A DNA stretch of 25,133 nucleotides from a virus: the IMG/VR virus record IMGVR_UViG_3300013014_000125, positions 1-25,133 of that record, one strand, 5' to 3'. Numbering within the stretch: position 1 is the stretch's first letter; each line of letters starts with the position of its first letter. Of this stretch, positions 1 to 25,133 are shown one piece after another. A program made the translations under genes and the position numbers. The notes beneath the pieces were generated by a model, which was not told where the DNA came from, made no database searches, and worked only from the letters and a program-made list of their open reading frames with translations.

Positions 1-2278
1 GAGCTGCCATCATGAATCCACCGCGGCCTGCCAGCGCTGTTACCGCGCCTGCGACACCGGAACCGCCCTCACCTGATGTTCCAGATCCAGGAGCGCCCAT
101 GGACTCGGTCGCAGCGGTCATATCAGACGCTGTGCTTGCCAGAGTCGCTGGAACGGCTGAACCTCCGGAAAATATATTCTTGATGAAATCAACGAGATTT
201 CCAGCGAAACCGCTGATCATTGAGACTATCGGGCCGCCGGCGAGGAAGAGGCTGCCGAGGGCGGAGGCGATCGGGTACTCCTTGAACATGCGAACGAGCA
301 TGCCGAAGAACTCCGATATCATATCCCCCAGGACAGGTGCCAAAGAGTAAAGCTCGAGAGCGAGTGTCTTGATGACGTCGATGAGAGTTGTGAGTAGACC
401 TGTAGCTATGCTTCCGCTCGTGCTTGAACCGGGAAGGAAAGCGCTCTTCATGGAGCCGATTGCCGTCGTCATGCCGCCCTTGATCAATCCGCCGAGGCTC
501 TTGATGATTGAAGGTAGGGCCTTGAACACCTCGGTCAGTATTGTCGCTATCGCGGTGGTCATCGACGATATGATCTCTTTCAACCTGGAGCCTGAGCCTG
601 ACAGCAGGTTTATCAGGCCACCCTCGCCGTCCGTGCCAAGTATAAAGTTCTCTAGTGATTGGCCCAGACCTTTTCCGGCCTCGAGGTCGCCTGCAAAGAT
701 GGCAGCGAGACCAGATAAGCTAACTGCAAAATCGCTGATCAGGCTGATGAAACTTTTTAAAGACGATCCAGCGGTGGAGCTCGTGAACATTGAGCCGAAT
801 ATCCTTCCCACTGTCGCGCCAATGCTGGCGACCGTGCCGAGAGCTTTGGCGAGCTCCGTGACCATCGGCATGAGCGAAGGTCCAAACCCACGCATGAAAC
901 CCTGGATGAATGCATCGAGAAACCCAGTGAATTTATCGAATTTGACGATAACGTTCTCGATGTTGTCCGCAAGCTCAGAGATGATCTGCTGCTGGGACTT
1001 CTGCTGCTTTGAGGCCTCATCGGCCTGGCTCGCGACCTGATCGTAGCTGAGACCCATGCCCTTGGCCGAGAACGCAAGCATCGCCTGCTCCTCGTTGAGA
1101 CCGGATGATTCGGCGAGCAGCTTCCTCTCTGACCTGCTCATCGCCTCGATCGAACGACCCGTCGCCGCGAATGCTTTCCTCATCTCATCGAGTCTCTTCG
1201 CCGGGTCCTGCTCACGCATCATCTTCAGGGGGTCGATAACGAGACCGAAACCCTGAGCAAGCTGGGCGGCTGCCTCAGCGCCCTGCTCGAAATCGTCGAA
1301 CTTACCGGCTAGGTTGGCAAGCTCGTTGAGCTCGATGCCGAGCTTACGGGTGAACGCTGCCGAGGTGATCGTCTGCTTGACATAATCCCCCGTCACCTTA
1401 CCAAGGACCTGGAAGTTAGAGATCGCAGCCGCGACGTCCCTACCGAGAACCTTTGTCGAGATGCCCAACGATTTACCGATCTTGTTGACGTTGTTGAGGA
1501 TCCCTTGGCTGAAATCCTTCAGGCTCAGGGACGACATCCTCGACAGGACCCCCACCTTCTGGAGCTGCTCGCCGTTGAAATCGAGGGATTTGTTGAGCAT
1601 GTAGAGCTGCGAGGTTGAGCTGTTGAATTCCTCCCCGAGAGTGTCGAAGACAGCTCCCAGGTCCCCGGCGTACTGCTTCATCAGCTCCAGGCGCGCGACC
1701 GAGCCGTCGATACCGGGAGCGAACTTGGAACCGAAGTAGTTGACGCCGTCGCCTGTCTCCCTCAGCTGCTTGTTGAAGTCCCCGAACGCGCGCTTTACCC
1801 TGCCAGAAGTATTCTCAGCGAAGCTTCCGAACTCCGCGCGAACCTTCTCGAAAGCGTTGAGAAGATCGTACATCGCCTGCTGGAGATCAGCGGCCTGCTT
1901 CATCAGGGCGTTGAACGCAGTTCCCAGGAATCCGAACACAGCGTTGATCGGTGTCGTAATCGCCGTGAACATGGAGCTGAAGTTTATCTTCAGAAGATCC
2001 CATGAGTTCGAGAACATGTCGGTGACCTTGAGACCACTCGTCATCGTGTCGAACGTTTGCTGAGCTGCCTCAGCAGCCCCCTCGGCAGCGTTCGTGAACT
2101 CATCGAGAGACTCACCCGCCCCGCGCATGGAGCCTGAGGCGACCCCACCAGCCTCCTTGATCTCCCGAAGTATCTGGAGCTGCTCGCCAAGAGCTCGTGT
2201 CATATCGCGGGTGTTCGCGGCATTCTCCGCGAGGAGACGCCGCATCTGTTCCATCAGCTCTATCTGTGTTGGATCCAT
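1..2278 (-). CDS. Tape-measure-like tail protein (N-terminal part; 3' end outside window)
   Basis: An open frame without stops runs from ATG 2278 to the window edge, giving 759 codons and continuing. The N-terminus (MDPTQIELMEQMRRLLAENA) and residues to ~45 look like a coiled coil. The middle is long and helical, with KVRAEFGSFAENTSGRVKRA and a Gln/Ser-rich region. Hydrophobic, Gly-rich segments lie at about residues 465-500 and 665-700 (YPIASALGSLFLAGGPIVSM), typical of tape measure proteins that enter the membrane at infection. The C-terminal visible part is Gly/Ser/Ala-rich. Its size and place directly after the tail tube and chaperone-like pair support a tape measure that sets tail length. 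It shows no recognisable similarity to T4 gp29, so a different baseplate or tail protein is possible. The ribosome binding site is weak: AGG lies about 14 nt upstream. Confidence 0.72.
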   Translation of the reverse strand, partial: MDPTQIELMEQMRRLLAENAANTRDMTRALGEQLQILREIKEAGGVASGSMRGAGESLDEFTNAAEGAAEAAQQTFDTMTSGLKVTDMFSNSWDLLKINFSSMFTAITTPINAVFGFLGTAFNALMKQAADLQQAMYDLLNAFEKVRAEFGSFAENTSGRVKRAFGDFNKQLRETGDGVNYFGSKFAPGIDGSVARLELMKQYAGDLGAVFDTLGEEFNSSTSQLYMLNKSLDFNGEQLQKVGVLSRMSSLSLKDFSQGILNNVNKIGKSLGISTKVLGRDVAAAISNFQVLGKVTGDYVKQTITSAAFTRKLGIELNELANLAGKFDDFEQGAEAAAQLAQGFGLVIDPLKMMREQDPAKRLDEMRKAFAATGRSIEAMSRSERKLLAESSGLNEEQAMLAFSAKGMGLSYDQVASQADEASKQQKSQQQIISELADNIENVIVKFDKFTGFLDAFIQGFMRGFGPSLMPMVTELAKALGTVASIGATVGRIFGSMFTSSTAGSSLKSFISLISDFAVSLSGLAAIFAGDLEAGKGLGQSLENFILGTDGEGGLINLLSGSGSRLKEIISSMTTAIATILTEVFKALPSIIKSLGGLIKGGMTTAIGSMKSAFLPGSSTSGSIATGLLTTLIDVIKTLALELYSLAPVLGDMISEFFGMLVRMFKEYPIASALGSLFLAGGPIVSMISGFAGNLVDFIKNIFSGGSAVPATLASTASDMTAATESMGAPGSGTSGEGGSGVAGAVTALAGRGGFMMAA

Positions 2279-2306
2279 CTACCGGACAACCTAACCTTTA
2301 TGAGCT

Positions 2307-2314
2307 TAACTATG
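2307..2314 (-). promoter_or_regulatory. Late-promoter-like octamer CATAGTTA
   Basis: The minus-strand CATAGTTA lies 28 nt before the ATG at 2278, in the 51-nt gap before the tape-measure gene. It fits the NATANTTA pattern. Confidence 0.4.
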
Positions 2315-2329
2315 TCAAGTTCAAAAAAA

Positions 2330-2602
2330 TCAGAGCTTCCAATCGACGCCCGTGACTTTCCTGAAGTTCTCAGCGGCAGCTCTCTTCTCGTTGGCAAGCT
2401 CAACAGCCCTGGGAGCGGTGGTGCGATCATCATTTAAAGCCTCATACAGCGCTCTTGAGGCTTCGATGGCTCGGCGAGTTGCCTCAACCTGGACCTGCTC
2501 ACCTGCAAGTTTCGGAAATTTCTTAATCTCTCCAAGGATATACCTGGCAGATTCGATGAAAAGCTCCGCAACCTGACCATCATTCTTTGTCTTTCTGCTC
2601 AT
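2330..2602 (-). CDS. Small helical protein, unknown function
   Basis: This gene encodes 90 residues, charged and almost wholly helical, with no cysteine, signal peptide or membrane segment. The helices read VAELFIESARYILGEIKKFP, VQVEATRRAIEASRALYEAL and VELANEKRAAAENFRKVTG. GGAG lies 9-10 nt before the ATG. It sits between the chaperone-like pair and the tape-measure gene, so a tail assembly or tape-measure-binding role is possible. That is inference from position only; I do not recognise the family. The plus strand of the same DNA is also open but has no ribosome binding site and runs against all neighbours. Confidence 0.75.
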   Translation of the reverse strand: MSRKTKNDGQVAELFIESARYILGEIKKFPKLAGEQVQVEATRRAIEASRALYEALNDDRTTAPRAVELANEKRAAAENFRKVTGVDWKL

Positions 2603-2620
2603 TAGATCGATCTCCGGGAC

Positions 2621-2628
2621 TAAATATC
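2621..2628 (-). promoter_or_regulatory. Late-promoter-like octamer GATATTTA
   Basis: The minus-strand GATATTTA overlaps the stop of the previous frame and lies 18 nt before the ATG at 2602. It is identical to the octamer upstream of the gene at 22180. Confidence 0.4.
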
Positions 2629-2905
2629 ACGAGAATCTGCGAAGCCGCGCGGGCGTCTCGCCCCTGTGCATACCGAGCATCGCTCGAGTCTGCGCATCGT
2701 TCTGATGGGCTGCGCGGGTGGGTTCACCCTTCTCTGAAGCTCTGGAGAGCTCCTTATTGAGTCGGGTGATGAACCAAGCCCTGTACTGGACCGGAATGTT
2801 GTAGCATTCCCAGTAGCTGAACCCCATGTAGTACATGAGGAGGAACGACTGCTCTAGGTAATACTCCCTATCGCTCGGCGTCAGGCCAAAAAAAGCTTGC
2901 CCCAA
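2627..2905 (-). CDS. Downstream frame of the gp26-like pair, probably expressed by frameshift
   Basis: This frame gives 92 codons if read from TTG at 2905, or about 86 residues after a shift on the T7 run. Its sequence is distinctive and looks constrained: LTPSDREYYLEQSFLLMYYM, then GFSYWECYNIPVQYRAWFIT and RLNKELSR, two aromatic helices with a conserved-looking PVQYRAWFI. This resembles the C-terminal extension type of tail assembly chaperones, or a gp51-like assembly factor. The TTG has only a weak GAGG upstream, and the first ATG (codon 24) would cut off the first helix and lacks a ribosome binding site. Independent translation is therefore less likely than a frameshift fusion. A one-base sequencing error in the homopolymer would have the same appearance. 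Confidence 0.7.
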   Translation of the reverse strand: MGQAFFGLTPSDREYYLEQSFLLMYYMGFSYWECYNIPVQYRAWFITRLNKELSRASEKGEPTRAAHQNDAQTRAMLGMHRGETPARLRRFS

Positions 2906-3713
2906 GCGGGATTCGCACCTCGCTTATCTCGTTGCAGGATGGGCAGTCAAGCTCGCCCTTCATGTCGATGCCGGGTTCGCTGGAGTCGATATGACGGCGA
3001 AGCTCCATAGAGTCGCGGGCTGGCATGTTCCTGATGAACCCGTTGATCGCTCCGCGATCTGTCTTGCCGTCGATCGCCACGATGGAGTACTGGAGACGGG
3101 AGGTGACGAGGTTATCAGCGAGAGCGCCCTGCTTCTTGGCGCGCTCGAGGACGGTGTTGATCTCCTCCTCATCACGACCCGTGAGGAACTTGAAGTTGAC
3201 ATTCTTCTTGGTGACCGGAAGCTTGAACTCGAAGACGTTCCTACCGGTTTCGACCGGCGCGGTCTCGAGGCGCTTGATCGGGAGGCCCGAGAGATCGAAA
3301 GTCTGCTTCGATCTCGTGTTGCACTTCGGGCACTCGGCCTCAACGTTGTAGTCCGATCCGTATCCCGTGATCCTGAGGGCGACCATGATCGCGTTCCTAT
3401 CCCCGACCAGCATGTCAGGAACGCTGATCCTCTTGTCCGTCAGGCAGCTCTTGATGAGCTCGGTGATGACGGTTCCCTTCTTGATGAGAGCACGGGAGGT
3501 AAGGATGTCCTCCTCACGGGCGGTCATCGCGCGGATGTCGATGGTCTCCTGACCATGAAGCGGTGAATCCGAAGGATAGACAACTCCATTCGACGGAAGC
3601 GGAACCGACTCGATCGGCACCTCGTAGCCGAAATCGTCCTTCATAACGTCACGGGTCTGGATTCCTGCGGGGACAGCGCCACCGAAGAGAGCGCTGCGAT
3701 CTGTCTCTGCCAA
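2868..3713 (-). CDS. gp26-like baseplate/tail assembly protein with zinc ribbon (TTG start)
   Basis: This gene encodes 281 residues starting at TTG, with AGGAG 7 nt upstream. The next ATG is 23 codons later and has no comparable ribosome binding site. The segment SVPLPSNGVVYP, followed by IRAMTAREEDILTSRALIKK and VITELIKSCL, matches what I know of the T4 gp26-type base plate family. Two CPxC pairs, Cys128/Cys131 and Cys257/Cys260, could bind one zinc ion. The stretch FKFLTGRDEEEINTVLERAK fits a folded alpha/beta domain. The 3' end overlaps the next frame by 38 nt at a run of seven T residues (2888-2894). That overlap, and the place between tail tube and tape measure, resemble the frameshifted tail assembly chaperone pair of long-tailed phages. 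It could be a baseplate hub component, a chaperone, or both. Confidence 0.85.
   Translation of the reverse strand: MAETDRSALFGGAVPAGIQTRDVMKDDFGYEVPIESVPLPSNGVVYPSDSPLHGQETIDIRAMTAREEDILTSRALIKKGTVITELIKSCLTDKRISVPDMLVGDRNAIMVALRITGYGSDYNVEAECPKCNTRSKQTFDLSGLPIKRLETAPVETGRNVFEFKLPVTKKNVNFKFLTGRDEEEINTVLERAKKQGALADNLVTSRLQYSIVAIDGKTDRGAINGFIRNMPARDSMELRRHIDSSEPGIDMKGELDCPSCNEISEVRIPLGASFFWPDAER
2886..2895 (-). other. Candidate programmed frameshift site (T7 run)
   Basis: On the minus strand the frame reads AGC TTT TTT TGG at codons 273-276 of the gp26-like gene. A +1 (or -2) shift on the T7 run gives TTT TTT GGC and enters the downstream frame, which has no ATG or good ribosome binding site at its 5' end. 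The fused product would be about 361 residues (275 + 86). Confidence 0.5.
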
Positions 3714-3782
3714 CTGTGTTCTCCTAAAAGTTGCTAATGCAATTCTTTATGTTACGGGAGACTCGTAAACATCGCACGACTT

Positions 3783-3822
3783 AAAAGAAATCAAGCTCCG
3801 GAGATTGCTCTCGGAGCTTGAT
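3783..3822 (-). terminator. Intrinsic terminator after the tail tube gene
   Basis: A perfect 11-bp stem (ATCAAGCTCCG / CGGAGCTTGAT, with a further AGA/TCT pairing inside) lies about 40 nt past the tail tube stop. On the minus strand it is followed by TTTCTTTT, giving a convincing Rho-independent terminator. The rest of the 149-nt gap (3714-3862) holds the second hairpin above and, before the next gene, a weak promoter-like GATGTTTA at 3766-3773. Confidence 0.85.
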
Positions 3823-3832
3823 GACTTATCAG

Positions 3833-3854
3833 TTCGACAAAATAATTTGTCGAA
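3833..3854 (-). other. AT-rich hairpin just after the tail tube gene
   Basis: TTCGACAAA and TTTGTCGAA form a perfect 9-bp inverted repeat around the 4-nt loop ATAA, 8 nt past the stop. On the minus strand it is followed by CTGATAAG and not by a T-run, so it is less likely to be a terminator than an mRNA-stabilising or processing element. The intrinsic terminator lies immediately downstream. Confidence 0.6.
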
Positions 3855-3862
3855 TCCTCACG

Positions 3863-4351
3863 TCAATATTGTAAAACACAGTTATCGAAGCGGAGCGTGA
3901 GCGAGATTTCCATCGGATCGTCGCCGTCGTAGGCGAGATCTCCGAAACCTGCCGACGTGATGAACGCGCCCTTGATGTCCCAGAGCTCAACAACGGTTCC
4001 GACCGGGTCAAGCATCTTGAGCTGGCAGTCGCGCTTGTAGAAGTCAGCGTAACCAGCGCGGCCCGACACCGACTCGAAGTGGGTGCGGACCCACTCCATC
4101 ACCTGCTGGGCACCCGAGGGGGCAATAGCATCGTAGAGCACAACGTCGAGAGTATCGAACGTGGTCTTACCAGCGATGTAACGGCGAGAGTTGATCCACG
4201 GGATCTCTTTCTCCTCAGTCTTCACGCTTGGACGCTTCGTCGACTTGATGAGGTAAGCGTCAATTCCTTCGATCGCGAATACCCATCGGTTCTTCCTCTT
4301 CGGTTCGAACTTGTTGGGTAACATATCAGTGACTGAGAGTGTCTCGGCCAT
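3863..4351 (-). CDS. 19: Tail tube protein, gp19-like
   Basis: This gene encodes 162 residues, nearly the same as T4 gp19 (163). It polymerises as hexamer rings into the inner tail tube. The order of elements fits: a polar start (LSVTDMLPNKFEPKRKNRWV), the strand RWVFAIEGIDAYLIKSTKRP, then TFDTLDVVLYDAIAPSGAQQ, WVRTHFESVSGRAGYADFYK, VELWDIKGAFITSAGFGDLA, and a C-terminal ISLTLRFDNCVLQY. AGGAG is 5 nt before the ATG. It follows the sheath gene as in T4 (18-19). A hairpin and an intrinsic terminator lie just after the stop, so the sheath-tube unit probably ends here. Confidence 0.94.
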   Translation of the reverse strand: MAETLSVTDMLPNKFEPKRKNRWVFAIEGIDAYLIKSTKRPSVKTEEKEIPWINSRRYIAGKTTFDTLDVVLYDAIAPSGAQQVMEWVRTHFESVSGRAGYADFYKRDCQLKMLDPVGTVVELWDIKGAFITSAGFGDLAYDGDDPMEISLTLRFDNCVLQY

Positions 4352-4367
4352 TTTATCTCCTGTTCCT

Positions 4368-4375
4368 TAACTATT
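4368..4375 (-). promoter_or_regulatory. Late-promoter-like octamer AATAGTTA
   Basis: The minus-strand AATAGTTA lies 16 nt before the ATG of the tail tube gene, followed by AGGAG. It is identical to the octamers upstream of the second sheath gene and the 21830 gene. Confidence 0.45.
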
Positions 4376-4392
4376 GTGAATGTCTTGAAATC

Positions 4393-7300
4393 TTAGAAAC
4401 CAGAGGCGTTTCTTGCCTCAAAATCAATTGAGATAAACTCGGCTGATCTTGTGGGCTGGAGGAAGATCTTTCCTCGGATGGTGTTGTTCTCGATATCTGC
4501 CTGCGTTGTCGTTGTCGTGTCGATCTGGACGCGGTAACGATCAACACCACGCTGCTCCTGGACCTGCTTCATGATCGGGGAGACCGCAGCGTTGAAGCGA
4601 GCGATCGTCGTGTCACGGTTCGGCTCGAAGAGAATCGTGTTAGCCACGGCTCTCACTCGACGACGGACCTCGATCAGGAGTCGACGGACGTTGATACGAT
4701 CGAGTGAGCTTCCCTCGGCGAGGAGAGTACGTTGGCCGTTCACGACTGGTCCGACGCCAGGTGCGGCGACAAGTGGGTTGATACCGACATCGTACACCGT
4801 GTCGACATTCTCGACCAGGAACTTCGTTCCCAGCTCCTCAACGTTGAGCACCGCGCGGTTGTATCCAGCCGGCGCAGTCCACGCGTAACCAAGAGCGTCG
4901 TTCTGGGCGAAAGCTCCGAGAACCGGAACTGAAGCTGGCACGCGCGCTCGACGAGTCGGGTCGGCCGGGAGTCTCATGATCGCGTCGGGGAAGTAAGCAG
5001 CTCCGAACGAGTTGTTGAGACCACGACCTGTGAAACGGGTGGTGGTGTACGAGATGTTAACGGGAGGATACGAGCTAGCTGCGAGAGATGACGTGATGAA
5101 GTTATTCTGCGAGTCCTTGTGCTCAACGTCCATGATGTAGAGCGCATCGAATCGTGTCTGCATCGCCGCGAGCGCGTAGTCGGTGACAGCCGGATGGCGC
5201 TGACCCGGGATTGCAAGAAGATGAACATCGGCGAATGACTTCTCACCCATGATATCGACAGCCTTCCTGTAGGCAGCGACCGTGGGGCCTGACAGACCGC
5301 CCTGGTTCGCGTTGTCCATCTCACGACGTGCAGCTGCGTCAGTCATGCGGAACTTATTCGAATCGAAGATGTTCGAACCATCGAATCCGCCCTGCATGAA
5401 CGTCGTGAACTTCAGGTAGCTTCTCACTGCAGCGCTGGAGAAATCATTCGGAGCGACAACAAACTTTCCACCAGCCGAGCTGTCAATGACGCCATCACGC
5501 TGGTAGACAGCCTCATCCCATCGTGTGCTGTCGACCAGTCCGTCCGAGCCTGTCTGGACCTGAACTCTCTCAAGGGTGAAGCGGTTATTGTTGAATCGAT
5601 CCGCGTCAAGGATCGAACCGCTCACGTCTGCAACTCCAGCGTTGTCACCGACCCAGGGGTTCTGGTAGGAGGTGTGGAATCTCGGGAAGTACTTCGTCTG
5701 CTGGACGAGAGAAGCATCACGGGTCGCCGCAGTGGTCGTTGAGACGCCATCGTTGGGGCGTGCGACAGAGTTTGCGGTGTCGAACTGCACACCCCAGTAG
5801 TACTTGCTCTCTCCGACAGCTGTGGTGGCGCCTGCGGCCCCGCCGACGTTGATAGCACGCCTGAACGGAATGGGCGGCTGACGAGCTCCTGTGGTGGGAA
5901 CGTTAAGATGGGCAGAGGGGCCCACGCTTCCAGTTGAGAGGAAACCAGTCCCAGCTGTCACGAGGTGGTAGTGACCGCGGAACCCAACGGGGAGGGAGTT
6001 GACAGGAACAATCTTATCGACCACGTCATCGGCGAGCTCAACGCGAACTCTCTGGGACACCTTCCCGTAGAGACCCTCTTCAACTATCTTCTGCGATCCA
6101 ACCGCACGATCGAAATCGTAGTAGGTGTTGAGATCGCCGATCTTCTTTCCTACGAAGTTGTCGCTGTCAGGATCAAGATCACAGTCGAGATAGGACTCGA
6201 GAACGATAGGAGAATCATCCGTGTCATTCCAGTCGCGAATCTCGACGGTGAACTTGCCGTAAAGACCCTCGGTTGTAGGAGCTTTGATGTTCTTTATCGA
6301 AACCTTATAGAGGTTATTGGCGAAAGCGCCGTCAGAACGAGCGTGGATCTTGAAGAGGTCCTTCGGACTGCCGCCTTGTGAGATGAAAAACGGCGTGGAA
6401 GGGTGTGTGAATCTGTCCTCAAAGTTCTCATAGTTCGGGAAGACGGAGGTACCGTTGTTGTAAGCCTGCGAACCTGATAGGCAGAAAGCGACTTCTTCAA
6501 TCGCAACAGCGGTGCTTACACGACGTAAGGTAGCTTCAGCTGCGATTCCTGAACCTGTAACCGCAGCATACGCGTCGAAGATATCATAGTGAGAGTAGAG
6601 CACGTAACCCGCTCTCTCGATAGCAAGGGGATCACGATTGAATGTGTTAGCGAAATAACCCTGATCCTTAGGATTGAATGATGCCGTGAGGATGCTGGGA
6701 TACTCAGCCGAGTCAGTGTGACCGTTGAGGAAGAGAACGAAATCCTGCTTTCCGCTACGCAGATCGACAGACCCTGTGAACCATCCCTTCGAGGGTGAAG
6801 CTCCCACTGGATTCGTGCCGTACGTGTCCGACGTCACACCCGGAGCGGAGCTCGAGAGAGTGATCTGCACACCTGACGCGACCATGAGCACGCCACGGAT
6901 GATGGGGGCTGCAGCAGTCGAGGTCTGGATTCCAGATTCTGAGAAGACCCAGGATCCAGCTGACTCTGACATGTAGCAACCGAGGAAGTAGGTTCTTCCG
7001 TTTGTGCCGCCGGCGACTGCATTCGGATTATTTCCGAGCTGACCGCTTCCAGCTTGCACCTGCTGCGAACCAACAACGAAACCTGCGTTCGTTACTTTGC
7101 CGTTGTTGGTTCCTGGATTGGAGCGCTTGCTTCCATCTCCGACGCCGAGGACGCGAACGTAAGTTCCCGCCGTAGCATTGCGTAACCACTCGTTGAGGGC
7201 GAGGGGAGCGAACACATCCGCGTCCGCGCTCCCAAATTCCCTGCTGAACTGTGAATTGTTGGCGAATGAGACAGGGACGAATGCAACGCCCTGATTCGCC

Positions 7301-7395
7301 GTTCCAATAACACCAGCTGCGCGACCGGTCGGCTGTGCCTCGACCACGCCACCTGTGCTGTCAATCTCCCTAACGCTTATGCCTGGGGCTGCCAT
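4393..7395 (-). CDS. 18: Tail sheath protein, gp18-like (downstream paralogue)
   Basis: This gene encodes 1000 residues. The N-terminus (APGISVREID, GVIGTANQGVAFVP, LALNEWLRNATAGTYVRVLG) and C-terminus (SSLDRINVRRLLIEVRRR, TILFEPNRDTTIARF, GKIFLQPTRSAEFISIDFE) line up closely with the upstream sheath gene. The central ~650 residues are more divergent and beta-rich, with many Gly, Ser, Thr and Asn residues. AGGAG lies 6 nt before the ATG. It lies directly upstream of the tail tube gene, the T4 position of gene 18, which slightly favours it as the gp18 counterpart. It could mix with its paralogue in one sheath, occupy a distinct zone, or act in place of it. No frameshift or internal stop is seen, so both copies appear functional. 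Confidence 0.91.
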   Translation of the reverse strand: MAAPGISVREIDSTGGVVEAQPTGRAAGVIGTANQGVAFVPVSFANNSQFSREFGSADADVFAPLALNEWLRNATAGTYVRVLGVGDGSKRSNPGTNNGKVTNAGFVVGSQQVQAGSGQLGNNPNAVAGGTNGRTYFLGCYMSESAGSWVFSESGIQTSTAAAPIIRGVLMVASGVQITLSSSAPGVTSDTYGTNPVGASPSKGWFTGSVDLRSGKQDFVLFLNGHTDSAEYPSILTASFNPKDQGYFANTFNRDPLAIERAGYVLYSHYDIFDAYAAVTGSGIAAEATLRRVSTAVAIEEVAFCLSGSQAYNNGTSVFPNYENFEDRFTHPSTPFFISQGGSPKDLFKIHARSDGAFANNLYKVSIKNIKAPTTEGLYGKFTVEIRDWNDTDDSPIVLESYLDCDLDPDSDNFVGKKIGDLNTYYDFDRAVGSQKIVEEGLYGKVSQRVRVELADDVVDKIVPVNSLPVGFRGHYHLVTAGTGFLSTGSVGPSAHLNVPTTGARQPPIPFRRAINVGGAAGATTAVGESKYYWGVQFDTANSVARPNDGVSTTTAATRDASLVQQTKYFPRFHTSYQNPWVGDNAGVADVSGSILDADRFNNNRFTLERVQVQTGSDGLVDSTRWDEAVYQRDGVIDSSAGGKFVVAPNDFSSAAVRSYLKFTTFMQGGFDGSNIFDSNKFRMTDAAARREMDNANQGGLSGPTVAAYRKAVDIMGEKSFADVHLLAIPGQRHPAVTDYALAAMQTRFDALYIMDVEHKDSQNNFITSSLAASSYPPVNISYTTTRFTGRGLNNSFGAAYFPDAIMRLPADPTRRARVPASVPVLGAFAQNDALGYAWTAPAGYNRAVLNVEELGTKFLVENVDTVYDVGINPLVAAPGVGPVVNGQRTLLAEGSSLDRINVRRLLIEVRRRVRAVANTILFEPNRDTTIARFNAAVSPIMKQVQEQRGVDRYRVQIDTTTTTQADIENNTIRGKIFLQPTRSAEFISIDFEARNASGF

Positions 7396-7415
7396 TAAAA
7401 GCTCCTATCCTCGTG

Positions 7416-7423
7416 TAACTATT
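7416..7423 (-). promoter_or_regulatory. Late-promoter-like octamer AATAGTTA
   Basis: The minus-strand AATAGTTA lies 20 nt before the ATG of the second sheath gene, followed by AGGAG. A separate promoter here would let the two sheath paralogues be expressed at different levels. Confidence 0.45.
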
Positions 7424-7428
7424 CTGGA

Positions 7429-10400
7429 TCAGACGAACTCGACGCCCGCCGGGGTGATGATAAAGTCAACCGCGATGAATTCGACGGCGCGGGTGGGAAC
7501 GAAAACTATACGACCGTTGAGCCTGGACGCTGCAACATCAGCCTGGGTGTTGTTCGTTTCATCCATGACGATTCTGAACTGCTCGATTCCAGCCTGAGCA
7601 CGCACGAGATTCAGAAGGGGAGTCGCCTGTTCGATGAAACGCTGACGTGTGGTCTTGTCGTTCGGTTCGAAGATAAGACCGCGTGCCACCGCAGCGATGA
7701 CTCTCTTGAGCTCGAGGAAGAGACGGCGGACGTTGACGCGATCTAGAGCCGACTTCGAGAGCTGCAACGTCTTCTGACCGAAGATGACGAATCCGCTTCC
7801 CGGGAATGTGCCGATCGGATTGATGTTTGCCTCGTAGAGACTGTCACGATCCGCAGTGCTGAGACGAACCTCAACGTTCGAGACGAAGTCGAGAGCCCCC
7901 CTGTTGAATCCAGCAGGAGCATACCACGGGTAAGAGACCTTATCACTGTAGGCAAGAGCCCCGAGCGCCGCGATGGACGCAGGAACCTTCACACGCCGCG
8001 TCGACGCTGCATCATTAACGTATACATCCGGGAAGTAGGTGGCTACGTAATTGTTGTTGATTCCGCGCGCGGTGAAAGCGTCTATCGTCTTGGAGACGTT
8101 AGGACGACCAGTCGAATCGTCGAAGAGCCTGTTGTTGTTATCATCATACGCAGGTGAATCCATGACGTACATACCGTATGCATAGGAATCGAGGCGACGA
8201 CTGACGTAATCTGTGATCAGGGGATCCTTGACACCCGGGATGGCCATCATGTTGACGTTGACAGTCAGCTTATCAGTCATCATACGGGCTGCGGCGCGGT
8301 AGGAGTTGACCGCGTTGTTCGCGAGCTCCTCACCACCAGCGTTGTACCCAAGCCCCGAGGCAGCAATCGCAGCAGCCCCAGGCGCCGCGCGGCCACCGAC
8401 GTCCGCCGAGGTGGCACGGTCACCGAGGAGCGCAGCAGCTTCGTCGAACACGTTGACTCCATCGAACCCTCCGTAGAACATCGTGGAGAATTTCGCGTAC
8501 TCAGCGAACTTGTTGAACGTCTGCGCTGAACCTGAGAGGAGGGAGGCGAATGTCAAACGATCGAGAGATGCTCCAGCATCGTTGATCCTGTAATCTGTAG
8601 TGCTGGGCACTCCGTTCCTGATGTAAGCAGCTTCCCTGATGTGAGACTCGACTGTGCCCGTGATATCAGATAGTGTCTGGTTAGAAAGAGCGACCCTGGC
8701 GAGCGTGAACTTGTTCGCGTTGAAAGCGTCCGCGTCGGATCCGGTGACCAGGGCATCGAGCTTCTCTATTCCCTGCATCTTCGCGTATGACGTTATGAGG
8801 GTGTTAAACTCAGTTCCAGCGTTAGCGTTCATGACGGAGTTGGAAACGGAACCCGTCGAAGCGAGCTTCTCGAACTTGACGCCCCAGTAAAGCCGGGAGT
8901 CCGGAGTCTCGAGAGGGTCGGCAGCGCCGATGTAGTTCACGCCAGCGAGAGCGCCCTGGGTGACCTTGAACCTGAAGGGGAGGGGAGGAACGATCGCGGA
9001 ATCAAGCGTGCTGAATGAACCGGACCCAGCAAGTCTCGTAGCACCGCCTGGAGTTCCGTAGGCGCGCCCACCGAGAGAGAGCGTCGCAGCGGTGTCGGTG
9101 AGGGTCTGGGTCGTTCTGACGACAGGAATCCCCCTGAATCCGAAGGGAAGCGCGGAGGCAGGAACAAGGCCTGAGTCCAGCTGCGCTGAGGGAACGACCC
9201 TGACACGACGGCTCACGTTCGGGTAGCGACCGTTCACCTGCAGGCGACGTTCCGACTCATCCGTAGCGTCGAAGTTGAAGGTCACCTTCTTGTCACCGAC
9301 CTTCTTCGCGATGAAGTTCGCGCTGTTGGGATTGAGGTCGCAACCGCCGTAAACCTCAAGGATTCTCGGGTTTGTGTCAGTGTCATGCAGGTCTCTGACA
9401 ATGACGTCGAAAGTTCCGTACGGGTTTCTCGGGTCCACAGAGGCCCTGACATTCGCGATTGAGACTTTGCAGACATCATTTGCGCCGACGCCATCGGAGA
9501 GAGTCTCGAAGTTGAAGAGATCGTACTCGGTCGAACCGTAGGGCTGGGAGATGATTGCTGGCGTGCGAGCGTTCGAATAGCGCGCGTCGAACCTGCCGAA
9601 ATTCTGGAGATTTGCTCCGGATCCCGAGAGGATCGCGACCTGATTCATGCCTGAGACATCGATTCCTGTAAGCTCATCCTCAACGGTGAAATCGAGGTAG
9701 AGGCAGTGCTGCTCTTCCTGGAGTCGACGAGGATCCGTGTTCAGAACTTTTCCGAAGTAATCCGAGGAGCGAGGGTCGAGAGAAGCGGTGACAATACGCA
9801 GGCCATTGACGCCATCAGTGGAAGAGAAAGTTGAACCGAGCGATGAAGAGATAGCGAACTTAAACTTCTTGTAAGTCGAAGAGCTGCTGTTGAGGTCCGT
9901 CGAAGCTATGTCATCTAGAGCAGCTCCTGTCCCTGACCACGCTGCGCCAGATCCCGTCATGTCCAGAAGCATCCCGCGAGCCCCCGTGGGGAACATCAGG
10001 ACGCCTCGAACGATGTTCAGCGTGTCCGCGCTGCCCGGGTTGAAGCTTGGGTTGTCACTGAAGACCGGAAATCCCTTCCATTCTGATGGGACAGTTGTAT
10101 TAGCCGGTAGGACGTGACGGGCAGCGAGAAACTGCACCGTGTTCGTCTTACGAGAGTCTCCAGCAGGGACGCCGACAGCAGAGCCGGTGACCTTGAACCC
10201 AGCGTTTCTTACCGTCCCCTGCGAAATTGTGGTGTTGAAATCTGACGTGCTGGCGTTGGCACCGGCGCCGAGGACCCTGATGAAGGTCAGGGAGCCCTTG
10301 TGCTTCAAAAATTCATTCGCGGCGTAAGTTGCAGGGAACTTGGGATCAAGCCCACCGAAGCGTGCCTCGAAGTCCGAGAATGATGAGACCGTGGTGGGGA

Positions 10401-10527
10401 CGAAAGCGGGGCCTGCGACTGCCGCGCCGATGAGACCACCCGGCACGCCCGTGGGCTGCGTGCCTGGGGCGGCGAGTTCAATCTCCTGCTCAAAGAAACC
10501 GGGAGAGCGGAAGGTCTGTTCGGACAT
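7429..10527 (-). CDS. 18: Tail sheath protein, gp18-like (upstream paralogue)
   Basis: This gene encodes 1032 residues, much longer than T4 gp18 (659). Sheath subunits form the contractile helix around the tube. The N-terminus (SPGFFEQEIELAAPG, then GLIGAAVAGPAFVP and FIRVLGAG) and the C-terminal domain (SALDRVNVRRLFLELKR, GLIFEPNDKTTRQRF, GRIVFVPTRAVEFIAVDFI) carry the conserved sheath core. This C-terminal fold, together with the N-terminus, makes the inter-subunit mesh in T4-type sheaths. The middle (about 110-750) is rich in Ser, Thr, Gly and Asn and probably holds surface insertion domains. AGGAG lies 7 nt before the ATG. The next gene is a clear paralogue with the same two conserved ends. 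Which of the two is the main sheath cannot be told from sequence. Confidence 0.9.
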   Translation of the reverse strand: MSEQTFRSPGFFEQEIELAAPGTQPTGVPGGLIGAAVAGPAFVPTTVSSFSDFEARFGGLDPKFPATYAANEFLKHKGSLTFIRVLGAGANASTSDFNTTISQGTVRNAGFKVTGSAVGVPAGDSRKTNTVQFLAARHVLPANTTVPSEWKGFPVFSDNPSFNPGSADTLNIVRGVLMFPTGARGMLLDMTGSGAAWSGTGAALDDIASTDLNSSSSTYKKFKFAISSSLGSTFSSTDGVNGLRIVTASLDPRSSDYFGKVLNTDPRRLQEEQHCLYLDFTVEDELTGIDVSGMNQVAILSGSGANLQNFGRFDARYSNARTPAIISQPYGSTEYDLFNFETLSDGVGANDVCKVSIANVRASVDPRNPYGTFDVIVRDLHDTDTNPRILEVYGGCDLNPNSANFIAKKVGDKKVTFNFDATDESERRLQVNGRYPNVSRRVRVVPSAQLDSGLVPASALPFGFRGIPVVRTTQTLTDTAATLSLGGRAYGTPGGATRLAGSGSFSTLDSAIVPPLPFRFKVTQGALAGVNYIGAADPLETPDSRLYWGVKFEKLASTGSVSNSVMNANAGTEFNTLITSYAKMQGIEKLDALVTGSDADAFNANKFTLARVALSNQTLSDITGTVESHIREAAYIRNGVPSTTDYRINDAGASLDRLTFASLLSGSAQTFNKFAEYAKFSTMFYGGFDGVNVFDEAAALLGDRATSADVGGRAAPGAAAIAASGLGYNAGGEELANNAVNSYRAAARMMTDKLTVNVNMMAIPGVKDPLITDYVSRRLDSYAYGMYVMDSPAYDDNNNRLFDDSTGRPNVSKTIDAFTARGINNNYVATYFPDVYVNDAASTRRVKVPASIAALGALAYSDKVSYPWYAPAGFNRGALDFVSNVEVRLSTADRDSLYEANINPIGTFPGSGFVIFGQKTLQLSKSALDRVNVRRLFLELKRVIAAVARGLIFEPNDKTTRQRFIEQATPLLNLVRAQAGIEQFRIVMDETNNTQADVAASRLNGRIVFVPTRAVEFIAVDFIITPAGVEFV

Positions 10528-10562
10528 TAATTTGCTCCTAAGCGTAAGGATAGTTCAGAAGC

Positions 10563-10570
10563 TAAGTATC
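10563..10570 (-). promoter_or_regulatory. Late-promoter-like octamer GATACTTA
   Basis: The minus-strand GATACTTA lies 35 nt before the ATG of the first sheath gene, in the 67-nt gap after gp15. It fits the NATANTTA pattern. The gap otherwise shows only an AGGAG ribosome binding site and imperfect inverted AAGCGT/ACGCTT arms. Confidence 0.4.
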
Positions 10571-10594
10571 ACGCTTGGAGTGAAACTTCACCGC

Positions 10595-11857
10595 TTATGT
10601 GATGTCCTTGTTCGACCTTGCGGTTGTGTTGACTGTCGTCAGAACCTCCTCTCCGTGCACTTTAGAGACACTTCGAACTTTGACTGTTACATCCATTGGC
10701 GCGCCCGTCATTGGGTCGACTGAGAGGTTTCTGGTGGTGCTGGTGACCTTGATAGATGATGACTCGGTACCACCGATCGCAGTCGTTTCCGACGGGATAG
10801 ACGAGGTGCCTTTTTTTTGAGACCCACCGGCAGAAGATTCCGACTGACCTATGGCCGGAGAGCCAACCGCGCCTGACGGGGTCGGGTCATCTACAGTCGC
10901 GACCTGGTCGAGAAGACGGGAATCCTGCCTCATGTCCTGCACGTTTCCGGGCAGGTTCAGCGGAGACATTGGATCTTCGATAATCCCGAATGAGAACTGG
11001 GTTGCGGAGACATGTCTACGAGCACCGTTCGGAATTCCAGGAAGATCAGGAGCTATGATGTAGGCAGACACCTCCGCAGTTAGCGTGCTCTTTATGATCC
11101 TCTCCTCCTCCGACATATTGTCAAAGTTGTTATCGGAGTTAATCCCGGCTTCGAAGGTAGCAACGAACCAGTATCCGGCGGGTGTCTCGACCCTGTAGGT
11201 TCTTGCTCGAGTGCTGTGGTACCCGCTCATGATTGTCGTCAGGATCGCGTTGCTGTGCTGGAAATACTGGGTCCACAGCGTGATCTCATACTTCGCTGTG
11301 TAGAACTTTGGGGTTGGTATCGTGATGGTCTCATAGAGACCACCTGCCAGATTCGGCTCCAGAAACCTTCCGCCTGTTTTGCGAGCGGGTCGTGAAAGTG
11401 AGGTCGAGCGATTTCCCTGTCCCGTCTGGGCATTTTCTAAATTGAGAGAGTTCACGACACGCTGATAGAGCGGATCATCAGCTGATATCCTACGCTTCAC
11501 GGAGATTGTCCCTGCGTCAGGAACCTCTATCAGCTTAGGTGCCTGCTGCTCGATACCTGATCTCGATATTGTGATGAGGGGCAGCACGAGTGCTCCGTTC
11601 TTATCGCGCAGAGGCTCCTTCCTGCGATTGATCGCGAAACGTTCACCTGTGGCGAAGATGACAGGAACCTTGTGCGTCGCCCCGTTTTTCTGCTGATAGA
11701 CGAGCGGGATGTCATTGTCGAATAACCTGAACATGGCGCGGTCGACGTCCTCAAGACCGCAAGGGGGTATGAGTCTCTCCAGGGTCGCTGAACCCTCGTA
11801 CCCAAGGTTCAGCGACTCTTTCCCGTATTTCTTTTCTGTCGAGAACCTGGTACTCAT
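10595..11857 (-). CDS. 15: Tail sheath stabiliser/tail completion protein, gp15-like
   Basis: This gene encodes 420 residues (T4 gp15 is 272). gp15 forms the hexameric cap on the finished tail that holds tube and sheath and docks to the neck. Matching features: VPVIFATGERFAINRR and LVLPLITISRSGIEQ in the N-terminal half, then KFYTAKYEITLWTQYFQHSN, with residues ~210-275 rich in beta strands and ending STLTAEVSAYIIAP. This is the order of elements in T4 gp15. The last ~110 residues are a Ser/Thr/Gly-rich extension absent from T4 gp15; it carries an A8 run that is a perfect -1 slippery heptamer. The start overlaps gp14 by 4 nt. A late-promoter-like octamer and the first sheath gene follow. Confidence 0.82.
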   Translation of the reverse strand: MSTRFSTEKKYGKESLNLGYEGSATLERLIPPCGLEDVDRAMFRLFDNDIPLVYQQKNGATHKVPVIFATGERFAINRRKEPLRDKNGALVLPLITISRSGIEQQAPKLIEVPDAGTISVKRRISADDPLYQRVVNSLNLENAQTGQGNRSTSLSRPARKTGGRFLEPNLAGGLYETITIPTPKFYTAKYEITLWTQYFQHSNAILTTIMSGYHSTRARTYRVETPAGYWFVATFEAGINSDNNFDNMSEEERIIKSTLTAEVSAYIIAPDLPGIPNGARRHVSATQFSFGIIEDPMSPLNLPGNVQDMRQDSRLLDQVATVDDPTPSGAVGSPAIGQSESSAGGSQKKGTSSIPSETTAIGGTESSSIKVTSTTRNLSVDPMTGAPMDVTVKVRSVSKVHGEEVLTTVNTTARSNKDIT

Positions 11858-12510
11858 TCGTCACCGTAGAATGATGAGCTTATCCCGTCAGGTGAAACTT
11901 TCTTTGGGCCAGTGAGGGGAACGTCAAGCTTACCGTCAGCCTGCAGCTCACGACGATCGGCAGTTTCCCCAAGCTCATTGGTGGTTGAACCCCTCTGCTG
12001 GACGAAGGTATCCTGAGTGACCTTGTTCGTGTCGAGGTTCTGGGCAGCTGGACCGAGCTGGCCAACGCGAGTGATGAGACCCTCGCGAGCCTGCTTGCCG
12101 ACCAGCTTGTAGCCGGTCACGTGCTCGACCTGACCGAAGATCTTGCTGATCGAGACAACCTGTACTATCTCGAACATGATCGATCCGTACGACATGAAAT
12201 CGCCCATCTTCATGCGAAGGTTCTTGTCGTTCAGGTCCTGCGCGTGGACGCGTGCCTCGATAGAATGGTATTTTTCGCTTCCGAACTTGTTGGTCCTCAC
12301 GTCGCCGGGTGACCACTCTACAAGCGCATCGATCTCCAGTGGAGGGTCAAAGACTTTCTCTGTCGACTCCTCGTAGACGTCATGGACTGAGGTGATGTCG
12401 GACCTGACAGGGTAGTAGTAGATCTTCTGACCTATCACGTCCTTTATCACTTCCTTGGTGAGGTCGCTGATCAGATCCAACTCCCTGGGAGTTATGAAGA
12501 GCCTTGCCAT
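11854..12510 (-). CDS. 14: Neck protein, gp14-like
   Basis: This gene encodes 218 residues (T4 gp14 is 256). It is the second head-completion protein, which caps the filled head with gp13. The N-terminal part has QKIYYYPVRSDITSVHDVYE, resembling the tyrosine/proline segment of T4 gp14. The central KMGDFMSYGSIMFEIVQVVS resembles the gp14 element that precedes the conserved aromatic strand. The C-terminal 60 residues are polar and probably disordered. AGGA precedes the ATG, 4 nt separate it from gp13, and its stop overlaps the gp15 start in an ATGA arrangement, so all three neck genes are probably translated together. The call rests on weak similarity plus conserved gene order. Confidence 0.78.
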   Translation of the reverse strand: MARLFITPRELDLISDLTKEVIKDVIGQKIYYYPVRSDITSVHDVYEESTEKVFDPPLEIDALVEWSPGDVRTNKFGSEKYHSIEARVHAQDLNDKNLRMKMGDFMSYGSIMFEIVQVVSISKIFGQVEHVTGYKLVGKQAREGLITRVGQLGPAAQNLDTNKVTQDTFVQQRGSTTNELGETADRRELQADGKLDVPLTGPKKVSPDGISSSFYGDE

Positions 12511-12514
12511 CGTA

Positions 12515-13693
12515 TTATCCTATGGTGATGACACGACCCATGGGGATCGGAGTCGCTTTTAGTATCTTCTGCAGGTTGTCTATCTCGGCTGCTTTCGTCT
12601 CAATGAGCTTGTTATACGTCAGGGTGTCGAGCATCTCTCGAAGGTCTGTCTTGAGCTTGTCCTTCTCCTCTTTGGCGGTGCTCTTAAGATCTGAGCCATC
12701 GAGCTGTAGCTCCCCGCCAGGGATTGGAACCGATCCAAACTTGGACCTGATCATGCCCAAGAGCTCCTTGCACAGGGCCAACGTGTACTGACGTACCCAC
12801 TGACGAGCGATGGAGTTCACCTTAGAATATACGAAATTTCCATACGGAACATTCGAGAGGTTGGAAACTCCGTTTATGGAACCGTCGCCGTCGATCGCTG
12901 ACACCAGCGGGTTACTCTCGAAACCGACTCTGACCCACAGCTTTAGGGGGTTATCGGCGGTCGGCATCGGGAATATTCTGAGCTTCGTCCCTGTCACACG
13001 GTAGCTGTAATTGGATCGACGGACCCTGTTCGAGATGTTCATCTGCCCACCGCGTAGAATATCTTCGAAGACTGGCAGGACGTAAAACACAGTCTCTGGG
13101 GTGAATGACTCGAAAGAGAATTCGTTGTTGAGATAGTTGATCGCTGAGGTTGTATCGAAGAATCGATAGGCAGCCATCGGGTTGAAGTGCATGACCTCGA
13201 AGATACGCATCTTCCTACGATCCGGATTCAACGATGAGCTCGCAACCGGCACACCGGTGGACGGGTCAAGAAGTTCTGTGTACAGGTCGTAATCCTGCAC
13301 GTTCTGACGGAGCTGGATCGATCCTGAGGCTGCGTTGTATGTTCCACCTAGACCAGCCTCCACGGCGTACGGTTCAGCCATACGAATGACATAGTTGAGG
13401 GTGTCACGTGGAAACTTCTGGGTTGCCTCGTTCAGACTTCCGGTCTGCATGCCGAGGAGCGATAGAAGCTGGCTTCGTGCCTGGTACTGATTCACGATAG
13501 CAGCGTACTCCAGGAAAGCTTCCTCAAAGCAAGCCCAGATCTGCTTCTTGGTGAGCTCGACAGACAGCACATCATCTCCGAGACGACGCTTAACGAAAGT
13601 GACCATCGCGTCAGCCTCACCCTGAAAATCAGAGTCAGAATCGAAAAATCCGAACGGCGTTGGATTCAAGGTCAGTGTGAACGTCGTTGACAT
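12515..13693 (-). CDS. 13: Neck protein, gp13-like
   Basis: This gene encodes 392 residues (T4 gp13 is 309). It would join the portal after packaging and, with gp14, form the neck to which the tail attaches. Visible: the N-terminal region with AMVTFVKRRLGDDVLSVELT and the acidic-helical WACFEEAFLEYAAIVNQYQA; the middle HFNPMAAYRFFDTTSAINYL; FYVLPVFEDILRGGQM; and KLRIFPMPTADNPLKLWVRV. Together these match the overall pattern of T4-type gp13 proteins. The C-terminal ~80 residues (from ALCKELLGMIRSKFGSVP) are helical and charged. GGGAG lies 5 nt before the ATG. The gene is followed after 4 nt by gp14, keeping the T4 order 13-14-15. The main uncertainty is sequence distance; the position supports the call. 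Confidence 0.82.
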   Translation of the reverse strand: MSTTFTLTLNPTPFGFFDSDSDFQGEADAMVTFVKRRLGDDVLSVELTKKQIWACFEEAFLEYAAIVNQYQARSQLLSLLGMQTGSLNEATQKFPRDTLNYVIRMAEPYAVEAGLGGTYNAASGSIQLRQNVQDYDLYTELLDPSTGVPVASSSLNPDRRKMRIFEVMHFNPMAAYRFFDTTSAINYLNNEFSFESFTPETVFYVLPVFEDILRGGQMNISNRVRRSNYSYRVTGTKLRIFPMPTADNPLKLWVRVGFESNPLVSAIDGDGSINGVSNLSNVPYGNFVYSKVNSIARQWVRQYTLALCKELLGMIRSKFGSVPIPGGELQLDGSDLKSTAKEEKDKLKTDLREMLDTLTYNKLIETKAAEIDNLQKILKATPIPMGRVITIG

Positions 13694-13720
13694 GATAGCT
13701 CCCGATTGTAAATAGGAGCC

Positions 13721-15514
13721 TTACTTGCCTTTTGAAGCCTGCCTCTTCAAAGCTTCATAAAGGACCTTCGAGATAGGATAGGTTCTTGAATCCTGAACCT
13801 TGCCGTATTCATTCTTCAGGATTTTCCAGTACTTCTCTTTCATCTCAGGCGAGAGAGTATGCGGAAGAAAATCATCGAAACTCTTCCTGTCATCATTTTT
13901 TAGAAACTCTCGCATCTTAGTTCCTGAGATCTGCGTTGTCTCGATTCTCGGAACCGCTCTTGGTCTCAATTTTTCAATGACGATAGGGTCTTTGACAGCT
14001 GCCGCCAACCTATCCTGGGAGTACTTACCCCTTATGTCCTCATCATCAGCGTAGAAAACGAAGCTGCTGACTATGTTCTTGAGCTCGCGCATCTTATCAA
14101 TTGCGAGGGTGACCGGAGATTCAGAGGTGATGAGAAGCGTCGCGTTAGGATAATCACGGTGAAATTGGGGTTCAAGAACAACGCGCCAAGCGTCTATCAT
14201 AACTCCAGCAGGAAGCTCGTCACGACCTGCCGTCGAAGTTATAACGAGAACCTCATCGCATTCTTTTGTCGCGAGATCGATAACTCTCCAGTGACCATCA
14301 TGAACCGGCTTACCCGATACCACGAAAATTCCAAGAGTGAAACCCGTCTTTTCGCCGATTTCCAAGCGCTTCATGACGCGGCTCTTTGTCGTCAGGAAGA
14401 GGTCCTCCTGGCGTTGGATCAGAGACTTCGGGTGAGCGAGACTTCCTAACCTATTTGATATCGAGGAATCGAAGTAGCACTTGTTCCTGATCATGTTGAG
14501 GATGCTGTCGAGCTCAGACTCAGGCACATTCTTGCGGGCCTTGAGCCCTGATTCATGAACGATCTCACTCGCAATCGCTATAATAGTGTCCCAGTACGCC
14601 TGCTCCTGCTGCGGGTCCTCAGCTCGAAACTTGCTCTTCACGTCCGTGCGGTGCTCAACATCATGCTGGTCGAACCGAAGAGCTTTGTAGAGAGTCTTCG
14701 CCATAGAGGGCTTGAAAACTGACCCTTCTGCAGATGAAGTCTCCGTGTCAGTGGACAACGTAGTATCGAAATCAGAGAAAATGTCGTAGAGAGATTCGAT
14801 TATCTTGATAGGACGATCAGGAGTCGAATCATCATAAGCTGCGCGGAGAGAGTCCATCGAGTTCTCGATTTTTCTTCTGACACCTGCGCTTTTAGTTCCC
14901 CTGAGAAGACCATCTATCGTCCCGAGATTTCCCTCGAAAAGAACTGGATACGTTCTCACCCCTAGCAGCTCAGCGTACTCGGTAAGAGCTGCATCATCAT
15001 CGGCCGGTGCTATATTCGAAACCAGCTGGCTGCCTGTAATCTTGTAGCGTGTTGGACCGAAGAGCGTCAGGAACAGACCATGCTTCTGGGGATAATCCCT
15101 GCTGATCGTAGGCTTTCTCTGGACAAATTCGAGAAAGAACTCGGTTCCCTGCGGAATAGTAGCAGTGTCCGGATGAACCCTAGCCATGTGATCATGCACG
15201 AGCGAGTACTGGGCAACTCCTGATGACTTCTCACGAACTTCCTTTTCCCTGCCGGAAAGCCCCCGAGCTTCTCCCGGGAATATGACGTTTCCCTTGTAAG
15301 CTATAATCCAATTTTTGGTGTAATCGCTCGGGTCAAACTCATTATTTCTGCGGATGAGAGTCAGCTTCGTGCCGTCTATCTTCTCTTCGATCTTGATGTT
15401 AGGGTCTCCAAGAAAAGCAGCAGCTTTCGCACGATCATTGGCGCGGGCTCTCGGCGACGTGCCAGCACGAGCCATCGAAGACTTAAGATCATCTATCGAA
15501 ATGTTGGTCGACAT
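13721..15514 (-). CDS. Fusion of ligase-like adenylyltransferase domain and HxGH (NMNAT/NadR-like) domain
   Basis: This gene encodes 597 residues. The N-terminal half carries nucleic acid ligase motifs in order: motif I EEKIDGTK with Lys45 as nucleotide-accepting lysine; EFFLEF (motif III, 125-130); GLFLTLFG (IIIa-like); EGSVFKPS (motif IV, 263-270); and a lysine-bearing motif V candidate near 273-277. The C-terminal part has FVVSGKPVHDGHW with HDGH at 405-408 and ISGTKMR at 529-535. These are the HxGH and ISxTxxR motifs of nucleotidyltransferases such as NMN adenylyltransferase. Likely activities are RNA or DNA end-joining plus NAD or other nucleotide-conjugate synthesis; neither substrate is proven. 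The second ATG of the ATGATG pair is chosen because GGGAG is 5 nt before it; the first (15517) adds one Met. The gene is coupled to the nucleotidyltransferase gene upstream and lies 27 nt before gp13. Confidence 0.87.
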   Translation of the reverse strand: MSTNISIDDLKSSMARAGTSPRARANDRAKAAAFLGDPNIKIEEKIDGTKLTLIRRNNEFDPSDYTKNWIIAYKGNVIFPGEARGLSGREKEVREKSSGVAQYSLVHDHMARVHPDTATIPQGTEFFLEFVQRKPTISRDYPQKHGLFLTLFGPTRYKITGSQLVSNIAPADDDAALTEYAELLGVRTYPVLFEGNLGTIDGLLRGTKSAGVRRKIENSMDSLRAAYDDSTPDRPIKIIESLYDIFSDFDTTLSTDTETSSAEGSVFKPSMAKTLYKALRFDQHDVEHRTDVKSKFRAEDPQQEQAYWDTIIAIASEIVHESGLKARKNVPESELDSILNMIRNKCYFDSSISNRLGSLAHPKSLIQRQEDLFLTTKSRVMKRLEIGEKTGFTLGIFVVSGKPVHDGHWRVIDLATKECDEVLVITSTAGRDELPAGVMIDAWRVVLEPQFHRDYPNATLLITSESPVTLAIDKMRELKNIVSSFVFYADDEDIRGKYSQDRLAAAVKDPIVIEKLRPRAVPRIETTQISGTKMREFLKNDDRKSFDDFLPHTLSPEMKEKYWKILKNEYGKVQDSRTYPISKVLYEALKRQASKGK

Positions 15515-16914
15515 CATCTCTCCCAGATTATTGATTCTAAGATTCGATTGAGCTTTCTTCGTCTGGATTCATCAACCTGTACCTGGTCAGTGTCTTCTAC
15601 GAAACCCTCCTGACCACGCACCTTGTATCTGGAGTAGAAATCTTGCTTTAGGGCTTTAAGATCAACGGTGGACGATTCAGCGTCGGTAAGAGTTTCCCTG
15701 AAGACATCGAGTATTCTGTCCTTTACCGAAGCGTCCTCTTTGGGGTCAGTGGCTGATAGCTGCTGACCGCGCGCTCCGAAGAACCTGTCGACCATCTCCT
15801 CGTAAATCTTGACGATCTCAGGTGGGCTCATCCGCTGCTTCATGATCTTAAGGAGACCTGTGAATGACCCAAGATTATGAATATCTTCCTCAGCAGGTGA
15901 GGATTTTTCACCAAATATATTCATAAAAATTTCTTTTAGGTCACGGGTGGAGTCCGTACGCTCCACACGCTTTAGGTACTTGTAAACCTCATCGCCGTTG
16001 AACTGCCAGTCAAGCTTCTTGTACCTGCTTCCTAGACCGGAGACAAGGTCGAATGAGCGAAGTGGCCTGACCTGGGCAGGCACCATCTGACCTGTAGCTG
16101 GATCGCGAGTCTGCTTGACTCTTGGCTTTTCAGCAGTAGCAGCTGGCGTTGACTCGCGAGCGTTCAAGGGTGGGGGAGACATAACCGAAGCGAGGGACAT
16201 GAGAAGAATCTTGTGAGCCAACCCCTTCACTCCCTGGGATATATCCTGCCACGATGAGGAGTAGGAGAACTTTGCCCATTCCGTCGGACGTCCTTCCCTG
16301 TACTCTGATCCCTCAAAATCAATCTGGAAGAATGTGTCACCCTCACCCTCCGGTGCTGCTGGGTCCCATGTGTAGGAGAAGAGCGCGTTTATCTGGTGGG
16401 ACCCTGGGCTCTTCTTGTTGTGGCCGATGTAAGAGATCCTGTCTGTGAGCCGCTGGTCCTCACGACGATTTAACGTGGAGAACAGCATATCCATCTTCTC
16501 GGCCGGCAGCGTGAGGTCGATATCACCCACGGTCGGCTTGTACTTGATGAACTCCTCATCCGAGAGTGTGGCAGGAGGTGCGAAAAGATGTGCCGATGAA
16601 CCGTTGAAAGCGAATCCAGACCCGAGAATATCATCGCGCTGAGATGGATCCCATATCGGATCACCATGATCCCTCTCGAACTCCGAATCCAGAACACGTA
16701 GCATCTCTATGACATCTTCTCTGAGCTGCCGGCGGTCTATCCTTCCGCTTCTCAAATCTATCTTCTCAGCAGTCGCCTCTCGTCCGCGGAATCTCTTGAT
16801 CGACTCAGGGCCCTTGACCAATCCCGTCTCTGGATCTCTGACCAGAGCTCTTGTGTTGCCACCCTCGTTGAGTGATTCATCGGAACCGAACATGAAGTGT
16901 GAGATGCTGAACAT
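15514..16914 (-). CDS. Putative Pol-beta-fold nucleotidyltransferase
   Basis: This gene encodes 466 residues from the ATG at 16914. The signature of the nucleotidyltransferase superfamily is visible in order: FNGSSAHLF (the hG[GS] motif, residues ~104-112), VGDIDLTL (Asp131 and Asp133, the D-h-D pair) and FFQIDFE (Asp199, the third acidic residue). The spacing from GS to D-h-D is longer than usual. The stretch PTEWAKFSYSSSWQDISQGVKGLAHK follows and looks conserved; the rest is charged and helical. The substrate is unknown; tRNA, other RNA, protein or small molecule are all possible. The frame also opens at 16980, but that ATG lies before the capsid terminator, so it is rejected. ATG 16914 and ATG 16893 both lack a good ribosome binding site, and 16893 would fit the promoter-like octamer better. 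The stop overlaps the ligase-fusion start by 1 nt (TGATG), so the two are coupled. Confidence 0.75.
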   Translation of the reverse strand: MFSISHFMFGSDESLNEGGNTRALVRDPETGLVKGPESIKRFRGREATAEKIDLRSGRIDRRQLREDVIEMLRVLDSEFERDHGDPIWDPSQRDDILGSGFAFNGSSAHLFAPPATLSDEEFIKYKPTVGDIDLTLPAEKMDMLFSTLNRREDQRLTDRISYIGHNKKSPGSHQINALFSYTWDPAAPEGEGDTFFQIDFEGSEYREGRPTEWAKFSYSSSWQDISQGVKGLAHKILLMSLASVMSPPPLNARESTPAATAEKPRVKQTRDPATGQMVPAQVRPLRSFDLVSGLGSRYKKLDWQFNGDEVYKYLKRVERTDSTRDLKEIFMNIFGEKSSPAEEDIHNLGSFTGLLKIMKQRMSPPEIVKIYEEMVDRFFGARGQQLSATDPKEDASVKDRILDVFRETLTDAESSTVDLKALKQDFYSRYKVRGQEGFVEDTDQVQVDESRRRKLNRILESIIWER

Positions 16915-16915
16915 G

Positions 16916-16923
16916 AAACTATG
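16916..16923 (-). promoter_or_regulatory. Weak late-promoter-like octamer CATAGTTT
   Basis: The minus-strand CATAGTTT differs by one base from the recurring NATANTTA pattern. It lies just after the capsid terminator, where a new promoter for the enzyme cassette would be expected. It ends 22 nt before the ATG at 16893 but only 1 nt before the ATG at 16914. Confidence 0.25.
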
Positions 16924-16947
16924 TATGCGCTTTACGGGTGAAGAGAC

Positions 16948-16977
16948 AAAAAAGGAGCCACCCCAAAGGGTGGCCCC
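16948..16977 (-). terminator. Intrinsic terminator after the major capsid gene
   Basis: Read on the minus strand, a 7-bp GC-rich stem (GCCACCC / GGGTGGC, tetraloop TTTG, with extra flanking G-C pairs) is followed directly by a run of six T residues. It lies 26 nt past the capsid stop, the textbook arrangement for a Rho-independent terminator. Confidence 0.9.
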
Positions 16978-17003
16978 CACTAGAGCCCTACGGCCCTACA
17001 ACA

Positions 17004-18881
17004 TCAGATGATGTTCATGTCGAGGCAGGTGACCGTTCCGTAGAAGTCGGAGCGGACCATCTTCTTGCCGTAGCGGGTCATCACGCCCTTACGCGGGGTG
17101 AAGTCCTCAGGCGCGAAGATCGTCGGCGTGACAATCAGCGGGACGTACGGAGCGTAGACGTAGCCGGTCTCGAGGTAGGAGCCGCCCTTGAAGCCGACGA
17201 GGATCTTGTTCCTGGGGAAGTAAGGATCCTTGTAGACCGTGAAGCGGTTCGAGAGCGTTCCGACCTTCTCAGCGCCGATCGAGAACGGAGCGCCGACCTG
17301 GCCGGAGCCGTCGATGCTGTAGCTCGGACGGTAGTAGGTACCTGCCTCGAGGATCGTCGCGACGTCCGGACCGACCACGATGAAGTTCGCGGAGCCGCGA
17401 AGCGTCTTGCGGTGGATCTCGTTGCCGACGTCGATGATCGTCTCGGTGAGAGTCTCGTACCACTCGCGGACAGTGCCGGTGAACATCGGACCGATGTTGC
17501 CAGCGCCGCCGGTCGTCTGGTAGTTACCGGTGGTCTTGTTGACGAACTTGCCCGGAGCGCGGCTCCAGAAGTAGTTCGCGCCCGAGGCCTGCGTGAGGAG
17601 GTCGTTCAGGATCTCGCGGTCGAGCTCGAGAGCAATCTGCTCGGAGAGGATCTGGGTGAGCTCAACCTCAGCGTCGATGCTGTGGTAAGCGTTGAGATCC
17701 TGCGCGAGCTCCGGGGACCAGCGAGCGCGGAGCTTGCGGGTCGTCGCGGTGACGGCGATGGACTCGATCTTGATGTCGATCTCGGGGATGACCGGGGAGG
17801 GATTCGTGCCGAAGTTCGACTCGAAGACCGGGATGGTCACGGTGGAGCCGGTGGATCCCTCAACGTCGAGCACCGAAGCAATCGGGTAGCTGACGCGGAA
17901 AGCATTGACGAGGGGGCCGAGGGCGTGAGCGGCGCTTGTGGCCGGGATGACCATCAGAACGTGCGTGCCCGAGAGCGGGGTCGGGGTGAACGCCGTGCCG
18001 CTCCAGGAGCCGAGCTGGTTGAGACGACGGATGTTGACAACGCCGTTGCCGCCCTGGAACGCTTCGCCCGGAACCCCGTAACCTGTGATGGTCGACGCGG
18101 TCGTGAAGAGCGCGATGTCCTTGACGAGCGACTGGTCGATGGAGGACGAGACCGCGCCGAGGGGAACGATAGCGAACTTGAAGGTGGTGCCTTCCTCGAC
18201 CGCGGTCGTGACCTGGGGATCGAAGCCTATGAGACGGCCGTCGGTACCGGAGGTGAAGATGAAGCTGCCAAGCGCGTCGCTGAAGGCCCCCGCACCGAGG
18301 AAGGATCCTGTTGCTGAGAGCTGGACAAGTGACGATCCGTGGACACGGCTGTAGGCTGTGCCTGCGAGATCGTACATACCACCCGTTGCGATTGATCCGC
18401 TCTGGACGCCCTTACCGACCGGGTTGTTGTAGATCGACTGACCAACAGAGTAGGTTGCCTTTGTCGACGCGGTGCCTTCGCCGTCAACGCCGGACGCCCC
18501 ACCGCGGTTGTTACCGTAGGTGTAGTCCAGGTAGAAGAGGAGGCCGGAAGGAAGGCTCATGGGCTGGATCGAGACAAGCTCGTTCGCCACGAGGCCGCCG
18601 AAGACGCGGCGGACGATGGGGAACGCGATGTTCGAGAAGCCGCGGATGTCGCCGCCGCCGGACGCCGTGCTGCCGCCGCCTGACGAGAGAGCGTTGCTCT
18701 CGCGGAGGAGGTTAGCAGTCTGGTTCTCGAGGAGGCGCGCCATGTTCTCACGGTTGACGCCATCGAGACCACGGAGGAGACCGGTGCGGTTCCACTTCTC
18801 GACGAGGCGGCTGTTCTCAGCGCCCACGTCACGCCCGCGGATTCCCTCGGCGAGCTGGTCTAGTGTGAAAGTCTTAGACAT
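17004..18881 (-). CDS. 23: Major capsid protein, gp23-like
   Basis: This gene encodes 625 residues (T4 gp23 is 521), the HK97-fold hexamer subunit. Diagnostic segments are FPIVRRVFGGLVANELVSIQ and PMSLPSGLLFYLDYTYG near residues 86-120, and the C-terminal region with LDREILNDLLTQASG and the ending YGKKMVRSDFYGTVTCLDMN, typical of T4-type capsid proteins. The N-terminal ~61 residues form the expected removable delta domain: MARLLENQTANLLRE ends at L59-R60-E61, an (L/I)-x-E site close to the T4 cut after residue 65, and is followed by a Ser/Gly-rich linker. The middle (about 120-330) is Gly/Ser/Thr-rich and longer than in T4, probably an enlarged insertion domain. GGAG lies about 10 nt before the ATG. 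A strong terminator follows the stop, which suits a highly expressed gene. Confidence 0.96.
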   Translation of the reverse strand: MSKTFTLDQLAEGIRGRDVGAENSRLVEKWNRTGLLRGLDGVNRENMARLLENQTANLLRESNALSSGGGSTASGGGDIRGFSNIAFPIVRRVFGGLVANELVSIQPMSLPSGLLFYLDYTYGNNRGGASGVDGEGTASTKATYSVGQSIYNNPVGKGVQSGSIATGGMYDLAGTAYSRVHGSSLVQLSATGSFLGAGAFSDALGSFIFTSGTDGRLIGFDPQVTTAVEEGTTFKFAIVPLGAVSSSIDQSLVKDIALFTTASTITGYGVPGEAFQGGNGVVNIRRLNQLGSWSGTAFTPTPLSGTHVLMVIPATSAAHALGPLVNAFRVSYPIASVLDVEGSTGSTVTIPVFESNFGTNPSPVIPEIDIKIESIAVTATTRKLRARWSPELAQDLNAYHSIDAEVELTQILSEQIALELDREILNDLLTQASGANYFWSRAPGKFVNKTTGNYQTTGGAGNIGPMFTGTVREWYETLTETIIDVGNEIHRKTLRGSANFIVVGPDVATILEAGTYYRPSYSIDGSGQVGAPFSIGAEKVGTLSNRFTVYKDPYFPRNKILVGFKGGSYLETGYVYAPYVPLIVTPTIFAPEDFTPRKGVMTRYGKKMVRSDFYGTVTCLDMNII

Positions 18882-18920
18882 ATCTTAGAAACTCCAATTT
18901 GAGAAATTTGAAACTTAACT

Positions 18921-18934
18921 GGATCTTACGATCC
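18921..18934 (-). other. Small hairpin between scaffold and capsid genes
   Basis: GGATC-TTAC-GATCC forms a perfect 5-bp stem with a 4-nt loop just after the scaffold stop. On the minus strand it is followed by AGTTAAGTTTC, which is not a convincing T-tract, so it may be a weak terminator or an mRNA end-protecting hairpin. The rest of the 55-nt gap holds the GGAG ribosome binding site of the capsid gene. Confidence 0.35.
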
Positions 18935-18936
18935 GA

Positions 18937-20649
18937 TTACTTGATACCTGCGAGGATCGCCCAACGATCCACCTCGACGGATTCATTAACGGCACTGCCG
19001 GACGTCGTCGATCTGGAGGAAGAGCCGAGAACACGACCCTCGTTCACCGTGCCTGACTTCGTCTTCAAAGACTCTGTAAGGCTCGTGTAAAGAAGCTTTG
19101 CCTCCCTAACTGACTTCGCAGCGTCGAGCGATTCAACAACGGCTCTCTGCTGGCGGGGGGTAAGGTCACGGTTCTGCATAAGCTTATTGACGTAGAGAAG
19201 CTTAGCGTTGAACAGGTTAACCTCCTCGAGCTGCTCGCGCAGGGTAGCATTCGCGCGTTCAGACTCGACAAGCTGGGCCTTAAGGTCCCGATTCATGCGG
19301 GCCTCCTGCACTCTGGCCTCACGCTCTGACTTAGCTGCCTTGACGGCCTTCTTGGAGACCTCAAGCGCCTTCTTGGCGACCTTCTCCGTGGTGGCGTCGT
19401 CGTCGTCGCTCTCATTCACGTTAAGATCAGAATCCTTGGACTGCATGACGGGATGCTTGCCTGCCTTGCCACCGCCGAAGTTACCAGCCATAGCGTTGGC
19501 GATGCCACGACCCTTGCCCTTGGCAGCGCCGCTCTTGGCCTCGCGGAGGCGGAGGAGCTCCCTGCGAAGCATCGACTCATCGACGTTGAAGGTCATTCCG
19601 CGCTCATCCTCATCCTCATCCTCATCCTCGTCCTCGTACATCTCTTCGATTTCGTTCTCGTTTTCGTACTCATCGTACTCTTCCTCGAGATCCTCGTCGT
19701 AGCCCTCGGACTGGGCCGGAGCGGCACCAGCTGCAGGCGGGGGCGCGGGAGCGGATGAAACGTCGATGGGAGTCTCCTCTCCACCGGCAGCGTCCTCGTC
19801 CTCAGCACCGAACTCAACGCCGAAAGTCATGCCCTTGAGCTTCTCCTTGAAATCCTCGTCATCAAGACCCTCGAGGTCGGTGGGATCGAACACAAGCTTC
19901 GCCTCATTACGGCGCGGCCTGGATGACTCCATATTCTTTAGCAAGCGACGGAACCGCGCGCTGTTTGACATAACACTCATCTCCTTTAAGAAGTTATTGA
20001 ACTGAGTCCTGTTTGCAGGACCCTCTCTATTAGATATGAGGCGCTCCTGCAAATTCATAACATTTTTCAGAAGAATTGAGTAAGCAGCCCTGAACTTTCT
20101 GCTCTCCCTGATGGAGAGAGAGTGAGAGACACGATCAAGGTCTCTCAGCTGATCACGAACCTCAGAGAGGTTGGTTTTGCCATTCTTTTTGGAACCAAGC
20201 ACAAGATCAGCGAGGCTCTGGAGTCCCTCCTTGCTAAGCTCGACCTCGACATCGTCTCCATCAGCCTCGTCAGTCTCAGCCGACGCTGATGCCTCACCGT
20301 GCTTATCAACGCGCACGTTGATCTTGACCTCAGTGCCAGAAGCTGTCTTCGTGGTGACTGTGTGGGTGACCTCCTCATCAGGGTCGGGGGTCGCGGAGCC
20401 CTGGACGGGTGATGGCATTGTCGGAGAAGGCATCATGGGATCCATCGTCGCATCATCCGGAAGCGCGTCGAGATCGAGGTTCGGAACTTCCTCCTCAGTC
20501 TCTCCTTCGGCCTCCATCATGATCTGGCGCTCGATCATATTCCTGATCTTAGGCGTTATAGCCTCGATGATCTTGTTCTTAGCGTTGCGCTCAGCCATTT
20601 CCCTGAGTGCTCTAGCGTCTGCGATTGCTTCTTGATACAAATTTGACAT
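18937..20649 (-). CDS. 22: Prohead core scaffolding protein, gp22-like (enlarged)
   Basis: This gene encodes 570 residues, about twice T4 gp22 (269). The internal scaffold shapes the prohead and is degraded by gp21. The N-terminus (MSNLYQEAIADARALREMAE, then NAKNKIIEAITPKI) and the C-terminal coiled coil (LEEVNLFNAKLLYVNKLMQN, then QQRAVVESLDAAKSVREAKL) read like gp22-type scaffolds. Between them is a long acidic, low-complexity insert with runs of Asp-Glu, encoded partly by a hexanucleotide repeat, and a short Gly/Ala/Lys-rich linker. Several L-x-E tripeptides could be protease sites. An ATG at 20715 would add 22 residues, but it overlaps the upstream gene by 38 nt. The ATG at 20649 has AGGA at good spacing and a promoter-like octamer just upstream, so it is preferred. 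The capsid gene follows. Confidence 0.9.
   Translation of the reverse strand: MSNLYQEAIADARALREMAERNAKNKIIEAITPKIRNMIERQIMMEAEGETEEEVPNLDLDALPDDATMDPMMPSPTMPSPVQGSATPDPDEEVTHTVTTKTASGTEVKINVRVDKHGEASASAETDEADGDDVEVELSKEGLQSLADLVLGSKKNGKTNLSEVRDQLRDLDRVSHSLSIRESRKFRAAYSILLKNVMNLQERLISNREGPANRTQFNNFLKEMSVMSNSARFRRLLKNMESSRPRRNEAKLVFDPTDLEGLDDEDFKEKLKGMTFGVEFGAEDEDAAGGEETPIDVSSAPAPPPAAGAAPAQSEGYDEDLEEEYDEYENENEIEEMYEDEDEDEDEDERGMTFNVDESMLRRELLRLREAKSGAAKGKGRGIANAMAGNFGGGKAGKHPVMQSKDSDLNVNESDDDDATTEKVAKKALEVSKKAVKAAKSEREARVQEARMNRDLKAQLVESERANATLREQLEEVNLFNAKLLYVNKLMQNRDLTPRQQRAVVESLDAAKSVREAKLLYTSLTESLKTKSGTVNEGRVLGSSSRSTTSGSAVNESVEVDRWAILAGIK
19603..19638 (-). repeat. Imperfect hexanucleotide tandem repeat coding for Asp-Glu
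   Basis: Six consecutive CTC(A/G)T(C/A) units on the plus strand encode the EDEDEDEDEDE run of the scaffold protein (residues about 338-349). The last two units have CTCGT. The repeat is in frame, so changes in unit number would lengthen or shorten the acidic stretch without breaking the gene. Confidence 0.8.
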
Positions 20650-20674
20650 CAGTTTTTCCTGCGTCCTGCTGTAG

Positions 20675-20682
20675 TAACTATA
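20675..20682 (-). promoter_or_regulatory. Late-promoter-like octamer TATAGTTA
   Basis: The minus-strand sequence TATAGTTA overlaps the stop of the upstream gene and lies 25 nt before the scaffold ATG at 20649. Because it sits downstream of the alternative ATG at 20715, it also argues that 20649 is the true scaffold start. Confidence 0.45.
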
Positions 20683-21277
20683 TCGTTGTTTTGTCTTTTT
20701 CGAGCTCTTGTTCATCGTGAATAGCTCTAATAAGACGTCTGAGCCTGGACATCGTCATCTCATCGGATGTTGGAATGTCAGCCAGAGTGTAGGCGTTTTC
20801 TGCGGATCCTAAATCACGTAGCGGGTAAGAGCGGGACCACCCAGCAGTCGAGCCGCCCAAAGATATCCTGGCAGGAGCCGGTCTGATGGATGGACCATCT
20901 GCACCGGTGCCGAGGACTCCCTGCTTGTTCTTGTAGAGGTCAGGAATTGGAGATATGCTGCGACCTGTTGTCTGCTCCCACATCTTGAAGTCTGGGCCCA
21001 CCATTTTTCTATGATCGATCGACCTTCTTGCGTAGGAGTCACCGGGAACGTACCCCCGCCCCGCCTTGTTCGCTATGGCAACCTGAGTCTCCACTTCCTC
21101 TTCACCTTCCAGCTCCTCTTCATCATCAACGTCGAATCTGGCTGGTTCAATATAAGGCCAGGAAGCTTGGCCTCCGCGTGGCTTATTTCTTCCTGCATTA
21201 TTGATAGAAGCATATCCACGGTCAGCACCAGAATCGTAATTCGGATTGTTGGCCTCGGATATGCTTCTTCTTTTCAC
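20678..21277 (-). CDS. Protein of unknown function with acidic stretch, GTG start
   Basis: This gene encodes 199 residues starting at GTG (21277), preceded by AAGG at a spacing of about 6; no ATG lies at an equivalent position. The sequence is polar and Gly/Arg-rich. An acidic cluster (DVDDEEELEGEEEVETQ, residues ~49-65) is followed by a less ordered middle. A C-terminal amphipathic helix (MSRLRRLIRAIHDEQELEKD) ends just before the stop. The late-promoter-like octamer for the scaffold gene overlaps its stop codon. No enzymatic motif is visible. Its place immediately upstream of gp22 suggests a head assembly or core protein. Confidence 0.7.
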   Translation of the reverse strand: MKRRSISEANNPNYDSGADRGYASINNAGRNKPRGGQASWPYIEPARFDVDDEEELEGEEEVETQVAIANKAGRGYVPGDSYARRSIDHRKMVGPDFKMWEQTTGRSISPIPDLYKNKQGVLGTGADGPSIRPAPARISLGGSTAGWSRSYPLRDLGSAENAYTLADIPTSDEMTMSRLRRLIRAIHDEQELEKDKTTI

Positions 21278-21284
21278 GTTTGCC

Positions 21285-21830
21285 TTACGACAACGCGCCG
21301 GGATTCAGCCTATGCGCGGCGCTCTGACCCTTGTCAGCGACTGGCCCCGCGGTTTCGATCGATGTCTGACCCATGAGGGCCGTAGTCTCAGAAGGATTGG
21401 CGATACCAGTGCCAGTCCCAAAATTGTCATTGGGAACAAGACCGTACCCACCAGCCGGAGGCTCAGGTTGGGTGCTCGGGTCAGCAGGATTCGTGGCTGA
21501 GGCGAGGTTCGGGTAGTAGGGAGATGCTGGAAGTCCGCCGCCGCCAGTAACAACGTCATTCATGTTCGGAGCTTCGCTGAAATCGCGATTGACGGTCCCA
21601 ACGGCGTCGTCACCAGTTATCGTACCATCGAGAAGCAATCTCTGGGCTCTCTGACGAAGCTGCTCAGCTGTCGTGCTGTAGATCGGAGCGTTCGGGAAAA
21701 TCGAACGAAGCGTAGCCGTGTCAGAGTTGGAGAGGCTGTAGGATGTACGCTCCACGTCGGCGGTCGGTCCTGGTGTTATTGAAGAGCGCGACGTGAGCGG
21801 CGCCTCTATTGTTGGATACTTTCCTGGCAT
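21285..21830 (-). CDS. Pro/Gly/Ser/Thr-rich protein of unknown function
   Basis: This gene encodes 181 residues of low hydrophobicity, rich in Pro, Gly, Ser, Thr and Asn, and probably largely disordered. One helical island (residues ~55-70) contains TTAEQLRQRAQRLLLDG. There are no membrane segments, cysteines or catalytic motifs. AAGGAG lies about 11 nt before the ATG, and a late-promoter-like octamer precedes that. Seven nucleotides separate its stop from the next gene, so the two are probably cotranslated. The composition is that of a virion or prohead core component, and the position between protease and scaffold supports that; the function itself is not recognised. Confidence 0.7.
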   Translation of the reverse strand: MPGKYPTIEAPLTSRSSITPGPTADVERTSYSLSNSDTATLRSIFPNAPIYSTTAEQLRQRAQRLLLDGTITGDDAVGTVNRDFSEAPNMNDVVTGGGGLPASPYYPNLASATNPADPSTQPEPPAGGYGLVPNDNFGTGTGIANPSETTALMGQTSIETAGPVADKGQSAAHRLNPGALS

Positions 21831-21856
21831 GTGCTATTTGTCTCCTTGCCTCTTCA

Positions 21857-21864
21857 TAACTATT
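21857..21864 (-). promoter_or_regulatory. Late-promoter-like octamer AATAGTTA
   Basis: The minus-strand sequence AATAGTTA lies 26 nt upstream of the ATG at 21830, followed by an AAGGAG ribosome binding site. The same octamer occurs before the tail tube gene and the downstream sheath gene. Confidence 0.45.
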
Positions 21865-21871
21865 AACGAGA

Positions 21872-22180
21872 TCAGATGTTCTCGATGATCTCGCGGCGGA
21901 GAATCTGGACAGCCTCGTTGATCTCTGAAAGCTGGTGAGCTAGCTCAGCGCTCTCTTTCTGGAGAGTCTTCATGTGATCGACCTTTGCGGCGATGGTGTT
22001 GGCGAGCTCGGAAGGACCAACTTCCTTGGTCCCCTTCGCGACCTTCGCAAGATCATCAGACTTGCCGGAGGGCATGCCCTTGCGACGGTGGGTGGGCTGC
22101 TTGGGCTTGCTGAGCTTCTTCCTTTCCTCAATGATGATGCGACGAAGAAGAGCGGGAGTGAGATTGACAACCTTAGACAT
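21872..22180 (-). CDS. Small basic coiled-coil protein, unknown function
   Basis: This gene encodes 102 residues in two parts. The N-terminal half is strongly basic (LLRRIIIEERKKLSKPKQ, then HRRKGMPSGK) and could contact DNA or the acidic scaffold. The C-terminal half (residues ~60-102) has heptad spacing of Leu, Ile and Val typical of a coiled coil. AAGGAG lies about 10 nt before the ATG, and a late-promoter-like octamer lies further upstream. The I-I-E of the N-terminal helix fits the core protease cleavage preference. In T4-like phages small processed core proteins sit in this neighbourhood, so a prohead core or internal-protein role is inferred. No family is recognised with confidence. 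Confidence 0.75.
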   Translation of the reverse strand: MSKVVNLTPALLRRIIIEERKKLSKPKQPTHRRKGMPSGKSDDLAKVAKGTKEVGPSELANTIAAKVDHMKTLQKESAELAHQLSEINEAVQILRREIIENI

Positions 22181-22214
22181 GATTAACGAACTCCTTGGTT
22201 AGGGTATCGTAGCT

Positions 22215-22222
22215 TAAATATC
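22215..22222 (-). promoter_or_regulatory. Late-promoter-like octamer GATATTTA
   Basis: The minus-strand sequence GATATTTA lies 34 nt upstream of the ATG at 22180. It fits the NATANTTA pattern that recurs in front of other genes here and resembles T4 late promoter TATAAATA. AAGGAG follows downstream of it. Confidence 0.4.
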
Positions 22223-22240
22223 AGCTAAATCGTCTTCTTG

Positions 22241-22696
22241 CTATTTTTTTGTCGGCGCGAAGGCCATGTCAGCCCAATTGCTGGCGCCCTCGAATATCTG
22301 CATCGGATCGATGGGAGACACAGGCCCAACGGAGGCACCGGGATTCCTCTCAGCCTCTATCATACCAGGCAAAGTATTTTTCATGGTGTCTTCGAAAATA
22401 GACTTCATAACGTTCTGCTGGTCAGGTGGAAAAGCTGAGGATGCCTCGGCGACCACGGCAGCATAACGCTGATTCTGTCCCTGAGCACGAGCTGCGACCT
22501 TGGACGCCCCTGCGGAGAAAGATACTGAATCTAGTTGCTTCTTACCGGAAGAGACAGGCGGCGGAGCGGGTGCTCTCTGACGAGCAGATTCACGTACGGC
22601 TGGAGCTCGATGCTCAGGTTGGGAGATTCCTTCCATGAGAATCTCTATCAAACATTCCTTAACGATGTCTTTCAGATCAGATCTTGACAGAGCCAT
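22241..22696 (-). CDS. Small prohead core/internal protein candidate, unknown function
   Basis: This gene encodes 151 residues and begins immediately after the protease stop (TAA then ATG, no gap), so it is probably coupled to it. The N-terminus (DLKDIVKECLIEILMEGI) is an amphipathic helix ending in an L-M-E tripeptide, which fits the (L/I)-x-E preference of T4-type prohead proteases. A Pro/Ala/Arg-rich linker follows (residues ~28-50), then a short helical region and a Pro/Gly-rich C-terminus. There is no enzymatic motif. Its place between gp21 and gp22 suggests a prohead core or head-internal protein that is processed by the protease. The reading frame is supported by tight packing, codon usage like its neighbours, and the lack of any better frame. 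Confidence 0.75.
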   Translation of the reverse strand: MALSRSDLKDIVKECLIEILMEGISQPEHRAPAVRESARQRAPAPPPVSSGKKQLDSVSFSAGASKVAARAQGQNQRYAAVVAEASSAFPPDQQNVMKSIFEDTMKNTLPGMIEAERNPGASVGPVSPIDPMQIFEGASNWADMAFAPTKK

Positions 22697-23317
22697 TTAT
22701 TTTTTCCAGGACATTATGTCGTTGAATATTCTATCAATTCTGTCGCTACGATTAAATGTTCTGGAAAGTTCTGATGGAGCAATCTGACGACCCTCCTTCA
22801 TCATGAAAGCGCCCGGAGTTGAGGGCTCCGACACGAAGTCCCAGCATATAAGCTGGAAGTCATCCTGCACTATCTGCTGGTCGCCTGACTTCTTGGTTGA
22901 CCCAACACCTCTTGATGATATGCCGAGAGTGACACCGCTCTCGACAAGACTCTGAAGGATCTTACCCATCGGTGTGTCCAGTATCTCGACAGTCCCGTAG
23001 CAGACAAGCCCGTCCATGTAAGCCTCACGAACGATGTGGCTCACTTTCTTCAGCTCGACGACTGAGGAGTCTGGATGGTCGCATTCTCCTAACGCTCTAT
23101 TCTCTCGGATGAACTTCTGGTAATTGCGAACCTCACGTTCGAGTATCTCTCGAGGATAGATTCTACCATTCTGGTTGATCGTCTCAGCTTTCTGCAGAAT
23201 TCCTTTCATGACGAGCTTTCCACCGTTCTGGTCTCGATTCTCCTTGATGGATTTCGAGTCGTAGCTGAAAGGTGACCACTCGGTCAGAAGCGTCAATGTT
23301 GAAGACTTGTCACTCAT
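22697..23317 (-). CDS. 21: Prohead core protease, gp21-like
   Basis: This 206-residue serine protease (T4 gp21 is about 212) would cleave scaffold, core proteins and the capsid protein delta domain during prohead maturation. Visible signatures: an N-terminal strand region with KGILQKAETINQNGRIYP (residues 38-55); the histidine motif ALGECDHP with His81; the serine motif VTLGISSRGVGS with Ser134/Ser135; and the conserved WDFVSEPSTPGA (159-170). These are hallmarks of the herpesvirus/T4 assembly protease fold. His81 plus the serine of the ISSRG motif are the expected catalytic pair. The start overlaps the upstream gene by 8 nt, with AGGAG about 13 nt before the ATG. The stop abuts the next gene directly (TAAATG). 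The T4-type protease prefers (L/I)-x-E sites, and such a site occurs at the expected place in the capsid protein of this window. Confidence 0.95.
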   Translation of the reverse strand: MSDKSSTLTLLTEWSPFSYDSKSIKENRDQNGGKLVMKGILQKAETINQNGRIYPREILEREVRNYQKFIRENRALGECDHPDSSVVELKKVSHIVREAYMDGLVCYGTVEILDTPMGKILQSLVESGVTLGISSRGVGSTKKSGDQQIVQDDFQLICWDFVSEPSTPGAFMMKEGRQIAPSELSRTFNRSDRIDRIFNDIMSWKK

Positions 23318-24146
23318 CTTTTGTCTCGAGCTCCTGCTGCAGTTGGGTCAGCTGCATGAACTTGACGACAGCTTCATCATCAAGCTTGCTGACGTTTATT
23401 TCTGACACCTGCTTGTTTATGCGGTCTATCTTTTCGAGAAGAACGTCGCTGTCGGTGCTCTCCTTGAGCCGCCTCAATCCCCTGATGACCCTTCTCTTGG
23501 TCGTCTCAAGAAGGTTGACGTCAGTCCTTCCCATCACGTAATCTTTGATCAGGGAGGCTTGCTCATGGGTCAACTTTCCCGCCCACTTCTTTTCGAACTT
23601 TTCCGTCATGATCTTAACAGATAGAGCATTCACGTTTTCGTCCGTCATGTTGCTGACGTCGGGAGCCTCCTCCTTATCCTTGGAGAGCCACTCGACGAGC
23701 TTCTGCTCGTAATCAGTCACTCTCAGAAGGGATGCGTCGTCAGACTTTCTCCAATCATTTATCAGTGTCTGGATTGTCGCGTAGAGACGATACTCTTTAA
23801 CCGGCTGGTTGAAGAACTCAGGGTCATCTATCGTGCGATTTATCTCACTGATCAGTCTTGACTTCTCGATATCGAGCTGCTGCTGCGAGAACATCTTGGC
23901 TCCCCGACGAGCCTCCTCTAGAATCCTGACAGCCAGGGGCTCGGATTTAGTAGTTGTGTTCAGCAGGGCCTGGAACAGACGAAACTCCCTGTAGAGCTCG
24001 CTGCCGGGCTTGAAATACTTCTTCGTGATCTTCACGCAATCTAGAGCTTTCTTTTCATCATTCTCTAGCATGAATGCAGAAGTGCGACGTAGCAGCTGTT
24101 CGTAGATTATTCCTACGTTCCTTTTCTTATTGTGCTGATTACTCAT
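23310..24146 (-). CDS. Conserved-looking protein of unknown function in the gp67/gp68 position
   Basis: This gene encodes 278 residues, very charged and predicted mostly helical, with no signal peptide or membrane segment. I do not recognise a catalytic motif. The N-terminus (MSNQHNKKRNVGIIYEQLLR) is basic and then amphipathic. The middle reads like a helical repeat (PEFFNQPVKEYRLYATIQTL). The C-terminal 60 residues (LEKIDRINKQVSEI onward) are heptad-like and may form a coiled coil. The gene starts inside the end of the portal gene and its stop overlaps the protease start by 8 nt, so the three are probably translated as a coupled set. T4 places the small prohead core proteins gp67 and gp68 between portal and protease. 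A prohead core or portal-associated role is therefore inferred from position only. Confidence 0.85.
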   Translation of the reverse strand: MSNQHNKKRNVGIIYEQLLRRTSAFMLENDEKKALDCVKITKKYFKPGSELYREFRLFQALLNTTTKSEPLAVRILEEARRGAKMFSQQQLDIEKSRLISEINRTIDDPEFFNQPVKEYRLYATIQTLINDWRKSDDASLLRVTDYEQKLVEWLSKDKEEAPDVSNMTDENVNALSVKIMTEKFEKKWAGKLTHEQASLIKDYVMGRTDVNLLETTKRRVIRGLRRLKESTDSDVLLEKIDRINKQVSEINVSKLDDEAVVKFMQLTQLQQELETKDE

Positions 24147-25133
24147 CCGAGCTTCCCAAAGTATTGTTTGTGCCCGGCGCCTCAGTGAGCACGCCGCTGC
24201 TTCTTCTACTTATTCTGCTGCTCATGTCTTTGAGCGCAGAACCGAGTTCAGGAGTCATCTTGGGCCTTGGAAATTGAGGGGCGTCATAGAGCTCCTCCAC
24301 AAGGCTCAGCGGACGGCGTGATTCTGTCGCTGAGATGTTGCTGAAATCTACCGCGAGATCGTCCTTGTTGAAAGGATCATTGAAAGTGTCCTGTGGACGA
24401 CGATTGCTGAGCATGCCTTCAAAATCAACCATCCCTATCGAAGCTGCCGTGCTCTTATCCCTCTTTGGAGTGTGCTCTCCCCCGAAGACATTGCGGATTG
24501 TCTTCTCAGCTTTGAGCGGCAGCTCTTCATTCTCTATTGACATGATAGGGGGCCTCTCAGCTCCAGCAGAGACTATCTCACCCTCCCGCTCGAAACCAGC
24601 TGTGATAGCTCCGCCGGCACCGCCCGCGCCGCCGGCGCCGCCTTCAGGGCCTGGAACCGCCTCAAGCTCAGCGTCCTCGCTCTTGTCTTTCTTGCGCCCC
24701 TCTTTGATCTCTTCGATCTCCTCATCAGTTAGGCCCATGATGTTCTTACGGACCCATCGACGATCGACAATACCTTCCGGTGCCTTGCCTGCGATGTCGA
24801 ACCTTGAAGCGATGAGCTCTAGCTTCTGCTGCTGGGCAATCGTGGACGGGTTGGAGAGCTTAAGCGTAAAATCGAGAAGATCCTCGCCCTCGTAACCGTG
24901 TGAGTACAGGTGAACCATCGCGATCTTGTTGAGCTCTGATATGACAACCTTCTGGATCCTGGAGATCGTCCTTGAGAACCTGATGTCCTCCTGTGCCAGC
25001 GTTGCCTTCGCGCCGATGTCCTCGTCGTATCCAAGATACGCTTTGGGAATCTTGAGAGCTGCAAAGAGCTTCTTCTGGATATACTGAACGTCCTCGATGG
25101 CTGCTGCGTTCGTGCCGCCGGCCAGTGAGTCTA
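24139..25133 (-). CDS. 20: Portal vertex protein, gp20-like (C-terminal part; 5' end outside window)
   Basis: The open frame enters at the right edge of the window and gives the last 330 residues of the protein. The dodecameric portal sits at one capsid vertex, nucleates prohead assembly and is the channel for DNA packaging. The segment YLGYDEDIGAKATLAQED followed by RFSRTISRIQ, and NPSTIAQQQKLELI further on, match the conserved C-terminal core of T4-type portals. The last ~150 residues are more divergent, with a Gly/Ala-rich repeat (AGGAGGAGGA, near 24620-24640) and a charged tail, so the C-terminus looks extended and disordered. The stop overlaps the next gene by 8 nt, which suggests translational coupling. 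The next genes (protease, scaffold, capsid) follow the T4 order 20-21-22-23. No start is visible; the N-terminal clip and wing are outside the window. Confidence 0.93.
   Translation of the reverse strand, partial: DSLAGGTNAAAIEDVQYIQKKLFAALKIPKAYLGYDEDIGAKATLAQEDIRFSRTISRIQKVVISELNKIAMVHLYSHGYEGEDLLDFTLKLSNPSTIAQQQKLELIASRFDIAGKAPEGIVDRRWVRKNIMGLTDEEIEEIKEGRKKDKSEDAELEAVPGPEGGAGGAGGAGGAITAGFEREGEIVSAGAERPPIMSIENEELPLKAEKTIRNVFGGEHTPKRDKSTAASIGMVDFEGMLSNRRPQDTFNDPFNKDDLAVDFSNISATESRRPLSLVEELYDAPQFPRPKMTPELGSALKDMSSRISRRSSGVLTEAPGTNNTLGSSDE

Follow-up and report, generated by a model that had tools for sequence, protein, structure and literature searches.

The window analysed here is a 25,133-nucleotide stretch of viral DNA (IMG/VR record IMGVR_UViG_3300013014_000125). 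Its tail genes lie on the minus strand in the order sheath, tube, gp26-like gene with an extension, 90-aa ORF and tape-measure-like gene. The tail tube gene (3863–4351; phrog_4542 tail tube, E 1.1e-29) is directly upstream of the gp26-like ORF in the operon. That ORF (3713–2868) encodes 281 aa, starts with TTG and ends with TAG at 2870–2868, and a Shine-Dalgarno-like sequence, AGGAGA (3725–3720), is located 6 nt 5′ of the TTG. Its product matches Pfam T4_baseplate PF12322 with an E value of 3.3e-16 (60.1 bits; curated cut-off 24.5) and phrog_150 (baseplate hub) with an E value of 1.5e-21; in a genome search, PF12322 again scored over its cut-off. Between the extension and the tape-measure-like gene lies the 90-aa ORF (2330–2602), for which no Pfam or PHROG match was found. 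The tape-measure-like gene (2–2278) runs off the window, and its product matches phrog_305 (E 6.8e-9) and phrog_58 (E 1.3e-8). This gene order, together with the two PHROG matches, bears out the position just before a tape-measure-like gene that the initial annotation had given for the gp26-like pair.

The sheath region is made up of two adjoining tail-sheath paralogues (4393–7395 and 7429–10527; 1000 and 1032 aa). They share 33% identity along their length, so that two genes stand in place of one sheath gene. The capsid protein of the window matches PF07068 (Gp23) with an E value of 6.4e-75, and the window was therefore placed in the T4 superfamily. RM378, Immutovirus and Mel-JY01 are among its nearest annotated matches. 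A 598-aa protein is encoded farther along the minus strand (13721–15517). Its N-terminal half weakly matches RNA-ligase (E 0.0076, below the cut-off) and its C-terminal half is nucleotidyltransferase-like (NMNAT-type) by eye.

A second ORF overlaps the 3′ end of the gp26-like ORF. When opened at TTG, it spans 2905–2627 on the minus strand and overlaps the gp26-like ORF by 38 nt; the frame itself is open from 2923. Within the overlap is the sequence TTT TTT TGG CCT GAC (2894–2880), which contains a run of seven T (2894–2888) and reads FFWPD in frame 0 and FFGLT in the +1 frame. A +1 step at the T7 run gives a 361-residue protein with the junction ...ASFFGLTPSDR... (sequence around the junction, PLGASFFGLTPSDREYYLEQ). 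The +1-frame extension domain (2893–2627, stop codon at 2629–2627) contributes about 87 residues after the two Phe. By itself, the extension has no match in Pfam or PHROG. When re-read from the sequence, the coordinates, the 38-nt overlap, the T7 run and the fusion of about 361 residues were all as first described. TTT TTT T (2894–2888) is the only sensible entry into the second frame. The initial annotation had also held that the second frame lacks a credible start. This stands for those relatives that carry stops or have no start, and needs qualifying for the window, where the TTG at 2905 is a weak yet possible start. TTG 2905 was excluded as a general start because relatives carry a second-frame stop a few codons before the site.

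We fetched gp26-like relatives from IMG/VR with the window protein (38 relatives) and with the Immutovirus protein (80 relatives). The distinct sequences that include the site numbered 29 for the window clade and 61 for the Immutovirus-like clade. The extension was in the +1 frame in every one of them (29/29 and 61/61), and the site always read TTY YTN ahead of a near-invariant TGG CCT GAC. The sequence TTTTTTTGGCCTGAC, which is expected 3e-5 times per window by chance, was present at the site in 27/29 window-clade and 29/61 Immutovirus-clade sequences; the remaining sites were TTCTTTTGG, TTTCTTTGG, TTTCTATGG and single variants. In one relative (L010, ∼3859–3874) an additional frame change was seen within the extension ORF; an assembly error of one base is the likely cause.

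The initial annotation expected relatives to keep the T run and to lack a start in the second frame. TTY YTN was always kept and many sequences were startless, but the run itself is broken by a C (TTTCTTT and alike) in 32/61 Immutovirus-clade sequences with the arrangement preserved. This bears on transcription as the source of the fusion. Homopolymer T runs can slip in transcription, and RNA-polymerase slippage on the T7 run would give mixed mRNAs from which the fused protein arises. Because of the C that breaks the run in these sequences, we regard such slippage as extremely unlikely; moreover, seven T is short for it, and it leaves the frozen TGG CCT GAC unexplained.

Column-by-column conservation showed that the constraint on the second frame sets in abruptly at the Phe-Phe codons. 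Upstream of them the second frame varies and has stops, in 6/26 window-clade sequences only four codons before the site. From the site onward, no second-frame stop was found among the tabulated codons. The second ORF might instead be an independent gene with a weak start (TTG 2905 or another) that is translationally coupled to the end of gp26. The window does have the TTG, some ATG, GTG or TTG precedes the first stop in the second frame in 20/29 window-clade sequences, and Pseudomonas phage Cygsa01, described below, demonstrates that a separate, ATG-started version of the extension can exist. However, the starts are at scattered positions and are mostly GTG or TTG, and no ATG, GTG or TTG was present before the first stop in 9/29 window-clade sequences, 16/61 Immutovirus-clade sequences and 69/76 of the cyanophage-like sequences considered below, despite conserved FFGLTP or FFR residues. 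The constraint begins at the T run and not at any start codon, and an independent start does not explain why the TTT TTT TGG codons are frozen. We thus consider an independent gene very improbable.

Codon use also sets the site apart. Window-clade sequences encode the second Phe by TTT (29/29), the Pro by CCT (29/29) and the Asp by GAC (28/28), whereas six other conserved Phe columns are mixed in codon use and other Pro and Asp codons vary freely. The sequence TGG CCT GAC NCC in frame 0 is GGC CTG ACN CC in the +1 frame. The freezing of these codons is therefore in part double coding, and such double coding in turn speaks for the reading of both frames. The window-clade extension has a median pN/pS of 0.076 (24 unsaturated pairs), indicating purifying selection. 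The value for the Immutovirus-clade extension is 0.605, which is possibly inflated by a variable C-terminal tail.

In a blind scan, the 15-mer TTTTTTTGGCCTGAC was looked for in 2.9 million viral contigs with no use of protein information. The loci were scored by HMMs built from the earlier sequences, and some of them may repeat contigs fetched before. Among the matches listed (at least 80 loci), 80/80 combined a gp26-like protein that ends at the site with a +1-frame extension domain.

Taken together, frame, site, codons and blind scan support the programmed +1 frameshift at the T run that had been proposed as a candidate. The sequence evidence supports well both that the second frame is used and that it is entered at the T-rich site. 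We consider it very likely that this tail-assembly-chaperone gene of a T4-superfamily phage is expressed through a programmed +1 ribosomal frameshift.

We infer which codon slips, how often the shift occurs and what roles the two proteins play. Most ribosomes would end at the 281-aa gp26-like short form. Some ribosomes, whose P-site tRNA-Phe is paired to UUU, would slip forward by one base at UUU YUN UGG; alternatively, a neighbouring codon able to slide onto UUU or UUC would be the one to slip. Reading onward in the +1 frame would give the 361-aa long form with an extra helical domain. Re-pairing after a +1 step is possible in every variant seen in the window and Immutovirus clades, at a TTT with T or C after it or at a CTT with T after it. 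The codon able to slip differs by variant: TTT CTA TGG needs the first codon and TTC TTT TGG the second. The A-site codon, TGG, is nearly invariant.

A −2 frameshift, as in Mu, had been named as an alternative at the T7 run. Taken by itself, the window sequence leads to the same frame by −2 and by +1. The junction peptide expected from +1 is ASFFGLTP with two Phe, and that expected from −2 is ASFFFGLTP with three (ASFFFGLTPSDR). However, relatives with TTC TTT TGG, TTT CTT TGG, TTT CTA TGG or TTT CTT TAC keep the same frame relation, and on these sites the tRNA cannot re-pair two bases back. The −2 alternative was thus not borne out, and we give it very little probability.

Known +1 systems offer a partial parallel to the +1 shift proposed here. 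SPP1 has +1 frameshifted tail genes. In Escherichia coli prfB, the +1 slide is from CUU to UUU, where the A site holds a stop codon and a Shine-Dalgarno element lies close by. The CTT TGG variants of the window family could likewise slide tRNA-Leu from CTT to TTT, but neither an A-site stop codon nor a close Shine-Dalgarno element like that of prfB was seen in this family, where inspection by eye revealed no conserved element of this kind. A search for 3′ RNA structure in the two +1 clades found none (mean z −0.02 and 0.17). The tail gene frameshift of the Halorubrum myovirus HSTV-2 has been cited as very likely +1 (PMC5009743). HSTV-2, SPP1 and prfB share the +1 direction with the window but belong to other protein families.

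We read distant PF12322 genes of isolates by hand. A +1 second frame is kept in Bacillus SP-15, Listeria LIS04, Streptococcus GXN1, Mel-JY01 and Immutovirus, and also in Streptomyces BRock (TTT CGC) and LuckySocke (TTT CAG). For LIS04 and the metagenomic phage L042, where the exact slip point is less sharply placed, we note only an open +1 frame that is conserved in kind. The BRock extension, when compared with DUF6760 of contractile injection systems, gave only an E value of 0.2. A wider scan with the SP-15 protein returned only SP-15 itself, and one with the RAS14 protein returned none.

These isolates also bear on whether the layout could be a sequencing or assembly error or a decaying pseudogene, as the window is a metagenomic contig and L010 has an extra indel in its extension. 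The same layout was found in 90 distinct relatives and at least 80 blind-scan loci (some of which may overlap), isolates included: Immutovirus, Mel-JY01, SP-15, LIS04, BRock and LuckySocke have the same +1 layout. The window-clade extension is, in addition, under purifying selection. Conservation of the layout in isolates refutes error or decay, to which we assign next to no probability.

In other phages the second frame is −1. This was the case in Stenotrophomonas RAS14 (T TTT TTT), Pseudomonas MIJ3 (T TTT TTC), Vibrio Bakedbeans and cyanophage S-RIM8 (both T TTT TTC). A further 80 cyanophage-like loci, 76 of them distinct, were collected. T_TTT_TTC was present at the Phe-Phe codons in 76/76, and the extension was in the −1 frame, the 69 sequences counted above having no start codon before the first stop. 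An in-frame T_TTT_TTC is also present in the 595-kb phage L049. Downstream RNA structure in the cyanophages is weak (mean z −0.76). Cygsa01 (L226 2807–2982) has lost the slippery site, and its extension starts from a separate ATG that overlaps the gp26 stop (TAATG). This arrangement indicates that a third solution exists, in which two coupled genes are a natural replacement of the frameshift.

When profiles of the window long form and the cyanophage long form were compared, they aligned over the full length, junction included, with an E value of 1.8e-9 and a probability of 96.3. The extensions alone gave a modest match (E 1.5e-3), against 0.0034 to 0.81 for 30 column-shuffled controls. On these profiles, homology of the window pair with the cyanophage pair is well supported. 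Like the window, the cyanophage gp26/‘gp51 catalyst’ gene of S-RIM8 has two domains, a Phe-Phe junction and a place in the order before a large downstream gene. Unlike the window, the cyanophages have a predicted −1 shift at a canonical T_TTT_TTC, and their annotated gp51 is truncated, with an internal ATG as its start.

T4 itself has a gp26 and a gp51, and both match PF12322 (E 8.8e-64 and 3.9e-52). T4 gp51 has about 48 further residues. PMC3004832 describes it as a protein of unknown function that is essential for assembly and does not occur in the particle. The cyanophage long-form profile matched gp51 relatives over nearly their full length (E 2.3e-12, probability 97.7), and the cyanophage extension alone matched the gp51 C-terminus with an E value of 5e-8. 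Compared directly, the profiles of the window extension and of the gp51 C-terminus gave no significant match (E 0.62); the link from the window to gp51 runs via the cyanophages (E 1.5e-3, then 5e-8). PHROG 634, ‘baseplate hub assembly catalyst’, unites gp51 and the −1 ORF of S-RIM8. That T4 gp26 and gp51 are paralogues is well supported by their sequences. With PF12322 shared and the gp51 extension homologous to the cyanophage frameshift extension, T4 appears to encode gp26 as the short form and gp51, separately, as the long form. Unlike the window, it does so with separate genes on opposite strands and no frameshift.

The arrangement had been described as not the textbook one for T4-like phages. 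This is right for T4 itself, but not for the superfamily, in which frameshifting by −1 or +1 looks common from the genomes compared here and the two-gene split of T4 looks like the exception. We think it likely that the T4 superfamily has a frameshifted chaperone with one Phe-Phe site, shifted by −1 or +1 according to lineage, and that a duplication replaced it in T4. If true, this would account both for the listing of T4 as an exception and for its need of two ‘hub assembly catalysts’.

Lambda gpG, the short form, coats the tape measure, and it is through the extension of gpGT that the tube subunit is brought in (PMC5009743). Comparative evidence indicates that the second ORF of the window has no start of its own and is reached through a shift in the 3′-terminal part of the gp26-like ORF, which is the arrangement of the gpG/gpGT type. 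Like lambda gpG/gpGT, the window gene has a small extension, predicted short and long forms, and a place between the tube and tape-measure genes. Unlike in gpG/gpGT, the predicted shift is +1 and not −1, and the likeness to gpG is one of arrangement, not of demonstrated sequence similarity. A further difference from gpG is that the short form of the window clade has about 280 aa with Cys-pair (zinc-ribbon-like) motifs. The tie between the gp26 family and the gpG/gpGT logic of short and long chaperone forms, put forward in the initial annotation, is thus supported by comparative evidence.

Structures were predicted for the window short form (AlphaFold, pLDDT 84.8) and for natural gp51 relatives. 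When the short-form model was compared with solved structures (VIA-align), the HK97 tail assembly chaperone 2ob9 was the best match, with a Z score of 5.6 over 82 residues at an rmsd of 3.7; the next-best structure had a Z of 3.6. A Z of 5.6 is below the level where fold identity is safe. A Foldseek search of the PDB with the short-form model gave nothing below an E value of 0.001, and a PDB sequence search found no relative. With the gp51 model, the HK97 chaperone was not among the structural matches, a result that excludes nothing. Because the Z score is too low for proof, yet the top match is the expected family, we infer a chaperone role for the short and long forms with moderate strength. 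On the analogy of lambda gpG/gpGT, the tape-measure protein would be coated by the short form, and the tail tube subunit would be recruited by the extension of the long form.

Frameshifting in tail-chaperone genes has been called a conserved trait of long-tailed phages, ‘except T4’ (Xu, Hendrix and Duda 2004; review, PMC5009743). From the sequences, a frameshifted tail chaperone appears to be present in the gp26 family, by +1 here and by −1 in cyanophages, with two genes in T4. This reading offers one answer both to ‘except T4’ (PMC5009743) and to the puzzle of gp51 (PMC3004832), as gp26 would be the short and gp51 the long chaperone form of T4. Homologous sites that shift in opposite directions (−1 and +1) would be a rare case, in which selection seems to favour the two products and not the mechanism. 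We found no earlier description of gp26/gp51 frameshifting in the open-access literature that we searched, subscription papers being outside that scope. ‘Tape measure chaperone’ and like names have already been given by some depositors to T4-like proteins.

In practice, some phage annotations mis-call the extension or cut it short. The S-RIM8 record (KX349288, L052 4732–4869) has its ‘baseplate hub assembly catalyst’ start at an internal ATG, whereas the −1 frame is already open from T_TTT_TTC. The record therefore truncates the protein, with the front part missing. Similarly short calls were seen in Immutovirus (L041 3839–3949) and SP-15 (L044 3755–3874).

Follow-up and report, generated by a model that had tools for sequence, protein, structure and literature searches.

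A phage-borne ligase-HIGH adenylyltransferase fusion protein and its overlapping Pol-beta-like partner as a candidate nucleic-acid end-repair module

Genes at the locus

The window analysed here is the whole 25,133-nt stretch of IMG/VR virus record IMGVR_UViG_3300013014_000125. It holds two overlapping genes, F1 and F2 (Table 1), of which F1 lies two genes from gp23, within a T4-like structural (head-neck) gene cluster. F1 opens with ATG; F2 is unannotated and shares 4 nt (ATGA) with the start of F1. A preliminary description had placed the end of F1 at 15514, which omits the first of two ATGs at its start, so that residue numbers given there are one lower than in the 598-aa numbering used below. 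The motifs it named are all present, with the lysine at 46, HDGH at 406-409 and ISGTKMR at 530-536.

F1 is a true ligase-like/HIGH fusion protein: the earlier claim that a ligase-type domain is joined to an HxGH adenylyltransferase in one polypeptide is borne out by motifs and predicted folds, and PHROG 27149, a family of unknown function, covers both halves (residues 29-428, E 3.1e-23). Judged by its position, the helical linker between them may take the place that the C-terminal domain has in T4 Rnl2. Synonymous change in F1 is close to saturation while pN/pS is 0.18-0.31, and F1 is therefore under purifying selection.

Table 1 Features of the F1/F2 locus (positions in the window; aa, amino acids).
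Feature	Position	Strand	Basis
F1, ligase-like / helical / HIGH-adenylyltransferase fusion protein, 598 aa	13721..15517	-	ORF, predicted helices, AlphaFold model, fold matches
F1 residues 1-300, predicted covalent nucleotidyltransferase (RNA-ligase-like) domain	14618..15517	-	Foldseek 2hvr E 6.2e-8 (whole F1 model) and motif conservation
Motif I EKIDGTK, nucleophile Lys46	15365..15385	-	K46 in 46/46
Motif III EFFLEF (E126, E130)	15125..15142	-	E126 44/46, E130 46/46
Motif IV EGSVFK (E264, G265)	14711..14728	-	46/46
Motif V LYKAL, K278; Leu in place of second Lys of KxK	14678..14692	-	Tally at position 280
F1 residues 301-388, all-helical linker	14354..14617	-	Predicted helices; its own profile finds relatives
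F1 residues 389-573, predicted HIGH-superfamily adenylyltransferase domain	13799..14353	-	VIA-align Z 13.3 to PPAT 1gn8; NMNAT 4yp6 E 2.1e-5
HDGH motif (406-409)	14291..14302	-	H409 56/56
ISGTKMR motif (530-536)	13910..13930	-	S531 54/56, R536 40/56
F2, Pol-beta-superfamily-like nucleotidyltransferase, 466 aa	15514..16914	-	AlphaFold pLDDT 85.6; VIA-align Z 7.4; conserved D131, D133, D199
F2 NGSS motif (G105, S106)	16594..16605	-	G105 and S106 each in at least 90% of 28
F2 catalytic-type DID (D131, D133)	16516..16524	-	28/28
F2 QIDFE, third acidic residue D199	16312..16326	-	28/28
Intrinsic-terminator-like hairpin between gp23 gene and F2	16953..16978	-	Consensus match only

The ligase-like half of F1

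The N-terminal half of F1 has the KxDG of motif I, motifs III, IV and V in order, and a predicted ligase fold, as in the covalent nucleotidyltransferase superfamily. We compared 46 distinct ligase domains (window copy counted), leaving out nine matches shorter than 230 residues (L010, L011, L012, L036, L037, L038, L048, L049 and L094) and one weak match (L133). K46, D48, G49, K51, E130, E264 and G265 are kept in all 46 and E126 in 44, while K278 is kept in 45 of 45, the one gap being the broken gene L050. Position 280 in motif V, the second position of the Rnl2-type KxK, is Leu in 26, Gln in 12, Val in three, Ile in two and Thr in two of these 45 domains and never Lys; a KIK occurs in L048, outside this set. 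At the sequence level, the ligase and HIGH motifs of F1 go beyond chance.

Profile searches of both halves, proposed earlier as a check, agree on the families through weak matches, Pfam RNA_ligase and NCBIfam cyt_tran_rel both scoring below their cut-offs. RNA_ligase matches F1 at residues 43-271 (E 0.0076) with 16.8 bits against a cut-off of 27, which is why we do not file F1 as a member of the Rnl2 family (PF09414), and it is found in 5 of 27 relatives (best 2.2e-5; scan at E up to 0.1). Solved ligases match F1 in sequence only below threshold (RLIG1, E 0.84). A Foldseek search with the AlphaFold model of full-length F1 ranked T4 RNA ligase 2 first (2hvr, prob 1.00), with low TM-scores despite the strong E value (0.37 by target with an rmsd of 24 for 2hvr; 0.54 for the ligase domain 1s68). 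With all motifs present, sequence and model identify the N-terminal half as an RNA-ligase-like covalent nucleotidyltransferase. An ATP-independent ligase, proposed on motif V alone, was demoted as a candidate, since MthRnl and RLIG1 are natural ATP-dependent ligases with a single motif V Lys.

The HIGH domain of F1

For the C-terminal half we aligned 56 distinct HIGH domains, without ten weak matches (L038, L049, the L051 and L088 fragments, L104, L115 and L128-L131). Position 406 is His in 36, Thr in 18, Ser in one and Asn in one, and R536 is substituted in 15 of 55. Several lineages show TxAH or TKDGH-like forms in place of HxGH. An early suggestion that the HIGH active site is degenerate in Vibrio and Campylobacter phages was softened, as TxGH is the form of the motif seen in PPAT and the second His is kept throughout. 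The predicted fold aligns with PPAT 1gn8 over 151 residues (rmsd 2.7), NMNAT 4yp6 is among the Foldseek matches of the F1 model, and by fold the domain is equally close to PPAT and NMNAT/NadD. PHROG cytidyltransferase matches at 403-578 (E 2.9e-7) and cyt_tran_rel with E 0.015; CTP_transf_like was found in 9 of 27 relatives (best 1.7e-8; scan at E up to 0.1). A PPAT/NMNAT fold combined with a (H/T)x(G/A)H motif and an invariant second His marks residues 392-570, as judged from sequence and model, as a HIGH-superfamily adenylyltransferase.

It had been proposed that F1 makes or recycles NAD+: the HIGH domain would act as an NMN adenylyltransferase and restore NAD+, perhaps starting from NMN that the ligase domain sets free when it uses NAD+. 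Both motifs (HxGH and ISGTKMR) are consistent with this, as are weak profile matches to NMNAT and its presence among the Foldseek matches, yet the proposal is not supported. NMN adenylyltransferase cut-offs in NCBIfam are not reached (13.6 bits against 341 for nadR, 11.5 against 181 for archaeal NMNAT), and the HxGH motif is itself replaced in several lineages. NAD+-ligase families gave no match to F1 at E up to 1, and just 45 residues precede Lys46. A NAPRTase/NadV (nicotinamide phosphoribosyltransferase) gene was found in 3 (X1, Moby and G009) of 22 F2-bearing records, the 22 including several fragments. In Xanthomonas phage X1 and Stenotrophomonas phage Moby, an NMN adenylyltransferase is annotated as a gene of its own, next to NAMPT or one gene away, and the HIGH gene of the module lies elsewhere, with ligase-like and Pol-beta genes; this Pol-beta-like partner has no obvious role in NAD+ synthesis. 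On the NAPRTase count and the X1 and Moby gene layout we rejected NAD+ salvage as the main reading, and consider it unlikely.

The Pol-beta-like partner F2

F2 lies outside the coordinates covered by the preliminary description, which overlooked it; it is the larger finding and the strongest clue to function. The Pol-beta catalytic set GS...DhD...D is present in F2 (28 sequences), and the best VIA-align rows of its model are Pol beta, mu, lambda and TdT, with Pol beta aligned over 207 residues at an rmsd of 4.6. The Z of 7.4 is below 8, in the tool's ambiguous range, and the best Foldseek E is only 0.038. F2 belongs to PHROG 19290 (function unknown). Pfam Pol-beta families matched none of 26 F2 members at E up to 0.1, a sequence-profile search of the PDB returned nothing relevant and no similarity to any solved Pol-beta enzyme, and P0006 as an F2 query found no relative among viral contigs.

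The enzymes matched by the F2 fold act on DNA, which counts against an RNA substrate. A DNA repair module is thus one alternative, in which a Pol-X-like polymerase and a ligase, with nuclease-like and kinase-like segments in places, would mend gapped or broken phage DNA, perhaps that of the packaged virion. The position of the window copy in a head-neck gene cluster would suit such a role, as would a possible PD-(D/E)xK-like gene or domain that by inspection is added in some lineages. Against it, the top ligase fold matches are RNA ligases, Pfam RNA_ligase is the sole nucleic-acid ligase family that matches, and a gp30-type DNA ligase is already present in CP220-type phages according to the part of the CP220 source available (PMC2853527). 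We regard this alternative as rather unlikely.

Pairing, fusion and distribution

F1 and F2 occur together. From the F1 side, 29 of 35 loci hold F2, and the remaining six have less than about 650 nt of upstream contig. From the F2 side, 124 loci were collapsed into 57 lineages at 80% identity: F1 is in the same locus in 37 of these, always on the same strand (37/37) and with a gap of at most 10 nt in 26. Three more lineages carry ligase, HIGH and F2 fused in one chain, and other F2 lineages have a HIGH or ligase gene as neighbour. The search for a ligase near F2 came up empty in L104 and L110/L111/L118, and the L076 and L082 fragments hold no F1. In a search of 50,697 cultured phage records, 21 matched F1, 22 matched F2 and 19 matched both; in phage IBB_35 the genes are on different contigs, and CP220 retains both about 65 kb apart.

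The same parts are joined in several ways. Full three-enzyme fusions measure 954-958 aa (L117, L119, L120, L122) or 1300 aa (L121, L123, L124, L125), and a single 1919-aa chain in L134 runs F2-ligase-HIGH-HD. In L115 and, by motif, L128, a ligase adjoins an F2-HIGH fusion. Unfused arrangements are the ligase-HIGH-F2 order of L132 and the F2-U-ligase-HIGH operon of X1 and Moby. Motif order, spacing and operon place are all that link the X1/Moby-type ligase genes to the F1 ligase domain, their profile comparison not being significant. Among 84,980 species of bacteria and archaea, a pattern-limited F1 scan gave one match, on a 5.8-kb MAG contig.

Genomic neighbourhood

A calcineurin-like phosphoesterase is present in the loci of 21 of the 57 F2 lineages (within three genes in 19 and within two in 18), and L089 has a kinase-like N-terminus (AAA_33, E 0.016, sub-threshold). 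In the window's own clade, neither phosphoesterase nor kinase was found beside F1. By its motifs, L121 has a putative second Pol-beta-like domain; sequence searches of the PDB found nothing relevant for the kinase-like and extra Pol-beta-like segments. Assignment of P0003 and the L093 N-terminus to PD-(D/E)xK nucleases was set aside as a pattern only, hhalign between the two not being significant. PADLOC gave no match for eight proteins.

Twelve of the 22 F2-bearing records carry tRNA genes, and the window's nearest long relative has 19. Rnl1 is also encoded in 7 of 22, including Va1, CP220, X1 and Moby; ordinary sealing is therefore already available there, and a further task has to be assumed for the module. 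The earlier placement in a structural operon is true of the window's clade, whereas L013 has the same genes among apparently non-structural ones, by inspection. The available part of the IBB_35 virion proteome names neither F1 nor F2; its 25 unnamed proteins are itemised only in a supplement.

The placement of the module among late structural genes in the window clade could also suit three nucleotidyltransferases that attach nucleotides covalently to a protein or small molecule, whether capsid, host target or cofactor, with no relation to nucleic acids; all three folds are known among small-molecule or protein modifiers as well. We consider this very unlikely, because ligase, Pol beta, phosphoesterase and kinase together have been described as a set for phage RNA repair: in the available parts of two reports, combinations of Pol-beta (RlaP), ligase, kinase and calcineurin-like phosphatase are given that interpretation (PMC7824862; PMC9503650).

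Discussion

On balance, we favour the reading that F1 and the overlapping F2 belong to a single phage-borne module for nucleic-acid end repair, whose target is most likely RNA and probably tRNAs cut by host defence nucleases. It builds on the gene structure, the domains recognised from motifs and predicted folds, the conserved active-site residues, purifying selection, the pairing and the repeated fusion. The RNA substrate, the order of steps, the anti-defence role and the activity of the HIGH domain are what we infer in addition.

In the proposed sequence, the 3' and 5' ends would be healed first, a task falling in some lineages to the calcineurin-like phosphoesterase encoded nearby, in one to the fused P-loop kinase-like segment and otherwise to other enzymes. 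F2, as a Pol-beta-type nucleotidyltransferase, would put back nucleotides missing at the 3' end. The F1 ligase domain would then take AMP from ATP onto Lys46, pass it to the 5'-phosphate and seal the break. The HIGH domain could be a third nucleotidyltransferase acting on this RNA: it might serve to recognise tRNA, as in TmcAL, or it might adenylylate a phosphate end.

A variant of this last option divides the labour differently: F2 would fill gaps beforehand, the HIGH domain would adenylylate the RNA 5'-phosphate to AppRNA, and the ligase domain would mainly perform the last step. HIGH-superfamily relatives join AMP to phosphomonoesters, and F1 motif V is without its second Lys, like engineered T4 Rnl2 K227Q. 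We give this split mechanism a low probability; it is weakened by MthRnl and RLIG1, which also have a single Lys in motif V and self-adenylate with ATP. If true, it would be a new route of RNA-end activation with a natural AppRNA-dependent ligase.

For the end-repair module as we favour it, the counter-defence role suggested earlier is plausible against RNA cleavage, and strengthened by the present analysis. An RNA-end repair cassette of this kind would be present in many phage lineages, those of Campylobacter, Vibrio, Xanthomonas and Stenotrophomonas phages and dozens of uncultured ones, where current records mostly call the proteins 'hypothetical protein' and the HIGH part 'cytidyltransferase'. 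Phages could then rebuild RNAs short of an excised nucleotide, where simple ligation fails; the wobble-excising tRNase RloC, according to the portion of its report available, is a case of nucleotide removal from tRNA (PMC2610378). That HIGH adenylyltransferases are repeatedly joined to ligases raises the enzymological question of which substrate is adenylylated, and the cultured hosts make the module directly testable. Our literature search found no paper describing a ligase-HIGH fusion; Burroughs and Aravind 2016 could mention it.

Comparison with known systems

T4 RNA ligase 2 (gp24.1, rnlB), the best Foldseek match of the F1 model, has the same order of motifs I, III, IV and V, and rnlB is also in the head gene region, adjoining gene 24 on the opposite strand. 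F1 differs in its extra HIGH domain, its Pol-beta-like partner, its Pfam score under the cut-off and its one motif V Lys, where Rnl2 keeps K225 and K227 in 6/6. Closer in motif V are RLIG1 (C12orf29), with the single Lys K253, and archaeal MthRnl, with K246 and T248 replacing the second Lys; both self-adenylate with ATP and seal RNA, and the available text of their reports mentions, unlike for F1, no HIGH domain or Pol-beta partner (PMC11494293; PMC3514331). RlaP, the RNA ligase-associated Pol-beta nucleotidyltransferase, resembles F2 in context, accompanying phage RNA ligases in the part of the report available (PMC7824862), whereas F2 falls in PHROG 19290, and none of the 26 F2 members scanned matched a Pfam Pol-beta family. 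Phage NadM and NadR carry a Nudix or kinase fusion, as far as the accessible text describes them (PMC9503650), and the F1 HIGH domain a ligase-like one. Its fold and its (H/T)x(G/A)H and IS(G/A)(T/S) motifs are common to NadM, NadR, PPAT and TmcAL. Bacterial Pnkp unites kinase, calcineurin-type phosphatase and ligase in one protein, and comparable activities are gathered in some F1/F2 lineages; the F1/F2 module differs in being phage-borne, in consisting mostly of separate genes and in adding Pol-beta-like and HIGH enzymes.

Gene order and identity of the two enzymes

The window is a 25 kb uncultured-virus fragment of a T4-like phage, carrying the gp23 capsid gene (Pfam E 6e-75), a neck protein gene (PHROG head-tail adaptor, E 1.7e-12) and, by Pfam and PHROG, genes for a gp21-type protease, the gp20 portal end, a gp18 sheath and a gp19-type tube. 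Two genes on the same strand separate gp23 from the neck gene: F2, a Pol-beta-superfamily-like nucleotidyltransferase, and F1, the ligase-like/HIGH protein, with the F2 stop and F1 start sharing an ATGA overlap. The ATG tabulated for F2 is most likely its start, rather than GTG 16980, since close relatives open with the same MFSI-type sequence; the GTG falls inside a terminator-like hairpin. Two adjoining sheath-like proteins are very long (1000 and 1032 aa); the second matches gp18 families and the first is similar by eye. A 459-aa open frame antisense to gp23 is probably a base-composition artefact.

Features in the window and in related loci (L-numbers)
Feature	Locus	Position	Strand	Remark
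F1	window	13721-15517	minus	ORF of the preliminary description
F2	window	start at ATG 16914	minus	most likely start
First long sheath-like protein	window	4393-7395
Second long sheath-like protein	window	7429-10527
Frame antisense to gp23	window	16938-18317	plus
Extended F1 ORF	L029	6004-8961		986 aa
Four-domain ORF	L134	1808-7564		1919 aa
Three-domain protein	L121	3262-7161		1300 aa
Gene/domain beside F2	L065	5678-6682
Gene/domain beside F2	L135	4818-5762

The preliminary description had placed a ligase-type domain and a HIGH adenylyltransferase in one F1 polypeptide, and the AlphaFold model, Foldseek and motif conservation establish this as a true fusion. The best Foldseek match of the model (pLDDT 85) is T4 RNA ligase 2 (2hvr; E 6.2e-8, 392 columns, TM-score by target 0.37; 0.54 for 1s68), followed by NMNAT (2.1e-5), PPAT (4.0e-5), TmcAL (7.4e-5) and Naegleria RNA ligase (1.8e-4). 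VIA-align superimposes residues 392-569 on PPAT (Z 13.3, rmsd 2.7 over 151 residues) and is uninformative on the ligase half, since all its rows cover the HIGH half. The relative placement of the halves is uncertain because of the low pTM (0.64). F1 motifs are almost completely conserved among relatives. The longer F1 ORF of L029 resembles a fusion to the downstream segment and could be a genuine fusion or a lost stop.

By its motifs, F2 is a Pol-beta-like enzyme: G130, D131, D133, Q197, D199 and E201 are invariant in 28/28 sequences, and GS at 105-106 is kept in at least 90% of them. Its predicted fold is probably Pol-beta-like as well, the best 50 VIA-align rows being Pol beta, mu, lambda and TdT (Z 6.6-7.4); Foldseek matches have weak E-values, the best being 0.038 for TdT. 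Pfam and NCBIfam gave no match, and F2 belongs to PHROG 19290, of unknown function (E 7.7e-35).

Pairing across uncultured loci

F1 and F2 form a module. A profile search from the F1 side yielded 35 loci, 29 with F2; in the other six (L012, L036, L037, L038, L048, L049) less than about 650 nt of contig remains upstream. From the F2 side, 80 of 92 confirmed places were taken into the locus set, and F2 is present in at least 124 loci, many overlapping, which represent 57 lineages at 80% identity. F2 precedes F1 in 35 lineages and follows it in 2; 3 have one-chain fusions, 2 F2-HIGH fusions (L104, L115), 4 F2 with a separate HIGH match (including L050), and 11 were scored by script as lacking F1. 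Adjacent pairs share a strand in 37/37 cases, with gaps of 10 nt or less in 26. In L050 both genes are split into two ORFs, through decay or sequencing error.

Among the 11, L114 and L116 have a ligase gene of the Xanthomonas phage X1 type nearby, and L128 a ligase-like gene (by motif) adjoining its F2-HIGH chain; in L134 both ligase and HIGH lie within the F2 chain itself. The contig ends at F2 or within about 150 nt in L108, L109 and L113; L099 is of the Campylobacter type, with F1 located elsewhere, and L107, a close relative of L093, has F1 elsewhere in its contig. No F1 match was found in the fragments of L076 and L082 (55.6 and 43.5 kb), and the search found no ligase in L104 and L110/L111/L118.

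Neighbouring genes and additional domains

A calcineurin-like phosphoesterase (L013 copy: Metallophos_2, E 3.7e-9) occurs within the loci of 21/57 lineages, adjoining the module in 10 and lying within two genes in 18 and three in 19; it is farther off in L044 (7 genes) and L016 (17 genes). By a rough estimate, if a phage genome of ~200 genes has a single such gene, this proximity would arise by chance only a few times per hundred. Loci of 11/57 lineages contain gp23-like genes, and the window's clade (gp23-F2-F1-gp13) has no phosphoesterase or kinase next to the module.

In L089 a P-loop kinase-like segment (sub-threshold match) is fused to F1. The single L134 ORF joins F2, an X1-type ligase, a HIGH-like domain and HD_4 (E 2.2e-17), followed by about 750 residues of unknown nature. 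The L121 protein carries ligase, HIGH and F2 domains, and its segment between HIGH and F2, with GSG, GDIDIQL and VQVDL by inspection, looks like a second Pol-beta nucleotidyltransferase. In L065, L135 and the N-terminal 445 residues of L093, a gene or domain beside F2 has a D..V.....S.K pattern reminiscent of PD-(D/E)xK nucleases.

Occurrence in cultured phages

With tblastn of 50,697 phage records, F1 was found in 21 and F2 in 22, counts that include several GenBank/RefSeq duplicates of one phage: 15 Campylobacter and 6 Vibrio records each, plus Xanthomonas X1 for F2. In CP220 the two genes are about 65 kb apart, so their joint presence does not reflect linkage alone, and part of it comes from the shared ancestry of these related phages.

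In X1 the genes are unfused and overlap in an operon, F2-U-ligase-HIGH, where U stands for the second gene. The X1 HIGH protein matches the F1 HIGH domain (hhalign 97.4%). The motifs also follow one another in order in the X1 ligase-like protein, which reaches just E 0.05 in direct comparison with F1 and is a relative of the ligase part of the L134 chain (tblastn E 7e-5, all phage records). The profile match of this X1/L134 group to the F1 ligase domain is not significant (hhalign probability 3.5%); motifs, spacing and place are what tie the two together. The four-gene order recurs in Stenotrophomonas phage Moby, whose F2 is diverged (HMM 68.8 bits). No significant similarity was found between the X1/Moby pair of genes with the PD-(D/E)xK-like pattern and the L093 N-terminal domain. 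For the module's HIGH gene in Menderavirus Stenotrophomonas phages and X1, annotations conflict among records: hypothetical, cytidyltransferase, nucleotidyl transferase, nicotinamide-nucleotide adenylyltransferase and, once, ADP ribosyltransferase.

Possible functions and comparison with known repair sets

Judging from the F2-bearing records searched and from phages X1 and Moby, NAD+ salvage, proposed in the preliminary description, probably does not explain the HIGH enzyme. By analogy with TmcAL, a tRNA-modifying HIGH enzyme among the F1 fold matches, the domain may recognise RNA; alternatively, it may adenylylate a phosphate end, which the one-Lys motif V would fit, as it also fits ordinary single-Lys ligases. 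Among 22 F2-bearing viral records, several of them fragments, 7 encode Rnl1 elsewhere and 7 have AAA_33 kinases, so canonical repair in those records has no need of the module. No tRNA genes were found in 10 of the 22, most of these being fragments. DNA may also be a substrate of the module.

The component enzymes are of known kinds; in the literature searched, which excluded a key 2016 survey, neither their three-enzyme combination nor its fusions and spread were found. The phage RNA repair sets of two papers include ATP-grasp RNA ligases, kinases, phosphatases (of calcineurin-like type in a few sets) and Pol-beta enzymes (RlaP), for which the restoration of lost nucleotides is predicted (PMC7824862, PMC9503650). 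The module has most parts in common with these sets; what it adds is the HIGH enzyme, which in most lineages stands beside the other two or is fused to them.
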